From Stieleria bergensis (GTDB taxonomy: Bacteria; Planctomycetota; Planctomycetia; Pirellulales; Pirellulaceae): a DNA stretch of 64,000 nucleotides. The stretch is taken from the NCBI GenBank assembly GCA_007745635.1, contig CP036272.1:5230013-5294012 (forward strand). Reading direction: 5' to 3'. How positions within the stretch are numbered: the stretch's first letter is position 1; each line of letters begins with the position of its first letter. Both the position numbers and the translations under genes were made by a program. The notes under the pieces were generated by a model. It worked only from the letters and a program-made list of their open reading frames with translations, was not told where the DNA came from and made no database searches. Positions 1 through 64,000 of the stretch are shown here, in pieces.

Positions 1-2
1 AT

Positions 3-89
3 GGCTCGATCGTTTCCATTGATTCGCAATTGGAAACACGCACGATGTCCATGCGATCCCCAACTTCAACGGAGTCGAACTTGTCATGA
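3..89 (+). CDS. 3' end of an unidentified upstream gene (partial)
   Basis: The frame starting at base 3 is open from the window edge to a TGA at 87-89. That stop overlaps the ATG of the next gene at 86 in an ATGA arrangement, the coupling style used repeatedly in this window. Only 28 residues are visible, ending TESNLS, and no family can be recognised. A different frame from base 23 also reads into the following gene without a stop, so this stretch could instead be an N-terminal extension of that gene from a rare start codon. The call rests on the overlap only. Confidence 0.3.
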   Translation, partial: GSIVSIDSQLETRTMSMRSPTSTESNLS

Positions 90-1618
90 ACGATTGGTTC
101 CCCGTCGTCGATCACGCCTGCTGTCGGTTGACGGATGACGAGACGAACTTCGCAGACCGAGTGGCAAGGGAACTGCTTGATCGCCATGCGGAATTTGGTC
201 TCGATTCACTGTTGGCGGAGTTTCAAGCGACCGAGATGTCCGAAGCACCCTCGCTGCATCTGGACGACCTCAGCGAAATTCGACGTGTCAACGATTCCGA
301 TCAATCGTTTTTCCAAGAACGTGCTCGAGTCCGCGCCGGCGAAGGCGACTATTTGGCAACCTCTTGGCATGCCGACGAGACGTACGAAGACTACTGCCGT
401 GAGCAATTGGGCTTGGGGCATGTGAACCGAATCCATCCGCGTGGCGATGAAACGCTCGAACAAAACGACGGCGTGCATTTGGCCGAAGCGATTTGGAAAG
501 ACCGTCGCACGCGGCGTGAATTGGTCCACGCGATTCGGAAAGACGGACTGCGATACCTACACCCGCACATGGGTTCTCATGCGGTCTGGCGTTTGGCATT
601 GCTGTTACATCAAACCAGCCACCGACCGCTGCAGGTCATCGGCGCACCGCCGGGGGTGACCGAATTCGCGAATGACAAAGGACAGTTTTTGCAGTTGGTG
701 CAGCGAATGTTCGGCCCTCATGCGGCACCGCCGGGTCACGTCGTTTGGAACACGGCCAACGCCGCCCATCAGATTCAGAAGTTGTCAGGACAAGCGTGTT
801 GCGTTGCGTTGAAATTGCCCAACGCGGCCGGCGGTGAAGGCAATCTCGTTTTTGCGTTGGATACGATCCGTGACTGGTCGTTGATGGACGTTGACCGAAT
901 GCTGCGAGACCGCATGCCTCAGTTGCGTTACGAAGACGGTGACGAGCTTGTCGTGACTGCGTGGCAAACCGGCGTGATCGCGGCACCGTCGGCTCAGTTA
1001 TGGATTCCACCGGGCGATGACAGGATGCCGATTTTGGAAGGCCTGTTCATCCAACGCATCGAAGGCGACGAAGGTCGATTCACCGGCTTTGGCTCCGCGG
1101 ATCTGCCAACGGACTTACGCGACCGAATGACGCGGCAGTGTTTGCAACTCGCTCGCGTGTACCAGCGACTCGGCTACGTGGGGCGTTGTTCGTTTGACAT
1201 GGTTTTGATCGGACAGGATTTGGAATCGTCGCAAATGCAGTTCATCGAATGTAATGGTCGTTGGGGCGGAACCTCGCTGCCAATGACACTGATGAATCGA
1301 ATTTTCGGCGATTGGAAGTCGCAACCCTTCGCCACTCGAATGTTGAAGGCCCCGGGTTCGCGTCGGCTTTCGTTTGATGACGTCATGAAAGCATTGGGTG
1401 GTGACGTTTACGACCACCGTGACAAGACCGGCAGTTTGATTTTGATGAATCCGCGTCGGATGACGGTTCGCGACGAGTTGTCCGTTGTCTTACTGAAGAA
1501 AGATTGGGCGCAGGATGTTGAGAGATTTTTCGCGCGCATTGCCGGGCGAGTCAAGGATCGAGTCGCATTGGTCTCAAAGGGCAGCAACGGTGACTCAATC
1601 AGACCGGTCGCATCATGA
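86..1618 (+). CDS. ATP-grasp family ligase-like protein
   Basis: A 510-residue soluble protein. A central stretch reads FANDKGQFLQLV followed by VALKLPNAAGGEGN, which fits the nucleotide-binding lysine and glycine-rich loop of the ATP-grasp fold. Near residues 385-400 the motif FIECNGRWGGTS fits the metal-binding Glu/Asn pair of that fold. ATP-grasp enzymes join a carboxylate to an amine or thiol using ATP through an acyl-phosphate; the substrates here cannot be read from sequence. The first 180 residues match no family I recognise and may be a pre-ATP-grasp domain. A GGAG lies about 12 bases before the ATG. The gene ends in an ATGA overlap with a phosphodiesterase-like gene, so the two are probably co-translated in one pathway. 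Family assignment is fairly firm, specificity unknown. Confidence 0.7.
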   Translation: MNDWFPVVDHACCRLTDDETNFADRVARELLDRHAEFGLDSLLAEFQATEMSEAPSLHLDDLSEIRRVNDSDQSFFQERARVRAGEGDYLATSWHADETYEDYCREQLGLGHVNRIHPRGDETLEQNDGVHLAEAIWKDRRTRRELVHAIRKDGLRYLHPHMGSHAVWRLALLLHQTSHRPLQVIGAPPGVTEFANDKGQFLQLVQRMFGPHAAPPGHVVWNTANAAHQIQKLSGQACCVALKLPNAAGGEGNLVFALDTIRDWSLMDVDRMLRDRMPQLRYEDGDELVVTAWQTGVIAAPSAQLWIPPGDDRMPILEGLFIQRIEGDEGRFTGFGSADLPTDLRDRMTRQCLQLARVYQRLGYVGRCSFDMVLIGQDLESSQMQFIECNGRWGGTSLPMTLMNRIFGDWKSQPFATRMLKAPGSRRLSFDDVMKALGGDVYDHRDKTGSLILMNPRRMTVRDELSVVLLKKDWAQDVERFFARIAGRVKDRVALVSKGSNGDSIRPVAS

Positions 1619-3990
1619 TTGCCCGATGGAGTCGACGTTGGCGAGCGCTGCGGCGATGGTCCAGCCGGTCGGAGTTGGCCGTTCGTTGGCTCGGGTTGCC
1701 CGTCTCGGATGTCCAGCGTGACCACGATGGCCTGATCATGATTCAGATCGACGGACTGTCGCGGCGAGAATTGGAGAACGCGATCGAGCAAGGCCGAATG
1801 CCTTTTTTGAAATCGTTGCTCGATCGGCAAGGGTACCGATTGCATTCGTTCTATTCCGGGCTTCCATCGAGCACGCCCGCGGTTCAGGGGGAATTGTTTT
1901 ACGGAATCAAAACCGCCGTGCCAGCGTTCGGATTCGTCGATCATGAAACGAATCAATCTGTGCTGATGTTCTCGCCCGATGCGGCCGCCAAGGTGCAGAA
2001 GCGTATCAGCGATGGCAAAATTGGATTGCTTCACGGTGGCAGTAGTTATTGCAACATCTACGACGGTGGTGCCAATGAATCTCATTTCTGCGCCGCCAGC
2101 ATCGGTTGGGACCAGATCCTTCGCGCGATCCGCCCATCACGACTCGCGGTGGTTGCCATCGGGTACTGGTTCAGCCTTGTCCGTGCGGCAGGATTGGTGT
2201 TCATCGAAATCTGGCTCGGGCTGTTCGATTTCTTGCGGCGAGCCATCACGGGACGCGAACTCTGGCAAGAACTCCTGATGATCGTTTCCCGTGTGATGGT
2301 TGCGATTGGCCTTCGCGAATTGACGATTATTTCCGCGTCGATGGACGCGGCCCGTGGTCTGCCCATCATTCATTTGAACTTGCTCGGGTATGACGAACAC
2401 GCTCACCGACGCGGTCCCTCGTCGCGATTCGCTCGCTGGACGTTGAAGGGGATCGACCGCTGCATTGGACGACTTGCCAGCGCCGCCAACCTATCCGGCC
2501 GCCGCGACTACGACGTCTGGGTTTACTCGGATCATGGTCAAGAGACCACAACGACCTACGAAGCTCTCGTCGGAAATAGCATTCAAGATGCCTGTCAGTC
2601 AGCGGTCGGCAACCACCGGCGTCTATCGGTTGATGACGAGCACGGTTGGTCGAATCAACGAGTCGGCCGAGCCCAGTGGCTTTCAGCCGGCGGACTGGTT
2701 GCACAGTTGTTCGGCACGAGTCTTCCGGATCGCAACGATTCCCAAACGGTTCGCGTCGCCGATTGTGGTCCGCTGGGTTTGCTCTATTGCGAGACGCCAA
2801 TGACATGCCAACAGCGATTGCAGGTCGCTTCGTCGCTCGTTCATGAACATCAAGTGCCAATGGTGATCGTTCGCCAGCCCGGCCCATCGGCGCTCGCGAT
2901 CACGTCGGGCGGACAGTACAACCTACCGCAAGAGTCAACAAAGCTGTTCGGCGACGATCATCCGTTTGCCGACGAAGTCTCCACGGATTTGGTGCGTGTG
3001 TCGCATCACCGCGATTCCGGGGAGATGGTGCTCAGCGGGTGGTGTCCCGATCGTTGTCCGGTCAGCTTCGCCATCCAAGCGGGAGCCCACGCCGGGCCAG
3101 GACCAATCGAAACGCACGGGTTCGCCCTGCTGCCCAGTGATGCACCGGTCAACAGTCCAAAGTCGTTTCTGCGACCTAAGGATCTACGTGCGACCGCAAT
3201 GCGTTTTCGAGATGGTCAGCAGAATGTCGTCTCGCGTCATTCGGTTACGCCCGAGGCAGGGACCACTCGAACGCTGCGTTTGATGACCTACAACGTGCAT
3301 TCGTGTTTGGGCATGGACGGACAGCTGTCGCCCAAACGAATCGCAAGAGTGATCGCTCAAGCGGACGTCGACGTGGTTGCACTCCAAGAACTGGACGTCG
3401 GACGGCCGCGATCAGGCGGCATCGACCAAGCTCATGAAATCGCACGACGATTGTGCATGGATCACCATTTTCACGCGGCGCTTCACATAGAAGAAGAACG
3501 TTACGGGGATGCCATCCTCAGTCGGTTGCCGATGCGGTTGATCCGATCCGACGAGTTGCCTTTCACCAAACCCTATCGCGAACGTCGCGGTGCGATTTGG
3601 GTCGAAGTGACGACGGTCCAAGGACGGCCGATTCAGATAATCAATACCCATTTGAGTCTGTATCCGAACGAACGAAAGCAGCAAGCATTTGTTTTGACCG
3701 ATCAATGGGTCTCTGCAGCTCGTTTGAAAGGCCCGGTCGTTCTATGCGGCGATTTCAATGCAACGCCGAATGCGCCCGCTCACCGTGCGATCACCCGGTG
3801 TCTTCAAGACCTTCACGAAGTTGCTCCCGGGCCAACGACCGCAACGTGGTTCAGCCATCGACCGCTGACGCGAATTGATCACGTCTTCGCATCCGACGAA
3901 GTCATCGCGACTCACGCTGAAGTCATCGCCAGCGACCTGGCCAAGATCGCCTCGGACCATCTTCCATTGGTCGTGGAGATCGAGGCTTAG
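1615..3990 (+). CDS. Alkaline-phosphatase-superfamily phosphodiesterase fused to an endonuclease/exonuclease/phosphatase (EEP) domain
   Basis: A 791-residue two-domain protein. The N-terminal part (about 35-480) resembles type I phosphodiesterase/nucleotide pyrophosphatase proteins: MIQIDGLSRRELENAI near the start supplies a metal Asp, and later YDEHAHRRGPSS and VYSDHGQET supply further Asp/His ligands. A hydrophobic stretch around 175-215 may be a membrane segment. The C-terminal part (about 560-791) is an EEP domain: MTYNVHS, ALQELD, LCGDFNATPNAPAH, and the closing SDHLPLVVEI carry the expected Asn, Glu, Asp-Asn and Asp-His catalytic residues. EEP enzymes cleave phosphodiesters in nucleic acids, phospholipids or phosphoinositides; the substrate here is unknown. 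Both hydrolase sites look intact. The gene overlaps the ATP-grasp gene by ATGA. The fusion is unusual to me. Confidence 0.75.
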   Translation: MIARWSRRWRALRRWSSRSELAVRWLGLPVSDVQRDHDGLIMIQIDGLSRRELENAIEQGRMPFLKSLLDRQGYRLHSFYSGLPSSTPAVQGELFYGIKTAVPAFGFVDHETNQSVLMFSPDAAAKVQKRISDGKIGLLHGGSSYCNIYDGGANESHFCAASIGWDQILRAIRPSRLAVVAIGYWFSLVRAAGLVFIEIWLGLFDFLRRAITGRELWQELLMIVSRVMVAIGLRELTIISASMDAARGLPIIHLNLLGYDEHAHRRGPSSRFARWTLKGIDRCIGRLASAANLSGRRDYDVWVYSDHGQETTTTYEALVGNSIQDACQSAVGNHRRLSVDDEHGWSNQRVGRAQWLSAGGLVAQLFGTSLPDRNDSQTVRVADCGPLGLLYCETPMTCQQRLQVASSLVHEHQVPMVIVRQPGPSALAITSGGQYNLPQESTKLFGDDHPFADEVSTDLVRVSHHRDSGEMVLSGWCPDRCPVSFAIQAGAHAGPGPIETHGFALLPSDAPVNSPKSFLRPKDLRATAMRFRDGQQNVVSRHSVTPEAGTTRTLRLMTYNVHSCLGMDGQLSPKRIARVIAQADVDVVALQELDVGRPRSGGIDQAHEIARRLCMDHHFHAALHIEEERYGDAILSRLPMRLIRSDELPFTKPYRERRGAIWVEVTTVQGRPIQIINTHLSLYPNERKQQAFVLTDQWVSAARLKGPVVLCGDFNATPNAPAHRAITRCLQDLHEVAPGPTTATWFSHRPLTRIDHVFASDEVIATHAEVIASDLAKIASDHLPLVVEIEA

Positions 3991-4031
3991 AACGATGCGT
4001 ATGAATTCAGGGGCAAATCCCCGTACGTTTA

Positions 4032-4102
4032 CCTAGCCCAGCCCATCGGGCTGGGTCACGGAAACACGAGAAATCTGCAGGGCCAACGGCCCGACCGTTT
4101 GT
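4032..4102. repeat. Double-hairpin GC-rich repeat between convergent genes
   Basis: Two perfect hairpins lie in the 120-base gap between the convergent EEP-fusion and hypE genes: CCCAGCCC/GGGCTGGG at 4037-4055 with a 3-base loop, and GGGCC/GGCCC at 4080-4092, followed by GACCGTTTGT. The same two hairpin sequences recur inside the hydrogenase protease gene at about 10178-10364, so this is a dispersed repeat family and not a one-off terminator. It may still act as a two-way terminator here. Confidence 0.7.
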
Positions 4103-4110
4103 GATGGTAT

Positions 4111-5163
4111 TCAACAAATCCGAGGCAGCATCGCGTGGATGGGTTCGTCGAGCGGTTGGTCACCACCCAAGCCGCGCGAGATCAACACCGGCGACATCTG
4201 TCTTTGGACTACCTCGCCGATCACGGATGGTGCCCCGCGGAGGGAATGGGCCGCAAGGATTTCCATGGCTTCCGCGGCTCGATCCGTCGCCACGCAAGCG
4301 ACAAACGTCCCTTCATTGGCAACCATCAACGGATCAAGTCCCAGCAGTTCACAAACGCCTTCACTTTCCGCCGTCATCGGAACCCGGCTTTGTTCGATCC
4401 GCATCGCCAAACCGGTTTCCTCGGCCCATTCGTGCAGCACCGCCGCCACACCGCCGCGTGTCGCGTCCCGCATCGTTCGTAAATCGGGACCGAGACAGTG
4501 GGCCAACTCAGATGCAACACGTTGCAGTGGTGCCGAATCGGAAACCGGTGGCGGGTCGAACGCGATCGACTCGCGAGCTGCCAGCACCGCCAACCCGTGC
4601 TGAGCAACCGGACCGGACACGATCAACACGTCACCGGATCGGATGCTGGTGCCAGACATGCGATGCGGCGTCTCGTGAATACCCACGCCCGTCGTGTTAA
4701 TGAAGATCCCATCGGCGGCCCCTTTGGGGACCACTTTGGTATCACCGGCAACGATCTTCACGTCGCAGTTCGCCGCTGCGTTGGCGATGCTGTCGATGAT
4801 CCGATCGAGCATTCCCAATGGCAGGCCTTCTTCAAGAATCAGCGACAGCGTCAAGAACAGCGGTTTCGCACCCGCCATCGCCAAGTCATTCACGGTCCCA
4901 TGGACTGCCAGCGAACCAATGTCGCCGCCGGGAAAGAACAGCGGTGAAACGACAAAGCTGTCTGTCGTGATCGCAATCTCACCGGTCAGCGTTCCCAGCG
5001 ACGCCGCGTCGCTGCTGCTTTGCACGTCCGAGAGCTTCGCGGCAATACGGTCGCGTATGAGTTGCCTCATCACGCGTCCACCTTCACCGTGCGACAGCGA
5101 GATCTCGCCGGAGTTGATCGTCGGCGTCGGACATGTCATGGAAGATGATGTCGTCTGACTCAT
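4111..5163 (-). CDS. hypE: Hydrogenase maturation protein HypE
   Basis: A 350-residue protein of the HypE/AIR-synthase fold. It dehydrates the carbamoyl group on its own C-terminal cysteine to thiocyanate, which HypC-HypD uses to make the CN ligands of the [NiFe] iron. Seen directly: SHGEGGRVMRQLI near residue 25, ITTDSFVVSPLFFPGGDIGSLAVHGTVNDLAMAGA (here in two parts: the TDSFVVSP metal loop, then the GTVNDLAMAGA helix), VAGDTKVV, RDATRGG, and the terminal PRIC ending in the catalytic Cys. Length is normal for the family. It is the last gene of the operon and its start overlaps the hypD stop by ATGA (5160-5163). An in-frame later start is possible because the first 15 residues are low-complexity Ser/Thr. 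Confidence 0.96.
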   Translation of the reverse strand: MSQTTSSSMTCPTPTINSGEISLSHGEGGRVMRQLIRDRIAAKLSDVQSSSDAASLGTLTGEIAITTDSFVVSPLFFPGGDIGSLAVHGTVNDLAMAGAKPLFLTLSLILEEGLPLGMLDRIIDSIANAAANCDVKIVAGDTKVVPKGAADGIFINTTGVGIHETPHRMSGTSIRSGDVLIVSGPVAQHGLAVLAARESIAFDPPPVSDSAPLQRVASELAHCLGPDLRTMRDATRGGVAAVLHEWAEETGLAMRIEQSRVPMTAESEGVCELLGLDPLMVANEGTFVACVATDRAAEAMEILAAHSLRGAPSVIGEVVQRQMSPVLISRGLGGDQPLDEPIHAMLPRIC

Positions 5164-6263
5164 GGAGTCTCGATTGAAATGGGTTCAAATCGGTAATAGG
5201 CCGCGCACGCTCCTTCGCCGGAAACCATCGGTGCGCCCAACGGCGATTCTGGCGTGCATGTCTTTCCGAAAGCCGGGCACTGCTTGGGTTTGATTCGCCC
5301 GGACAACACATCCGCGGCGTGACAACCGCGATCGTTGTGGTGATGAGATGTAGTCATGCTTTCAAACTTCCGGGACGCGTCGAAGGCTTCGTATCGCGAT
5401 CTCAGCCGGTAGCCGCCATCGGCAATCGTCCCGAAGCCTCGCCAATCGCAATCATCGACTTCGTAAACGGTTTCGATCAACGACTGAGCTGCCGCGTTGC
5501 CATGCTTCTGAACACCGCGGCCGTAGCGGTTGTCGACGACGGGTCGCGATGACTCAAGCAACGTGACCGTGCGAAGGATGCCTTCCAGCAAATCCAGCGG
5601 CTCGAAACCCGTCACCACCACAGGCAATTGATGCTGGCGGACGAATGGCTCGTAGACGTCGTGACCCGTGATGCTGCAAACGTGCCCGGCCGCCAAGAAA
5701 CCTTCGACGCGGCAATCGGGCATCGCCATGATCGCTTCCATGGCAGGCAGCACGCGAACGTGCGATGCCACGATAGAGAAATTGGAAAGGCCAAGCTGAT
5801 CCGCCTGCATCACCGCGAGTGCCGTCGCGGGTGTCGTTGTTTCAAATCCGACGGCAAGAAAGATGACTTCATGATCGGGCTTTGCCGACGCCAGCTCGAC
5901 AGCGTCCATCGGTGAGTAAACCATTTGCAGATCTCCGCCACGACCGCGAGCCTGCATCAACGAACCGTCGCCACCGGGAACACGAATCATGTCTCCGAAA
6001 GTGGCGACGATGGTCTTGGGACGAAGCGAAAGTGCGACCGCGAAGTCGATGCTTTGTGTCGACGTTACGCAAACGGGGCAACCGGGACCGTGAATCAGCT
6101 CGACCGTCCCGGCAAGCTCTCGTTCGATACCCGATCGAACGAGGCCGTGCGTCTGGCCGCCACAAACGTCCATCAAAACCCAACTGCGCGTGCAGCGATT
6201 GCCTATCTGGTCGATCAAACGTTGGGCCGTCTCGACATCGCGAAACTCATCAAGGAATTTCAT
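5160..6263 (-). CDS. hypD: Hydrogenase maturation protein HypD
   Basis: A 367-residue [4Fe-4S] protein that, with HypC, is the scaffold on which the Fe(CN)2CO unit is assembled. The signature CGGQTHGLVRSG followed by HGPGCPVCVT is present; the usual family motif has His where this has Gln (CGGQTH for CGGHTH). EVIFLAVGFETTTPAT is the conserved central motif. The C-terminal cysteines for the cluster are seen in GCHAADVLSG, QCPAFGKTCTP and GEGACAAYYRF. It starts 14 bases inside the hypC gene and its stop overlaps the hypE start. The order hypC-hypD-hypE is the standard one. Confidence 0.96.
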   Translation of the reverse strand: MKFLDEFRDVETAQRLIDQIGNRCTRSWVLMDVCGGQTHGLVRSGIERELAGTVELIHGPGCPVCVTSTQSIDFAVALSLRPKTIVATFGDMIRVPGGDGSLMQARGRGGDLQMVYSPMDAVELASAKPDHEVIFLAVGFETTTPATALAVMQADQLGLSNFSIVASHVRVLPAMEAIMAMPDCRVEGFLAAGHVCSITGHDVYEPFVRQHQLPVVVTGFEPLDLLEGILRTVTLLESSRPVVDNRYGRGVQKHGNAAAQSLIETVYEVDDCDWRGFGTIADGGYRLRSRYEAFDASRKFESMTTSHHHNDRGCHAADVLSGRIKPKQCPAFGKTCTPESPLGAPMVSGEGACAAYYRFEPISIETP

Positions 6264-6504
6264 CAGTGCCTCCCGTCAAAGCTTCCAACCGTTCGTACTC
6301 GGCCAAGGTCTTTTCCGCTTCCACTTCATCAACCACGCAGATCGCGATCCCCGCATGCACGATGACATACTGAGAAACCTCCGCGTCGGGCACGCAAGCC
6401 ATGTGGACTTCGCGACGAACGCCGGCGAACTGGACCTCGGCTTTGGCGAAGGTGAGATCACGATTGACCCAGCGCACGATTTGACCGGGGATGCCTAAAC
6501 ACAT
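6250..6504 (-). CDS. hypC: Hydrogenase maturation chaperone HypC
   Basis: An 84-residue protein of the HypC/HupF family. The start MCLGIPGQIV carries the essential N-terminal Cys2 that binds the iron and later the large subunit, followed by a small OB-like barrel (REVHMACVPDAEVSQYVIVHAGIAICVVDE). HypC shuttles the Fe(CN)2CO unit between HypD and the apo large subunit. It overlaps the hypF stop (6495) by 10 bases and the hypD start (6263) by 14 bases, so translation is probably coupled through all three. Confidence 0.95.
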   Translation of the reverse strand: MCLGIPGQIVRWVNRDLTFAKAEVQFAGVRREVHMACVPDAEVSQYVIVHAGIAICVVDEVEAEKTLAEYERLEALTGGTDEIP

Positions 6505-8747
6505 GGTTGGCGACTCCGTTGCTGTCTCGATTCGGAAACTACAAGCTGCCCCAAGGCAAGTCCGCCATCACTGACGGGAATCCGACCCGGCATGCGAACG
6601 TCGAGACTGCGTCGATAAGCTTCATTTTGAATGAGCTCCAATAGCACCCGATTTTGGAAGACGCCACCGCACAGGACGCAGGGGATCTCAAGGTTTTGAG
6701 CGGACTGATCGCAGACCAAGTTGGCAACGGCACGGTGAAACTTCATCGCGATGCGGCCGGGTGTAAGTTGGTCGAGGTCGTCGAGGATGTCGCGAACGGC
6801 GGGTCGCCAGTCGAAGTGGCTTGGCGGAAGCCCCTCATCCCCTGCAATGTGTGTTGGATGGGGAATTCCAAACCGATAAGCCGAAGCTTCTTCAGGTTCG
6901 CAAACCGCTTCGAGTCGCATCGCGGCTTCGCCTTCGTCATCGACCGATTCTATGCCCAAAACCAACGCGGCCACGCCATCGAACAAGCGTCCCATGCTGG
7001 AAGTGGTCGGGCCGTGCTCGATCGCGTATCGCATGATGTTGTCGACTGGCTGGCCAACCTGCGAACAAAGTGACTTGGCGATCCGCCACGGTTGCCGAAT
7101 CGCAGTTTCACCACTTGGCAGATTGAAAGAACGTAGCTGCGCAACCCGGCGACATTTTGAAGTGTCCGCCAGCAACACTTCGCCACCCCAAATGGTGCCG
7201 TCGTCGCCGTAGCCAGTTCCATCGAATGAAATCCCAAGGACAGTGTCTTCAAGTAGATCATGTTCCAGCATGGCAGCGGCAACATGGGCGTGGTGATGCT
7301 GCACGTTACTGCGTCTATCAAAGCTTTGCTCCGCCCAGTCAGTGGTGAAGTAGTCAGGGTGTCGGTCGTGGACCGCACACGAAGGATCGACCTGATGCAA
7401 CGAGCTCAGCGAAGAAACGTTCTCCATGAACCGCAAGCGGCTTGATTCGTGATTCATGTCGCCGATGTGCGGCCCCAGCACCAGCGCGTCGCTGGTTCGG
7501 ATCGCAACCGCCACTTTCTGGTGACCACCCGTTGCGATGGCCGGGCTTCCAGTTGGCATCGCGAACGTCATGGGTGCAATCCCACGAGCGGCTCGGATGG
7601 TCATGACGCGGTCGCCGATGCACTGAACCACGCTGTCGTCGATCGGGTGCGTGATGTCACGGTCGTGATGCAGGAACACGTCCGCAATGGATGCCAGTTC
7701 CTGCTGGGCCACTTCGTTTTGATAGATAATCGGTGATCCGTGTGAATTGCCGCTGGTGACAACCAGTGGACGCCCAACTCGATCGACCAACATCAAATGC
7801 AGCATTGATGTGGGCAGCATCAAGCCGACCGTGTTGAGATGAGGCGAGAGTAACGACGACAAGTGTCTGTCCCCAAACGCTCGCAGCAAGACGATCGGCC
7901 CCGCCGGACTTTGCAGGGCGGATTGTTCCGTTTCACTGACGTGGGCAAAACGTCTTGCCGCGTCCACATCGCTGACCATAACTGGCAGCGGTTTGCTGGG
8001 GCGAGCTTTTCGCGTACGCAGCTTTTGGACGGCTTCATCGTTAGTCGCATCGCATACCAACTGATAGCCACCCAGCCCTTTCATGGCTACAATCTTACCC
8101 GCCGTAATCCACTGCGCGAGTCGTTCGATCGAATCCTCCATCATTGCAATTTGGTTGCCGCGGCGATCATCGACCCAGCACCGTGGCCCGCAATCCGGAC
8201 AGCAAATCGTTTGGGCATGAAAACGACGATCGAGTGGGTCGCGATATTCCGCTTCACATCGCGGACACATCGGAAACCGATCCATCGTCGTTGCACCGCG
8301 ATCAAACGGCATGTTTTGCAAGATCGAATACCGTGGCCCACACTTCGCACAGGTGATGAAGGGGTAGCCGAAACGACGATCCGAAATCGACCGTGCTTCC
8401 TCGATGCAGTCGGGACACGTGACCGTATCAAGCGGAACCGCTGTGTGCAGTCGGTCGCTTCCATGACTGTCGATGATGCGGAAATCGCCAATTTCGGCGT
8501 GTTCCGCTGGCTCACTACTGAATTCAATGTTCGGGAATGTCTGCCTTAATTTGTCTTGGAAACGATCCAATTCGATCGCCGAACCATTAGCCGAAATCTC
8601 AACACCGTTTGACGAGTTACAAACCGTTCCGGCGAGACATTGCTGCGTCGCAAGACACGCGATCGTTGGCCGAACCCCTTGGCCCTGAACCAGACCTCGC
8701 ATCAATATCCGAACCGATGTTTTCGTTGGTGCAATCGCCAGAGTCAT
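6495..8747 (-). CDS. hypF: Carbamoyltransferase HypF
   Basis: A 750-residue protein with the full HypF domain order. An acylphosphatase-like domain comes first (VRILMRGLVQGQGVRP, about 12-95). Two zinc fingers follow (CPDC...CAKCGPRY and CPRC...CPDCGPRC, about 110-190), then a YrdC/Sua5-like domain (about 205-390, with KGLGGYQLVCDA), then a Kae1-like C-terminal domain with VQHHHAHVAA metal histidines and GISFDGTGYGDDGTIWGGE. It converts carbamoyl phosphate into carbamoyl-adenylate and loads the carbamoyl group onto the HypE cysteine. Its start overlaps the hypB stop by ATGA (8744-8747). Confidence 0.97.
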   Translation of the reverse strand: MTLAIAPTKTSVRILMRGLVQGQGVRPTIACLATQQCLAGTVCNSSNGVEISANGSAIELDRFQDKLRQTFPNIEFSSEPAEHAEIGDFRIIDSHGSDRLHTAVPLDTVTCPDCIEEARSISDRRFGYPFITCAKCGPRYSILQNMPFDRGATTMDRFPMCPRCEAEYRDPLDRRFHAQTICCPDCGPRCWVDDRRGNQIAMMEDSIERLAQWITAGKIVAMKGLGGYQLVCDATNDEAVQKLRTRKARPSKPLPVMVSDVDAARRFAHVSETEQSALQSPAGPIVLLRAFGDRHLSSLLSPHLNTVGLMLPTSMLHLMLVDRVGRPLVVTSGNSHGSPIIYQNEVAQQELASIADVFLHHDRDITHPIDDSVVQCIGDRVMTIRAARGIAPMTFAMPTGSPAIATGGHQKVAVAIRTSDALVLGPHIGDMNHESSRLRFMENVSSLSSLHQVDPSCAVHDRHPDYFTTDWAEQSFDRRSNVQHHHAHVAAAMLEHDLLEDTVLGISFDGTGYGDDGTIWGGEVLLADTSKCRRVAQLRSFNLPSGETAIRQPWRIAKSLCSQVGQPVDNIMRYAIEHGPTTSSMGRLFDGVAALVLGIESVDDEGEAAMRLEAVCEPEEASAYRFGIPHPTHIAGDEGLPPSHFDWRPAVRDILDDLDQLTPGRIAMKFHRAVANLVCDQSAQNLEIPCVLCGGVFQNRVLLELIQNEAYRRSLDVRMPGRIPVSDGGLALGQLVVSESRQQRSRQPCV

Positions 8748-9421
8748 GACTCGGACGCCTCCGCCAGCATTGCATCGCGACGTTGTTCCAGCAGGTCACA
8801 CCAAGCGTCGATGCCGATGTCATTGATCGCCGACGTCTCGATCACTTGCATGTCCTCGCGGATTAGCCGAGCATCCTCGGTCACGTTGGCAACGTCGAAC
8901 GGCACGTGTGGCAACAGGTCGGTCTTGGTGATGACCATGACCTCGCTGGTGCGAAACATCTTCGGGTACTTGCCGGGTTTGTCATCACCTTCCGTCGTGC
9001 TAATGCAGACCACACGAAGGTGCTCGGCCAGATCATGCGACGCGGGACAAACCAAGTTGCCAATGTTCTCGATGAACAAGAAGTCCCTTGGTACTTGTGG
9101 CAGTTTCGCGAGTCCCTTTTCAACCAATGAGAGTTCCAAATGACAGGCACCGCCAGTCGTCAGTTGCTCGACGGCCACGTAGGGACGAAGCCGCTCGGCA
9201 TCGCGGTCCGTGGCCAAATCGCCGACCAGCACGGCGACGTTCCAGCGGTCACGCCATCGTCGGCAAGTCGCTTCGAGCAAACTGGTTTTGCCAGAACCCG
9301 GTGACGAAACCAAATTGACAACGAACGTTCCCCGCTCAGTGAATTGACGACGCAGTCCCTCGGCTGCCGCCCTTTTTTCAGCTTGAATGTCACGATCGAT
9401 TGCAATGGTTTCAGCGGGCAT
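8744..9421 (-). CDS. hypB: Nickel-insertion GTPase HypB
   Basis: A SIMIBI-class GTPase of 225 residues from the chosen start. It drives GTP-dependent nickel insertion into the hydrogenase large subunit together with HypA. The P-loop SSPGSGKTSLLEAT lies near residue 40, GDLATDRDAERL and ENIGNLVCPA are conserved HypB motifs, and VITKTDLLPHV holds the guanine-specificity motif. There is no N-terminal His-rich nickel store. The upstream ATG at 9439 is possible, but the ATG at 9421 has GAAGGAG six bases before it and is preferred; either way the gene overlaps hypA (stop at 9411). Confidence 0.95.
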   Translation of the reverse strand: MPAETIAIDRDIQAEKRAAAEGLRRQFTERGTFVVNLVSSPGSGKTSLLEATCRRWRDRWNVAVLVGDLATDRDAERLRPYVAVEQLTTGGACHLELSLVEKGLAKLPQVPRDFLFIENIGNLVCPASHDLAEHLRVVCISTTEGDDKPGKYPKMFRTSEVMVITKTDLLPHVPFDVANVTEDARLIREDMQVIETSAINDIGIDAWCDLLEQRRDAMLAEASES

Positions 9422-9818
9422 GATTAGCTCCTTCGGCAAGCGTCAGCGAGATCAAGCGAAACTCATCACCGCTGATGACTTGCACTTCTCCCGACCCACA
9501 GGACACGCAGCGAAAAACGAAATCGGACAAATCACTCTCGGCATGACACTGCGTGCAGCGAACGATCAACGGCACCTCGAGAACCTCTAGCCTTGTACTT
9601 GCCGTAGTGGATCTTGCTAAAGATCCCTCGCCCTCTGGATCTTTAGCAAGATCCACTACGCCGCACTGCTCCTCAAACGCAATCTTCACAAGATCTACCT
9701 CGACGCCCGAGAGCGGGCCGACCTCGACGGTCACTTCGGCGACGTCGGCTTCATCATGCTCCGCCGCAATCTGGTCGACCTGTCTCAACAGACCCCTAAC
9801 CAGCGATCGTTCGTGCAC
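9411..9818 (-). CDS. hypA: Nickel metallochaperone HypA with an in-frame repeat insertion
   Basis: HypA delivers nickel to the hydrogenase large subunit with HypB. The start is set at GTG 9818: it gives VHERSLVRGLL, placing His2 (the nickel ligand) and Glu3 where the family needs them, and AGGAG lies seven bases upstream. The zinc site is intact (C88xxC91, C104xxC107). The protein is 135 residues, against about 115 for typical HypA. Residues 54-72 (VVDLAKDPEGEGSLARSTT) have no family counterpart and coincide base for base with the perfect palindrome at 9603-9660; removing them restores normal length and joins FEEQCG to LEVLEVP. The insertion lies in the linker between the nickel and zinc parts, so function may be kept. 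It overlaps the adjoining protease gene (stop at 9796). Confidence 0.93.
   Translation of the reverse strand: MHERSLVRGLLRQVDQIAAEHDEADVAEVTVEVGPLSGVEVDLVKIAFEEQCGVVDLAKDPEGEGSLARSTTASTRLEVLEVPLIVRCTQCHAESDLSDFVFRCVSCGSGEVQVISGDEFRLISLTLAEGANHAR
9603..9660. repeat. 24-bp perfect inverted repeat inside hypA
   Basis: The left arm (9603-9626) begins CGTAGTGGATCTTGC and ends AAAGATCC; the right arm (9637-9660) is its exact reverse complement, separated by a 10-base loop CTCGCCCTCT. The element is translated in the hypA frame without a stop. Its perfect symmetry inside a coding region, and the matching 19-residue excess in HypA, mark it as an inserted palindromic element and not part of the ancestral gene. 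Confidence 0.93.
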
Positions 9819-10500
9819 GGCACCACTCCTCCGCGATTGCGTCAACGCAGGGGCGAACTGCCGCCGCGGATTGTTGTGTCATCTTTGACATCGGATCAAA
9901 CGCAATCGCATTGCCCACCCAAATCTCCACATGGTCGATCCGTTTCCCCAACGTTTGTGCGAGCTGCAGCGTTTGGTGCAGCCCAAAATCATGCGTTCCC
10001 CGAACGGGACGACTCGCCATCCACTGGCGGTCAACGGCATCCGCGTAGTTCAGTCGCCGAAACGGTGTCTCCGTGGGCAGGCCAACCCCGGCATCGACAC
10101 TAGCAACACGATCGAAGTCGTCGAGCATCGGGATGACGTCGATGGGGTTGTTGCACTTGAAAATGCAAATTTCACCTGCGGGCCAACGGCCCATCGGTTT
10201 GCCTAGCCCAGCCTGAAGGGCTGGGTCGTCGGTCGTCCCCCCATCCCCGTCGGGCCAACGGTCCAACCGTTTGTTGGGAGGCATATTGCCAACAAACGAC
10301 CGGGCCTTTGGCCCTTCGGCGTATTCGAGCCTGTCGATTCCCAGCCCTGCGGGCTGGGCTAGGCAATCGTCCGAGGCGTTGCCCCTTGCGGGTGAACCAA
10401 AGCGACGGCTCAGGCAGTCAGCGACCGCCCAACCGAACTGATCGTCGCCGTGCGGGCTGCCGATTCCGATGATCGCGATGCGTTTAGGAACGTCGTTCAT
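9796..10500 (-). CDS. Hydrogenase maturation protease (HyaD/HupD family) with an in-frame repeat insertion
   Basis: This endopeptidase removes the C-terminal tail of the [NiFe] large subunit after nickel insertion. The start at 10500 overlaps the large-subunit stop by ATGA and begins MNDVPKRIAIIGIGSPHGDDQFG, the family N-terminus with its metal-site Asp. VASVDAG (D136) and THDFGLHQTL (H170) supply the other two nickel-sensing ligands. The protein is 234 residues, while the family is about 160. Residues 35-108 (10177-10398) form the excess and are rich in Gly, Pro, Arg and Trp; they coincide with a cluster of palindromes also found at 4.0 kb. Removing them gives 160 residues and joins SRRF to GEICIFKCNNPIDVIPML. 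All catalytic ligands remain. Confidence 0.9.
   Translation of the reverse strand: MNDVPKRIAIIGIGSPHGDDQFGWAVADCLSRRFGSPARGNASDDCLAQPAGLGIDRLEYAEGPKARSFVGNMPPNKRLDRWPDGDGGTTDDPALQAGLGKPMGRWPAGEICIFKCNNPIDVIPMLDDFDRVASVDAGVGLPTETPFRRLNYADAVDRQWMASRPVRGTHDFGLHQTLQLAQTLGKRIDHVEIWVGNAIAFDPMSKMTQQSAAAVRPCVDAIAEEWCRARTIAG
10178..10364. repeat. Composite palindromic repeat inside the hydrogenase protease gene
   Basis: This 187-base stretch contains GGGCC/GGCCC (10180-10192), CCCAGCC/GGGCTGGG (about 10207-10224), a GGGCCAACGG block near 10252, an AACAAACGACC block near 10290 with GGGCCTTTGGCCC, and CCCAGCCC/GGGCTGGG (about 10340-10356) with a flanking GCCTAGCC/GGCTAGGC pair at the outer ends. The same hairpin words occur at 4032-4102. 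The whole block is read in frame by the protease gene without a stop. Confidence 0.85.
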
Positions 10501-11792
10501 GTCCGCTCCATTTCCAACGTCAGAAAATGGGTCGAGCAACTGATGCACGGGTCGTAGTTGCGAATCAGTTTTTCGCATTCCGCCGCCACAATGTCGTCTG
10601 GCTGGTCGAGCAACCGTGGCAAATAGTCTCGCAAGTCGGATTCGATCTGCAGTTGGTTTTGCGAGGTCGGCGGAACGATTTTGGATGACGCCACGGTTCC
10701 GTCGTCGTTGATCCGATAGTGGTGGTAGATCATTCCTCGGGGGGCTTCGGTCGCCGCACATCCTTCGCTTTCCCGATGTTGATAAGGGCGAAACGGCTCT
10801 GGCGGTGGCTGATAGGCTTCGATGATTCCGATCGCTTCCTCCAACGCGTGAACAACTTCGATGCTGCGGGCGATGATCGAATGAAAACGGTTGCGCAGCG
10901 GAATCGGCGGGCAGATTTCCTCCGCTAGCTTTCGTGCCGCTGGAAAAAGCTGCTCTTGATTCAACTCCAGCCTCGCCAGCGGTCCCAAGAAATACGGTGC
11001 GGCGCTATCGCGCCGTTTAGATTGAAGTGCCGTGCTGTGTGGGGCGTGTTGTTCGCCGAAATGTTGCTCGTACTCTTCCACCGAAATTGGCGAGTGAATT
11101 GTCGAGGCGATCGCGCCTTCGTTCATCGGGTACTCATCGTCGTTCTGCAACGCAACCAGTTCGCAGTGGATGTTGAGTTCGGGGAAGTCGAACGTCGCGA
11201 CCCAGCGAGCCAGGTCGATCGCCGCATCGAGCGCCCAGCGGAGATCCGATAGCAACTCGGTCAGCTCGTCGCGTGATGGCAATCGATAAAAGCCACCGAC
11301 ACGTACATTGACCGGATGAATGGCACGTCCACCGAGGACTTCCAGCACACGGTTACCAATCTTCTTGATCCGCAGCCCGTCGTTGACGCGGTCGGGAAAC
11401 TTTTCAGCCAGTTCGATGCCGCTATGACAATCAAAGAAGTCCGGTGCGTTCAGCATGACGATGTGTAGCACGTGGCTTTCAATCCATTCCGCGCAATACA
11501 ACAATCGACGAAGCGCTCGCACGCCCGACGAGATTTCGACATCCAAGGCATTCTCAATCGCGTGAACAGACGTCATCTGGTACGCGACGGGACAGATTCC
11601 GCAAATCCTTGCCGTGATATCGGGGACCTCTTCGATCGCACGCCCCCGCAGAAACGATTCAAAAAACCGCGGCGGTTCGTAGATCGTCAGCTTCACGCTT
11701 TCGATCTGGTCACCGCTCACGCGAACGTGCAAAGCTCCTTCGCCTTCGACTCGCGTCAATGCATTGACGGTGATCTTGCGGTTGTCGCTCAT
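10497..11792 (-). CDS. [NiFe] hydrogenase large (catalytic, alpha) subunit, group 3b-like
   Basis: A 431-residue large subunit holding the Ni-Fe active site. The N-terminal ligand motif RICGICPVAYQ (C64, C67) and the C-terminal motif DPCISCSTH (C416, C419, H422) are intact. Nine residues follow His422 (FLTLEMERT), the tail removed by the protease encoded next. EPPRFFESFLRGR and EVPDITARICGIC are typical of soluble, NAD(P)-linked group 3b enzymes (sulfhydrogenase alpha). No Tat signal is present, as expected for a cytoplasmic large subunit. It follows the small subunit with a small overlap and precedes the maturation protease by ATGA. Subgroup assignment rests on motif memory and the flavin subunit context. 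Confidence 0.93.
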   Translation of the reverse strand: MSDNRKITVNALTRVEGEGALHVRVSGDQIESVKLTIYEPPRFFESFLRGRAIEEVPDITARICGICPVAYQMTSVHAIENALDVEISSGVRALRRLLYCAEWIESHVLHIVMLNAPDFFDCHSGIELAEKFPDRVNDGLRIKKIGNRVLEVLGGRAIHPVNVRVGGFYRLPSRDELTELLSDLRWALDAAIDLARWVATFDFPELNIHCELVALQNDDEYPMNEGAIASTIHSPISVEEYEQHFGEQHAPHSTALQSKRRDSAAPYFLGPLARLELNQEQLFPAARKLAEEICPPIPLRNRFHSIIARSIEVVHALEEAIGIIEAYQPPPEPFRPYQHRESEGCAATEAPRGMIYHHYRINDDGTVASSKIVPPTSQNQLQIESDLRDYLPRLLDQPDDIVAAECEKLIRNYDPCISCSTHFLTLEMERT

Positions 11793-12568
11793 GTCGACCC
11801 CGATTCAAGACGATCGCTCTCAATCTGAAACACGTTCGCGGCGGCGTTCATGTTGCGTAGTGCGTGGACCATTTGCGTTTCGGTCGTCGCTCCCGCGAGG
11901 TGATGCGTCGACAGCGCCGGACAGTTTGCCTGCGCAGCCGGACCGAAACACCCGTAGCACGGCCGATCGTAGGCCGGGCAAATCGCACCGCAGCCGGCCT
12001 GCGTCACGGGCCCAAGACACGGCAAACCTTGCGTCACGACAAGGCAGACGGTCCCGCGTCGCTTGCATTCGATGCACACACTGTGTCGCGGCGTTCGTGG
12101 GCTGCGATCGGCGATCAGTGCCGCAAGCACTTCCAGCAACTGATGCCGATCAATCGGGCAACCTCGCAGTTCAAAATCGACAGCGACGTGATCGGCGATC
12201 GGGGTACTGGTGGACAGGGTCTCGATATACTCGGGGTGGGCATAGACCGAAGCGATGAATTCTTCGTGATCGGCCCAATTGCGAAGGGCTTGGATCCCGC
12301 CGGCGGTCGCACATGCTCCAATCGTCACCAGAGTCTTTGATTGGTGACGAATCTCACGAATTCGCTGAGCATCTTTCTCTGTCGTGATCGAACCTTCGAT
12401 CAACGCAACATCGAACGGCCCCGGATCGACGCGGCTGCTGGCTTCCAGAAAGTGGACGATCTCGATCATGCCGGCCAGTTCAATCAGTTCATCCTCACAC
12501 GACAGCAACGACAACTGGCAACCGTCGCAGGACGCAAACTTGAACACACCGAGACGTTTCTTGTTCAT
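11789..12568 (-). CDS. [NiFe] hydrogenase small (delta) subunit
   Basis: A 259-residue subunit of the NADH:ubiquinone oxidoreductase 20-kDa family that carries electrons by Fe-S clusters between the active site and the flavin subunit. The proximal cluster ligands are seen in FASCDGCQLS (C14, C17), TIGACATAGG and LRGCPIDRHQ. A Cys-rich C-terminal region (CIECKRRGTVC, LPCLGPVTQAGCGAICPAYDRPCYGC in two parts) can bind two more clusters. The start at 12568 is chosen because its ATG overlaps the TGA of the flavin gene (12565-12567) and gives MNKKRLGVFKF; the longer open frame upstream lies within that gene. No twin-arginine signal, so the enzyme is cytoplasmic. Confidence 0.93.
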   Translation of the reverse strand: MNKKRLGVFKFASCDGCQLSLLSCEDELIELAGMIEIVHFLEASSRVDPGPFDVALIEGSITTEKDAQRIREIRHQSKTLVTIGACATAGGIQALRNWADHEEFIASVYAHPEYIETLSTSTPIADHVAVDFELRGCPIDRHQLLEVLAALIADRSPRTPRHSVCIECKRRGTVCLVVTQGLPCLGPVTQAGCGAICPAYDRPCYGCFGPAAQANCPALSTHHLAGATTETQMVHALRNMNAAANVFQIESDRLESGST

Positions 12569-13431
12569 AGCGAATCGACCCTCATCAATCGGTTGACTTG
12601 ATCGTATCGCAACACCGGACCGTCCTTGCAAACAAAATGCGGTCCCAACTGGCAATGACCGCAATGACCCATCGCGCAATTCATGTTTCGTTCCAGCGAC
12701 AACCAAAGACTGGTTCGGGGAATGCCTCGTTCACGAACCGCGCGGATCGCGTACGTCATCATCACCTCCGGACCGCAACAAAACAGCATCGTCCGATCCG
12801 AACGAACGATGCCAACGCGGTTGACCAACAACGTGACGACGCCGACGTGACCCTGCCAATCCGACTGTGCCCGATCCACGGTCGTTTGCACGTCAATGTC
12901 ATCCGATCGCCATGCCTGATACTCGTCTTGGTATAGCAAATCAGCCGGAGTGCGGGCTCCCATCAGCAGGCATACTCTGCCAAAGACCCCGCGGTTCGAT
13001 CGGATAAAGTCAATCACAGGCCGAAGCGGAGCCAACCCGATCCCTCCGGCGACCAAGATCAAATCCTTCCCGCGAACTGAGTCGATCGGCCAGTATGAAC
13101 CGAACGGTCCGCGGACACCCAGTGAGTCTCCCACCGATAGCCGCGCGAGGGTCTGCGTCACGTTGCCGACAGCGCGAACGGTGTGGACGATCGGTTCGCC
13201 AGGCTGAGTCAGATGACTGAGCGATATCGCGGACTCGCCGACGCCGGGCAGATACAACATGTTGAACTGCCCTGCCCTAGCTTCGTACGTCGAGCGATCG
13301 TCCGCATCGGACAATTCAAGCTGATACGTCTTCACACCCGGCGTCTCATCATGGATGTCGGCGATTCGAGCTGCCGTCACCGCCCACGGTTCAGTTCGCT
13401 GCAACAGCATGACCCGATTCTTCTTTCGCAT
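12565..13431 (-). CDS. Hydrogenase flavin/NAD(P)-binding (gamma) subunit
   Basis: A 288-residue protein of the ferredoxin-NADP reductase family that links the hydrogenase to NAD(P)(H). The FAD-binding barrel comes first (AGQFNMLYLPGVGESAISLS), then the nucleotide-binding fold (VAGGIGLAPLRPVIDFI and LFCCGPEVMM), then a C-terminal [2Fe-2S] site (MNCAMGHCGHCQLG with a later Cys in HFVCKDGP). This layout matches sulfhydrogenase gamma subunits and dihydroorotate dehydrogenase PyrK. The start could be 13431 or the ATG at 13410 (MLLQRTEPW); both overlap the end of the universal stress gene. The usual beta subunit gene that lies upstream in group 3b operons is absent. Confidence 0.88.
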   Translation of the reverse strand: MRKKNRVMLLQRTEPWAVTAARIADIHDETPGVKTYQLELSDADDRSTYEARAGQFNMLYLPGVGESAISLSHLTQPGEPIVHTVRAVGNVTQTLARLSVGDSLGVRGPFGSYWPIDSVRGKDLILVAGGIGLAPLRPVIDFIRSNRGVFGRVCLLMGARTPADLLYQDEYQAWRSDDIDVQTTVDRAQSDWQGHVGVVTLLVNRVGIVRSDRTMLFCCGPEVMMTYAIRAVRERGIPRTSLWLSLERNMNCAMGHCGHCQLGPHFVCKDGPVLRYDQVNRLMRVDSL

Positions 13432-14308
13432 CGCCTGTTGTTTTCGTGTGATGGCGAGAGATCCAAACGCTGCAAGGAGCGTGACGGAGTACGTATTTGG
13501 ATGTGCTGCCTAGGAACAGTTCATCCAACATTCCGTGACCGGTGTCGCCGACCAAGATCAAATCGGCCCCGGCGGATTCGGCTTGCTGCACGATTGCGTC
13601 GCCCACGTGTGCTGCAATCGGAGTGTGCGATCGGGTGCGATGAAAATGTTCAGCGATTTGGCTAGCCATTCGCTCGCAGGTTTCTTCGATCGGTCGAATC
13701 TGTGCGGGGCTAAGAGCGATCGGCGGTTCCGCAAAACCTTCGCCGACATAGACATACGGCTGTTCGGCGACACTGACGACATCAAAGTGCATTTCGTCGC
13801 TGAGTTTCATCTCCATCAGTTCCGCGACGGCTTCGCGTGAGGCGACGGACTTGTCATAGCCGACAACGACGCGATCAAAACCAAGCGTGTCATTGGGGCG
13901 AACGACCAAGACCGAGCAATCTGCCTTTGACGCGACGCTGTCCGAAACGCTGCCCAACAGCAATCGTCCGATCGCTGAATGACCTTTTGCACCGATGACG
14001 ATTAGATCAGCCCTCGACTTCGTGGCTTCGTCAAGGATGGCTGGCACGACTGCGCCGGAGACATGCTTGATCGAAACGGATTGGCACGTTCGATCGAGGG
14101 TCCGCTTGGCGTCGGCCAGGATCTTCGCTGTACGAGCGTTCTCCTGTTCGGTCCACTCGGGCACCCACGGCTGAAACTGATACCGCTGGGGATCGTATGA
14201 CACGGTCACTACCGTCACGTCGATCGGATTGTGCTCGGCCAATTGTTCAACAGTCTTGGTCGCCGCTATCGCGGTTCCAGAACCGTCCGTTGCCAGTAGA
14301 ACTCTCAT
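13391..14308 (-). CDS. Tandem-domain universal stress protein
   Basis: A 305-residue cytosolic protein with two Usp domains. The first (1-145) starts MRVLLATDGSG and ends with the ATP-binding loop GAKGHSAIGRLLLGS; the second (about 155-290) ends with GDTGHGMLDELFLGS. Both loops match G-x2-G-x9-G-S/T, so both domains probably bind ATP. It is the first gene of the hydrogenase operon and overlaps the flavin subunit gene, implying co-expression. Usp proteins often accompany anaerobic or stress-induced genes; a specific role in hydrogenase control is inference. Confidence 0.9.
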   Translation of the reverse strand: MRVLLATDGSGTAIAATKTVEQLAEHNPIDVTVVTVSYDPQRYQFQPWVPEWTEQENARTAKILADAKRTLDRTCQSVSIKHVSGAVVPAILDEATKSRADLIVIGAKGHSAIGRLLLGSVSDSVASKADCSVLVVRPNDTLGFDRVVVGYDKSVASREAVAELMEMKLSDEMHFDVVSVAEQPYVYVGEGFAEPPIALSPAQIRPIEETCERMASQIAEHFHRTRSHTPIAAHVGDAIVQQAESAGADLILVGDTGHGMLDELFLGSTSKYVLRHAPCSVWISRHHTKTTGDAKEESGHAVAAN

Positions 14309-14357
14309 CGCCAGTTTTCCTCGAGATCGAGTGGAATAGATTGAAGATGAATGAATC

Positions 14358-14372
14358 CGCAGGTCTTGTGCC
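14358..14372 (-). promoter_or_regulatory. Possible sigma-54 promoter for the hydrogenase operon
   Basis: On the minus strand the bases read CGGCAC-AAGAC-CTGC, which gives the GG-N10-GC spacing of sigma-54 (-24/-12) promoters with one mismatch in each half against TGGCAC/TTGC. It lies 50-64 bases before the ATG at 14308 in the 167-base gap ahead of the operon. Found by eye in a short region, so a chance match is possible. Confidence 0.3.
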
Positions 14373-14475
14373 GTCGCTGTTTCTCAAGAATTGTGTGCGA
14401 GTATGCACGGATGAAGAAGTTACCGCGGAGGGGGTGAGACACTGGGGCGCAATCCCGCTACCAAGATGATCCGCG

Positions 14476-15453
14476 TCAAGCATCGATGACAGCGATCGAT
14501 CGAACTCGTGGTCGCTGATCTGCCTGGGCGAGAAAGAGTCGTAGTTGGTCGAAGGCTGGTGTAATGATGGATGCCCGCTGTGCGAGGTCATGCAGGTCAT
14601 CTGCGATTGCATCCATTTCGTCTTGTGCAGCAGCGGCATGTCCGATCTTGATCTTCCACTCGCTGCTTTGGAGCTTCCGGCGGATTGCCAGCACCAGCAG
14701 GGGCTTGGGAATCCAAGTGAACAATCTGTGACTCGATGGAGTGATGGGAACGCCGATCGCCGAGAGAACGCGATGTCCTTCCCGGATTGCTTGCACCATC
14801 AACGCAAGGGCCTCTTTGTTTTTCTGCAATTGGCCGATGTCACACTCTGCCATGTAGAAAACGGCCGCCGTTGGAACGATCTCCGCTGCATGAGTCTTGA
14901 GCCACGCATCCATGTTTGAGCAAATCGACGTCGGAAATCCTGCCGACTGCAAAGCGCTTGCGAACTCTTGGATGCGTGTTGATTGGGAACCATCAAGTTC
15001 ACCAATCGTCGTTGGCTGCTCGCGTCGATCGAGGATGACGTACCTGATCGCTTCCTCGTGCGGCACGCTAGCCGCACCGGGAAAGCCAAGCAGAACCCGT
15101 TTTCGCTCAAGAGCTTCGATCATCTCTCAAGGGCCAGCCGCGTTGTTTCCAAAAAACATGACGCTCGGCGTGTGGCGATTCGCCGCGAGGATCGGCAAGA
15201 CTTCGCTGACGCTGCGTTTCGGTAGGATCACCAACACGAGATCGTAAGCATCGTCCGGACCGAGTTGTTCGACAGCGGTCACACGCGTCGAGGTTGTTTT
15301 GCGTGTGCGGAAACTCTCGAGCACAATCCCTTGCTCACGGATTTCACTCAGACGCTGACCTCTCGCGAGAATGCTGACATCATTACCCGCGTCTTTCAGC
15401 TTCACCGCATAGAGGGAACCAATATTCCCAGCACCATAGACAAGAATCTTCAT
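14476..15453 (-). pseudogene. Ketopantoate reductase-family gene (ApbA/PanE type) broken by an in-frame TGA
   Basis: The N-terminal part (15453-15127) reads MKILVYGAGNIGSLYAVKL, a Rossmann GxGxxG start, and runs to FFGNNAAGP. A TGA at 15127-15129 follows, then one codon (GAG), then a second open frame in the same phase (15123-14476) reading MIEALERKRVLLGFPGAASV to the end. Family members read straight through this junction (GNNAAGP-x-EM-IEAL), so a single codon change explains the break. The C-terminal half (215 residues) holds the helical dimer domain. The enzyme family reduces 2-dehydropantoate or related ketoacids with NADPH. Its start overlaps the stop of the preceding broken gene by ATGA. 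Either a true nonsense mutation or a sequence error. Confidence 0.85.
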
Positions 15454-15994
15454 CGTTGCTTCCTCGCCGGTTGACGTGCTGATGCGAAAACACTTTCGTC
15501 GCCAGTTGATTCAATCGGAGCGTGGCGAAAGAGCGAAATCCAATGCGCATCGAAAGCGAAGGCGAGTATCGCAAGTCCGATCATGGCCAATGACGGGATC
15601 CAAGGCGTTGACGCACCCGTTGCTTGGTACACGCCCCAGGTTGCGGTCAAACTCGCTGACCAAGAAAGCAATGCAACCGCTGGCAAAGTGAATCTTGTGA
15701 AAGCGCTGCGTGCTCTATATCCGATCCATGCAAGAACGATCGTGATCACGCCCAAGGCAAACCAACCACCGCCAGCAAGTTTTAGAAGTGCCAGATCAGC
15801 GTCCGAATTCCTGCATCCAGTTCGTGCCACGATGCGCCCACTGCCTCAGCGTGATAGGACGTGAACTGCATTGAGAAGAAATAGGTCGCCCCCAACGCGA
15901 GGTCGACTGCCCCAATAACGAAGTAGATTCCAAGCACCAGCTTCATCCGCATTCCAGCGTCCTCTCTTGCGATCGAACGATACGCGTGAATCAT
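15450..15994 (-). pseudogene. Small membrane-protein gene with a frameshift
   Basis: The gene starts at ATG 15994, overlapping the stop of the saccharopine-dehydrogenase-like gene by ATGA. It reads MIHAYRSIAREDAGMRMKLVLGIYFVIGAVDLALGATYFF, a membrane helix, then GASWHELDAGIRTLIWHF and a stop at 15782. The neighbouring frame continues with DADLALLKLAGGGWFALGVITIVLAW and two or three further membrane helices to 15450. The two frames fit one four-helix membrane protein of about 180 residues with a shift near 15785-15800, consistent with loss of one base. I do not recognise the family. It is followed by the broken ketopantoate reductase gene. Confidence 0.7.
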
Positions 15995-17304
15995 TGCACT
16001 GCCGCTGCTGGACTTGGATTCTCGTTGGCGTTCGTTCGATCGCTGCCGAACAAAAGGGATCCAACCGGACATCGTTCGCCCGCTTCGTTCAGCAGTTCAA
16101 ACTTGATCCCGGCGTTCTCGATCAACCGCGGAATGATCTTCTCTGCGATTGCCGCGGCCGGCGTCCAAAAGCCGCCGGGGCAGGCACTCTTCGGCAGGTC
16201 GCACGCCAAACAAACCGCCACTTCTCCAATCATGCGACTCGAAGCGCCATAGCCGGGATCCCGTTCGCCGCTAACCACGAGAGCCAATCGGTCACCGGAT
16301 CGAGTTCGAGCGATGAAGTGAAACTCGAAATCGCCTTCTTCACGTGATTTCTTGGACGGTCCGGTGCCAGGATTGGGCAAGATGGTTGCGTTCAGCAATG
16401 CGCGTGTGGGCCGGAATCCGTAGGCCCAATAGAACATGCGAGAGGCCAAACCCAAAACGTTGGCAGCTAGCTTGCCGCCGACGTGCATGCCTTCGCCGTA
16501 GGTGAAATTGGTTCCGTACGGATAGTTCAGTTGCGCATTCGTGGCATGCACGACTCGTGTGTTGACGATCGCCATGAAGAATGGCCCGAGCCACGCACCA
16601 GATTCAGAACGCTGAACGGCAGCGATATCCGGTTGGGCAACGCCGCTGCGTCGTTTCGGCGGGCAGATGGCGTACGGGTTGTCCAGAACGGCCGCCACCT
16701 TTTCGTCCCGCGACGCATCCTCCAGCGTACCGCCGAGACTTGCGATGGTGCCGCCACTGAATCGCCCGTTGAACGACTTCACTTCATTCGTGACATCCGC
16801 AATCCCGCATCCGAATTGCCTTTCCGCAACCTGATTCAGAGTCCAGACGCCCAGATCGGAAGGCAGCGAGTCTACGCCGCAACAGTGGAGGATCCTGGCC
16901 CCGGATGCATCTGCTTCGGCGGCGTGTCGATTCATCATTTCCTGAATGAACGGTATTTCGCCCGTTAAGTCGCAGTAGTCGGTTCCGCTCGCGGCACAGA
17001 CCGCAACAAGTTCTTTGCCATAACGTGCGTAGGGACCGACCGTCGACAACACGACTTTCGTGCTCTGGACCATCGAGTCAAGAAATTCACGATCGTGGGC
17101 ATCGCCAACCACGATGGGAAGCTCGGCGGCACCAGTCCCCAACCAATCGCGTGTGTCGTTCAACTTGCGCTCGTTCCGTCCACCGATCGCCCAACGAATC
17201 GAACCGTCGACGCCATACGTTTGATGCAAGTGCTCTGCGACGAGCTTGCCGACAAAACTCGAGCCTCCCCATAGCACGATGTCGAAGTCAGGTTTCTTCG
17301 TCAT
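15991..17304 (-). CDS. Saccharopine dehydrogenase-like / trans-acting enoyl reductase family protein
   Basis: A 437-residue NAD(P)-dependent oxidoreductase. The N-terminus FDIVLWGGSSFVGKLVAEHL is the dinucleotide-binding loop, followed by IRWAIGGRNERKL, VVLSTVGPYARYGKELVAVCAASGTDYCDLTGE (in two parts) and HCCGVDSLPSDLG, all typical of the family that includes mycobacterial trans-acting enoyl reductases and eukaryotic saccharopine dehydrogenase-like oxidoreductases. The true substrate cannot be told from sequence; lysine metabolism should not be assumed. The C-terminal third includes YWAYGFRPTR and a glycine-rich segment. It heads a three-gene overlapping set whose two following genes are broken. 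Confidence 0.85.
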   Translation of the reverse strand: MTKKPDFDIVLWGGSSFVGKLVAEHLHQTYGVDGSIRWAIGGRNERKLNDTRDWLGTGAAELPIVVGDAHDREFLDSMVQSTKVVLSTVGPYARYGKELVAVCAASGTDYCDLTGEIPFIQEMMNRHAAEADASGARILHCCGVDSLPSDLGVWTLNQVAERQFGCGIADVTNEVKSFNGRFSGGTIASLGGTLEDASRDEKVAAVLDNPYAICPPKRRSGVAQPDIAAVQRSESGAWLGPFFMAIVNTRVVHATNAQLNYPYGTNFTYGEGMHVGGKLAANVLGLASRMFYWAYGFRPTRALLNATILPNPGTGPSKKSREEGDFEFHFIARTRSGDRLALVVSGERDPGYGASSRMIGEVAVCLACDLPKSACPGGFWTPAAAIAEKIIPRLIENAGIKFELLNEAGERCPVGSLLFGSDRTNANENPSPAAAVQ

Positions 17305-17730
17305 TTCCTCAGCCTTGGTTTTTCAGCGGATGGGCAGACAACCCGTGTAGCAGCTTGCAGCAATACCCGTACCAACTTTTCCATGCGTCAACATGCTTCG
17401 GCACGCAGAGTGCATCGATTGCCAGAGAACGAGGCATCGTCGAACGAAAACGCCGAGAAACAGTTCCATGCTCCGGCGGCTAGGAGTTGTTCGCAAACAA
17501 CTTCCTTGTTAGCGGTGCGGCGCGAGCCGCCTGGTGAGTCACCGGAGGGCTCGCGCCCTTCCGCTAAATTTGAAAATACCGAAGTTGTTTCTGAACAGTT
17601 CCTTAGGATGCTTGCTAGTTGTTATTGTTGTTTTCACTTGGATGCGTGACGACAAATTCATTGGGTACTAACAGTGCCTTCCGTTGGGGAACGCGAAATC
17701 GGTCGACTACGTTCAATTTATGCATCGGCG
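17305..17730. other. 426-base gap between minus-strand transcription units, carrying a large imperfect palindrome
   Basis: No convincing gene is seen. The gap holds a small hairpin GTTGTT/AACAAC (about 17486-17501), the large imperfect palindrome listed separately (17509-17567), and a GAAGTTGTT word at 17581 that pairs with the AACAACTTC before the palindrome, so the whole 17485-17605 stretch can fold as one nested structure. It probably contains the promoter of the saccharopine-dehydrogenase-like operon and the terminator of the efflux operon. Confidence 0.6.
17509..17567. repeat. Imperfect GC-rich palindrome bounded by TTAGCGG/CCGCTAA
   Basis: The left arm starts TTAGCGGTGCGGCGCGAGCC and the right arm ends GCTCGCGCCCTTCCGCTAA; about 23 of 29 positions pair. 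The exact outer boundaries TTAGCGG and CCGCTAA and the GGTGA/TCACC centre suggest a mobile palindromic unit with compensatory differences between arms. Confidence 0.8.
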
Positions 17731-18939
17731 TCAATCTTTCGCAACGACTTGCACTCCCGTTTGAATGGACTCGGTCGGGTGCAGGATGAGACGGTCTGAC
17801 TTGGTGATGCCGGAGAGGATTTCGGTTCGCAGGCCGTTGGTTTTGCCGACCTCGACGGTGGCTAGCTCCGCAACGCCTTCGACGATGCGGTAGACCTGCC
17901 ATGCTTCGCCTTGGCGGAAAAGCGTGCCCGTGGGGACGCTGAGGGATTCGGGTGACGTTTCGTCGACGATGATCTTGGCTTCGACACGGAAGCCGTCACC
18001 GAGGGAATCGCGGTCTTGGAAGGGGTCGGCAAAGTCAACGATGACATTGACTCGTTTTTCCTCGACGCCGAGTGCAGAGATTTTCAAGAACGCAGACGGT
18101 TCGACGATGCGGACGACGCCGTCGAGCGGTTCCTCGCCGCCCCAGTGCTCGATGATGACTGTGTCACCCGAACATACTTTCACGGCATCGGTCGACAGCA
18201 CGTCGATGACGAGTTCGAGGTCGGACGGATCGCCAATGCTGGCGATCGCGGTGCCCGAAGCGACGATGCAGGAATCTTCGCGATGGACTTCGAGCACTTT
18301 GCCGGTGAATGGCGAGACGATGGTGAAGAAATTGTCATCGTTGGGATCGTAGGTGGCCTTAATGTATCGCACCGTCGCTTCGGCTTGGTCGATTTCGTAT
18401 TGGGCGACCCGCTGGGCGGATTCGGCCGACCGCACGTCCGCCATCGCGAGCCGCAACCGGTTTTCCGCGGCGTCGTATTCTGCCTGAGCCATCGCGTTGC
18501 TCTTGCGAAGTTTGACGGCACGCTCGAAATCTTGTTCAGCTAGCTTCAATGCTTCTTTGGCCCGCTGCACTGTCGTCGATGCTTGTCCGTAAGCTGCCAC
18601 CGCGACGCGCACGCGAGCTTGAGCTTCGGCGCGGCTGCGAGCGTCCAGCAACGATAGATCCGAGGGCTGAATCCGAGCGATTTCGGTCTCGCCCGCCGTC
18701 ACCGGATCACCCGCGTGCAATTCGACTCGTAACATCTTTCCCGTCACGGGAGCCGATAAAACGTATCGTTCGCGAATGCGGGTTTCGCCGTCGTCATCGA
18801 CTGTGATTGCGATTGCACCCACGGTCGGCGTCACCGTTTCCACTTCGATCGGTTGCGGCAGATACCCGTAGATGATGAAACCACCCACGCCCAGCAAGAC
18901 GATGGACCAGAGCACTTTGCCTGCGACGCGACGTTTCAT
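17731..18939 (-). CDS. HlyD/RND-type membrane fusion protein of an ABC efflux system
   Basis: A 402-residue periplasmic adaptor anchored by one N-terminal helix (VLWSIVLLGVGGFIIYGYL, about 9-28). It has the expected layout: a split lipoyl-like part (YVLSAPVTGKMLRVELHAGDPV and FTIVSPFTGKVLEVHREDSCIVASG, the latter in two parts), a coiled-coil hairpin between them (about 100-200, Ala/Glu/Gln/Arg-rich), and a barrel and membrane-proximal domain ending ILHPTESIQTGVQVVAKD. It would join the FtsX permease to an outer-membrane channel. Its start overlaps the permease stop by ATGA (18936-18939). Last gene of a three-gene efflux operon. Confidence 0.9.
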   Translation of the reverse strand: MKRRVAGKVLWSIVLLGVGGFIIYGYLPQPIEVETVTPTVGAIAITVDDDGETRIRERYVLSAPVTGKMLRVELHAGDPVTAGETEIARIQPSDLSLLDARSRAEAQARVRVAVAAYGQASTTVQRAKEALKLAEQDFERAVKLRKSNAMAQAEYDAAENRLRLAMADVRSAESAQRVAQYEIDQAEATVRYIKATYDPNDDNFFTIVSPFTGKVLEVHREDSCIVASGTAIASIGDPSDLELVIDVLSTDAVKVCSGDTVIIEHWGGEEPLDGVVRIVEPSAFLKISALGVEEKRVNVIVDFADPFQDRDSLGDGFRVEAKIIVDETSPESLSVPTGTLFRQGEAWQVYRIVEGVAELATVEVGKTNGLRTEILSGITKSDRLILHPTESIQTGVQVVAKD

Positions 18940-21290
18940 TCTTTCACCTTCAAGACGGCAACCAAATCAAGACTGTTCAACATGCGACGCACATAGATCG
19001 CGGACAAACTGGCAGCGGCGATGATCACGATGGCGGCGTAGGAATAAGTCGATCGTTCGATGATCAGGGGGAAGCGATGTGTTTCGGTATCCAGTGCGAG
19101 CGTGGTCACGTACGACAAGCCATACCCGATCGGCAGACCCACCGGAATCGACAGCAACGTGATCACGGCCAGTTCCCCCAACAAAACCATCTGGACTTCG
19201 CCGCGGCGGAATCCCATCACTCGCAGCGTTGCCAAGTCTCTGGCTCGCTCGGCCAAGATGATGATCGCGCAGTTGTAGATGACCCCCAAAGCAATCAACC
19301 CGGAAAATACAGCGTTGACGATTCGCATCAATGACGAACTGCTGGAAACCGTATCGCGAAAACTGGCTTCGGCGGCGTTCTTGTCGACGACGCCGGCGAC
19401 CGTTGGCATTTGTTTGACTTCGGCGTAGAGGTCTGCGACTCGATTGGTATCGACCGACAGGAACGCACCGGAGAACTGTTCGCCTTCGCCCAACAGATCG
19501 TGCAGTTGATGACGATTCAAATAAGCCGACGGGTCGGTGAAGTTGGCGAACACTTCGGCGATTGGCACGCGGTACGACGGCTGGCGACGGTCAAGTATGT
19601 CGACCCAGACTTCGTCGCCCGTTTGTACGTCGAGCAGTTCCGCCATCTTCTGCGAAACGGTCAAGCCGCCGCGAACGGGAAACGACACCGATTGTTGTTG
19701 GTCGTCGAGAATGCGGTACAGGTTTGGTTTGGCGTTGAGTCCCATTAAGCCGACGCGTCGTGTTCGTGTACCGTTTCGCAACCGCACGGGTGCCGAGCGA
19801 AATGGTTCGACATCGGAGACGCCGGGCAGGTGGGCGGCGTCGTGGATGGAACTGGCCGACAGCGTATCGACGAACGTCAGCATCACGTCTTGCCGCTGTG
19901 ACTTTTCAAACTGGAATTCGATCAAAAAGTCGATCGTATTTTGCATGTACGAGCCCAATACAAGCACGGCGACGGCCAGCCCCATTCCAAGCACGGAAAG
20001 CGTCGTCGCCATACGATTCGTCTCCAAACGACGAACCACCATCCGGCCGACCGGCGACAGAATCTTCGACAGGCCCGTGCGTTCGGCGATCAGCCCGCGA
20101 TAGTCTTTCGGTGCCGCTGGCCGCATCGCCTCGGCGGGTTGCAAACGGATGGCCTTGCGAATCGCGGCGAACGTTCCGATCAACGCCGCAGACGCGCCGA
20201 CACCGACCGCGGCGATGGCGTGTTTGGACGCGAATTGATAGTCGATTTCAGGGAAGCGAAAGAACTTGACGTATTCCGACGTCATCCACCACGACAACCG
20301 CAGTCCGACCGTCCAGCCCATCACCGTTGCGATGAACACCAACAACATCACCATCTTGATGTAGTGCCAGCCAATTTCGCGTGGCCGATAGCCGAACGCT
20401 CGCAGCGTCGCGATCTGTTCGGTTTGCTGGTTGACCAATCTCGTGAAGACAATGTTGAACAAGAACGCTGACACGGCTAGAAAGATCGCGGGCGTGACGA
20501 ACGCCATTGTTTTCATTTGGGACATCTCGTCGGCGACGCGGCGATGGGACACTTGATCGTCGCGGTCGTGGGCTCCCGTGCCGCCGAACGGTTTGGTGAT
20601 GCGGTCGACCCGAGCGATCACCTCGTCAGTGCTGGCTCGCGGACGCAGGTCGATCGACAGGTTGTTGAACGCTCCTTCCATGTTGAACGCCGCCGCCATT
20701 TGACGTCGCGGCATCCAGACGATACCGAACCGCCGATCATCGGTGATCATCATGCCGGGCTGAACGACGTAGACGTATTCCGGCGACATCCCGATGCCAA
20801 CGATTCGCAACGTCTGCTTTCGACCGCCCATGATGCAGACGAGCGAATCGCCGGGCAGGAAGTCATGGCTGTTCGCGAACATCTCGCTGACGATGACTTC
20901 TAGTCGATCGTCGTCCACCGGAAACCGACCTCGCAACAGATGAATTCCGTTCATCGGATCGTCTGCGGTGTCGATCGAAACGAGGCGACACGACGCCGGT
21001 TCGACCATGTCGGGAATGTCCAACAACACGTCGCGAACGATCCGCGTTTGCACCTCTTGCACACCGGGTACATCGGCGATCTTGTCGGCCAGCGATTCGG
21101 GGGCGCGAACCAGAGCGGTGAAGACCTCGCCGAAACGGTAGTCGCGATAGTACTGCTGGCGAGACCGCTCCAGCGACAGCATCGAACTGTTGGACATCAC
21201 GAACAACGAGATGCCGCAACCGAGCAGCAAGCTGATCGCCAGCCCTTGTCGCCAAAGTCGTTTCAGGTCCGCGATCAACAGACGGTTCAC
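18936..21290 (-). CDS. FtsX-family ABC transporter permease (MacB-like, two-module)
   Basis: A 784-residue inner-membrane permease with two FtsX modules. The first helix is [18 protein letters not shown] (near residue 17), followed by a large periplasmic domain, three helices around 265-380 ([58 protein letters not shown]), then a second module starting near 425 ([19 protein letters not shown]) with its own periplasmic domain and three C-terminal helices. Such proteins couple cytoplasmic ATP hydrolysis to movement of periplasmic parts; substrates range from lipids to macrolides. Overlaps the ATPase gene and the adaptor gene by ATGA at both ends. Confidence 0.92.
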
Positions 21291-22003
21291 CAGACCAACT
21301 CCTTCGCTTGCTTTCGCGAGGTGTTCACTCGCACGTCGGCAACCTGTCCGTCGGAAAGCGAGATGACTCGGTCGGCGATGTCCGCGATCGCGGCGTTGTG
21401 CGTGATCACGGCAGTCATCGTGCCGAGTTCTTGATTGATTCGTGCGATCGCTTCGAGCACGACGACACCGGTCTTGACGTCAAGCGCTCCGGTCGGTTCA
21501 TCGCACAGCAGCACGTCGGGCCGTTTGCCGATCGCGCGGGCGATGGCGACGCGTTGCTGTTCGCCGCCGGAAAGCTGCGACGGATAGTGATCGCGACGAT
21601 CGTGCAGCCCGACCATTCGCAACGCCTCGGTGGGCGGCAGCGGATCGCGAGCGATGTCGGCCACCAACGCGACGTTCTCCTCTGCGGTCAGGCTGGCGAT
21701 CAGGTTGTAGAACTGAAACACAAAACCCACGTGTTCGCGGCGGAACTCCGTCAAGTCGTCTTCATCGGCATCGGTCAATGACTGATCGCGAAAAGTGACT
21801 TCGCCTGCCGTCGGAACATCCAAGCCGCCAAGAATGTTCAGCAACGTCGACTTGCCGCTGCCGGATGCACCGAGGATGACGACGAATTCGCCAGCAAGCA
21901 TCTCAACGCTGACACCCCGCAACGCATGCACGTCGACTTCGCCCATGCGGTAAACCTTCGTGACACTACGGGCGGTGAAGACGTTGGTTTGGGTGATGGA
22001 CAT
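21287..22003 (-). CDS. ABC transporter ATP-binding protein (MacB/LolD type)
   Basis: A 238-residue ATPase. Walker A is [16 protein letters not shown], the Q-loop region reads [12 protein letters not shown], the signature is [15 protein letters not shown], Walker B is [12 protein letters not shown], and the switch His is in VITHNAAIA. This set is typical of the LolD/MacB/FtsE branch, matching the FtsX permease that follows. The ATG at 22003 is chosen over 22018 because the preceding bases belong to the palindromic repeat and the protein then begins [14 protein letters not shown]. Confidence 0.95.
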
Positions 22004-22009
22004 AAAAAC

Positions 22010-22109
22010 TTGACGCAAAGCCGGGGAGACGGAGAGACGCGAAGTAGTACGCTACGCAAAGATGACAGTATTTCTCTGCGTCCCCGCGTCTCTCCACCTC
22101 TGCGTCAAC
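22010..22109. repeat. Long imperfect inverted repeat in the divergent promoter gap
   Basis: The left arm begins TTGACGCAAAGCCGGGGAGA (22010 on) and continues with a GGAGAGACGCG block; the right arm (about 22072-22109) carries the complementary TCTCTGCGTCCCCGCGTCTC and ends in TCTGCGTCAA. A small GTAGTACGCTAC self-complementary core lies between. The element begins seven bases upstream of the ABC ATPase start, in the gap to the divergent DUF4404 gene. The wording (CGCGGAGACGCAGAGA-like) resembles dispersed repeats seen in many genomes. Confidence 0.75.
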
Positions 22110-22304
22110 TTCTTCAAAGCACTCGCCATGCCGCCACGAAATCCAACGCCAGAGACGGACATTTGTGCGATGGAGCACGCTGGCGTGCGTGAGGGAGCAG
22201 ATCATCGAATCACCGCATTGCCTACCGTTCAATTATGCGTCGGAATAGGACGTGCATTGCCCTGCATTGACTCATTTGCATCAACGCTCGCCGGAGGACG
22301 TATC

Positions 22305-22562
22305 ATGCCCGAGACACTTCACGACACGCTTCGTCAATTGCACGAACAACTGGCCGACTTGGACGAACTGCAACCTTCGCAACGTGAAGAATTGCAAACC
22401 GCGGTGACCGAAATTCAGGAAAGCCTTGATCGTTTCGATATCCGGTCGGCGGACCTTGCCAAGCGTCTGCACGAGGACACCGAAACTTTCTCGTCCAAAC
22501 ATCCCGACATCGCTCGCACCGTCGGGCAGGTCGCTGACACGCTTGCTCAGATGGGCATCTAG
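22305..22562 (+). CDS. DUF4404 family small protein
   Basis: An 85-residue, acidic, probably all-helical protein: MPETLHDTLRQLHEQLADLDEL, then TAVTEIQESLDR and HPDIARTVGQVADTLAQMGI. This layout (two coiled helices and a short C-terminal helix) fits the DUF4404 family, whose function is unknown. GGAGG lies nine bases before the ATG. It stands 31 bases before the hydrolase gene on the same strand and may be co-transcribed with it. Confidence 0.75.
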   Translation: MPETLHDTLRQLHEQLADLDELQPSQREELQTAVTEIQESLDRFDIRSADLAKRLHEDTETFSSKHPDIARTVGQVADTLAQMGI

Positions 22563-22593
22563 ATTTCCCCTCGCATTACTCAGGAGCCTTCGG

Positions 22594-23265
22594 ATGAATC
22601 AGCTCAAAACCATTTCAACGACGAATTATCGGATTGGAAACAAGCGGCTTAAGGCGGTTCTGGCGAAGCCGGAGAATGCCGCTGGTCTGATCGTGTTCGC
22701 ACACGGCAGTGACAGCAGTTGCACCAGCCCTCGCAACACGCACATCGCCGAACGCCTGCATCGTGACGGCTTCGCGACGTTGTTGTTCGATTTCCTGACC
22801 GAAACCGAGGCCTGCGAACGTGACAATTCGTTCAAGCCGCCACTGTTGGCTGATCGTCTGAATGAAGTGATCGACTGGACCGATCAGCAGGGAACGATCA
22901 AGTCGTTGCCGCTGGGTTTGTTCGGATCGGGCACCGGCATGACGGCGGTCGTGGTCGCGGCGGCGAACCCACGGAAACCAGTCCACGCGATCGTCAGCCG
23001 CGGCGGACGTGTCGACTTGGTGTCCCCATGGCTGGATCAAGTCACCACACCGACCTTGTTCATTGTTGGCGAGCGAGACAAGTCGCTGGTCAGCCCCAAC
23101 CAAATCGCGTCGCACAAGATCAATGGCGAAAGCAAGCTGGAGATCGTTGGTGGCGCGTCGCACTTGTTTTCCGAGGCGGGGAAACTTGACGAGGTCGCCG
23201 AACTTGCTGCGGCGTGGTTCACAACGCATCTGCAATCGGTAGCGGCAACATCAGTTCCGCGCTAA
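22594..23265 (+). CDS. Alpha/beta hydrolase, dienelactone-hydrolase-like
   Basis: A 223-residue cytoplasmic hydrolase. The oxyanion region is LIVFAHGSDSSCTSPRN, the nucleophile elbow would be LGLFGSGTGMTAVV (GSGTG, where the usual nucleophile position is Gly-x-Ser/Cys-x-Gly; the Ser here is one position early), and the acid/base part is TLFIVGERDKSLV with ASHLF giving Asp and His. Similar proteins are annotated as dienelactone hydrolase-like or phosphoribosyltransferase-fused hydrolases. Because the elbow is atypical, catalytic activity is uncertain. CAGGAG precedes the ATG by seven bases. The end overlaps a convergent membrane-protein gene by four bases. Confidence 0.75.
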   Translation: MNQLKTISTTNYRIGNKRLKAVLAKPENAAGLIVFAHGSDSSCTSPRNTHIAERLHRDGFATLLFDFLTETEACERDNSFKPPLLADRLNEVIDWTDQQGTIKSLPLGLFGSGTGMTAVVVAAANPRKPVHAIVSRGGRVDLVSPWLDQVTTPTLFIVGERDKSLVSPNQIASHKINGESKLEIVGGASHLFSEAGKLDEVAELAAAWFTTHLQSVAATSVPR

Positions 23266-23684
23266 CTCGATTGCGTCGGTCGTGCCCGCAAGATCGAACG
23301 ACCCACGAGCGGAACGAAAACAGTCGCTGCCAGTCCGATGGAAAAAAGGTGTCCCCTCGTGACGTCGTAGTTTTCGATGATCTCGCTTAGTGGAACGCCC
23401 GCGAGAAAATGAAAGAACAAAAACTCAAAGGCGATGGTGTAGATCACCCACAGGCCGCCGATGAGCAGCAGAGCCGAGGATGACTGCGGGAATCGGCCAC
23501 GCCTTATAAACTGATAGGCGATCACCGTCCCGGTCACCAACACCATGGCAATGCCCAGCAACTCGGCGAGCATCGCGGGCATTCGCGGTTCAAGAACGAT
23601 TCGCCGAAAGATCCCTTCGAGAAACGCGAAACCGATCAGCCACGTCCACGAATAGCCCGATTGGGTGATGATTCTCGTGATCAT
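23262..23684 (-). CDS. Small integral membrane protein, four helices
   Basis: A 140-residue hydrophobic protein from the ATG at 23684: MITRIITQSGYSWTWLIGFAF, then helices at AELLGIAMVLVTGTVIAYQF, SALLLIGGLWVIYTIAFEFLFF and HLFSIGLAATVFVPLVGRSI. The longer frame start at 23723 adds a charged stretch unlikely to precede the first helix. I do not recognise the family. The gene is convergent with the hydrolase gene and divergent from the histidine kinase at 23797. Confidence 0.65.
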   Translation of the reverse strand: MITRIITQSGYSWTWLIGFAFLEGIFRRIVLEPRMPAMLAELLGIAMVLVTGTVIAYQFIRRGRFPQSSSALLLIGGLWVIYTIAFEFLFFHFLAGVPLSEIIENYDVTRGHLFSIGLAATVFVPLVGRSILRARPTQSS

Positions 23685-23796
23685 TTCAATCGCTTTAGGT
23701 CTTTTGCTGTCGGGTGCGTCCAAGAACTGATACCATGGCTTTTAAGCGGAGCATCCGTCGTGCCGCAATCAAGTCCTTTATGGTGGCAGCAGGACG

Positions 23797-25284
23797 ATGA
23801 ACAGCGAGCTGACCATCCTGCTTGTCGAAGATGACCCGGATGCCCAAGCGAACCTGGTTGACATTCTGGCATTGGACGGGCACCACACGCAGGTGGCCGG
23901 CAGCTTTGCCGAAGTGCGTGTTGTCGCTGACCATCACGAGTTTGATTTGGTCATTCTGGATCGACGGTTGCCTGACGGGAACGTGGAAGATGCCCTGCCC
24001 GAGCTGGCGGGACTCTTCCCCCACGCCGAGTTCATCGTGGTGACCGGCTTTGCAGATATCGAGAGCACGATCGCCGCGTTCCGGCTGGGCGTGACCGACT
24101 ACATGCTCAAACCGGTTCATCCCGAGATCGTTCGCCAACGTGTGGCGCGGATCGCGCAACAGAAGCAGGCTGAGCAACAGTCGCGGAAGGAGCAGCGTTT
24201 CATCCACCAGATTCTGGAAACGTCTGAAGCGTTCATCGTTGTGTTGGATCTGCAAGGCCGAGTACTGAGATTCAATTCGCACTTCACCACCGTTACCGGA
24301 TGGACCATCGAAGAATTGGTTGGCAAGGACTACATCGACCACTGCGTCCCCGAACCAGAACGTCCGCGACTTCATGAGGTCTTTTGTAAAACGGCCACTG
24401 GCAAACAATCCACCGGTGTTCGCAACGGGGTCCAGACTACCGACGGACGCATCCGGCATATCCGCTGGTCCAATTCGACGCTGACCGATGAGGATGGCCA
24501 AATTACATCCGTGCTCGCGATTGGCGTTGACGTTACCGAGGTCGTTGAGGCTCAAGATCGCTCTGCCCGAGACCACCGTTTAGCGGCGATCGGGCAAACG
24601 GTCGCTGGCATGGCTCACGAAAGCCGCAACGCGTTGCACCGGATCAATACCAGTGTCGATCTATTGCGTCTGGACATTCCTATCGAGTCGGACTCACGCG
24701 AAGAAGTCGACTCCATCGCACGCGCCTCCACCGAATTGCAGTCCACGCTGGAAGAAGTCCGACGGTATGCCGCCCCCATTCACCTGCACCGCGAGTCCGT
24801 GTTGTTGCATGAAGTTTGGCGGCGGGTTTGGGGATATCTGGCGAGTGCACGGGGTGATCGAGATGCCGAATTGATTGAAGCCCGATGTGGATGCGGTTGC
24901 CCGGTGGATGTGGACGTCCTGCGAATGGAGCAGGTCTTTCGCAACCTGTTTGAGAATGCGTTGGCGGCTTGCCAAGACCCGGTCCGAATTTGTGTTCATT
25001 GCAAGTGTGGCGGCGATGATGAGATCTTGGTCGCAATCGAAGACAACGGTCCGGGCTTGGACAACGCCCAACGTGAAAAGATCTTCGATCCGTTCTTTAC
25101 CACCAAAGCAACCGGGACAGGACTTGGCATGTCCATCGTTCAGCGGATCGTCGATGCGCATGGCGGGGACATTCAAGTGGTCGACGCGGACGACGGAGGA
25201 GCTAAGTTCAAGATCCGATTAAGCAAGTCCGAATCAGCACTTTCAACGCCATGCCCCGCTACGACGGTCGATGCAGATGGATGA
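23797..25284 (+). CDS. Receiver-PAS-histidine kinase hybrid protein
   Basis: A 495-residue cytosolic kinase with no membrane segment. An N-terminal receiver domain (1-120) has ILLVEDDP, the phospho-acceptor D55 in VILDRRLPD and YMLKPV. A PAS domain follows (about 140-250, with VLDLQGRVLRFNSHFTTVTG). The dimerisation domain has H274 in MAHESRNALHRI, an atypical H-box in place of HEIRNPL. The ATPase domain has LFENALAAC (N box), DNGPGLD (G1), FDPFFTTKATGTGLGMSIV (F and G2 boxes). Receiver-first order suggests it takes a phosphate or output from another kinase. It overlaps the next kinase gene by 14 bases. Confidence 0.92.
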   Translation: MNSELTILLVEDDPDAQANLVDILALDGHHTQVAGSFAEVRVVADHHEFDLVILDRRLPDGNVEDALPELAGLFPHAEFIVVTGFADIESTIAAFRLGVTDYMLKPVHPEIVRQRVARIAQQKQAEQQSRKEQRFIHQILETSEAFIVVLDLQGRVLRFNSHFTTVTGWTIEELVGKDYIDHCVPEPERPRLHEVFCKTATGKQSTGVRNGVQTTDGRIRHIRWSNSTLTDEDGQITSVLAIGVDVTEVVEAQDRSARDHRLAAIGQTVAGMAHESRNALHRINTSVDLLRLDIPIESDSREEVDSIARASTELQSTLEEVRRYAAPIHLHRESVLLHEVWRRVWGYLASARGDRDAELIEARCGCGCPVDVDVLRMEQVFRNLFENALAACQDPVRICVHCKCGGDDEILVAIEDNGPGLDNAQREKIFDPFFTTKATGTGLGMSIVQRIVDAHGGDIQVVDADDGGAKFKIRLSKSESALSTPCPATTVDADG

Positions 25285-26416
25285 CCACGAACAGCAAGCC
25301 ATCTTAGCTTCGGTCTTGAAGACTGCCGTGGATGCGATCGTCATCATCGACCAGCGCGGGATCGTCCAATCGGTCAATCCCGCCACCGAGCGAATGTTCG
25401 GTTTCGGTGCGTCCGAACTGATTGGCCAAAACGTCAAGATCTTGATGCCTTCGCCCTATCACGAACAGCATGACGGCTACCTCGATTGGTATGAAGAAAC
25501 CAGCGAGAAAAAGATCATCGGGATCGGTCGCGAGGTGATTGGAAAGCGGAAAGACGGCAGCACGTTCCCGTTGCACTTGGCCGTCAGCGAAGTGGAGTCG
25601 GGATCACGCAAGCTGTACACGGGAATCCTGCGAGACATCAGCGACTTGAAGGCCGTCGAACAGGAACTCAAACGGCTCAACGCGACCTTGGATCAACGGG
25701 TCCACCAGCAGGCCGAACAACTCCATCAAGCCGAAACGCAGCTCATCGAAAAGGAAAAGTTCGCAACGCTCGGTCGTATCTCTGGCGGTATCGCTCACGA
25801 GATCCGCAATCCTCTCAACGCGATCAAGACCTCCGCCTACTATCTGCTCAACGCCCGTTCGCCTTCTCCTGCAAAACACGAAGAACATCTCCAACGGATC
25901 GACCGTCAAGTCACCGTAATCGACAGTGCGGTCACGGCGTTGTCTGATCTGGCACGGCTTCCAGAACCGAACGCGACGGCGGTTTCGATTCCCGACATCG
26001 TCGAAGCCATTCTTCGCGACAAACAACTCCCCAGAAGTATCGAAGTCCGAAAAGACTTTCCCACCGATTTGCCAGGGGCGTGGGTCGATGAAAAACAATT
26101 GCCGATCGTTCTGAAAAACCTGATTCGCAACGCCCGCGATGCGATGCCCGACGGTGGTGTGCTAGAGCTGGCCGCGCAAGTCGACGATCAACAAGTACAA
26201 GTCTTGGTGACGGATACTGGCGTGGGAATGACTGCCGAGGTCGTTGAACGCCTGTGCGAACCCTTTTTTTCGACCAAAGCCCGCGGGATGGGATTGGGCA
26301 TGGCGATCACGATGGCGATCCTGCAAAAGAACCACGGCACAATGCAAGTCGATTCGACGGTGGGCCAAGGCACCAGGTTCACGCTCTCGCTGCCGATCGG
26401 GGGCGACGACCGGTGA
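25271..26416 (+). CDS. PAS-domain sensor histidine kinase
   Basis: A 381-residue cytosolic kinase. The PAS domain (about 10-125) has AIVIIDQRGIVQSVNPATERMFG and the FixL-like VGIGREVIGKRKDGSTFPL region (printed as IIGIGREVIGKRKDG). A coiled-coil linker (125-165) leads to the H-box GGIAHEIRNPLNAI with H176. The ATPase domain has LIRNARDAMPDGG, VTDTGVGM and FFSTKARGMGLGMAI. FixL-like PAS wording raises the possibility of haem or redox sensing, but no haem ligand can be assigned. It sits between a receiver-kinase hybrid and a double-receiver protein, with overlaps on both sides, so the three probably form one phosphorelay. Confidence 0.92.
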   Translation: MQMDDHEQQAILASVLKTAVDAIVIIDQRGIVQSVNPATERMFGFGASELIGQNVKILMPSPYHEQHDGYLDWYEETSEKKIIGIGREVIGKRKDGSTFPLHLAVSEVESGSRKLYTGILRDISDLKAVEQELKRLNATLDQRVHQQAEQLHQAETQLIEKEKFATLGRISGGIAHEIRNPLNAIKTSAYYLLNARSPSPAKHEEHLQRIDRQVTVIDSAVTALSDLARLPEPNATAVSIPDIVEAILRDKQLPRSIEVRKDFPTDLPGAWVDEKQLPIVLKNLIRNARDAMPDGGVLELAAQVDDQQVQVLVTDTGVGMTAEVVERLCEPFFSTKARGMGLGMAITMAILQKNHGTMQVDSTVGQGTRFTLSLPIGGDDR

Positions 26417-27141
26417 GTCAAAAACGTGTATTGATTGTCGATGACGATACGGACATTTGTGCCAACATCAAAGACATCCTCGATGATCTTGGCTACCGGA
26501 CTGATGTTGCTCACGACGGCCCCGACGCGTTGGAATTGATTGACTCCCAACGATACGACGTGGCGGTGTTGGATTTCTGCATGCCGGGAATGGACGGAGC
26601 GGCCTTGCACGATGAAATCATCAAGCGACGCCCCGAAATCGCCGCCATCATGGTGACCGCCTACGCTCACGGCGACGGTGCCCAACGAGCGCGTGACGGA
26701 GGGATCCAGCAGGTGCTTCGCAAGCCGGTTGATCTGGGCGAGTTGCTGCCGCTGATTGACGATCTGGCTCACTCTCCCGTTGTGCTCGTCGTCGACGACG
26801 ATCCCGAATTCTGTCAAACGCTGTGGCACTTGTTGCGAGAACGGTCGTTTCGCGTGTGCTTGGCCTACACCAAAGAAGACGGCATCACCAAAGCGTCGGA
26901 CGGAGACTATCAAATCGCCCTGATCGACTTGAGCTTGTGCCAAGGTTCGACCGACGGCTGTGATGTCATGCGTCAGGTGGCGCAAACCCATCCCCATGCA
27001 AGAACCATCTTGATCACGGGATACCGTGACGAAACCGATCACATGCTCGACGATTTGAAGGCGAGAGGAGTGAGCGACATTTGTTACAAGCCACTGGACA
27101 TGAATAGGTTGTTCAAGCTGATCGAATCCAGCGACGGTTGA
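26413..27141 (+). CDS. Double receiver-domain response regulator
   Basis: A 242-residue protein consisting only of two receiver domains. The first has VLIVDDD and D54 in AVLDFCMPGMDG with VLRKPVD; the second (from about 121) has VLVVDDD and D172 in ALIDLSL with CYKPLD. There is no DNA-binding or enzymatic output. The start is GTG at 26413, overlapping the kinase stop as GTGA; the longer upstream frame lies within the kinase gene. Such proteins act as phosphate relays or sinks, or as adaptors binding other proteins. It closes the three-gene signalling operon. Confidence 0.9.
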   Translation: MSQKRVLIVDDDTDICANIKDILDDLGYRTDVAHDGPDALELIDSQRYDVAVLDFCMPGMDGAALHDEIIKRRPEIAAIMVTAYAHGDGAQRARDGGIQQVLRKPVDLGELLPLIDDLAHSPVVLVVDDDPEFCQTLWHLLRERSFRVCLAYTKEDGITKASDGDYQIALIDLSLCQGSTDGCDVMRQVAQTHPHARTILITGYRDETDHMLDDLKARGVSDICYKPLDMNRLFKLIESSDG

Positions 27142-27238
27142 ATCGTCGCATGGCGCGACGGACTCGCGTTTCAAATTCACCGCAGCCGATTGTCTTTCGT
27201 TGCGTCCCCCGATGCCACAAAATGCGAACAGAGGCGGC

Positions 27239-27913
27239 TCAGCCAAGCTGCTTCGCCATCCGCAGGATACCGAATCGAGGGATCGGAAGTCTCCGTGGCC
27301 ACTTTGACTCAATCCTCATGCCATGACGTTCGTAGAGTTGCCGCGCGCCGAAATTTTTCTCAGCGACATCAAGCACCATCCGAGTCGAGTTGGTTTGCTT
27401 TGCGCGATCACCCATCGCGTCAACCAGCATGCTTCCGATGCCCTCGCCTTGGCACTCGCATGTGACCGCAATCGACTGCAGATAGAAATCGCCAGTTTCG
27501 ATGGTGTTCAGCAATCGCCAAAGCGAAGCGAAAGCCAGCTTCATGACCAGCATGCGTGCTTTGGGATAGCCGCCTGATTTCGCCAAGACTTCATCGGAAC
27601 ACTGGGCATGCTGTTCAGCGGTGTACCCCGCAGCGGTTCCAACGACCACGCCATCGCGATGGGCGACGAGGACGTTTTCGAACGAATAGTCATGCGAGGG
27701 CATTGCGAAGGCTTCTGCGATGATCTCCGCAAACCTCCGTCCAAGCATGAACCGGATGAATCCGACGGACGCTTGATTGAAGAACCGGGCATAGTCCAAG
27801 CCATCCGCGAAATTGGCTTCGGCAGGACGAATGGTGATGTTGGCTTTTGCCTTCGAAGAAGCTGTCGCCGACCGTCTTTGTCGGTCAAAGAAGGGGGACA
27901 ATGATGCGGACAT
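27239..27913 (-). CDS. GNAT-family N-acetyltransferase
   Basis: A 224-residue protein. The acetyl-CoA loop motif is ECQGEGIGSMLVDAMGDRAK (Q/R-x-x-G-x-G/A), followed by RMVLDVAEKNFGARQLYERHGMRI, the conserved C-terminal half of the fold. The first 27 residues are basic and variable, so a later start near ANITIRPAEANF is possible, but no good ATG is seen there. The acceptor substrate is unknown. It follows the FAD oxidoreductase gene after six bases and is probably the last gene of that operon. Confidence 0.85.
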   Translation of the reverse strand: MSASLSPFFDRQRRSATASSKAKANITIRPAEANFADGLDYARFFNQASVGFIRFMLGRRFAEIIAEAFAMPSHDYSFENVLVAHRDGVVVGTAAGYTAEQHAQCSDEVLAKSGGYPKARMLVMKLAFASLWRLLNTIETGDFYLQSIAVTCECQGEGIGSMLVDAMGDRAKQTNSTRMVLDVAEKNFGARQLYERHGMRIESKWPRRLPIPRFGILRMAKQLG

Positions 27914-27919
27914 GGTCGT

Positions 27920-29461
27920 CTATCCATTCATGTGCAAGAAGACTTGGGGTTCAATGCTGCCCGCACAAAGGAAGCCGCCCCAGAACGCTCCGGGGATGCC
28001 GGGTGTGACGACGTCTTGCCCGGTCAAGTAGAGGCCCTCGACGGGTGTCTTCATCCGTAGAGCGTCGGTCATGAATCGGGCGGGCGTCACGTCGAGTCCA
28101 TAGAACGATCCCATGCGATGCCCGGTGATCGAGGCGGTCGCCAACGGCGTGCTGAGTTCGTGAAAGACAACCAGCTTCGCCAGTCTTGGAAAGTACTTGG
28201 CGAAATGATCCAACAACGCGGCTTCGGTCTTCCTCTTAAACGACCGGTAATCTTCGCCACGTTTATCTGAGGCAACGCCAGCCCATTCTTGGACGGTCGA
28301 CCAATCCGACCACACCATCAACTCACCCGCGTATTTGTTTTCAGGACCGGGATTGTGAGCCGGATCCTTCATCGAGGCAAACGAAACGAACATCCCCGGA
28401 GGCGGGTCATCGGGAATATTCGTCCAAACCGCATCGACTTCGCCCGTTGGATACAGCCAGTGATTCGATTTGGTCATTCCAGCGGCTTCGACGTCACCGG
28501 CGAAACCAAGAAATAGTGAGTAGTGACAGATGTTGGGTCCGATCGCACGAATCTCGTCCACCCAATCCAGGTGGCCGTGACCGTCTGGCAATAAGCGATC
28601 CACCGTTTCCCTTGCACCGATGTCCGAAACGATGTGTTTGGCAAGCAGCGTTTCTCCGTCAGCCGTTTCGACACCGGTGACGTTTTCGTCTTCCATCACC
28701 AAGGATCTCACTTCGACTCCAGCACGCGCCTCGCCACCGTTGCCGGTGATCGTCGGAAGCATGTGCTCGGCGATCGAAGATGCTCCACCGACCGGGTAGT
28801 AGGCACCGGATTCCAAGTACGACTGCATCACGCAGGCGTGCATCGCGAAACTTGCGGTGCTCGGTCGACCGCCAAAGTCCGCCCATTGGGCCATCAAGAC
28901 GTTGGCAAGTTCTCGATTGTCGGTCAGATCATTGACGACTTCGGCGGTCGTTCGGCCACAGTAATTTTGGATCCGATTGGACCGCCACCATTTCAACGCG
29001 GATGCAAACACCGATGGCATCGGCCTTCCTTGGATCACTGCGGTCATGGCTTCGCGGCCCTCCACGATGGCGTCAAACCAAGCGTCGATCGCGTTGGTGT
29101 CCTCGGGAAAACGTTCTTTCAAATCCATCCGCTGAGCCACCGTCGGACGCGATAACGGCAGCGGTGCGGAATCACCCATGTGCAGCGTGTCGTAGATGGC
29201 ACCCATGGGAGCCAATTCGATGGGTGAATCACACAACCAATCGAGCATCGCCTTTTGCGAAAAGTCGGGACCGAACCCGCCGAGATAGTGAATTCCGGCA
29301 TCCCACGAAAACCCTTCTCGCGAAAAACTGTGGGTCTGTCCGCCGAGTTCTTTGTACTGTTCCAACATCAGCACCTTGTGACCGAGTTTGGAAAGCGCCG
29401 CGGCCGTGACCATGCCGCCCATTCCAGAACCGATCACGATGACATCCCATTGTTCTTTCAT
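27920..29461 (-). CDS. FAD-dependent oxidoreductase, phytoene desaturase/retinol saturase-like
   Basis: A 513-residue flavoprotein. The N-terminus WDVIVIGSGMGGMVTAAALSK is the FAD-binding GxGxxG, followed by LMLEQYKELGGQTHSF and FSWDAGIHYLGG, the wording of the carotenoid isomerase/retinol saturase branch. Near the C-terminus GLYLTGQDVVTPGIPGAFWGG is the second FAD motif. Substrates in this family are isoprenoid or retinoid-like polyenes, but its chemistry here is not proven. The start at 29461 is chosen over 29509 because it puts the FAD motif near residue 10 and lies five bases after the flavodoxin stop. Confidence 0.88.
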   Translation of the reverse strand: MKEQWDVIVIGSGMGGMVTAAALSKLGHKVLMLEQYKELGGQTHSFSREGFSWDAGIHYLGGFGPDFSQKAMLDWLCDSPIELAPMGAIYDTLHMGDSAPLPLSRPTVAQRMDLKERFPEDTNAIDAWFDAIVEGREAMTAVIQGRPMPSVFASALKWWRSNRIQNYCGRTTAEVVNDLTDNRELANVLMAQWADFGGRPSTASFAMHACVMQSYLESGAYYPVGGASSIAEHMLPTITGNGGEARAGVEVRSLVMEDENVTGVETADGETLLAKHIVSDIGARETVDRLLPDGHGHLDWVDEIRAIGPNICHYSLFLGFAGDVEAAGMTKSNHWLYPTGEVDAVWTNIPDDPPPGMFVSFASMKDPAHNPGPENKYAGELMVWSDWSTVQEWAGVASDKRGEDYRSFKRKTEAALLDHFAKYFPRLAKLVVFHELSTPLATASITGHRMGSFYGLDVTPARFMTDALRMKTPVEGLYLTGQDVVTPGIPGAFWGGFLCAGSIEPQVFLHMNG

Positions 29462-29465
29462 TTCT

Positions 29466-29978
29466 TTAACTCGCCAGTGACGATTGCAATCGCTCGGTCT
29501 TGTTTCCAATCAGATCCGCAGCAAAGTCCTTCGCGAATTGGTCCACCGTGTCCCAGTCCGTGTATTCATAGTCGTGAGTCGTTTCGGTCTTGCTTCCGGA
29601 TTTCTCTGCGATCCAACGCATCATCCGCTTCTTCAACCAGCCATATTTGGAATAGCGAAGCGCACCAGCGAAGCAGGCACGCCGTGTCGGTTCGATTCGC
29701 TCGTTACGCAGGAATTCGTCCGCCAACCATTCGGCTTCGGCTCGATCCTTGGCGTGTTCGCGAATGCACCATGCAATTCTTGGGTCATGCTCGGCATAGT
29801 GAAGCGACGACCCCAACATCACCGCGTCGTAAGATTCGACCGCAAGCTCCGCAACATCGTTTCGAGTCACGTTAAACGTGTCGGTCGGGACGCCAGACCG
29901 CCGCATCACATCAGCACATCGTTTTGCAATCCGCTCGGTTTGCCCTTCGCAAGTGGCGTAGATGACAATGGCACGCAT
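29466..29978 (-). CDS. Flavodoxin-domain protein, HemG-like (protoporphyrinogen oxidase type)
   Basis: A 170-residue protein with MRAIVIYATCEGQTERIAKR, the FMN phosphate-binding loop (T/S-x-T-G-x-T form slightly altered to ATCEGQTE), AVMLGSSLHYAEHDP and CFAGALRYSKYGWLKKRMMRWIAEKSG, closely matching menaquinone-dependent protoporphyrinogen IX dehydrogenases of the HemG type. The tail TTHDYEYTDWDTVDQFAKDF also fits. HemG oxidises protoporphyrinogen in haem synthesis; a related flavodoxin role is possible here because the operon neighbours are a FAD polyene oxidoreductase and a BON protein, not haem genes. Confidence 0.82.
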   Translation of the reverse strand: MRAIVIYATCEGQTERIAKRCADVMRRSGVPTDTFNVTRNDVAELAVESYDAVMLGSSLHYAEHDPRIAWCIREHAKDRAEAEWLADEFLRNERIEPTRRACFAGALRYSKYGWLKKRMMRWIAEKSGSKTETTHDYEYTDWDTVDQFAKDFAADLIGNKTERLQSSLAS

Positions 29979-30021
29979 GACAGGGCTCCGGTAGTAGGCT
30001 CGATAGGGTGTATAGGTTCGC

Positions 30022-30300
30022 TCAATGGTCGACGTGAAGCTCGTTTCGGATCTGCATCCCGATGGCCATTGGTCGCACGGCTTCTTGGGCGAGCTGCTTC
30101 AAATAGAATGATGACACCCGGCCTCGGAGCACGATCCATCCGTCCAACAGTGTCACTCGAACTCGATCCAATCCGCGGTGACCCGCTTGCTGAATCGCGC
30201 ATTCGAGTGCTTGGGACTTTTCATCGAATCCACTGACCGTCGACTCGTTGATCAGAGGGGCGTTGTAGAGGGCGACCTGAGTCGAATCCGCTTGTGTCAT
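30022..30300 (-). CDS. BON-domain protein
   Basis: A 92-residue protein whose C-terminal 60 residues (ALECAIQQAGHRGLDRVRVTLLDGWIVLRGRVSSFYLKQLAQEAV, given here for orientation in pieces: LLDGWIVLRGRVSSFYLKQL is the core) fit the BON fold: the beta-strand V-x-G-x-V pattern then a helix. BON domains bind membranes or polysaccharides. No signal peptide is visible, so it is cytosolic or moonlights at the inner membrane. The ATG at 30300 is preferred to a GTG two codons upstream. It lies 43 bases upstream of the flavodoxin gene and may head that operon. Confidence 0.7.
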   Translation of the reverse strand: MTQADSTQVALYNAPLINESTVSGFDEKSQALECAIQQAGHRGLDRVRVTLLDGWIVLRGRVSSFYLKQLAQEAVRPMAIGMQIRNELHVDH

Positions 30301-30469
30301 TTCCACGAGATAGACCTCGATCTGCTGGCGACTGGAAGATGAGTTGCGATGTGCAGAATCGTTTCAACGCGAACACTGTGCCGAACGATGCGGTTTGTGG
30401 GGCCCGAACGAGTCGCCTTTGGCATTGCCTGTGCCTTGGTTGGGTCTTGGGGCACGTTGGCATTTGTAA

Positions 30470-31591
30470 ATGGCGGGACTGAGTATGCAAACCAGAACTA
30501 CCCCCTTACGGCGAAACCGACTAGCGAACCTTCTGTTGGAAGCGTCGCCTGCCGCCGTTGTCGTGACCGATTCCCAGAACCACATCGTGGCGATGAACCG
30601 CTTGGCCGAAGAATCCTTTGGCTATCAAGAACATGAGTTGGTCGGCCGGTCCATTAAAAAAGTCTTTCCCGAATGTGGTACGGGTCGCAGTCCATCGAGT
30701 GACGATGCGTCTCACCACGAGTGCATACTGTCACAGCTGCGCGATCCAGATCCCACGGAGCCTCTTTTTTTTCAGGCTTGCCGCAAAGATGGGCAAACCT
30801 TCTCCACTAAGGTCACCGTGCATCCGCTAGCGACTGATTCGTGTCTGGTGAATGTAATCGATCTGACTCAGCGAATAATCCACGACCAAGCGTCAAACCA
30901 CGAAAAGCAGATCCAAGGTGAGCGGTTGGCTGCAGTGCTGCAGATGGTTTCCGGCCTCGCCCACGAATCGCGTAATGCACTTCAGCGTGCCCAGTCGTGT
31001 CTAGACCTGCTGCAGTTGGATCTCGTCGATCAATCAGAGATGATGACGCTGACCGAGCAGATTCGTGGAGCTTTGACGGACATACAGCAGAACTATGAGG
31101 AAGTTAAAGACTACGCGGCACCGATTGTATTGAAGCGGCAGGCGGTCGATCTACCAGAACTTTGTCGCAGGATCTACGATGAACTCACCCAGTCGCTCGG
31201 TGACGACGCCCCACGGTTGTCGCTTCGATGCACTACCGCGTGCCAAAACGTCCGGCTGGATGCCGGACGAATAGGAGACGTGCTGCGACACGTGCTCGAG
31301 AACGCGATCCACGCGAGTCCCAATCAAAGCGAAATCGAGTTCCATTGTGATTACCCCGATGCACCCACGATCGAGATCCGAGTCCGTGACCACGGCGAAG
31401 GACTGAGTCGTGAAGTCGAGCAGCGGATGTTCGAGCCGTTCTTCACCACGAAGCAGCAAGGCACCGGCTTGGGTCTCGCCGTCTGCCGACGCATCATCGA
31501 AGCCCACGAAGGCACGATCGAAGCCGCCAACGCTCCCGAGGGCGGCACCGTGGTTCGGATTCGCATTCCGGTAGGCGACCCGACCGGCTAA
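30470..31591 (+). CDS. PAS-domain histidine kinase
   Basis: A 373-residue kinase. A PAS domain (about 15-130) starts LLLEASPAAVVVTDSQNHIVAMNRLAEESFGYQ (core VVVTDSQNHIVAMNRLAEE). The H-box is SGLAHESRNALQRAQ with H165, the same atypical HESRNAL form as the kinase at 23.8 kb. The ATPase domain has VLENAIHASP, VRDHGEGLS and FEPFFTTKQQGTGLGLAVC. An overlapping frame from 30388 encodes MRFVGPERVAFGIACALVGS, a hydrophobic stretch that could be a small separate peptide or a relic membrane anchor out of frame with the kinase; nothing proves it is used. The PAS-LuxR regulator downstream is its likely partner. Confidence 0.9.
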   Translation: MAGLSMQTRTTPLRRNRLANLLLEASPAAVVVTDSQNHIVAMNRLAEESFGYQEHELVGRSIKKVFPECGTGRSPSSDDASHHECILSQLRDPDPTEPLFFQACRKDGQTFSTKVTVHPLATDSCLVNVIDLTQRIIHDQASNHEKQIQGERLAAVLQMVSGLAHESRNALQRAQSCLDLLQLDLVDQSEMMTLTEQIRGALTDIQQNYEEVKDYAAPIVLKRQAVDLPELCRRIYDELTQSLGDDAPRLSLRCTTACQNVRLDAGRIGDVLRHVLENAIHASPNQSEIEFHCDYPDAPTIEIRVRDHGEGLSREVEQRMFEPFFTTKQQGTGLGLAVCRRIIEAHEGTIEAANAPEGGTVVRIRIPVGDPTG

Positions 31592-31679
31592 CGACGAGCA
31601 GCGAAGGTCTACTGTTGGCACGATCGTTGCGACTGAAATTCAAGGCGATCGAAATCAGAGAAAAGACTTGAGGCGAAGA

Positions 31680-31732
31680 GCCAATCAGGACGGTTCGATT
31701 CGCCTATCCGCCGAACCGACCGCCTGATTGGC
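31680..31732. promoter_or_regulatory. Strong hairpin between the kinase and the PAS-LuxR regulator genes
   Basis: GCCAATCAGG (31680-31689) pairs with CCTGATTGGC (31723-31732), and inside it CGGTTCG (31691-31697) pairs with CGAACCG (31712-31718). No T-run follows, so it is not a standard terminator. It lies 78 bases before the regulator start and may be an operator, an mRNA-stability structure or a Rho-type end. Confidence 0.55.
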
Positions 31733-31809
31733 GTGCCCCACTTGAGGTATCGGCTCACTCATACGACCCTAACCGTGGGCGCACCCACGCATTTCCGAAG
31801 GAGCTGATC

Positions 31810-32448
31810 GTGACCGAGTTGCTTAAAGGCCTGGCTTGGGAGGAAGTCTTCGCAACTCTGCCCTCCGTCAGCGTCGCGGTCATCGGAATCGACGGAAGTG
31901 TTCGCTATTGCAACGAAGCGTCTTGTGAACTTTTTGAGGTCGACATGCCCCCAGACAAGCTCATTGGAAAAAGACTCAACGACGTGTTTCGACCTGAATT
32001 CGTCACCGAGCGACTCGCGTGGATTGATCGAGCCATCAAATCGGGGCGACCGGTCCGTGGTCATCAGATTCATCATGCCAAGCATCTGGTTTCGTGCATC
32101 TATCCGATCGAGACAAGCGACCCGCGATGTGCCCTTGTCGTGACGTATCGTGACGGTGACGATGATTTGATGACCGTTGTCCACAGCGAATTCATCGACT
32201 TGGGCGAACTCTCGCCTCTCAGCCCACGTGAATTGGAGATCTTCATTCTGCTAGGTCACGGAAAAAGTGTTCCCGCGATTGCCAAGATGCTCCATCGCAG
32301 TCCGCGGACGATTGAGCGACACAAAGGCGAGATTGGCCGAAAAATCGGACTGTCAAGCATCGCGGAGATTGCCCGTGTGGTCGGTCAAGTTGGTCTTGAA
32401 TACGATGACCTGAAACTGAAACGCTACCAGGCGTTGCGAAGTTCTTAA
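31810..32448 (+). CDS. PAS-domain LuxR-type transcription regulator
   Basis: A 212-residue regulator. The N-terminal PAS fold (about 10-120) has VIGIDGSVRYCNEASCELFEV; the C-terminal DNA-binding domain (about 137-200) reads LSPRELEIFILLGHGKSVPAIA then RSPRTIERHKGEIGRKIGL, a clear LuxR/GerE helix-turn-helix. There is no receiver domain, so it would respond to a small ligand or redox state through PAS, or to the kinase upstream by contact. The start is GTG at 31810 with AAGGAG six bases upstream. Confidence 0.9.
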   Translation: MTELLKGLAWEEVFATLPSVSVAVIGIDGSVRYCNEASCELFEVDMPPDKLIGKRLNDVFRPEFVTERLAWIDRAIKSGRPVRGHQIHHAKHLVSCIYPIETSDPRCALVVTYRDGDDDLMTVVHSEFIDLGELSPLSPRELEIFILLGHGKSVPAIAKMLHRSPRTIERHKGEIGRKIGLSSIAEIARVVGQVGLEYDDLKLKRYQALRSS

Positions 32449-33525
32449 CAACTGCGCTGATTTCAGACGCAGGCGTCGCTCTTCAGGTCCGCAAATTGGG
32501 AAGTCAACGCATAGAGCCACGCTTCTGTGTCGTGCGTTCAGATTTTTTGTGCAGTCGTTCTTCCAAACGTCATAGGTTACTAGGGAGGCCCGCTATCTTT
32601 TTGCGACATGCACAGCCAAGGCCAACGGCACGCGGCCAACCAACGCCACGATCGTCCATTAAAAAATTCAGGAACGATTTCGTGATTCGGCCGTTTCTTC
32701 CGGTAGGTCTACAGGTAGGCGGGGCTCGTTCGCTCGACCCGGTCGCGTCCTGGACAAGGCAGGGCCGAGTTTGGAAATTTCGATGAAAGTTGGAGGATTT
32801 CACCATTCACTGCCCATCGCGTGCATAAGTAACCCTGAGGAGGATAGTGCTTCGATTCGCGAACAAAAACTTTTTGGGGACAGAATCATCGCAGATACCG
32901 CATGCTCGGCGTTTGGATGACAGTCGAGAAGCAATTTTGATGCGCCAGGTTTCTGGCGAACGGATTAAGTGACTAATGGGAACCGAATATTTCGTCACAT
33001 GGACCGCGAACCGGGTAGGTCTATTTCAGCTCCGGCCATCGCGTTTCGCTGAGAAAGCGGTCGACGCGACGTGCCACGTTCTTGCCTAAACCAGGAGGGA
33101 CCTTGGCTCGGCTGAAAAAATATTCGAAGAAAGCGCCGTTGGGACGTGATGCGGATCAATGGCATAGTTAAGAAAGGGAGGGGCAACGTTTTTCCGGCCA
33201 TCGTTTTCGCCTGACTCCGGCAACAACTGAGCACGTTTTCGCAAACGCGGCATAGGTAACCTGAGAGGGAGTCATCGAAACGCTCGCAAATTATTTTGCA
33301 AAGTTCTGTATTTTTCCAACGAGCATTTTCGCGACATCAGCAAATCCCAGAATCAAAGGATTGACGGCGAGATTGAGACCGTGTTTTGCGTGGTTTGACG
33401 ATCGCTCACGACCACACGTACACCAAGCGACCAGCCGCTCCTCATTGAGACGAGTTCACGCCATCGGTCGGCAGCTGGAGCGTGGACCACTTCACTCCAC
33501 AGCATTTTGAACGTGTTCTGCCTGG
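32449..33525. repeat. Gene-poor stretch with four degenerate copies of a CATAGGTTA-type repeat
   Basis: No convincing gene is seen in about 1.1 kb. Four related words recur on the plus strand: CATAGGTTAC...GGGAGG at 32571, GCATAAGTAACC...GAGGAGG at 32822, GGCATAGTTA...GGGAGGGG at 33161, and CATAGGTAACC...GAGGGAG at 33251. Several are followed within 20-30 bases by an AT-rich tract (CTTTTTGCG, AACTTTTTGGGG, ACGTTTTTCCGG). The stretch is more AT-rich and stop-rich than its neighbours and lies just before the probable integrative element. Confidence 0.5.
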
Positions 33526-33717
33526 TCAAATCGGTTTCGCGGCAGACGCCCCGACGTCGCGAATCCAGTCGAAACTTTTGTTTGACAAGCCTCCTTCGAT
33601 TCCCATAATCCTACTCGCTCGAACACCGAGCCACTCAGCCAACCAACGACCGATCGAGCCAACGAGCTCCTCGCCCGTCCGCGATTCATCGCGGCGAGCT
33701 TCTTTTGAATCTGCCAT
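33526..33717 (-). CDS. Possible small hypothetical protein
   Basis: A 63-residue frame beginning MADSKEARRDESRTGEEL and ending GASAAKPI. Its composition (charged start, then GRWLAEWLGVRASRIMGIEG) looks protein-like, but there is no clear ribosome site and no family I recognise. It lies on the strand opposite to the integrative-element genes. It may be chance. Confidence 0.22.
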   Translation of the reverse strand: MADSKEARRDESRTGEELVGSIGRWLAEWLGVRASRIMGIEGGLSNKSFDWIRDVGASAAKPI

Positions 33718-33832
33718 GCGCCCGAGCTTCGGGTGACGCCGCAGATTTTGGTCCCCCTCTTTCCTGGCCTCGCCGCCTGCCCGTTGACCGGCAACCGCTG
33801 CGATGTCCCTCCGCAATGCCGCAAGGAATGCT

Positions 33833-34051
33833 ATGTCACAACCTCCGCTGTTGTTAACCGTCGGCGAGATCGCCCGGCGGTTGGACACCAAGGTCCACCG
33901 CATCGAATACATCATTCGATCGCGAAAAATCGAAGCGACCGGCTGGGCCGGCCACGCCCGCGTGTTCTCGGAAGCCAGCTTCGATCACATCGCCAGCGAA
34001 CTGAGCCGCATGGACGCGGATCGCCAACCTTCCACTCGCTCCAACGGTTGA
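33833..34051 (+). CDS. MerR-type HTH protein, excisionase-like
   Basis: A 72-residue protein: LLTVGEIARRLDTKVHRIEYIIRSRKIEATGW is a winged helix-turn-helix of the MerR/excisionase type (split here: LTVGEIARRLDTKVHRIEY is the first helix pair), followed by HARVFSEASFDHIASEL. In integrative elements such proteins steer recombinase direction or control replication genes. The start at 33833 (MSQPPLLL) has AAGGAA eight bases upstream; an upstream ATG at 33803 is less likely. It precedes the primase gene by 11 bases, implying one transcript. Confidence 0.75.
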   Translation: MSQPPLLLTVGEIARRLDTKVHRIEYIIRSRKIEATGWAGHARVFSEASFDHIASELSRMDADRQPSTRSNG

Positions 34052-34062
34052 GGAACAATCGA

Positions 34063-36327
34063 ATGACGAAACAAACCAAAGCCGCGAATCCGATTCGGGA
34101 TGCGGCATATCGGTACATCGACGCAGGGTACCGCGTGCTGCCTGCCGATGCACAACGCAAGTTCGCAACGCTCAAGTCTTACAAGCAGTATCGCAAGAAA
34201 CCGCCAACGGAGAAAGAAAACGAGGTGTGGTTCTCATCGGCCAACGCGGTCTGCATCCTGACGGGCGAGGTGTCGGGCAGCTTGGAAGTACTCGACTTTG
34301 ATCAAGGTGGCCGCGCGTTCGACGCGTGGTGCGATTTGGTGGAAGAACATGACCCGCGTTTATTGCAGCGTTTGGTTGTACAGAGATCCCAGTCTGGCGG
34401 CCGGCATGTGTTCTTCCGAAACGAGTCGCTCACTCCAAAGAGCCACGTTCATGCTCGAACGGTGATGCCCGAAATCGAAGGTAAGACGGTTTTGATCGAA
34501 ACGCTTGGCGAAGGCAGTTTGGTGATGTGCGATCCGTCTCCCGGCTACGTCGTCCTGCAAGGTGATCTGACAAATCTGCCCACGATGTCGATTGACGAGC
34601 GGGCGATTTTGGTTGACGCGGCCAGTTCGTTCAATGAGGTGAAGCCGACCATTGAAGATGTACCGGCGACCAAAACCAGCAATGATGAAAGCCGGCCCGG
34701 CGACGACTTCAGTCAACGAGGAGATGTTGCTGCGATCCTGACGAAGCATGGCTGGCGATTGCTGCACGATGGCAACAACCAACAATGGTGCCGGCCGGGA
34801 AAGACTGCCGGCTGTAGCGCGACGTTAAAGGACGGAGTGTTCTACGTTTTCAGTTCCAACGCTGCCCCGTTTGAACCCAACCAGCCATACTCGCCGTTCG
34901 CTGTCTATTCGCTGCTCGAACATGGCGGCGATTATTCCGCGGCGACGCGGCAACTTGCCAGCGAAGGCTTCGGCAATGCATCCGAAAGCGACGTCGACCT
35001 GTCTGGCTTTCTCGACGGCTTGGGGAAAACGGGACCACCGCCGAAACCGCCGGCTGAACCTGAACTGCCCGACCCCGGACCGGTTCCCAATTCGTTGCTG
35101 CAAGTTCCGGGCTTCGTTGGCGACGTCATGTCGCACTGCCTCGACACAGCACCGTACCCAAATCCGACACTCGCATTTGCCGGTGCGATCGCGCTGCTGG
35201 CGACGTTGGCCGGTCGCAAGGTCCGCGATCCGGGCGACAACCGAACGAACCTCTACTTGTTGGGATTGGCTCATTCCGCGGCGGGCAAAGACTGGCCGCG
35301 AAAGCTGAACGTTCAGATTCTTCATCGTGCCGGCATGGCGGATTGCATCGGCGAACGATTCGCTTCCGGCGAAGGGATTCAGGATGCGTTGCATCTGACA
35401 CCTTCGATGCTGTTTCAAACCGACGAAGTCGATGGCATGTTGCAGTCGATCAAGAAGTCCAACGACGCTCGTTACGAGAACGTTCTATCGACTCTGCTGA
35501 CGATGTACTCGTCGGCCAACACGGTTTATCCGATGCGTCGCAAGGCTGGCAAAGAATCACCGGGGACCATCGACCAACCTTCACTGGTCGTTTTCGGCAC
35601 CGCGATTCCCAACCACTACTACGCGGCACTTTCGGAACGCATGCTGACCAACGGCTTCTTCGCCCGCATGATGATTCTGGAGTGCGGTGAGCGGGGTGAG
35701 GGGCAAGAACCCAAGATCGCCGAAGTGCCCGACACCATCATGGACGTGGCCCGATGGTGGGCGGACTACAAACCCGGCACGGGCAATCTGCATTTGTGGC
35801 ATCCTGAGCCAACGATTGTGCCGCATGACGACTCTGCTAAGAAGATCCTCGTCGAGGCAAGACTCCATGCCGAGCGTGAGTACACCAAGGCCGAACGCAA
35901 AAGCGATTCGGTGGGCACGACCGTATGGGGCCGCGTTAACGAACAGACACGTAAGCTGGCGTTGTTGTACGCGGTCAGTGCGAACCATGAATCGCCGGTG
36001 ATCAACGAAGCGGCGGCGGAGTGGGCAATGACGTTGGTCGATCACCTGACTAAACGGATGCTGTTCATGGCTTCATCGCACGTCGCCGAAAGTCCGTTCG
36101 CCACGGAGTGCTTGAAGGTGTTCGCCAAGATTCGCAAAGAGAAGAACCAAAAGATTCCGCACAGCAAATTGCTCAAGGCTATGGACATGGAAGCGTTGTT
36201 GTTCAAGAAGCTGATGGCAACGTTGGTGGAACGTGGCGACATCATCGCCCAAGAGGAGTCGACCGCCGGACGAACCGGAACTCATTACCGCTTGAACCGC
36301 ACCGAGCAACCCACGGGCGCAGGGTGA
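34063..36327 (+). CDS. Primase/polymerase-DUF3987 replication protein of the element
   Basis: A 754-residue protein. The N-terminal part (about 10-180) resembles bifunctional primase/polymerase (Prim-Pol) domains: AAYRYIDAGYRVLPAD, LEVLDFDQGGRAFDAW with an Asp pair suited to metal binding, and QRSQSGGRHVFFRN with a catalytic-type His. A linker rich in Pro and Glu (about 320-350) follows. The C-terminal part (about 355-700) has FAGAIALLATLAGRKVRD, LGLAHSAAGKDWPRKL in Walker-A position (atypical, no classical GxxGxGK[ST]) and LFQTDEVDGML as the Walker-B-like acid, fitting DUF3987 helicase-like proteins. It would start replication of the element. The start at 34063 follows the HTH gene; the open frame upstream of it overlaps that gene. 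Confidence 0.78.
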   Translation: MTKQTKAANPIRDAAYRYIDAGYRVLPADAQRKFATLKSYKQYRKKPPTEKENEVWFSSANAVCILTGEVSGSLEVLDFDQGGRAFDAWCDLVEEHDPRLLQRLVVQRSQSGGRHVFFRNESLTPKSHVHARTVMPEIEGKTVLIETLGEGSLVMCDPSPGYVVLQGDLTNLPTMSIDERAILVDAASSFNEVKPTIEDVPATKTSNDESRPGDDFSQRGDVAAILTKHGWRLLHDGNNQQWCRPGKTAGCSATLKDGVFYVFSSNAAPFEPNQPYSPFAVYSLLEHGGDYSAATRQLASEGFGNASESDVDLSGFLDGLGKTGPPPKPPAEPELPDPGPVPNSLLQVPGFVGDVMSHCLDTAPYPNPTLAFAGAIALLATLAGRKVRDPGDNRTNLYLLGLAHSAAGKDWPRKLNVQILHRAGMADCIGERFASGEGIQDALHLTPSMLFQTDEVDGMLQSIKKSNDARYENVLSTLLTMYSSANTVYPMRRKAGKESPGTIDQPSLVVFGTAIPNHYYAALSERMLTNGFFARMMILECGERGEGQEPKIAEVPDTIMDVARWWADYKPGTGNLHLWHPEPTIVPHDDSAKKILVEARLHAEREYTKAERKSDSVGTTVWGRVNEQTRKLALLYAVSANHESPVINEAAAEWAMTLVDHLTKRMLFMASSHVAESPFATECLKVFAKIRKEKNQKIPHSKLLKAMDMEALLFKKLMATLVERGDIIAQEESTAGRTGTHYRLNRTEQPTGAG

Positions 36328-36340
36328 AAAGGTCGGCTTC

Positions 36341-36415
36341 GGAAAGAAGTCGCTCGATGCCGAGCTATTGGGACTCGGAAAGAAGCCGAAAGAACGGAAA
36401 GAAGTCAGAAAGAAG
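36341..36415. repeat. Iteron-like GGAAAGAAG repeats
   Basis: GGAAAGAAG occurs at 36341, 36377 and 36396, with the close variants CGAAAGAAC at 36387 and AGAAAGAAG at 36407; another exact copy lies at 36530. The cluster starts 14 bases after the primase stop and is followed by a pyrimidine-rich, AT-rich stretch (36420-36500). Tandem short repeats next to a replication gene and an AT-rich tract suggest a replication origin, though no test is possible here. Confidence 0.55.
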
Positions 36416-36522
36416 ATTGATTGAAAAAGAACATAAATAACACACTTCTCTCTCTTCTTTCCCTCTTTCGTGTCCCACTCCCCTCACACCAATTTTTGGG
36501 CTTCGATGCGTGCGTGTACGAC

Positions 36523-37167
36523 ATGGCCCGGAAAGAAGAAAGAAGTTCTTCCGCCGGTTGGTCATTTATGGCTGTACCTATCGGCCACGAAGACAAGACG
36601 CCATCGACAGGAATCGAACGGGTCCTCCCGGCGGATCGTTTTCATGACAGGGCCGCCGAATCAGCCGCCTTACTTACCTCAGTTTGTTTCCTGGAACACG
36701 TTGTCCGACTTTTGAGAAAGCCGATGAAACAAAACCACTTTGAACTCGCGTCGCAACTCGTCGCTGAAATCGAGGTCTTCGGTGATCTTGAGATTGCCAC
36801 GTTTGGAATTCCAACGAGTTGGTTGACCGGAATGCGGCGATATGGCATTCCATTCACGCCGACTCAGTGGGCCGATCCACATGACGCCAGAAAAAAGATG
36901 CGGTTGATCCGCGCTAGCCAACAGCTTTTCGATCTTGGCCACTTGCACCGTCTGACGCGGTCACGAAACGATCGCACCAGCCATGTACTTCCGGCACACG
37001 ATTTTCTGATTGAAACCGTTCAGAAACTTGGTACCGAGGTTCACCGCCCCTCGTTTTACAACGGGCTGCGCAAGACCGATTGGGGGCGCGGAATGATCGC
37101 AGACATTCAATCGCAGCTGAACGAAAAACGCATCGACACTGCCAACAAGAACGAACGAAATCGCTGA
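36523..37167 (+). CDS. Hypothetical protein of the element
   Basis: A 214-residue frame that starts MARKEERSSSAGW. I do not recognise the family. The first 60 residues are low in structure signals; from about 65 the sequence reads HFELASQLVAEIEVFGDLEIA and YGIPFTPTQWADPHDARKKMRLIRAS, a typical soluble protein with helices. The frame is open from a TTG at 36421, and an ATG at 36724 (MKQNHFEL) is another candidate start. Position between the primase and DUF2924 suggests an element function. Confidence 0.45.
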   Translation: MARKEERSSSAGWSFMAVPIGHEDKTPSTGIERVLPADRFHDRAAESAALLTSVCFLEHVVRLLRKPMKQNHFELASQLVAEIEVFGDLEIATFGIPTSWLTGMRRYGIPFTPTQWADPHDARKKMRLIRASQQLFDLGHLHRLTRSRNDRTSHVLPAHDFLIETVQKLGTEVHRPSFYNGLRKTDWGRGMIADIQSQLNEKRIDTANKNERNR

Positions 37168-37511
37168 AATACCACTCCACCAAACCACTCATCCATCAAT
37201 TGAACCAACCACCCACCCATGGAAGCTCTATGCCAACGCCGATGACGATCGGTGCCCTCAATCCCCCGAGTTTGGATGCTCACGAAAGTCGAATTTTCAT
37301 CACCCTCACCCCAGTCCCGCCAACTCCAAATCGCCACTTGTTTGGCCGACGCAATCATCAACTTGCGAGCTTTGTCGCGAGCCTCCCGGCCAATCTCTGA
37401 GACTTCTTCCGAAAGTTGCCACCGTTCGGTTGACTCGTCCGCGAACTCAGGGCTCTGTGTCACACCGCCAAACGTCTCGGCGGCAGAAACACGCAAACCC
37501 AGGAGTCCCAA
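37168..37511. other. 344-base gap within the element, no firm gene
   Basis: Two weak candidates compete. On the plus strand, ATG 37230 with GGAAG six bases upstream opens a 56-residue frame (MPTPMTIGALNPPSLDAHES...). On the minus strand, a frame from 37511 reads AESTERWQLSEEV-like acidic helical sequence (TERWQLSEEVSEIGREARDK). Neither matches a family I know and they overlap, so at most one is real. The DUF2924 promoter probably lies here. Confidence 0.4.
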
Positions 37512-38006
37512 ATGAAGCTCAATGTTGCCAAGGAGGTCGCTCGATTGCAGAAGATGACCTGCGGCGAACTACGCGACCAATTCGCTACCGTGACTGGCGA
37601 AACGACCAATGCTAAGAACCGCAAATGGTTGGTCCGCCGAATCGTTTGGCGGATGCAGGCCAACGTCGAAGGCGGTCTTTCGGCGGATGCGATCAATCGC
37701 ATCCGTGAACTGGCCGACGGAGCTGACTTGCGAGTCACTTCGCCGGCCACGCGGCGGCTGTCGAGCGACGCCGACAAACGCACCCGAGTTCTCCCCACCG
37801 GTGTGCAATCATCGACAACGCCGCTGCCAGGAACGCTGATCACACGCGTCTACAAGGGCCGCGAGATTCGCGTTCGCGTCACCGGGAACGGTTTTGAATT
37901 TGAAGGCGAGCTGTTTGGTTCGCTTTCCGCCGTCGCCAAACACATCACCGGGTCGCACTGGAGCGGCAACCGGTTTTTTAAACTCGATCAACAGGAATCC
38001 AAATGA
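37512..38006 (+). CDS. DUF2924 domain protein
   Basis: A 164-residue basic protein. The N-terminal half (MKLNVAKEVARLQKMTCGEL, then NRKWLVRRIVWRMQAN) and the C-terminal half (TRVYKGREIRVRVTGNGFEF, then FGSLSAVAKHITGSHWSGNRFF) match the DUF2924 layout. The function of DUF2924 is unknown, but it is regularly found directly upstream of large serine recombinases, as here, where its stop overlaps the recombinase start by ATGA. A role in DNA binding or recombination control is inferred from this pairing. Confidence 0.85.
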   Translation: MKLNVAKEVARLQKMTCGELRDQFATVTGETTNAKNRKWLVRRIVWRMQANVEGGLSADAINRIRELADGADLRVTSPATRRLSSDADKRTRVLPTGVQSSTTPLPGTLITRVYKGREIRVRVTGNGFEFEGELFGSLSAVAKHITGSHWSGNRFFKLDQQESK

Positions 38007-39541
38007 AGAAAGACTCAAAAACGATCGTGCGATGCGCGATCTACACCCGCAAGAGCACCGAAGAAGGACTCGAACAAGAGTACAGTTCGCTCGATGCTCA
38101 GCGTGACGCCGCTGAGGCTTATGTCGCTTCGCAAAAGCACGAGGGTTGGGAAGTCATCTCCAAGTCCTATGACGACGGCGGCTTCACTGGCAGTAACATG
38201 GAACGTCCGGCGTTGCGACGACTACTGGCCGACATCGAAGCCGGCAACGTTGACTGCGTCATCGTCTACAAAGTCGACCGGCTCAGTCGATCGCTACTCG
38301 ACTTCACCCGGATCATCGAGACATTTGATTCGCACCAAGTTTCGTTCGTCAGCGTCACGCAGCAATTCAATACATCAACGTCGATGGGCCGGTTGGTACT
38401 CAACGTTCTGCTCTCGTTCGCCCAGTTTGAGCGAGAGATGATCAGCGAGCGGATCCGTGACAAAGTGGCCGCCTCTCGCCGCCGCGGAAAATGGTCCGGT
38501 GGCATGCCGCTGCTCGGCTACACGGTCGAAAAAACAAAACTGCTCGTCGATGAAGTCGAAGCTGATCGCGTTCGCCAGATATTTAGTCTGTATGTCGAAC
38601 ATCGCTCACTCTTGCCGGTTATGAAGGAGCTCAGACAACGCGGTTGGACGACCAAACAATGGGTCACCAAGAAAGGCGATCACCGTGGCGGCCGAGCGTT
38701 CACCAAGAACGCGGTTTACAAGTTGCTGACCAACGTGACTTACATTGGCAAGATTCGCTACAAGGACGAAACGCACGAAGGCGAACATGACGGCATCGTA
38801 CCGCTCGATTTGTTCCGCCGCGTCCAGAACCAATTGAAAGCCAACGGGCAATCTGGCGGCACGGGCGTACGCAACAAACACAACGCATTGCTGAAGGGCC
38901 TGATCTGGTGCAAAGCCTGCGAACGCCCCATGACGCACTCGTACAGCTGCAAAGGTAGCAAGCGGTACCGCTACTACGTTTGCGGCACAGCGATGCAAGA
39001 GGGTTGGGCGAAATGCCCGGCTCCCTCGGTGCCCGCCGGCGAGATCGAACGCTTCGTTGTCGAACAAATTCAAACCATCGGCACCGACGAAGACCTGCTC
39101 AACCAAACGATCGGTCAAATCGAATCACGATCCGAGCAACTCCGCGATAATCTCGAGGCCGAACGCAAAACGCTTCAGCGACAGCTCCGCAACGATCACG
39201 AAAAGTTGCGAGCCATCGCCGCCAACGTGTCAGGTAACGGCCGAGTCGCTGGGTTGCCCGAACTGCAAACACGAATCGACACCGCGGAAGACCGACTCAA
39301 AGCCATCGCCAGCGAACTTCAATCGCTCGACGCCCAAGCTATCGACACCGCCGACGTCCGGCGACTGCTCGCTGGCTTTGAAGAATTATGGCAAACGATC
39401 CAGCCCCGTGAACAAGTCCGTCTCACGTCGTTGCTTGTTGACCGAGTCGACTTCGATGGCGTCGAGGGCAACGTCGGCATTACCTTTCACGACACCGGCA
39501 TGCAAAGCCTGACCGCCGAAAGCATGGAGGTGCCCGCATGA
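38003..39541 (+). CDS. Large serine recombinase (resolvase/integrase)
   Basis: A 512-residue site-specific recombinase. The catalytic domain (about 8-160) has AIYTRKSTEEG with the nucleophile S18, AYVASQKHEGWEV, DVIVYKVDRLSRS-type wording (here DCVIVYKVDRLSRS), and LVLNVLLSFAQFEREMISERI, the long E-helix. The recombinase domain follows (MPLLGYTVE, then NAVYKLLTNVTYIG), then a zinc ribbon with CKACERP and YYVCGTAMQEGWAKC near 310-345, and a C-terminal coiled coil (about 375-440). Enzymes of this layout integrate and excise phages and elements by a two-base crossover at unlike att sites. It overlaps DUF2924 and the next small gene by ATGA. Confidence 0.95.
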   Translation: MKKDSKTIVRCAIYTRKSTEEGLEQEYSSLDAQRDAAEAYVASQKHEGWEVISKSYDDGGFTGSNMERPALRRLLADIEAGNVDCVIVYKVDRLSRSLLDFTRIIETFDSHQVSFVSVTQQFNTSTSMGRLVLNVLLSFAQFEREMISERIRDKVAASRRRGKWSGGMPLLGYTVEKTKLLVDEVEADRVRQIFSLYVEHRSLLPVMKELRQRGWTTKQWVTKKGDHRGGRAFTKNAVYKLLTNVTYIGKIRYKDETHEGEHDGIVPLDLFRRVQNQLKANGQSGGTGVRNKHNALLKGLIWCKACERPMTHSYSCKGSKRYRYYVCGTAMQEGWAKCPAPSVPAGEIERFVVEQIQTIGTDEDLLNQTIGQIESRSEQLRDNLEAERKTLQRQLRNDHEKLRAIAANVSGNGRVAGLPELQTRIDTAEDRLKAIASELQSLDAQAIDTADVRRLLAGFEELWQTIQPREQVRLTSLLVDRVDFDGVEGNVGITFHDTGMQSLTAESMEVPA

Positions 39542-39963
39542 ACGCCAAGCTCACCGTCAATAAATCGTTCCACGTTCAAGTTCGTCGCAACGGCAGCAAG
39601 TCGATCGCCTACGGCAAAGCTTCCACCAGACCGCTCGGCCGAATCCCACGCATCACGCGGTTACTCGCCCTCGCGCATCGCTGCCGCGATCTCGTCCGCG
39701 ACGGCGTCATCATCAACCAAAGCGAACTGGCCCACTATGGCCAGATCTCGACCACCCGCATGTCCCAAATCATGTGGCTCGATAACCTGGCCCCCGACAT
39801 CCAAGAAAAAATCCTCGCCCTACCGCGAACCGTCCAAGGTCGCGATGCGATTTTAGAACGCGAAATCTGCCCGATCGCCAAAACACACGACTGGACCGAG
39901 CAACGAAAGATGTGGACGAGGTTAATGTCACGATGCTGCATTGAAATCTCCGAATCGACTTGA
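39538..39963 (+). CDS. Small HTH protein paired with the serine recombinase
   Basis: A 141-residue basic protein. INQSELAHYGQISTTRMSQI near residues 60-80 is a helix-turn-helix, preceded by RITRLLALAHRCRDLVRDG. The remaining C-terminal part carries CPIAKTHDW and a Cys-rich end. Its ATG overlaps the recombinase stop. Genes of this type follow recombinase-DUF2924 pairs in other elements, so it is probably a directionality or repressor partner; that role is inference. Confidence 0.65.
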   Translation: MNAKLTVNKSFHVQVRRNGSKSIAYGKASTRPLGRIPRITRLLALAHRCRDLVRDGVIINQSELAHYGQISTTRMSQIMWLDNLAPDIQEKILALPRTVQGRDAILEREICPIAKTHDWTEQRKMWTRLMSRCCIEISEST

Positions 39964-40036
39964 TTCACCGAACGTTTCATGGCTCCATGTATGTCGGCCC
40001 TCAAAGTCACGATTCAACCCGGAAAGCGAAAACGAC

Positions 40037-40198
40037 ATGACACAACGCAAAGCCCACGAGATCAAAGCCGGCGATCGAATCAACGGCGTTGAGGTATTCG
40101 ACAGCCTCCGGCGGACCATCGGCGGTTACTACATCCCGATGGTCGACGGATCACAAATGCAAGTCGCAACGCCCGACACCTTGGTTCAAACGGAATGA
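40037..40198 (+). CDS. Small hypothetical protein
   Basis: A 53-residue protein, MTQRKAHEIKAGDRINGVEV then GGYYIPMVDGSQMQVATPDTL. The pattern of short strands with GDRI and VDG suggests a small beta-barrel (intein/hedgehog-like or KOW-like), but no family is recognised. GGAAAGCG lies eleven bases upstream. Codon use is like its neighbours. Confidence 0.5.
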   Translation: MTQRKAHEIKAGDRINGVEVFDSLRRTIGGYYIPMVDGSQMQVATPDTLVQTE

Positions 40199-40503
40199 GA
40201 TTCAAGACGGCCGTGCCAACCAACCGCCCACTCTTCGCCGTGTTCCCCCGCGGCTTTTCGTTTCAACGACCACGGCCCACGACGTTGCCCCACCACCGCG
40301 GCGTTTCTTTGTCTGGCATCAGTTTGCCGATCCTTCGCGACAACGCGACACGCCGTGCGTGTCGCACACGGGGGACATCCAGAAAGATTCAAAAATGACG
40401 CAGAGTGCCGCCAGTTTCTCTTGAGTTCTCCGCGGGATCATGGCTTCATGTGTCCGAACGCAACGGCCGAATGTAACTCAAACCTTTGCACAGGATACAA
40501 ACC
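40199..40503. other. 305-base gap, no gene seen
   Basis: Short frames are present on both strands but none has a ribosome site or protein-like composition. The stretch contains CACGG/CCGTG words around 40350-40370 that could pair weakly. It separates two small element genes on the same strand and probably holds a promoter. Confidence 0.4.
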
Positions 40504-40755
40504 ATGGCCAAGACACAAGAAATCGCCGCCCGCCAAGACGCGCTTCGTATCGCGATGAAGAAGCTCGACGCGGACACCTACCAAACCATTCGCGAAGACT
40601 TCTACCGAATCGCCGACAACCTCAAACCACTCGCCGACGCCCTTGAGATCGCCGACGCGGACGTCGGAACGGAAGGACCACTTTTGGAAGAACACTACAT
40701 CTTCAACCAAATGTACGACCTCCTGCGAAAGAGCGAACTCGGCGCGGTGGTTTGA
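40504..40755 (+). CDS. Small helical hypothetical protein
   Basis: An 83-residue acidic, helix-rich protein: MAKTQEIAARQDALRIAMKK, then DADTYQTIREDFYRIADNLK and EEHYIFNQMYDLLRKSELGAVV. No family is recognised. The start is chosen at 40504, in-frame with a longer frame from 40486. A clear terminator follows at 40826. Confidence 0.55.
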   Translation: MAKTQEIAARQDALRIAMKKLDADTYQTIREDFYRIADNLKPLADALEIADADVGTEGPLLEEHYIFNQMYDLLRKSELGAVV

Positions 40756-40825
40756 ACGAAAGCCGAAACGCCGGCATGGACGCCGACGTTTTAGTACCGC
40801 TCGGGTTCTAACCCAAACGCCGCCG

Positions 40826-40859
40826 AAAACGCCCGACGTTGGTAACGTGCGGGCGTTTT
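40826..40859 (+). terminator. Rho-independent terminator
   Basis: AAAACGCCCG (40826-40835) pairs with CGGGCGTTTT (40850-40859) around a 14-base inner part that itself holds an ACGTT/AACGT pair. The right arm ends in TTTT and is preceded by an A-run in the left arm, so it could work in both directions. It lies 70 bases after the small helical gene. Confidence 0.8.
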
Positions 40860-40967
40860 GTCGTGAGAGAGGAAACTGCTACCAAGCCAAACCAAACACA
40901 CCACACTGGCCGACAGCGGGCCAGGTCTTTATTCAGACCCAGCAAGCCACCAACGAGGAATTCAGCC

Positions 40968-41192
40968 ATGACGACACCACTCAAGTCAGGCGACCGCGTT
41001 CGGCTGATCTCGATGACCGACGATCCCGTCCCAATCCCAATTGGAGCAACCGGAACTGTCACGGGGCTGTACCCGCAAAGCGGGTGGACCCAAGTTGACG
41101 TCGAATGGGACAACGGGCGATCGTTGATGCTCTCGATTCCACCCGACGTGGTCGAACGCATCGAGTCGCCGAAAGATGTTCCAACCTGTTAA
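40968..41192 (+). CDS. DUF4314 family protein
   Basis: A 74-residue protein: LKSGDRVRLISMTDDPVPIP, GATGTVTGLYPQSGWTQVDV, EWDNGRSLMLSIPPDVVERI. This is the DUF4314 layout, a small SH3/KOW-like barrel found mostly in phages and mobile elements; its function is unknown. GAGGAA lies seven bases before the ATG. It is the last gene of the probable element. Confidence 0.85.
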   Translation: MTTPLKSGDRVRLISMTDDPVPIPIGATGTVTGLYPQSGWTQVDVEWDNGRSLMLSIPPDVVERIESPKDVPTC

Positions 41193-41206
41193 CCCGAGCA
41201 TGATTT

Positions 41207-41245
41207 TTCGCCGTCCGGCTCGCAGGAGCCGAAGCAAACGGCGAA
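41207..41245. repeat. Hairpin at the right side of the element
   Basis: TTCGCCGT (41207-41214) pairs with ACGGCGAA (41238-41245) and CGGCTC (41216-41221) with GAGCCG (41226-41231). A short T-run precedes the left arm (41204-41208), so on the minus strand it could act as a terminator. It marks the end of the gene-rich part of the element before tRNA-Arg. Confidence 0.6.
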
Positions 41246-41472
41246 TGAACTTAGAGCGCGGCTGAAAGGCGAGAGCGCGATAGTCTCCGCCGAGAATCGC
41301 CAATTTTGGGTTTCGAGGGCTCAGCCGTGCCGGCTAGCCAGAGATAGCCGAGACTCTCTCGATTGCGGAAACACTGCAAAAGACGTGGATTTTTCGCGGC
41401 AAAAGTGATGCTGTTAGCTTGGGCACTCTGAACGAACCGGCGTGGCAACATCAGTTCGCAGATTGAAAAGAG

Positions 41473-41546
41473 TACACCCGGAGGGATTCGAACCCCCAAC
41501 CCTCGGTTCCGAAGACCGATGCTCTATCCAGTTGAGCTACGGGTGC
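41473..41546 (-). tRNA. tRNA-Arg (anticodon TCG)
   Basis: Read on the minus strand, a 7-bp acceptor GCACCCG/CGGGTGT (one G-T end pair), a D-arm GCTC...GAGC, an anticodon stem TCGGT/ACCGA with loop CTTCGGA (anticodon TCG), and a T-arm GGGGG-TTCGAAT-CCCTC are all present, with discriminator A. CCA is not encoded. It flanks the right side of the probable integrative element and lies 194 bases from the end of argH, on the same strand and downstream of it. Confidence 0.95.
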
Positions 41547-41740
41547 GTTGGCTATGGGCCTAAGTTTGCCTGATCCGGGCTGCCTTGTCCAGCCTTGATC
41601 CTAATTTCTGTGCCCAACTGCGAGGCCTTTGCAGCCAATCCTGCCGATGCGCTGCGTTCTGCGAATCTCGCGCGGGCTTTTCGCTGAGTAAAACCAGCTG
41701 CTAGCTCGCTGAAACGGGCTGCGAGCGAGGCGATCGCGAA

Positions 41741-43132
41741 CTATTTCAACCGTTCGCTCCAAGAGGTGACCTGCTGGCGAACTTGGTCCGGAGCGGTCGA
41801 GCCATAGCTGGTGAAGGCGGCAACTGCGTTGGCGGTGCCGAGACTTTCGAAAATGCTTTCATCGATCTCCGCTGCATGCTGCTGCATGGCTTGCAGTGAG
41901 AGATCGGCCAGTGGAACACCGGCCTCCATGGCCTGCCCTACGATCGCGCCAACGGCATGGTGCGCGGTGCGTTGTGGCATGCCCTTCTTGATCAACCATT
42001 CCATCAATGTGGTCGCATCAAGGTATCCCTCTTCGATGCGTGCGGCGATCGCCTGGCGCTGGAGCTGGCTGCCAGCGACGATGGGAATGGCTAACTCCAG
42101 CATGGCGATGATGGTGTCAAAGGAATCGAACAACGGTGGCTTGTCTTCTTGCAAGTCACGGTTGTACGCCAACGGCAAATTCTTAACCAGCAACATCAAG
42201 GTTTGCAAATTGCCCATCACGCGAGCGGACTTGCCACGGGTCAGTTCCAAGGTATCTGGATTGACCTTCTGTGGCATGATGCTGCTGCCGGTGCAAAACT
42301 GTTGCGGCATTTTGATGAAGTTAAACTCAACGGTGCTCCACAAAATCCATTCTTCAGCCCAACCGCTAAGATGCGAAGCGACCAGGGAAAGCACGAAGGC
42401 CGACTCGAGAATAAAGTCACGGTCACTGCTGGTGTCCAAGCTGTTGGCAGTGACGCCTTCGAAGTCCAACGCGTTGGCAGTCATCTGGCGATCGATGGGC
42501 AACGTTGTTCCAGCGACAGCGGCCACTCCTAACGGTGACTGGTTCACGCGGCGGCGACAGTCAGCGAGTCGATCCCGATCCCGCTGAAACTTTTCCACAT
42601 AGGCCAACCAGTAGTGCGGCGCCAGCACTGGCTGGGCCCGTTGCAAGTGCGTGTACGCTGGCAGAATCACATCCATGTCCGCTTCGCAGCGTCCCAAGAA
42701 CGATCGCTGCAGCTCCAACAACAGGGCATCAACCTGATCGATCGATTCACGCACCCACATTCTGGCATCGGTGCTAACCTGATCATTGCGACTGCGAGCG
42801 GTATGCAGTTTCCGCCCGACATCACCGATCCGGTCAATCAAGACGGATTCAATGTGCATGTGGATATCTTCCAGTTCCAAGCGGATCGGGAAGTCACCTG
42901 CTTCGATTTCGGTCTCGATTTGCTGCAAGGTGTCGACGATGGCGGATAAATCTGACTCACTGATCAGCCCGTTGGCTTGCAACATGCGAGCGTGAGCAAT
43001 CGAACCGCGAATGTCTTGGCGATAAAGACGTTTGTCAAAGGAAATCGATTCAGCAAAGGCTTCCAATCGAGCGTCGGTACTGGCTTGAAAAACGCCACTG
43101 CGTGAGGGACTGTCCACGATGTAACTATCCAC
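41741..43132 (-). CDS. argH: Argininosuccinate lyase
   Basis: A 463-residue enzyme that splits argininosuccinate into arginine and fumarate, the last step of arginine synthesis. The signature GSSIMPQKVNPD (near residue 280) contains the catalytic Ser of the flexible loop; HTARSRNDQVSTD (near 110) and AYTHLQRAQPV (near 160) are further active-site motifs. Length and layout are normal for the fumarase/aspartase superfamily member. It appears to be a single gene; no arginine neighbours are seen. Confidence 0.97.
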   Translation of the reverse strand: MDSYIVDSPSRSGVFQASTDARLEAFAESISFDKRLYRQDIRGSIAHARMLQANGLISESDLSAIVDTLQQIETEIEAGDFPIRLELEDIHMHIESVLIDRIGDVGRKLHTARSRNDQVSTDARMWVRESIDQVDALLLELQRSFLGRCEADMDVILPAYTHLQRAQPVLAPHYWLAYVEKFQRDRDRLADCRRRVNQSPLGVAAVAGTTLPIDRQMTANALDFEGVTANSLDTSSDRDFILESAFVLSLVASHLSGWAEEWILWSTVEFNFIKMPQQFCTGSSIMPQKVNPDTLELTRGKSARVMGNLQTLMLLVKNLPLAYNRDLQEDKPPLFDSFDTIIAMLELAIPIVAGSQLQRQAIAARIEEGYLDATTLMEWLIKKGMPQRTAHHAVGAIVGQAMEAGVPLADLSLQAMQQHAAEIDESIFESLGTANAVAAFTSYGSTAPDQVRQQVTSWSERLK

Positions 43133-43463
43133 GAGCTAGGAATCAGGGAATAATGTGAGGCCAGCGGTGAAGCATCCAGCGGACACTCAACGAGTGCAGC
43201 CGAGTGACTTCCCTCGCCCCGAATGGACGAACCATCCAATGACCGGGTAAAGTATCGCCTGAATCAGCCTTGCTGACGACCCGGGCAGTGCAAAAGAGCC
43301 CGTATTTCCGGACTTGAACCAATCACACCGGCGGTTCGGCTGGGCGCCAACGGACCACCTGTGAGCCGACTGTCCCTGCTAAGCTGCATCCTGGTCAGCA
43401 GGCTGCAGGCTGCAGGCTGCAGGCTGCTCGGCAGAACCCTTTCCACCGACGCAAGGTAGCTTC
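43133..43463. repeat. 331-base divergent gap with a GGCTGCA tandem repeat
   Basis: The gap between argH and the large secreted-protein gene holds three exact copies of the heptamer GGCTGCA at 43401-43421 followed by GGCTGCT. No gene is convincing. Promoters for both divergent genes must lie here, so copy-number change of the heptamer, about 40-60 bases before the plus-strand gene start, could affect expression. Confidence 0.6.
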
Positions 43464-46370
43464 ATGCTCGCTTCGCAACAGCACGCTCCCAAGAGTTTTC
43501 CAGCCGTGACGCGCTGGATCGCGCTCTTCGTTTGTCTTCTCGGTGGCCTGCGACTGGGGCACCTTCCCTCCGCTGAGGGTCAGCCTCCGCAACCGCCGGC
43601 AGCGGCAAACACGATTCGTGCGGCAGCCTACTTGGGCGACCAGAATCAGCCTTACGGGGTTGCCACCATCGAGTATCCGCTGCAGCGCCCGATTCGCAGC
43701 GACGCACCGGGCCCAAAAATCTTGGTCCAAGACCTGCAGCGATCGATCAAGGAAGACGGGCAAACCGTTGGTCGGATTTTCTACAGCATCAGCGACGACG
43801 TTCGCACCCCCATCACCCCGACCTCTGAAACCCCGGTGCCACAACCTGGCAATGGTCGCCTGCTGCGTCGGATCGGCAACTTGATCCAAGAGATCTCCGA
43901 TCGTGATGCCGCCAAGACTCAGATCATCGCTCGCCGCGTGTCGTTTCTGTTCACCGGTGAAGCTCCTCTGCGTCTTCAACTGAGCGATCCTTCAGGAGTC
44001 ATTGGCCAATACGAAATCAAACCCCAGACTTCGGCTCAAGACCACGCCGTTGGCATGAGCGCTTGGTGGAGCGGGTTTCAAGCTCACGCCAAAATGATGA
44101 TTGAACAAGCGAAGTATCCGCCTCGTGTTGAATCCTACTTGGTGGCCATGCTAAGCGGGCGCACGGGAGCTCCCTTGCCGCCGTGGTTCGTTCGCCAAGA
44201 CCAGCCGGACGATCTGTTGCTCAACACGCTGAAGTACCTTTCTGGATCGCCGTCGGTCACCAACGAGATCTTTCGTCGCACAGCAGCAGGACTGGGCCAC
44301 GACAATCAGCCCCAAGGCCCTGAGCTAAGCCAACAAGCCAATCAGCCACTGCCCCAGCCTCCGAATTGGCGTCAGGCTCCACCGCCAAACCTGCCGAATC
44401 AAATCGAGATCGAACCGATTGCCACGCGGGTTCCGCCGGAATGTTATTACTTGCGATTTGGATCGTTTGAAAACTACCTCTGGTTCGCAGATTTGAGCAA
44501 AGAGTATGGCGGGGACATCGGCCGCATGGTTTCGCTATCCGTTGTCAAGAATTTGGGGACGCGACTATTTGAAGAACAGATTGCTGTCGAACTGAATCAA
44601 ATGACGCGCATGTTTGGCCCCACCGTGGTCACCGACCAAGCGGTCATCGGCACTGACATTTTCACCAACGATGGCGCTTCGATGGGGGTGTTGATTCAAT
44701 CCGCCAACGCATTCCTGCTGCGTTCTTCGATGAATTCCGAGCGCAAAGCGAAGGCCAACGCGGATGATGAAGCGACATTGAAGGATGTCAAAATCGCCGG
44801 AAAGACCGTTTCGTTTTTAAGCACTCCCGATCATCGCCTGCGTTCCTTTATGGCTGAAGACGACGGCTACTTCTTTATTACCAACAGCGAAACGCTGGTC
44901 AAACGATTCTTTGCAGTGGGTGATGACAAGAAGTCACTGGCCAGCACGGATCAGTTTCGTCTTTCGCGAACGCTGGTCCCTGAGTCTCGCAAGGACACGA
45001 TCTTTGCTTACTTTCCAACCGAGATGTTGCAAGGGTTACTGGCCCCCAAAACAATGATCGAGCTGCGGCGGCGGATTGCTGCTCAAAGCGACGTTGCCTT
45101 GGTTTATCTGGCTCGCCAAATGGCTCGGGCCGAGGGGCTGATTCCACCATCAGCGGACGGTCCACTGGGGCTGGAGACCTTGATCGAAAACGGTTACTTA
45201 CCGATCTCGTTTGGCACCCGTGCCGATGGCAGCGGAGTGTTTGGCGTGGGCGACGACGTGGTGGACACGATGCGAGGCGCCCGAGGACACTTCCTGCCCA
45301 TCGCAGATGTTCAGATCGATCGAGTGACTCCCGAAGAGGCAGCGTGGTATCGACAGATTGCCGATCAATACTCGCGAGCGTTTCCCCAATTGGATCCTTT
45401 GATCTTGGCGATCAAACGTTCCGACGTTGCCGGCCACCCGCAACTGGAACAACTTTCGATCCACGCTGAGATCGCCCCATTGGTGCCGGATAAGTACGGC
45501 AAGATCAGCAAGCAACTCGGGCCGCCGACGCGCGTGAAGTTTTCCGCAGCGCCGGATGACCTGGTTTCTGTCCAGGCTCACGTTGCCAGCGAGGCGCTCG
45601 GTCCGGCGACCCATTTGTTCATGGGAATCAAAGACTCTTATCCTCCGATGCCCGAGGACTTTGACGGCATTTTTCGGACGTACATGGCGCTGCGTCAATT
45701 GCCTGCCTATTTGGGTGCTTGGCCACAACCGGGGGCGCTGGATCGATTGCCGCTAAACCTTGGCAAAGGACGCCCAATCGGTGGTGGCATGTATCGCCTC
45801 ATCGGCGGTTTGTATCGCTATACCGATGGAGGATTCAGCGTGCTTTCGTTTCAACAAGACGTGCTGCGATCGACACTGCCCTACCTGGAAGCCACCGAAG
45901 CTGAAGACATGGCCACGGTGCGTGGGAGAGTCGGCAGTTTGTACGGCAGCCAACTCGAAGGTTGGGTCAACCAGTTGCTCTATCAACGTGCTGCGCAGGC
46001 CAGTCGCAACACCGCTCGTTTTTTGAACTTGATGGTGGACACACTGCATCTTCCGCCGGACGAGACCTTGCTGTTCGCGGAAAAGATCATGGGTGCTCCC
46101 ATCCAATGCGGCCTCGGCGGTGAATTCGAATTCGACTCCAACACTGGCCGATGGTTTAGCACCGCTTGGTACGGTCCCGCCGCCCCAGAACTGGCCCCCA
46201 AAGACTATCTGTCACCGTTACTGATCTGGTTTCGCGGCGGCAACTTCAGTGCCACCCAGTATTCGGATCGCATGGTGGCAAACCTTGAACTGGTCGTCGC
46301 CAGAGAACAAGAGGTCGAGGCAGAAACCAAGAAAAACGCCCAGAGCCTTCAGAAAGAGAATCGCGAATAA
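43464..46370 (+). CDS. Large secreted protein of unknown function
   Basis: A 968-residue protein with an N-terminal signal peptide (TRWIALFVCLLGGLRLGHLPS, in part, cleavage near residue 38-40 before EGQPPQPP). I do not recognise the family. Visible features: a Pro/Gln-rich segment near 275-320, the repeated wording LRFGSFENYLWFADLSKEYG and LRSFMAEDDGYFFITNSETL, and a C-terminal region with FNAAEGQ-free, globular sequence ending in a Lys/Glu/Gln-rich tail. It looks like a globular periplasmic or surface protein. It is convergent with the TolC-like gene and may be unrelated to it. Confidence 0.7.
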   Translation: MLASQQHAPKSFPAVTRWIALFVCLLGGLRLGHLPSAEGQPPQPPAAANTIRAAAYLGDQNQPYGVATIEYPLQRPIRSDAPGPKILVQDLQRSIKEDGQTVGRIFYSISDDVRTPITPTSETPVPQPGNGRLLRRIGNLIQEISDRDAAKTQIIARRVSFLFTGEAPLRLQLSDPSGVIGQYEIKPQTSAQDHAVGMSAWWSGFQAHAKMMIEQAKYPPRVESYLVAMLSGRTGAPLPPWFVRQDQPDDLLLNTLKYLSGSPSVTNEIFRRTAAGLGHDNQPQGPELSQQANQPLPQPPNWRQAPPPNLPNQIEIEPIATRVPPECYYLRFGSFENYLWFADLSKEYGGDIGRMVSLSVVKNLGTRLFEEQIAVELNQMTRMFGPTVVTDQAVIGTDIFTNDGASMGVLIQSANAFLLRSSMNSERKAKANADDEATLKDVKIAGKTVSFLSTPDHRLRSFMAEDDGYFFITNSETLVKRFFAVGDDKKSLASTDQFRLSRTLVPESRKDTIFAYFPTEMLQGLLAPKTMIELRRRIAAQSDVALVYLARQMARAEGLIPPSADGPLGLETLIENGYLPISFGTRADGSGVFGVGDDVVDTMRGARGHFLPIADVQIDRVTPEEAAWYRQIADQYSRAFPQLDPLILAIKRSDVAGHPQLEQLSIHAEIAPLVPDKYGKISKQLGPPTRVKFSAAPDDLVSVQAHVASEALGPATHLFMGIKDSYPPMPEDFDGIFRTYMALRQLPAYLGAWPQPGALDRLPLNLGKGRPIGGGMYRLIGGLYRYTDGGFSVLSFQQDVLRSTLPYLEATEAEDMATVRGRVGSLYGSQLEGWVNQLLYQRAAQASRNTARFLNLMVDTLHLPPDETLLFAEKIMGAPIQCGLGGEFEFDSNTGRWFSTAWYGPAAPELAPKDYLSPLLIWFRGGNFSATQYSDRMVANLELVVAREQEVEAETKKNAQSLQKENRE

Positions 46371-46439
46371 GCGTCGAAACGCAGCGACATGAGCGGCGCA
46401 ACACCGGCTCGGTGGCGTCCTGTCTTGCGGGACTCATGT

Positions 46440-46490
46440 GATTGCCAGCCGACTGCGATTGCCAGCTTACTGCGATTGCCAGCTTACTGG
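46440..46490. repeat. Three tandem 17-bp repeats in a convergent gap
   Basis: The unit GATTGCCAGCYKACTGC occurs three times head to tail (46440-46456, 46457-46473, 46474-46490), with one or two base differences. The last copy includes the stop codon of the TolC-like gene (46484-46486), so the repeat has extended the 3' end region. It may shape transcript ends for the two convergent genes. Confidence 0.75.
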
Positions 46491-48535
46491 TTCTCTTCCC
46501 AGATGATCGAACCGGGAACGACTTGCTCGCCCTGTTCCAGTTTCAGCTGTGGATCAGGCGTGTCACCGGAACCAACCGCCCCGTTTCCCAAGTCGATCGA
46601 GTCCGGCGTCTGCAAGACAGACACCTCTCCAGACTCCGTCGAGATCAATTCTTGCGTTGGCACGCTGATCGTTGGGGTGCCGCCGGTGGGCAAGATCACA
46701 TTGCGATCTTCATTCATTCGATCTGACATGTGGATATTGTAGAACTCCATCAGCGTCCCTGTTTCGAAGTTCAGGTTCTTGACGGACAAGGCATATTGCA
46801 CTTGAGCACGGGCAACGGCGTTGGAAGCGTCCGCCAAGCGTCGTTCGGAGTCCAACAGCGAATTGAAATCAAACTGCCGTGCGGCTTCTTGAGCCTGACC
46901 GGAAAGGATGTCGTACTGTTCGCGGGCGGCGTCTTCGCGGTTCAGAGCGGTGCGTAGAATCGAAAAGGCGCGGTCGGTTTCAGCGACGGCGTTGCTGACA
47001 CCAAAGACAACCTGGCGTTCCAATTCACCTAGCATGGCTCGTTCGCGAGACAAAGTCAGCTGAGCGTTTCGAACGGCGGAGTTCGCTTGTCGCATGCCAA
47101 CGGCATAGTTGTAAGACAGACCTGCCATCCACTCGTGCGTTCCCGTGCCGACGGGGTCGCCGTTGAAATCAACGCGATGATCGTAGAGTCCATCGCCCAA
47201 GGCTCGAAAGCGATAACGTCCAACAATGTCCAACCGTGGCAACAGGAAATTGCGACTCGCATTGAGCTCATGCAATGATTTGTCCACGATCAATCGCTGC
47301 TTGCGAAGTTCGGTACGGCGTGTTAAGCCCTTGGTAACCAAGTCGTCCCAGTCATAGGCAATCGGGGCCAGGGAGGGACCGCTGGAGGGATTGATCAAGC
47401 GACCATCATTGATCGGCAAGCCCATGATCATCCGCAGTCGACGCTCGCTGACATAAACACCGCCAACGCCTTGAAAGGTCCCGCCTGCACTGCCGTTAAA
47501 GGCTCGAGTGCCGGTGACCAAGCGTCCTGCCAGCGCGTCTTGAACGTCTTGCTCAAAGCGGAAGTACTGTTCCCTGGCTTGAGCCACTTTGTCTTTTTCG
47601 GCTCCCATCAACAGCCCTTCGCGTGCCTTGAGCAGTTGATAAGTGTTCAGGCTGCGGTCACGAGCGGACTTTTTGATTTCCAAATCTTGATAGGCGAAGT
47701 GCAAATCCCAGTACGCGTTCTCGACGTCCGTCAAGAAATCTCGCAACGCGATCTCGAGTTGCGTCACGGTCACATCCGCATTCAAGCGAGCAATGACGAC
47801 ACCGCTATAAGTTCCGGGGATGCTGTTCGGTCCTGCGATGCGGTTGAAATCCGCTCCACGGCCTTGCAACAGTGGCTGGCTGACTTCGGCCTCAAAGTTC
47901 CATGCCCAGGCTCGGCCGGGCAACAGGTTGCGATCGGCGTTGTTTAAGTCACCTTCCCAGATGTGCCGCAGGGTGTACTGAGTCCCCAGTGCGGTGCGTT
48001 TGCTAAGACTGTTTTCGAACGAGGTCAGCTGTTGGCGATAGAAGTTGACGCCACCACCAATGAACTCGTTGTTCAGAACTCGGTCATTGTCTTCGTAAAC
48101 AAGCTCGCCATCGACTTGAGCGTCAAACGCACTCAGAGCCGCTTCCACACCGCCGGTGGGATTGGTCGCCTGAATGGCTGGCCCGTAGATTGTTGGCGTC
48201 AGCCCGGGAGTTTGAATCACTCGAGCTCCCAGATCTCGCAGCACCGTGCTGTTGGACAATGCGATCTGGACCGCTTCATCAATGGTCAACGACCACCGCT
48301 GCGGGGGCTTCCAGTTTGCGGACTGGCTGCCCGTGACCGTAAACGGCTGCGATCCCTCAGGAATCGAAGTGATGGTGGTTTGGGTTGTTCGTTGACCTGA
48401 ATCTCGCTTCACCGCTTGAGATGACAAGATGCGCTGAAGAGAAGAATCAGCGATCTTGACCTTCGAAGCACAGCCACCGACGGCAATGACCGTCAGCAGT
48501 GCGAAAATCCAGGGCTTTGCGTGTTTGCGCGCCAT
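46484..48535 (-). CDS. TolC-family outer-membrane efflux/secretion protein (lipoprotein)
   Basis: A 683-residue protein. The N-terminus WIFALLTVIAVGGCASK is a lipoprotein signal with lipobox VGGC. Two outer-membrane efflux domains follow, rich in long helices: SLTIDEAVQIALSNSTVLRD, LEIALRDFLTDVENAYWDLHFAYQDLE (in part), QAREQYFRFEQDVQDAL, then NAVRNAQLTLSRERAMLGEL-type helices and QEAARQFDFNSLLDSERRLA. It would form the outer-membrane channel and periplasmic tunnel of a tripartite export machine. Longer than usual TolC (about 470-500 residues), with extra sequence at the N-terminus and a Pro/Glu-rich tail. It is divergent from the adaptor genes that start at 48907. Confidence 0.88.
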   Translation of the reverse strand: MARKHAKPWIFALLTVIAVGGCASKVKIADSSLQRILSSQAVKRDSGQRTTQTTITSIPEGSQPFTVTGSQSANWKPPQRWSLTIDEAVQIALSNSTVLRDLGARVIQTPGLTPTIYGPAIQATNPTGGVEAALSAFDAQVDGELVYEDNDRVLNNEFIGGGVNFYRQQLTSFENSLSKRTALGTQYTLRHIWEGDLNNADRNLLPGRAWAWNFEAEVSQPLLQGRGADFNRIAGPNSIPGTYSGVVIARLNADVTVTQLEIALRDFLTDVENAYWDLHFAYQDLEIKKSARDRSLNTYQLLKAREGLLMGAEKDKVAQAREQYFRFEQDVQDALAGRLVTGTRAFNGSAGGTFQGVGGVYVSERRLRMIMGLPINDGRLINPSSGPSLAPIAYDWDDLVTKGLTRRTELRKQRLIVDKSLHELNASRNFLLPRLDIVGRYRFRALGDGLYDHRVDFNGDPVGTGTHEWMAGLSYNYAVGMRQANSAVRNAQLTLSRERAMLGELERQVVFGVSNAVAETDRAFSILRTALNREDAAREQYDILSGQAQEAARQFDFNSLLDSERRLADASNAVARAQVQYALSVKNLNFETGTLMEFYNIHMSDRMNEDRNVILPTGGTPTISVPTQELISTESGEVSVLQTPDSIDLGNGAVGSGDTPDPQLKLEQGEQVVPGSIIWEENQ

Positions 48536-48906
48536 CGAAAGTCGTTCAGTTCTGTAGCGTGAATGGATAGTTCAGTGATACGATGACAGCCCCAAGAAGT
48601 TTGTCGGCAGATTCCCCTCCTGAATGTTTGCTGTTTTCGATAAAATCGTTGGTTTTGGTAGAATCGCTGTAACCTGAACAGTCCGCCTATTTTGCCAGAC
48701 CCTACTGGGCGACTGGGACAACGACCGAGATAACCCAATTGCCTGCAATTAACGCGACGGTTGATTGGCGAGCGGTTTTTGCACTTTCCCTGCCAGTTCG
48801 CACCGTGGAATTGCCGAGTTGATTTCAACGGCGGAGTGGTCCAACGACTCCGTTTCAATCAGCAGGCAACTGCAGCCAGACCCGTTGAAACCAGAGCAAC
48901 CGATCA
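48536..48906. promoter_or_regulatory. 371-base divergent promoter region of the export cluster
   Basis: The gap separates the TolC-like gene (minus) from the GAF-adaptor gene (plus) and must hold both promoters. It includes an AT-rich part near 48600-48660 with TTGCTG...GATAAAAT spacing that could serve as a -35/-10 pair. No operator can be assigned. No gene is seen in it. Confidence 0.4.
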
Positions 48907-51093
48907 ATGGACAATGGTCCCCCAGCGCCAGCTTCGAAATCCAACGCAGCGCCAGCTTCGAAATCCAACGCAGCATCGCCGACGACTCAACAGGGCCACC
49001 CTGATCACCCTCATCAGGATTCGGACTGGGACCAAATCCAAGGCTTTGTCGGCCAGCTTGCTGAACTGAGTACCAACTGTTCCACCGTCATTGAATTCGC
49101 GCGTGGATGTCTGCCGGCGGCCATTGGCTTGATCGATGGTCGTGGCGCGCTATGGTGGTCGACCTCAATCGACGGACAGCCCGTGCTGACGGCTTGCTTC
49201 GATGCAGCGGGTCATCAGGTGGAGACTGGCCTCTGGAACGATCACTCGGTTGCCAGCCAGCTCTTGCAATCCGATGGGCCGACCGAATTGTCGATCCGGC
49301 AAACCACTGAAATCCCGTTCACAGCGCAGCGTGGTTCCCGTGCGACCGGGATTCTTCGCATCGCCGTTGCGATTCAGCTTGATGGCCATCGCATTGGTGC
49401 CCTGGAGTTTTTGCAAGATGCCGATCTGCCCTCGGACGCCTTGGCGGGCAATCAACAATTGCTGGCGTTGATCGCAGATCAAACCGAAGTTTTTCTGCGT
49501 CGCCATCAAGTGCTAGAACTGACGCGAAGCAACCATCAGTGGCGGCTGTATGAATCGCTGACACAGTCAGCGCACGGCAGCTTGGACTTAGAACGGACGG
49601 CTTATCAGATTGCCTGCGATGGGCGAGTCTTTGTGGGTTGCGATCGAGTCAGCGTGGTGGTCCCACGAGGCAGTGATTGGCAAGTCGCCGCGATCAGTGG
49701 TATTGACACCGTTGATTCACGTTCAGCGTTGGTTGTGGCCATGCAATCGTTGTCAGACGCGGTAGCGATCTCCGGACAGTGGCTTCGCTATCGCGGCAGC
49801 ACGGAGGCACTGCCACCCCAGCTGGAAACTCCGCTTTGCGAATTCCTGGACCAGTCTCATAGCCGCAATGTTGACGTCATTCCCTTGCTGCCATGGACAG
49901 ACACCGAAGACGCCGCATCGGGGCCTGTCTCTGGGAACTCATCGGAAGACGCCCAGCGAAGCAACCAAGCCGATTCACCGCAGCACTGTGTTGGATTATT
50001 GATCCTGGAGGACCTGGATGCGATTGATTCGCAGCAAGCCGAACCGAATGCAGGCTGGGTCCGGCGACACAAGGGCCTGGATGCTCCGGACACGGAAACG
50101 CGCATGTTGCAGTTGACGGCGGTGGCCAGTTCTGCGATCCGCAACGCCTTGCAGTTCCAAGCGATTCCACTGCATCGGTTTTCGAAAAAGTACGCCTCAC
50201 AGCTAGGTGAAAACAAACGCCGCGTCCTGTGGAAGTGGTTGCTGGCGGTGGGTGTGTTGATTGTGATCTGTGGCATGGTTCCAATCACGCACCAAGTGCG
50301 CAGTGTTGGCAACGCACAGCCAACCAAGATCAGCCACGTGTTCGCCCCCAGCGACGCCAGTGTCTTTAAGGTATTGATTGATCAAGCCACGCAAAACGTG
50401 ACACGCAACCAAAAGCTGATCGAGATGCGCAGTCCGCCACTGGAACAGGAACTGCAACGATTGCTTGGTGAAGACCGGGCGGCTGAAAAGCAATTATTGG
50501 CCGTCAGTTCTGAACGTGTTCAGCGTCTGCAACAACGGCCAACGGATCGCAATTCGGGCCGCTTAGCCGCAGAGGAGCAAGAACTCCTGGAGCGACGCAG
50601 CAGCTTGCAGGCGCAGATTGAACTGGTCAATCAGCAGATTGCTGAACTCATGCTGACCAGCCCGATTAGCGGCCGCGTGTTAACCTGGGACCCGGATCAG
50701 TTATTGGCTGATCGCCCGGTCACCCGCGGCCAACGCCTGCTGAGCGTAGCGAATCTTGCTGAGGCCTGGGAAATTGAATTGCTGATCCCCGACCATCAGA
50801 TTGGACACCTGTTGGATGCACAAGCGGCCAGTGAAACAGCGCTGACGGCACAGTTCACGGTCTCGCCCGGCGATGGGTCTGTCACGCAGACCACGGTGTC
50901 GCGGATCGGCTTGCGTTCGGAAGTCGTTGATGGACAGGCGGTCACCAAGGTCACCTTGACCGTACCTCCAGCGACGGTCAAGCAATTGCGTCCCGGGACC
51001 ACCGTCGAAGCCAAAGTGAACTGTGGACGGAAATCACTCTGGTACGTTTGGACACACGACATCTGGCTTTCGATCCGTCGCGAACTGTTCTGA
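48907..51093 (+). CDS. GAF-domain membrane-fusion (HlyD-like) protein
   Basis: A 728-residue fusion. Residues 1-30 contain the octapeptide APASKSNA twice in a row, encoded by an exact 24-base tandem repeat (48925-48972). Residues about 45-200 form one GAF-like fold and 215-425 a second, with VFVGCDRVSVVVPRGSDWQVAAISG typical of GAF. A single membrane helix follows (LLAVGVLIVICGMVPI, about 445-465), then an HlyD-type periplasmic part: SHVFAPSDASVFKVL (lipoyl half), a coiled coil (about 505-575), LTSPISGRVLTWDP (second half) and a barrel. It could thus sense a cytosolic signal and act as an export adaptor. It heads the adaptor-adaptor-M50 gene row. Confidence 0.85.
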   Translation: MDNGPPAPASKSNAAPASKSNAASPTTQQGHPDHPHQDSDWDQIQGFVGQLAELSTNCSTVIEFARGCLPAAIGLIDGRGALWWSTSIDGQPVLTACFDAAGHQVETGLWNDHSVASQLLQSDGPTELSIRQTTEIPFTAQRGSRATGILRIAVAIQLDGHRIGALEFLQDADLPSDALAGNQQLLALIADQTEVFLRRHQVLELTRSNHQWRLYESLTQSAHGSLDLERTAYQIACDGRVFVGCDRVSVVVPRGSDWQVAAISGIDTVDSRSALVVAMQSLSDAVAISGQWLRYRGSTEALPPQLETPLCEFLDQSHSRNVDVIPLLPWTDTEDAASGPVSGNSSEDAQRSNQADSPQHCVGLLILEDLDAIDSQQAEPNAGWVRRHKGLDAPDTETRMLQLTAVASSAIRNALQFQAIPLHRFSKKYASQLGENKRRVLWKWLLAVGVLIVICGMVPITHQVRSVGNAQPTKISHVFAPSDASVFKVLIDQATQNVTRNQKLIEMRSPPLEQELQRLLGEDRAAEKQLLAVSSERVQRLQQRPTDRNSGRLAAEEQELLERRSSLQAQIELVNQQIAELMLTSPISGRVLTWDPDQLLADRPVTRGQRLLSVANLAEAWEIELLIPDHQIGHLLDAQAASETALTAQFTVSPGDGSVTQTTVSRIGLRSEVVDGQAVTKVTLTVPPATVKQLRPGTTVEAKVNCGRKSLWYVWTHDIWLSIRRELF

Positions 51094-51179
51094 CCGCTAG
51101 ATGTCCTTTCAGGGCACCGCGTTTCCTTGACCGCCACGCCAGAAATCCCATCAACCATCCCTCATCGAGTCACGATTCC

Positions 51180-52085
51180 ATGCAAACATCACTCCATTGC
51201 CTGAAGCAAAACATGGCCAAGCTGATCCTGGTGATCGTTGTTCTCAGCCAGGTTTCGGTTGTGCTCGCCCAAGCAACGTCTGCAGAGGTCATCACGGTCA
51301 AAAAGGCCCTGATACAGATCATTGATGAAGTTCAAGTCCCGGCCCAGTCAGAAGGCCCTTTGACCGAGTTGTTGGTCCATGAAGGCCAAGTCGTCTCGGA
51401 GGGAGACACGCTGGGCAAGATTGATGACTCGGAAATGCAACTTGAGCTCCAGCGCGCCAAGCTGCAACTATCCATCGCAGAACATGAAGCAACCAATCGC
51501 ATCCCGATTGAGGCGGCAGAAACCAAACTGCGCATCAACACCGTCCTGTTCCAACGACTGAAGCAGATCGACATCAATGAACCCAAGAGCGTTTCGTTAA
51601 CCGAGATCGATCAAGCTGAACTCGCAATGGCAACCGCAGCTGCAGAGCTACGGCAGGCCGAACGAGATGTCTCGCAAACCGCGCTGCGCCGCGACCTGGC
51701 AAAGAACGCTGTCGACGTTGCGGCACGCAAGGTTGAGTTACGCAAACTCAAGTCACCTCTCAGCGGTGAAGTGGTTGCCACCATGCGTCATCGTGGCGAG
51801 TGGGTTAAACCAGGCGACGTGATCATGCACTTGGTGCGTACAGATCGACTGCGAGTCCAGGGCTTTATTGACGCGGACAAAGTGTCTCAAGACCTGCAAG
51901 GCGTCGAGGTCACCATCGAAAGTCTGTTGAAGAACAAGAAAGTCACTTGCACCGGTAACATCTCCTTTGTCAGCCGCATCGTCGATCCCGTGAATCGAGA
52001 GGTCATGGTCTGGGCTGAATTCGACAATTCAGATGGACGCATGCGTCCGGGCGTTGCAGCAGAGATCACGATCAAGATTCCCTGA
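51180..52085 (+). CDS. HlyD-like periplasmic adaptor protein
   Basis: A 301-residue protein with an N-terminal signal (MAKLILVIVVLSQVSVVLAQ). The lipoyl halves are VPAQSEGPLTELLVHEGQVV and LKSPLSGEVVATMRHRGEWV, with a coiled coil between them (about 90-185), and a barrel ends in GRMRPGVAAEITIKIP. It is shorter than the GAF adaptor and lacks a cytosolic part. It lies 86 bases after the GAF adaptor and 31 before the M50 gene, so the three are probably one operon. Confidence 0.88.
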   Translation: MQTSLHCLKQNMAKLILVIVVLSQVSVVLAQATSAEVITVKKALIQIIDEVQVPAQSEGPLTELLVHEGQVVSEGDTLGKIDDSEMQLELQRAKLQLSIAEHEATNRIPIEAAETKLRINTVLFQRLKQIDINEPKSVSLTEIDQAELAMATAAAELRQAERDVSQTALRRDLAKNAVDVAARKVELRKLKSPLSGEVVATMRHRGEWVKPGDVIMHLVRTDRLRVQGFIDADKVSQDLQGVEVTIESLLKNKKVTCTGNISFVSRIVDPVNREVMVWAEFDNSDGRMRPGVAAEITIKIP

Positions 52086-52116
52086 TCCTTGCCGACAAAG
52101 GGATTTTTCAACACCG

Positions 52117-54336
52117 ATGTCCATCGCTGTGCCTACCGAGTCCGCCATCCATCTACGCCGACGCGTGGACCTGGAAGTCACTGCGCAGCAACGACGCGGT
52201 GAAAAGATCTGGGTGGTCAAGGATCCGATTGCACTGCGATACTTTGAATTGCGTCACGAGGAGTATCAGGTCCTGCAGTGGCTGGACGGGACCCGGCGTC
52301 TGTCGGACCTCAAGCAACTCTTTGAACAGCGTTTCACACCACGCAAGATTTCGAGCCACCATTTACAGCACTTTTTGAGCACACTGCATCGTGATGGGCT
52401 GGTGATTGCGGATGCAAATCATCAAGGCGATCGCTTGTTGGAACGTCATCGCGACGTGCGTTGCAGGGAACGACTGGCGATGCTGGCCAATCCACTGGCG
52501 ATCCGTTTCCCGGGGATCGATCCGACCAAGTTCCTTGACCGCACGTCGAATGCCGTGGCGGGATTTTTCTCGCTTAGCGGATTGGCGGTAGTGCTGGGCG
52601 TCCTGACACTTGCCTTGATGTTGGTCGTTTTCAACCTGTCGGACATGCTTGCACGGTTGCCGGATTTCCAGGCGTTAAGCAGTCCGGGCAACGTCGTGCT
52701 GATGGCTGCTGCGTTGGCCGTCACCAAAGTGCTTCATGAACTGGGACACGCCTATACCTGCCGACATTTCCGTGGCCACTGCCATGAAATTGGCGTGATG
52801 CTCTTGGTCTTCACACCGTGCCTGTACTGCAACGTGACGGATTCATGGAAACTGTCCAACCGCTGGCAGCGGATTGCGATTGGTGCTGCAGGCATCCTTG
52901 TCGAACTTGTCCTAGCAGCGCTGTGCACGATCCTTTGGTGGTACACACAGCCTGGGCTTTTGAACACGATTTGCTTCAATGTGGTTTTGATCTGTTCCAT
53001 TGGAACGGTGCTGTTAAACGGCAATCCATTGCTTCGTTACGATGGCTATTACATTCTGTCGGACTGGTTACAGGCTCCAAACCTCTGGCAGGATTCGCGC
53101 CGCATGCTGCAGCATTACTGCGGCCGATGGTTGCTGGGCATCAAGTCACAAACAAAGCCACGAACGCGGATCAAAACGGTTTGGCTGTTACTTTATGCGA
53201 TCGCCTCGCTGGTCTATCGCGTGGTGGTTGTGACCACCATTCTGTATTTGTTTTATCGTTTTTGCGAACGCTATGACGCGACCGGTTGGGCCAAGTTATT
53301 TGCCCTGATGCTGTTGCTTGGTATGGCGACCGGTCCGATCAATCATCTCAAATCAATCGTGAGCACCCCCGGAATGTGGAAACGTTTTCGCAGCGGCCAT
53401 TTATTGCTGACCGCGATTGGCATGGGCGTCGTGATTGCCGTGGTCTGTTTCTTGCCGCTACCGACCCGACTGCAGACGGTTGCCTTGATCCAGCCCCATG
53501 ATGCACGGCACCTTTATGTCACGATGCCGGGACGATTGTGGCAGATCCATGTTGCGCCAGGTGACCCGGTCCAAGCAGGCGATCGGCTAGCGTCGCTGCA
53601 AAATCGAGAGTTACGCCGCCAAGTGGTCGAAGCCAAGGAGCGGGCATTGGCCCAAGAGGTCCGGGTGGCCGCCCTTGAATCCCTGCGCGGTGGTGACCCT
53701 GAATTAGCCGCCCAGATTCCGCAAGCCCGCCAGGTCCTGGCTGATTATCGCAAGCGATTGTCGCAACTGGAGCAAGATCATGCCGACTTGACTCTAACGG
53801 CTCCCATTGACGGCATCGTGATTCCGCCGCCCCGAAGGCTGCAACAATTTCACGATTTGAAACAGACTGCGACCGACCAGTTGGGAAACTGGTTTGGCAC
53901 ACCGCTGGACAAGGCAAACCTAGGAGCCACATTGGAACGACGCGAACACTTTTGTTCGGTCGGACCGGCTGGCCAGTTTCAGGTTGAAATCTACTTTGAT
54001 CAGTCGGACGCGGCACAGATTACCCCAGGCCAAACGGTCAAGCTTTCCATTGACACGGGAACGTCCGACACGGCCTGGGGAGTGATTCGACAAGTCGCAC
54101 AAACACGCCTCGATGAGATCCCTGATCGTTTGGTTTTAAAGGATCCACTGACTTTTGAACCCGACAAGACCGGTGGTCTGCGGCAAACGATCTATCGCGC
54201 GACAGTGGACTTGGATTCATCGCCGGCAAGCATGGTCACCGGAGCGATTGCCGAAGCGAGCGTCACCGTGTCTTCGCAAACGCTCTGGCAGAAATCCGTC
54301 CGAGCCTTCTCGAAAGTGTTCCGTCCGCTCAACTGA
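52117..54336 (+). CDS. PqqD-like / M50 metallopeptidase / HlyD fusion membrane protein
   Basis: A 739-residue membrane protein in three parts. Residues about 20-115 resemble a PqqD-type peptide-binding fold: DPIALRYFELRHEEYQVLQW, LDGTRRLSDL and HFLSTLHRDGLV. The central membrane part holds the site-2 protease zinc motif HELGH (H207, H211) and, further on, NGNPLLRYDGYYILSD, the NP...D motif that supplies the third ligand; TPCLYCNVTDSWKL lies between. From about 455 a single helix leads to an HlyD part (MPGRLWQIHVAPGDPV, a coiled coil near 500-560, LTAPIDGIVIPPP). Similar proteins are annotated as peptide zinc metalloproteases (YydH-like) in peptide-export clusters. Both zinc motifs look intact. 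Last gene of the adaptor row; convergent with a small secreted protein. Confidence 0.88.
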   Translation: MSIAVPTESAIHLRRRVDLEVTAQQRRGEKIWVVKDPIALRYFELRHEEYQVLQWLDGTRRLSDLKQLFEQRFTPRKISSHHLQHFLSTLHRDGLVIADANHQGDRLLERHRDVRCRERLAMLANPLAIRFPGIDPTKFLDRTSNAVAGFFSLSGLAVVLGVLTLALMLVVFNLSDMLARLPDFQALSSPGNVVLMAAALAVTKVLHELGHAYTCRHFRGHCHEIGVMLLVFTPCLYCNVTDSWKLSNRWQRIAIGAAGILVELVLAALCTILWWYTQPGLLNTICFNVVLICSIGTVLLNGNPLLRYDGYYILSDWLQAPNLWQDSRRMLQHYCGRWLLGIKSQTKPRTRIKTVWLLLYAIASLVYRVVVVTTILYLFYRFCERYDATGWAKLFALMLLLGMATGPINHLKSIVSTPGMWKRFRSGHLLLTAIGMGVVIAVVCFLPLPTRLQTVALIQPHDARHLYVTMPGRLWQIHVAPGDPVQAGDRLASLQNRELRRQVVEAKERALAQEVRVAALESLRGGDPELAAQIPQARQVLADYRKRLSQLEQDHADLTLTAPIDGIVIPPPRRLQQFHDLKQTATDQLGNWFGTPLDKANLGATLERREHFCSVGPAGQFQVEIYFDQSDAAQITPGQTVKLSIDTGTSDTAWGVIRQVAQTRLDEIPDRLVLKDPLTFEPDKTGGLRQTIYRATVDLDSSPASMVTGAIAEASVTVSSQTLWQKSVRAFSKVFRPLN

Positions 54337-54355
54337 ATGCCGGCAACCGCGGGCG

Positions 54356-54988
54356 TTATTCAAGCCAATACAGAATCGGGCGATGTGGTCCGCTCCACAC
54401 GTGCTTGTTTGGTGGCTTAAGAGCCAAACCGACCGGCAGCAACGCTGACTGTGCCATGAAGAGGCCCGTTGAACGCAAGACGGGAAAGTGCCCCAAGTAC
54501 CCTTCACCGCAGCGGCCATAGCGTTCCAAGGCGGGATCTTCGAATCGCAACGGACGATGACAGAACCTGGCTCCATGCCAATAGCTGCTCATGGTCAACT
54601 CGGTGCGATACGTTCGCGTCGGCATGCCATGCAACATTCCCTCGGGCATGCCGCTTCTATCCTGAGGCAGATTTTTAGTGACCAGCCCATTGGTCTCTCC
54701 GTCGATCGAACGGGGACGGATGTCCAGCCAATCACTTTCCGGTGACGACGATTCCTCTTGGATCACATTGGTCGATGTGAAGTGGCGAATGTCGCGCGGG
54801 GTCACCAGCGGCGAAGAACCCCACTGGGGAGCCGGTGTCTGAATCTCTTCGTCCGCCACGTCCATCACTGGAGCCTCAACCAGCTGTGGCTGCTGGGCTG
54901 TGGCTAAGTGGCGTGCTTGCGTTGCCAACCCAAGAAACAAGATCGACGCTACCAATGGAAAGTGAAACGCATTCATGTTTGACTTCAT
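54356..54988 (-). CDS. Small secreted protein with a planctomycete-type RPLRFEDPALERYG motif
   Basis: A 210-residue protein. The start at 54988 gives a signal peptide (FPLVASILFLGLATQARHLATAQ, in part). The mature part has a Pro/Glu-rich linker and then YWHGARFCHRPLRFEDPALE followed by RYGRCGEGYLGHF, a wording I associate with a planctomycete family of unknown function, often written as a PLYFE-x-x-LERYG pattern. Its role is unknown. It lies between the export operon and the giant gene on the opposite strand. Confidence 0.65.
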   Translation of the reverse strand: MKSNMNAFHFPLVASILFLGLATQARHLATAQQPQLVEAPVMDVADEEIQTPAPQWGSSPLVTPRDIRHFTSTNVIQEESSSPESDWLDIRPRSIDGETNGLVTKNLPQDRSGMPEGMLHGMPTRTYRTELTMSSYWHGARFCHRPLRFEDPALERYGRCGEGYLGHFPVLRSTGLFMAQSALLPVGLALKPPNKHVWSGPHRPILYWLE

Positions 54989-55657
54989 CTTGCTTGCTGA
55001 GGCAACTGGGATCGTGAGTCTCTCGGTTGCTAGAACGGAGCACACCAGGGACAGTTTCGGCAGCTGATGAGGGGAAACATTGGTGAGGTCCCGTTTTCAG
55101 TCATGACAGCGCAAACAGGCACAATCGTTACAGGCGTCATGGTTAACGGGATTCCGTCATCCTCCGGGAATACCCAACTCCGCCTATCAGGAAAACACCC
55201 CCAAGAAGTCGAACATAAAACAATCGTTTGCGCCTAGCGATGGATCGACAGGTCAAATTGTGTTTCGATGGCACAGTTATCAAGGCTTTTGCAGCGAAGC
55301 AAAGGTAAGCTTGACCAGATCATCTGCTTTTCCATCCCTACGTCGCATCGTTCCAGAACGCCCCAGGTTATTGACGCGTCAAAGGTGCATTGGATGCCCC
55401 GTGACTGTGTCCACGCGAGACATCCCCCAGTTGCCGTCCCCAGTGGTCGACCGCTGGACCTCGATCGAGTGGGACCACAATCGAGTGTCAAATTTGGTGC
55501 CGTTGCAACGTCGTGCTGACGCATCACCGTCAGCGACTGGTTTGTCGAGCGATCATTGTCCGTTTTGGACCGCATTGTTTCGATCATAACCGGATTTTAT
55601 GGATAGACTTATGCAGGTTAGACAAATTTTGCATCTGCGTTGGGTCGGGATTGAATC
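54989..55657. other. 669-base region upstream of the giant gene, no gene seen
   Basis: Short frames occur on both strands but none has a ribosome site or recognisable sequence. The region must contain the promoter and a long 5' leader for the giant gene and a promoter for the small secreted protein. No strong hairpin or repeat is seen. Confidence 0.45.
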
Positions 55658-58600
55658 ATGAAAATCACCGAATGGGCTCGCCGAATTTCTGCAAACTCGC
55701 GTCGTAAGCGTCGCGATCAGCAACGGCGCCGTGAACTCTGGGCCGAACTTGGTCTGACTCGCTTGGAAACCCGCCGCGTGCTCAACGGCGGTGCAGTGAC
55801 CAGTGCAGTCGTTGTTGACACCGGTGATGCGGCCAACGATGGACAAGACGATTCCATCAAAGTTGACATTTCTCAAGATCAAGTCAACGTCTCCGTCAAT
55901 GGCAACCACCAGGCCTCGTATGCCATCGGCGAAATCGACACTCTCTCGATTCAGGGCTCTCAAGACAACGATCAGATTACAGTTCAGTGGGTCGACGGCC
56001 CGATTGATGGCCTGCAAATTGAAATTGATGGTGCCTCGGGCAACGACAGTTTGGCGCTGACCGAGTCTCAGCATGATCTGCAACATTTGCAGTCCATCAT
56101 CCACTCCATTGAAACTGCCGAATCGGGGCAACTGGACTTGGTCGGCGTCGACAGTCTCCAGCAACTCGACTATTTGAACCTGGACTCGATCAGCAATCAG
56201 CTGCTCACAGATGATGCTTCGGTAGAGATTCACCAAAGCGGCAATCAGATCACACTAGGCAGCGACCTTGCCGCTGGCATGCACTTAGTGAATGTTCAGG
56301 ACATGGATGGTGAAACGTTCGCGCTGCGTTTTCGTGACGACACAGCGAACGTTCACATCAGCTCACATTCGACCGGCGACAACAGCGGTGATCAGATCAC
56401 GATCCATCAGCTTGACCTGTCCGATGGCAACACGTGGTCCTTGACCGGCGACGACAACGACGTGGTTTCATTGACCGGGCAATCCGATGTTGGCGAAACA
56501 AGCTTCGCTGTGCATGCAGGCGACCTGTTGCTGAACGGTGAGATTCAGGGCAATCAAGCCAGCCTGGAACTGGTGGGAACCTCCAGCGTTACCAGCACCA
56601 GCGAGTTTCAACTCAGCAACGCCGGTGGAAACCTTTCCATCGCGGGACAATCCCTCGAAATCGCGGGAACGATCTCAGCTGCCGGTGGAAACGTGACCGT
56701 AGACAGCGGCCTTGATGGCACCACAATCGTCAGAGCATTGATTGATGTTTCCGACGACTCGGCAGCCAGCAACGGGCAACAACAAATCAAGATTCTGGGT
56801 CAAAACGTTGGGCTTCTGGACCAGGCCACACTTGATGCTTCGGGAACTTTTGGCGGTGGCGCGATCTATGTTGGCGGTGGTTTCCAAGGATCAAACCCCA
56901 CCATCGATAACGCACAGCGCACCTACGTTGGCAGCCAAGTGCTGCTGCGCGCCGATGCAATCGAAACCGGCGACGGCGGGCAAGTGATTGTTTGGGCCGA
57001 CGATTGGACCAAGTTCTACGGCACCATCGAGTCCCGCGGTGGTCAACTCGCCGGTGACGGCGGCGACGTGGAAGTCAGCGGCAAAGGCACGTTGACATTT
57101 GCCGGCAATGCCGATCTGTCCGCAGCTAACGGAGAGACCGGCACGTTACTGTTGGACCCGACAAACATCGTGATCGACGATGGCAGCGGAACGGAGAATG
57201 GTCAGCTTGCCGATCAACAGGTCTTGTTTGCTGAGGGCGGGGCCACCGACTCCGCCATTCAGCCCTCGGCATTCGAAACCACCAACGCCAACATCACATT
57301 CCAAGCGACCAACAACATCACCATCAGCAGCGACATTGACCTGACGAACTCGGGCAACACGCTTGCTTTTCAAGCTGGCGAAGACATTCTGATCAACGCC
57401 AATCTCACCAGCGCCTCCGGTGCGAACAACCTCATCTTCGAAGCTGATTCACCACACAGCGGTTCGAATGACGGGTCAGGTGAAGTGAACTTCGCCGCCG
57501 TGTCCGTCAGTTCGAACGGTGGTGACATCACTCTGATCGGAGCCAGCTTTGACTTAGACGCGACCATGGCCGCCGGCGCTGGCGACATCTACATCACCAC
57601 GTCAAACAGCTCACAATTAACGCTCAGCTCGAGTGCGATCAGCGCTACTGAGATCAACAATCTGTCAACCTCTGGCACGCTGGTCTTTGGCCGGGCGACG
57701 TCTGCGGGAACAAACAACAACGGCACCGGCGCCACGACGCTTACCGCTGCGTCGATTCTGGTTAACTCAGACACGACGATCAATGCCCTGACGACCAGCA
57801 ACATCGAAATGTACGCGACTGGCGGCATCACCTTGGATCGGGACTTGATCGCGACCGCAGCCATCACGATGGATGCCGACACGGATAACGACGGCACAGG
57901 CACCTTCACGATCACCGCCAGTGATGATCTGCGGACCAATAATAACGCGTTGGAAATTACAGCCGGTGACGTTGCAATCGCAGGTGACATCGATTCAGGA
58001 AACGCAGCGACAAGTCTGATCGACAGTGATGGTGGCGGCATTGGATTCGGTGACACGGCGGTCACCGATGCCCTAAACCTCTCTGGCGCAGAACTGCAAA
58101 ACATCGATTCAACGGGACTGACACTGCAAACCACAGGTGCTGTCACCGTGGACGGCCTTTCGGCTGCAAACAGCAATAACGTTGCGGGCACCGTGACCAT
58201 TGACGCTGACACCGTCACCTTTTCTGGCGACTCCAGCACCTTCAATGCCCTGGACGTGCAAGCAGATGATCGGGTGACAATCAACACCAACATCACCACC
58301 GACACCGGTGCACTGGCGATCGATGGCGATGCGAACACGAGCACAGATACGTTCGACGATGTTCTAATCGCCGCTGGTGTGACCCTGGATGCACAAACGG
58401 ATCTTACGCTGGCCGGAACCGATGGCATCACAGCCGCCGGCGCCCTGAACTTGACCGCTGGCGGAACCCTGACCATTAGCGACGCTTTGGCCGTCACCGG
58501 TGACCTGACGATCACCGACGACAGTGGCAATGGGATCGGCCTGGGCGATACGGCGATCGTTGGCGGCCTAAACTTGACTGGCGCCGACTTAGCAAACATC

Positions 58601-61600
58601 ACGGTCACCAATCTGGAACTGGTGACCGGTGCGTCGATCACCGTTGATAACATTACGGCGGCGAACAGCAACAACGTCACCAACTTGGAATTGTCTGCGA
58701 CGGGTTCGGTCAGTTTTGCCACCAACGCCAGCATTTTCAACGCGTTGGACGTGAAAGCCGACGATCGCGTTTCGATCAACGTCGACGTCACCACTGACAC
58801 TGGCGCTTTGTCCATCGACGGAAACGCTGACAACGCGGCCGACACCAACGATGACATTCAGATTGCCGATGGCGTGAAAGTCGAAGCCGCAACGGTGCTC
58901 ACTCTGGCAGCCCTGACCGGTGGCATCACGACCGCTGGCGTCGCCACGCTGACCGCAGGCACAGACGTTGTGATTTCCAACGCTGTCACAGCCGGCGGAA
59001 ATCTGGCGATCAACGCCGACGACTTGACCCTTTCGGCTGCCATCGGTGCAGGTGTCAACGACGTCACAATCACCGATAATGATGGAGACGGCATCGGTCT
59101 TGGCGACGCCAGTGTGACCGATGGACTGAACATCAGTGGCGCTGAATTACAGTTGATCACCGCGGACGAACTGAATCTGATCACGGGCGGCGAAATTGAA
59201 GTTGACAATGTCACCGCGGCGAACAGCAATAACGTTGCCACCGTGGTCCTTGATGCCACCACTGACGTGGAATTTAACACTGCCGCCAGTACGTTCAACG
59301 CCTTGAATGTTCAAGCGGATGACCGAGTCACTTTTAATGTTAACGTCACAACCGACACCGGTGCCTTCAGTATCGATGGAGACGCCGATGCGGCAGCCGA
59401 CACCAACGATGACATTCAGATCGCTGACGGCGTCACACTGCAGTCGGCAACCTCGCTGACCCTGGCGGCCAGTAACGGTGGGATCACCACAGTCGGTACC
59501 GCTAACCTGAACGCGGGCACCGATGTCACTTTGTCCAATGCGGTGACCGCAGGCGGAGACCTGGGAATCACAACCAACGACCTGGCTCTCTCCGCAGCAA
59601 TCAGTGCCGGTGCGAACAGTGTGACCATCACCGACACCGATGGCACGGGCATCGGACTTGGCGATGCGACCATCGTTGGTGGCGTCAATCTGAGCGGTGC
59701 CGAGCTACAACTGATCACCGCGAACAGCCTTACCCTGGCAACCAGCGGTACGATCGAAGTCGACAACGTCACAGCCGCTAACAGCAATCTTGTCGCCACT
59801 GTGATTCTGGACTCCGGCAGTTCGGTCCTGATCGACACCGTGGCCAGCACCTTTAATGCCTTGGACATTCAGGCAGACGACGGCGTCACGATCAACGGCA
59901 ATCTGACCAGCGACACCGGATCGATCACCATCGACGGCGACACCAACAATTCAGCCGACGGCTCGGATGATGTTGAAATTGCCAGCGGCGTGACGATTGA
60001 TGCTGCAACTTCACTGACGGTGGCCGCAACGACCGGTGGAATCGCAACGGTGGGCACTGCGACTCTAACCGCTGGCACCGACTTGGTGATATCCGATGCC
60101 ATGACCGCCGGCGGCACGTTGGCCATGGAATCAGATGATCTGACGTTAAACGCAGTGCTTAACGCCGGCGTCAACGATGTCACCATCACCGACAATGATG
60201 GCGACGGCATTGGACTCGGTGACACGGCGGTCACCGATGGACTGAATCTAAGTGCGGCAGAATTACAACTGATCACGGCAGACGAATTATCGTTGATCAG
60301 CGCAGGCGAGATCGAAGTCGACAACATTACCGCAGCCAATAGCAATAACGTGGCAACGGTTGTCTTGGACTCGGCAGACTTTGTGCGATTAAGCGGCTCA
60401 GCGAGCACATTTAACTCGTTGAATGTTCAAGCCGATGACAGCGTGGTGATCAACCAGGACGTCACCACGGACACTGGCGTGCTAACGATCGACGGCGACA
60501 CTAACGCTTCGGTCGACGGGAATGATGACATCCAAATCGGCAGCGGAGTCACGCTTCAATCTGCCACTTCGCTGTCTCTGGCTGCAACCAACGGCGACAT
60601 CAGCACCGCCGGCACGGCTAACTTGATTGCTGGCACGAACGTTGTTTTGTCGGACGCGGTAACCGCTGGCGGTCATCTGAACATCACCACCAACGACCTG
60701 ACCCTCTCTGCAGCCATCGCTGCTGGAGTCAACGACGTCACGATTACAGATAACGATGGCGACGGAATTGGCCTTGGCGATGCAACCATTGTTGGCGGAG
60801 TGAACATTAGCGGCGCGGAATTGCAACTGATCACCGCAGCCAATTTGAACTTGGACAGCGCCGGTGCGATCGAAGTCGATAACGTGACGGCAGCCAACAG
60901 CAACAATGTCGCTACCGTGATTCTTGATTCGGCTAGTTCGATTCTGATTGACAGCAACGCCAGTACCTTCAATGCGCTCGACATTCAAGCTGACAATCGA
61001 GTGACGATCACGAGTGATTTGACCACGGACACCGGTGCACTGTCGATCGACGGTGATGCGGATTCAGCCGTCGATGGGAATGACGACGTTGTGCTCAGTG
61101 CCGGGATCACACTGACCGCTGCTACCGACTTGACCCTGGCCGGGACCAGTGGCATCAGTGCAGCGGGTGATCTGTTCCTCGATGCTGGCGGCGACCTGAA
61201 CATCGATGATGCTTTGAATGTGACGGGCGCCTTGACGATCACCAATGGAAACAACAATGGGATCGGCCTTGGCGACACAGCGATCGTCGGTGGGTTGAAC
61301 TTCTCTGGGGCAGACCTGCAGAACATCACTGCTGCGAATCTAAGCCTGATCACCGGTGGATCGATCACGGTTGACAACATCACCGCTGCCAACAGCAACA
61401 ACATCAGTGGCACCGTGACTCTTGACGCCACCGGCAGCATTAGCTTTGCAAACACAGCCAGCACATTTAACACGCTGGATGTGCAAGCCGATGACAGAGT
61501 CTCGATCGACGTCAATCTGACGACTGACACCGGGGCAATCACCATTGACGGGGACGCTGACGATGCGGCAGACGGCAATGACGATGTGCAAATTGGCAGC

Positions 61601-64000
61601 GGAGTGACCATCGATGCAGCCACATCGCTAACGCTGACGGCAACCACGGGCGGAATCACCACTCAGGACGCCAACCTGATCGCGGGGACCGATGTCATTC
61701 TTTCCGATGCAGTCACGGCGACCGGCGATCTGAGCATCACGACCGATGACTTGACCGTCTCCGCTGCGATTAACGCTGGTGCGAATGACGTCACCATCAC
61801 CGACAACGACGGCAGTGGCATTGGCTTGGGTGATGCAACCATTGTTGGCGGAGTGAACATTAGCGGCGCGGAATTGCAACTGATCACCGCAGCCAATTTG
61901 AACTTGGACAGCGCCGGTGCGATCGAAGTCGATAACGTGACGGCAGCCAACAGCAACAATGTCGCGACTGTGATTCTTGATTCGGCTAGTTCGATTCTGA
62001 TTGACAGCAACGCCAGCACCTTCAATGCGCTCGACATTCAAGCAAACAATCGAGTGACGATCACGAGTGATTTGACCACGGACACCGGTGCTTTGTCGAT
62101 CGATGGAGACGCTGACTCCATGGTCGATGGGAATGATGACGTTGTGCTCAGCGCCGGGATCACACTGACGGCGACGACGGATCTGACGCTTGCCGGGACC
62201 AGTGGCATCAGTGCAGCGGGTGATCTGTTCCTCGATGCTGGCGGCGACCTGAACATCGATGATGCTCTGAATGTGACGGGCGCCTTGACGATCACCAATG
62301 GAAACAACAATGGGATCGGCCTTGGCGACACAGCGATCGTCGGTGGGTTGAACTTCTCTGGTGCAGACCTGCAGAACATCACTGCTGCGAATCTAAGCCT
62401 GATCACCGGTGGATCGATCACGGTTGACAACATCACGGCCGCCAACAGCGATAATATCGCCGGCACGGTCACTCTAGACGCCAGTGGCAGCATCAGTTTT
62501 TTAAGTACCACGAGCACCTTTAACGCGGTTGATGTGCAGGCAGATGACGGTGTGATCGTCAACGTGAACCTGACCACAGACACCGGAGCGATCAGCATTG
62601 ATGGCGACGTCAACAATGCTGCAGATGGCAATGATGATGTTCAGTTTGCCAGTGGTGTCACCCTGAACTCGGCGACCGACATTTCGTTAGCGGCGACCAC
62701 CAGCGGCCTGCAAACCGGGGGAGCTCTCGACCTGATTGCCAACGGCACGGTCACAGTGTCCGACCAGCTCGCTGCGACCGGCACTCTGACGCTGCAGACC
62801 GATGACTTGAACGTGACATCCACCATCAGCAGCACCGCCGACATCTTAATCACCGAAGGTGACGGAGACGGGATCGGCTTGGGTAGCACGACCGTTGCGG
62901 GCGGCCTGAACTTGACGGGGGCCGAACTACAAAACCTGTCGGCGACCAACCTGAGCCTGATCACCAGCGGATCGATCGTCGTCAATAACATCAGTGCAAC
63001 CAACAGCGATAACATCTCTGGAATGGTCACACTGGACGCGTCGGCGGTCAGTTTTGTGACCTCCGCCAGCACGTTTAACTCACTCGATGTGCAGGCTGAT
63101 GATGGCGTGACGGTAAGTGCCGACCTAACCACCGAAACAGGCACATTGACCATTGACGCAGACGACGATGCCGGGGACAGCGTGGGCACGCTGACGGTGG
63201 ATCCAGGCGTCAACGTTTCATCTAGCGACCATGCGATTGTGATCACCGTCAATGACGTCGACATTCAGGGTGGGATTGTGAGTGGCAACGCCTCCACAAC
63301 GATCATCGATTCAGACGGAGACGGCATCGGCCTAGGTAGTGCCGTCATTGTTGGCGGGCTTAACCTGAGCGTCACGGACCTGCAGGACTTTACCGCAACG
63401 GGATTAACGCTGCAGACCGCTGGCAACGTGGACATTGACGGCATGTCGCAGCCGATTACTATCTCCGGCGTCACCAACGTGATCTCGGGCGGAGAGGTCA
63501 ACTTCATCACCACCGCCTCCAGTTTTAACGCCTTGAACGTTCAGGCGGACGACGGAATCACGGCCAATGTGAACGTCACCACCACCGTCGGCAGTCTCTC
63601 GCTGGACGGCGACGCCGATGATGCACTTGATACCAACGACAACATCCTGATCGGAGTTGGCGTGCAGATTGCCTCCGCGGGGTTGATGACCCTGGATGCA
63701 ACCACCGGTGGCATCATTGGCAACGGCGCCCTAACGCTGAACGCTGCGGATGGAATCACGGTCAATGATTCGCTGACCAGCAGTGGTGCCTTGACCTTCA
63801 ACAGCGACACCGATGCAGGCGATGACGTAGGCACACTGACCATCGCTGCTGGTGCCGCCGTCAGCAGTGCTAACAATACGATCGCCTTAACGATCGATGA
63901 CTTGGACGTCCAGGGAACCATCAGCAGCGGCGCGTCGTCGACCACCATTACAGACAGTGATGGAGATGGCATCGGATTGGGGGATACACCGGTCTTCGGT
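55658..64000 (+). CDS. Giant repeat-containing surface protein (adhesin-like), 3' end beyond window
   Basis: The frame is open from ATG 55658 to the window end, 2781 codons, without a stop. The N-terminus is strongly basic (RRKRRDQQRRRE) and then has GLTRLETRRVLNGG, the LExRxLL-like motif placed 30-45 residues in that I know from large planctomycete surface proteins; no classical signal peptide is seen. Residues about 50-500 are Asp/Asn/Gly/Ser-rich, and GTLLLDPTNIVIDDGSG near 500 is wording found in filamentous-haemagglutinin-like beta-helix proteins. From about 790 the protein is made of long repeats, each marked by DGDGIGLGD-type acidic motifs that could bind calcium. Cysteine is essentially absent. 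The export cluster just upstream is its likely partner. Confidence 0.9.
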   Translation, partial: MKITEWARRISANSRRKRRDQQRRRELWAELGLTRLETRRVLNGGAVTSAVVVDTGDAANDGQDDSIKVDISQDQVNVSVNGNHQASYAIGEIDTLSIQGSQDNDQITVQWVDGPIDGLQIEIDGASGNDSLALTESQHDLQHLQSIIHSIETAESGQLDLVGVDSLQQLDYLNLDSISNQLLTDDASVEIHQSGNQITLGSDLAAGMHLVNVQDMDGETFALRFRDDTANVHISSHSTGDNSGDQITIHQLDLSDGNTWSLTGDDNDVVSLTGQSDVGETSFAVHAGDLLLNGEIQGNQASLELVGTSSVTSTSEFQLSNAGGNLSIAGQSLEIAGTISAAGGNVTVDSGLDGTTIVRALIDVSDDSAASNGQQQIKILGQNVGLLDQATLDASGTFGGGAIYVGGGFQGSNPTIDNAQRTYVGSQVLLRADAIETGDGGQVIVWADDWTKFYGTIESRGGQLAGDGGDVEVSGKGTLTFAGNADLSAANGETGTLLLDPTNIVIDDGSGTENGQLADQQVLFAEGGATDSAIQPSAFETTNANITFQATNNITISSDIDLTNSGNTLAFQAGEDILINANLTSASGANNLIFEADSPHSGSNDGSGEVNFAAVSVSSNGGDITLIGASFDLDATMAAGAGDIYITTSNSSQLTLSSSAISATEINNLSTSGTLVFGRATSAGTNNNGTGATTLTAASILVNSDTTINALTTSNIEMYATGGITLDRDLIATAAITMDADTDNDGTGTFTITASDDLRTNNNALEITAGDVAIAGDIDSGNAATSLIDSDGGGIGFGDTAVTDALNLSGAELQNIDSTGLTLQTTGAVTVDGLSAANSNNVAGTVTIDADTVTFSGDSSTFNALDVQADDRVTINTNITTDTGALAIDGDANTSTDTFDDVLIAAGVTLDAQTDLTLAGTDGITAAGALNLTAGGTLTISDALAVTGDLTITDDSGNGIGLGDTAIVGGLNLTGADLANITVTNLELVTGASITVDNITAANSNNVTNLELSATGSVSFATNASIFNALDVKADDRVSINVDVTTDTGALSIDGNADNAADTNDDIQIADGVKVEAATVLTLAALTGGITTAGVATLTAGTDVVISNAVTAGGNLAINADDLTLSAAIGAGVNDVTITDNDGDGIGLGDASVTDGLNISGAELQLITADELNLITGGEIEVDNVTAANSNNVATVVLDATTDVEFNTAASTFNALNVQADDRVTFNVNVTTDTGAFSIDGDADAAADTNDDIQIADGVTLQSATSLTLAASNGGITTVGTANLNAGTDVTLSNAVTAGGDLGITTNDLALSAAISAGANSVTITDTDGTGIGLGDATIVGGVNLSGAELQLITANSLTLATSGTIEVDNVTAANSNLVATVILDSGSSVLIDTVASTFNALDIQADDGVTINGNLTSDTGSITIDGDTNNSADGSDDVEIASGVTIDAATSLTVAATTGGIATVGTATLTAGTDLVISDAMTAGGTLAMESDDLTLNAVLNAGVNDVTITDNDGDGIGLGDTAVTDGLNLSAAELQLITADELSLISAGEIEVDNITAANSNNVATVVLDSADFVRLSGSASTFNSLNVQADDSVVINQDVTTDTGVLTIDGDTNASVDGNDDIQIGSGVTLQSATSLSLAATNGDISTAGTANLIAGTNVVLSDAVTAGGHLNITTNDLTLSAAIAAGVNDVTITDNDGDGIGLGDATIVGGVNISGAELQLITAANLNLDSAGAIEVDNVTAANSNNVATVILDSASSILIDSNASTFNALDIQADNRVTITSDLTTDTGALSIDGDADSAVDGNDDVVLSAGITLTAATDLTLAGTSGISAAGDLFLDAGGDLNIDDALNVTGALTITNGNNNGIGLGDTAIVGGLNFSGADLQNITAANLSLITGGSITVDNITAANSNNISGTVTLDATGSISFANTASTFNTLDVQADDRVSIDVNLTTDTGAITIDGDADDAADGNDDVQIGSGVTIDAATSLTLTATTGGITTQDANLIAGTDVILSDAVTATGDLSITTDDLTVSAAINAGANDVTITDNDGSGIGLGDATIVGGVNISGAELQLITAANLNLDSAGAIEVDNVTAANSNNVATVILDSASSILIDSNASTFNALDIQANNRVTITSDLTTDTGALSIDGDADSMVDGNDDVVLSAGITLTATTDLTLAGTSGISAAGDLFLDAGGDLNIDDALNVTGALTITNGNNNGIGLGDTAIVGGLNFSGADLQNITAANLSLITGGSITVDNITAANSDNIAGTVTLDASGSISFLSTTSTFNAVDVQADDGVIVNVNLTTDTGAISIDGDVNNAADGNDDVQFASGVTLNSATDISLAATTSGLQTGGALDLIANGTVTVSDQLAATGTLTLQTDDLNVTSTISSTADILITEGDGDGIGLGSTTVAGGLNLTGAELQNLSATNLSLITSGSIVVNNISATNSDNISGMVTLDASAVSFVTSASTFNSLDVQADDGVTVSADLTTETGTLTIDADDDAGDSVGTLTVDPGVNVSSSDHAIVITVNDVDIQGGIVSGNASTTIIDSDGDGIGLGSAVIVGGLNLSVTDLQDFTATGLTLQTAGNVDIDGMSQPITISGVTNVISGGEVNFITTASSFNALNVQADDGITANVNVTTTVGSLSLDGDADDALDTNDNILIGVGVQIASAGLMTLDATTGGIIGNGALTLNAADGITVNDSLTSSGALTFNSDTDAGDDVGTLTIAAGAAVSSANNTIALTIDDLDVQGTISSGASSTTITDSDGDGIGLGDTPVFG
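58037..63985 (+). repeat. Tandem repeats of 165 and 186 residues in the giant gene
   Basis: The motif GIGLGD (or GIGFGD/GIGLGS) starts at 58037, 58532, 59090, 59648, 60206, 60764, 61259, 61817, 62312, 62870, 63323 and 63968. The successive distances are 495, 558, 558, 558, 558, 495, 558, 495, 558, 453 and 645 bases, all multiples of three, with 165 and 186 residues as the two main periods. Each unit also repeats GAELQLIT (or similar), VDNITAANSNN, ASTFNALDVQADD, TTDTGALSIDGD and SGVTLxAATSLTLAAT. The 186-residue units carry an extra segment around TAGTDVVISDAVTAGG/DDLTLSAAI. Confidence 0.95.

Follow-up and report, generated by a model that had tools for sequence, protein, structure and literature searches.

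Most discussion of REPs casts them as selfish DNA or else as extragenic hairpins of a generic sort. Those tagged with GTAG, as described in PMC3733652, consist of a short hairpin, form head-to-head dimers and in some cases lie in frame within ORFs, where they encode 20–30 residues; reports of them extend to the PVC superphylum, R. baltica included, and some dimers are located within larger palindromes. The REPINs of Pseudomonas fluorescens, according to PMC3116915, lie outside genes and are linked to a flanking RAYT gene, and the RPE-4 and RPE-6 elements of R. conorii carry a CGTC tag (PMC3733652). The window analyzed here, a 64,000-nt stretch of Stieleria bergensis contig CP036272.1, contains a palindrome of this kind inside the hypA gene of a hydrogenase operon (Table 1).

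The palindrome in hypA and its known relatives

A perfect palindrome read in frame within hypA had been predicted, and this was borne out: positions 9603-9626 and 9637-9660 are complementary at 24 of 24 nucleotides and are separated by 10 nt. The element reads VVDLAKDPEGEGSLARSTT. Each arm is built as GTAG-T-GGATCTT-loop-AAGATCC, that is, a tag followed by a 7-bp stem, and the two arms are set head to head with the tags outside. When the window was searched with the arm 20-mer (≤3 mismatches), the only two matches were the arms of the palindrome, against an expectation of 0 from 100 shuffles. The RNA fold of 9585-9680 reached -50.4 kcal/mol, compared with -24.5 ± 2.85 kcal/mol for 200 shuffles, none of which was equally low (z -9.1). 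Rfam returned sub-threshold matches only: the palindrome matched two microRNA models, and another part of hypA matched one sRNA model.

Table 1. Positions in the window of the palindrome, its parts and the genes of the hydrogenase operon
Feature	Position	Strand	Remarks
Whole palindrome	9603..9660	.	24 + 10 + 24; family unit of 56 nt, 9604-9659
Arm 1	9604..9626	+	GTAG tag + REP hairpin GGATCTT-GCTA-AAGATCC
Spacer	9627..9636	.	10 nt; fast-changing portion
Arm 2	9637..9659	-	Inverted copy of arm 1
hypA	9411..9818	-	135 codons + stop; GTG start at 9818, stop at 9411; element = residues 54-72
hypB (CobW/HypB/UreG domain)	8744..9421	-	Equivalent place in G172
hypF	6495..8747	-	
Nickel-dependent hydrogenase large subunit	10497..11792	-	
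Hydrogenase small subunit (Oxidored_q6)	11789..12571	-	

The traits of the described systems were examined one by one. A tag at the end of a 6–13 bp stem with a short loop and a head-to-head dimer with outside tags, both typical of GTAG-tagged REPs, were found in the hypA palindrome, as was the inverted REP doublet foldable as a hairpin that is typical of REPINs. The hypA palindrome is a head-to-head dimer of GTAG-tagged REPs with the shape of a REPIN. It resembles the GTAG-tagged REPs of PMC3733652 in tag, short hairpin, head-to-head dimer and in-frame residence; it differs in that its spacer is fixed at 10 nt with a variable sequence (the R. baltica families being compared by description), and in that the hypA copy is common to two genera and alone in its genome. 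Like the REPINs of PMC3116915, it is an inverted REP doublet hairpin with a spacer less conserved than the REPs, whereas the hypA copy is intragenic and no RAYT was found beside the family. The Rickettsia-like behavior claimed in the original prediction was retained in one respect, a palindromic repeat translated in frame within a gene; compared with the Rickettsia elements described in PMC3733652, however, the tag is GTAG rather than the CGTC of RPE-4 and RPE-6, the sequence and the phylum are others, and in-gene copies are uncommon.

Because in-gene REP dimers have already been published (PMC3733652), the kind of element is known. Among the matches listed in the literature search, for which subscription journals were mostly outside coverage, there was no publication on the palindrome sequence in planctomycetes and nothing on the orthologous retention of an in-gene REP. 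The new part is the slowly changing arms, an unusual evolutionary signature.

The product of hypA matched the Pfam HypA family (E 5.9e-20), and His2, Glu3 and the four Cys residues were invariant across 13 aligned HypAs, in agreement with the predicted protein of 135 residues with intact metal sites. The 19 extra residues that had also been predicted correspond to the 19 codons spanned by the palindrome; the net gain of HypA is 15 residues, according to the alignment with 12 palindrome-free relatives. The AlphaFold model (mean pLDDT 86.5) showed a normal HypA fold in which the insert is modelled, at low confidence, as a loop running from helix 41-53 to strand 76-81, and its 14 PDB matches at E <0.001 were all HypA chains, several in complex with HyhL or HypB. 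Alignment, frame and model together show a net gain of 15 residues with the metal sites kept. The element occupies its stop-free frame and falls within the loop joining helix 41-53 to the strand that follows, which lengthened HypA in this way. The insert is a clean example of a protein absorbing repeat DNA.

A repeat family in Pirellulaceae

The whole-element pattern (≤3 mismatches) was found in 16 of the 149 Pirellulaceae genomes searched, with a maximum of 72 copies; 5 of the 14 genomes belonging to the window's genus contained it. Copies numbered 53 in G013 (the window's genus), 57 in G049, 72 in G125 (Rhodopirellula sallentina) and 31 in G150 (Rubripirellula obstinata, which also belongs to Pirellulaceae). 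When 84,980 species genomes, possibly without the window's own records, were scanned for the exact pattern, 66 stretches were returned, every record being titled as a planctomycete. That HypA here shows no more than its usual variation in length, with the palindrome an effect of chance or codon usage, has a probability close to nil: the length of the HypA loop does vary slightly at this place, but the 23-nt arms with their 10-nt spacing recur in many genomes, mainly outside recognizable genes, shuffles give 0 matches, and the existence of the family refutes the explanation.

The window genome holds a single copy, since the arm 20-mer (≤2 mismatches) and the whole element match here alone; a looser arm pattern gave three extra lone matches with two mismatches each, which form no element. 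Repetition within the genome, a trait of GTAG-tagged REPs, was found in relatives and not in the window genome (1 copy). Judged from sequence, the single copy argues against the palindrome still replicating there. The original prediction had taken an arm unique in the genome as a sign against a mobile insertion; the arm is indeed unique in the window genome, but this measure was too strict because the family exists in relatives.

In the sampled loci (≤3 mismatches), the arms of the family are near-invariant and the spacers variable, with 41 distinct spacers in 47 copies of G049, 15 in 21 of G150 and 9 in 20 of G013. Perfect arms were present in 63 of 120 distinct elements. Arm-to-arm correction was rejected as a general cause of this perfection, because outside arm positions 14 and 15 (1-based) one-arm changes dominate (69, against 1 on both arms); positions 14 and 15 covary, with 40 one-arm changes and 18 that are the same on both arms (∼7 expected if independent). 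Many copies of G013 and N. pilleata are nested in a MITE-like element of 119–161 bp, usually 121, with the ends CTAGTGGTCTG..CAGACCACTAG; N. pilleata copies were found in G049 loci in 0 of 26 cases. The R. obstinata copies with repeated spacers have flanks resembling the MITE-like ends, and other copies of the family are naked. The MITE-like element contains the same palindrome as hypA, whereas the hypA copy is without its flanks, and no outer inverted repeats were seen there. At one R. obstinata locus (L185, 110-3105), a single pair of MITE-like ends was located 2,996 bp apart.

No consistent target sequence or target duplication was seen in the family. Adjacent duplications of at least 3 nt occurred at 8 of 128 sides versus 3.0 expected (p 0.008), and those of at least 4 nt numbered 3 versus 1.2 expected (p 0.12), several of the rows being related. 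A spacer made of 10 target bases enclosed by the arms, whose 48 nt would be in frame, was considered and rejected: the spacers show position bias, and sharing between spacer and flank beyond the adjacent bases was not above shuffles. Adjacent sharing of at least 3 nt between spacer and flank was found 8 times versus 3.0 in shuffles (p 0.008), a figure to which related rows may contribute. Beside full palindromes at five loci (L136, L172, L177, L180 and L182), extra solo arms were accompanied by part of the same spacer and flank, a pattern resembling a tandem duplication of arm plus flank.

The Y1_Tnp matches of G013, G049, G125 and G150 were all (54/54) without an arm within 1.5 kb, and the same held for 30 Y1_Tnp loci of the window's genus; within the former four genomes, the richest in copies, a single 3-mismatch arm lay ∼2 kb from a weak Y1_Tnp match. 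A cognate RAYT flanked by the same REP, as in REPINs, was not found in the data examined. By its architecture, the element could plausibly have been moved by a RAYT/IS200-type transposase acting in trans, although none was found linked to it.

When the loop contains TT, as is common, GTA GTG GAT is the sole stop-free frame that can be read from the sequence. A collection of 155 distinct copies (≤8 mismatches, some from clustered arrays) gave 36 open frames above the length filter, 33 of them in the GTA GTG GAT frame; the copies of the window and of G172 are among these 36, and a few elements were counted on both strands. In-gene assignments were based on open frames and Pfam rather than on annotation. 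Pfam was applied to 20 of these 36 frames (two of the 20 being one gene); among the other 16, two are hypA. The element was located between domains in two genes (a kinase/AAA protein of R. obstinata and an alpha-L-rhamnosidase of R. sallentina), directly behind an ADP-ribosylglycohydrolase domain in one frame, and upstream of the domain in seven frames (six genes), where translation may start later; ten of the 20 scanned frames were domain-free. Around the insert of the R. obstinata kinase gene there are ∼10 more extra residues (a 29-residue gap relative to a homologue), and the loop of the R. sallentina rhamnosidase is too variable for the insert length to be fixed. In-frame residence in protein-coding genes, the trait of Rickettsia elements, was found for hypA in two genera, the kinase/AAA protein and the rhamnosidase. 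Read-through inside genes occurs, yet it is uncommon in the family.

Near 1498 of L010 and near 8964 of L167, a palindrome common to G004 and G049 adjoins a Shine-Dalgarno-like AGGAGG and an ATG. The reading frame opened by this ATG is conserved, and both genomes share changed arm-2 bases that preserve the pairing of the small hairpin.

An insertion site shared by two genera

Searching 241 family genomes for HypA yielded 19 proteins at E 1e-14 or better, and the palindrome was carried by two, the window and G172, a species of the genus of R. obstinata whose hypA was retrieved with an insert-containing query. Among the other 17, the 15 seen in alignments were all without the palindrome (L078 and L327 lay outside the alignments). 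Palindrome-free hypA genes were found in three further members of G172's genus and in G013 of the window's genus, in which a close HypA of the operon was present in just 2 of 14 genomes. No base-exact empty site was found, the nearest insert-free HypA genes being ≤54% identical. The G172 copy shares its hypA codon and reading frame with the window copy and lies in a syntenic operon, and the sequence flanking the element is dissimilar between the two genes. In a 400-kb sample (5% of the G172 genome), no arm was found besides those in hypA. The carriers paired in a HypA tree of 29 rows with four insert residues kept (94/89), and in one of 14 rows with the insert columns fully removed (72/84). 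The predicted mobile insertion stands in so far as the repeat family exists and the inspected relatives lack the insert; a recent event is unlikely, because an orthologue in another genus shares the palindrome at the same codon.

Between the window and G172, a comparison that was not selected on arm DNA, the arms were identical at 20/23 and 21/23 positions (41/46 in all), the spacer at 2/10, and the flanking hypA at 110/159 and 109/190. Third codon positions were identical at 13/14 in the arms versus 53/117 over the remainder of hypA (p 0.0006), and when stretches of 14 third positions were taken from eight orthologous operon gene pairs, 2 of 2591 reached 13, both at one place in hypD. The contrast was weaker when only codons for identical residues were counted (9/11 vs 33/69, p 0.036). 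One paired position is changed on both arms, C-G in the window and T-A in G172, with pairing preserved; three pairs are broken in the G172 palindrome, so its hairpin has not been kept perfect. In this one pair, the arms changed far less than the third positions of the gene while the spacer drifted. Three more orthologous pairs (R. obstinata/G049, G004/G049 and G013/G010) agree in direction, and the four pairs pooled gave 169/184 for arms, 296/480 for flanks and 27/40 for spacers, in which the three extra pairs weigh less because the search pattern required fairly good arms in both members. A candidate fifth pair (L260/L182) was excluded from the count because only distant flanks matched.

We consider it probable that a GTAG REP dimer was inserted once, long ago, in the ancestor of the operon, and that its arms have since been constrained as DNA or RNA. 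The shared codon, the syntenic operon and arms that match better than the rest of hypA make it most likely that the insertion is old, has been passed on with the hydrogenase operon and is constrained in its arms. A dimer of the Pirellulaceae-wide family would have entered hypA once, in the ancestor of the operon present today in the window's species and G172, and the likeliest reason for the slow change would be that the arms were held as a hairpin or a bound site, in DNA or in the hypA mRNA. A single ancestral insertion, inheritance with the operon and a present constraint on the hairpin are what we infer from these comparisons.

The known carriers are two only, and the C-G/T-A difference would also fit two insertions of separate subfamilies. 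That the family entered hypA twice, independently, at one and the same codon in two lineages (owing to a tolerant loop or a preferred site), with arms younger than the divergence of the gene, is nevertheless unlikely. The unrelated spacers (2/10), the paired position that differs on both arms as it would between subfamilies, and the moderate tree support after removal of the insert (72/84) are in keeping with two events; on the other side, nucleotide position and frame are identical although the adjoining sequence is dissimilar, and the family has no consistent target sequence or duplication. Since the window genome has just the one copy and the 400-kb G172 sample contains no further arm, chance arrival at the same codon is very unlikely.

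Refreshment of the arms of a single old insertion by gene conversion from other copies, with spacers swapped as well and no function needed, is distinctly improbable. The hypA spacer has been replaced, and copy-rich genomes do show near-invariant arms with differing spacers, but no donor copy is present today in the window genome or in the sampled 5% of G172, and the spacer was kept in two of the three further orthologous pairs (10/10 and 9/10). Returning to one old insertion with constrained arms, we put forward only tentatively, and with some doubt, that a formerly mobile REP dimer was captured in the gene and kept across genera because selection acts on it as DNA or RNA, in a genome that lacks all other members of the family, and that it may serve the hydrogenase operon as a cis hairpin or a binding site instead of being selfish DNA. 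A REP confined to a gene, whose age is indicated by an orthologue in another genus and which has no other copy in its genome, makes it possible to tell conservation by copying from conservation by function.

A second insert in the operon

The next operon gene, an ORF at 9796-10761 on the minus strand, contains a second in-frame palindromic insert at about 10170-10400 of the window. From its position and a motif we take this ORF to be a putative hydrogenase maturation protease; Pfam gave no name for it or for its G172 orthologue. The insert corresponds to a 75-residue gap relative to the G172 orthologue and contains two inverted-repeat pairs. Its repeat (TTGCCTAGCCCAGCC..) occurs at 4029, 10199 and 10352 of the window and belongs to a family distinct from the hypA palindrome. 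The 58 Y1_Tnp loci, 189,921 bases in total, yielded 22 matches, all of them in L063, L068 and L069; the other loci, with 1,656,322 bases, yielded 2. The repeat clusters beside Y1_Tnp genes in three genomes of the window's genus, and it may be a true RAYT-linked REP.
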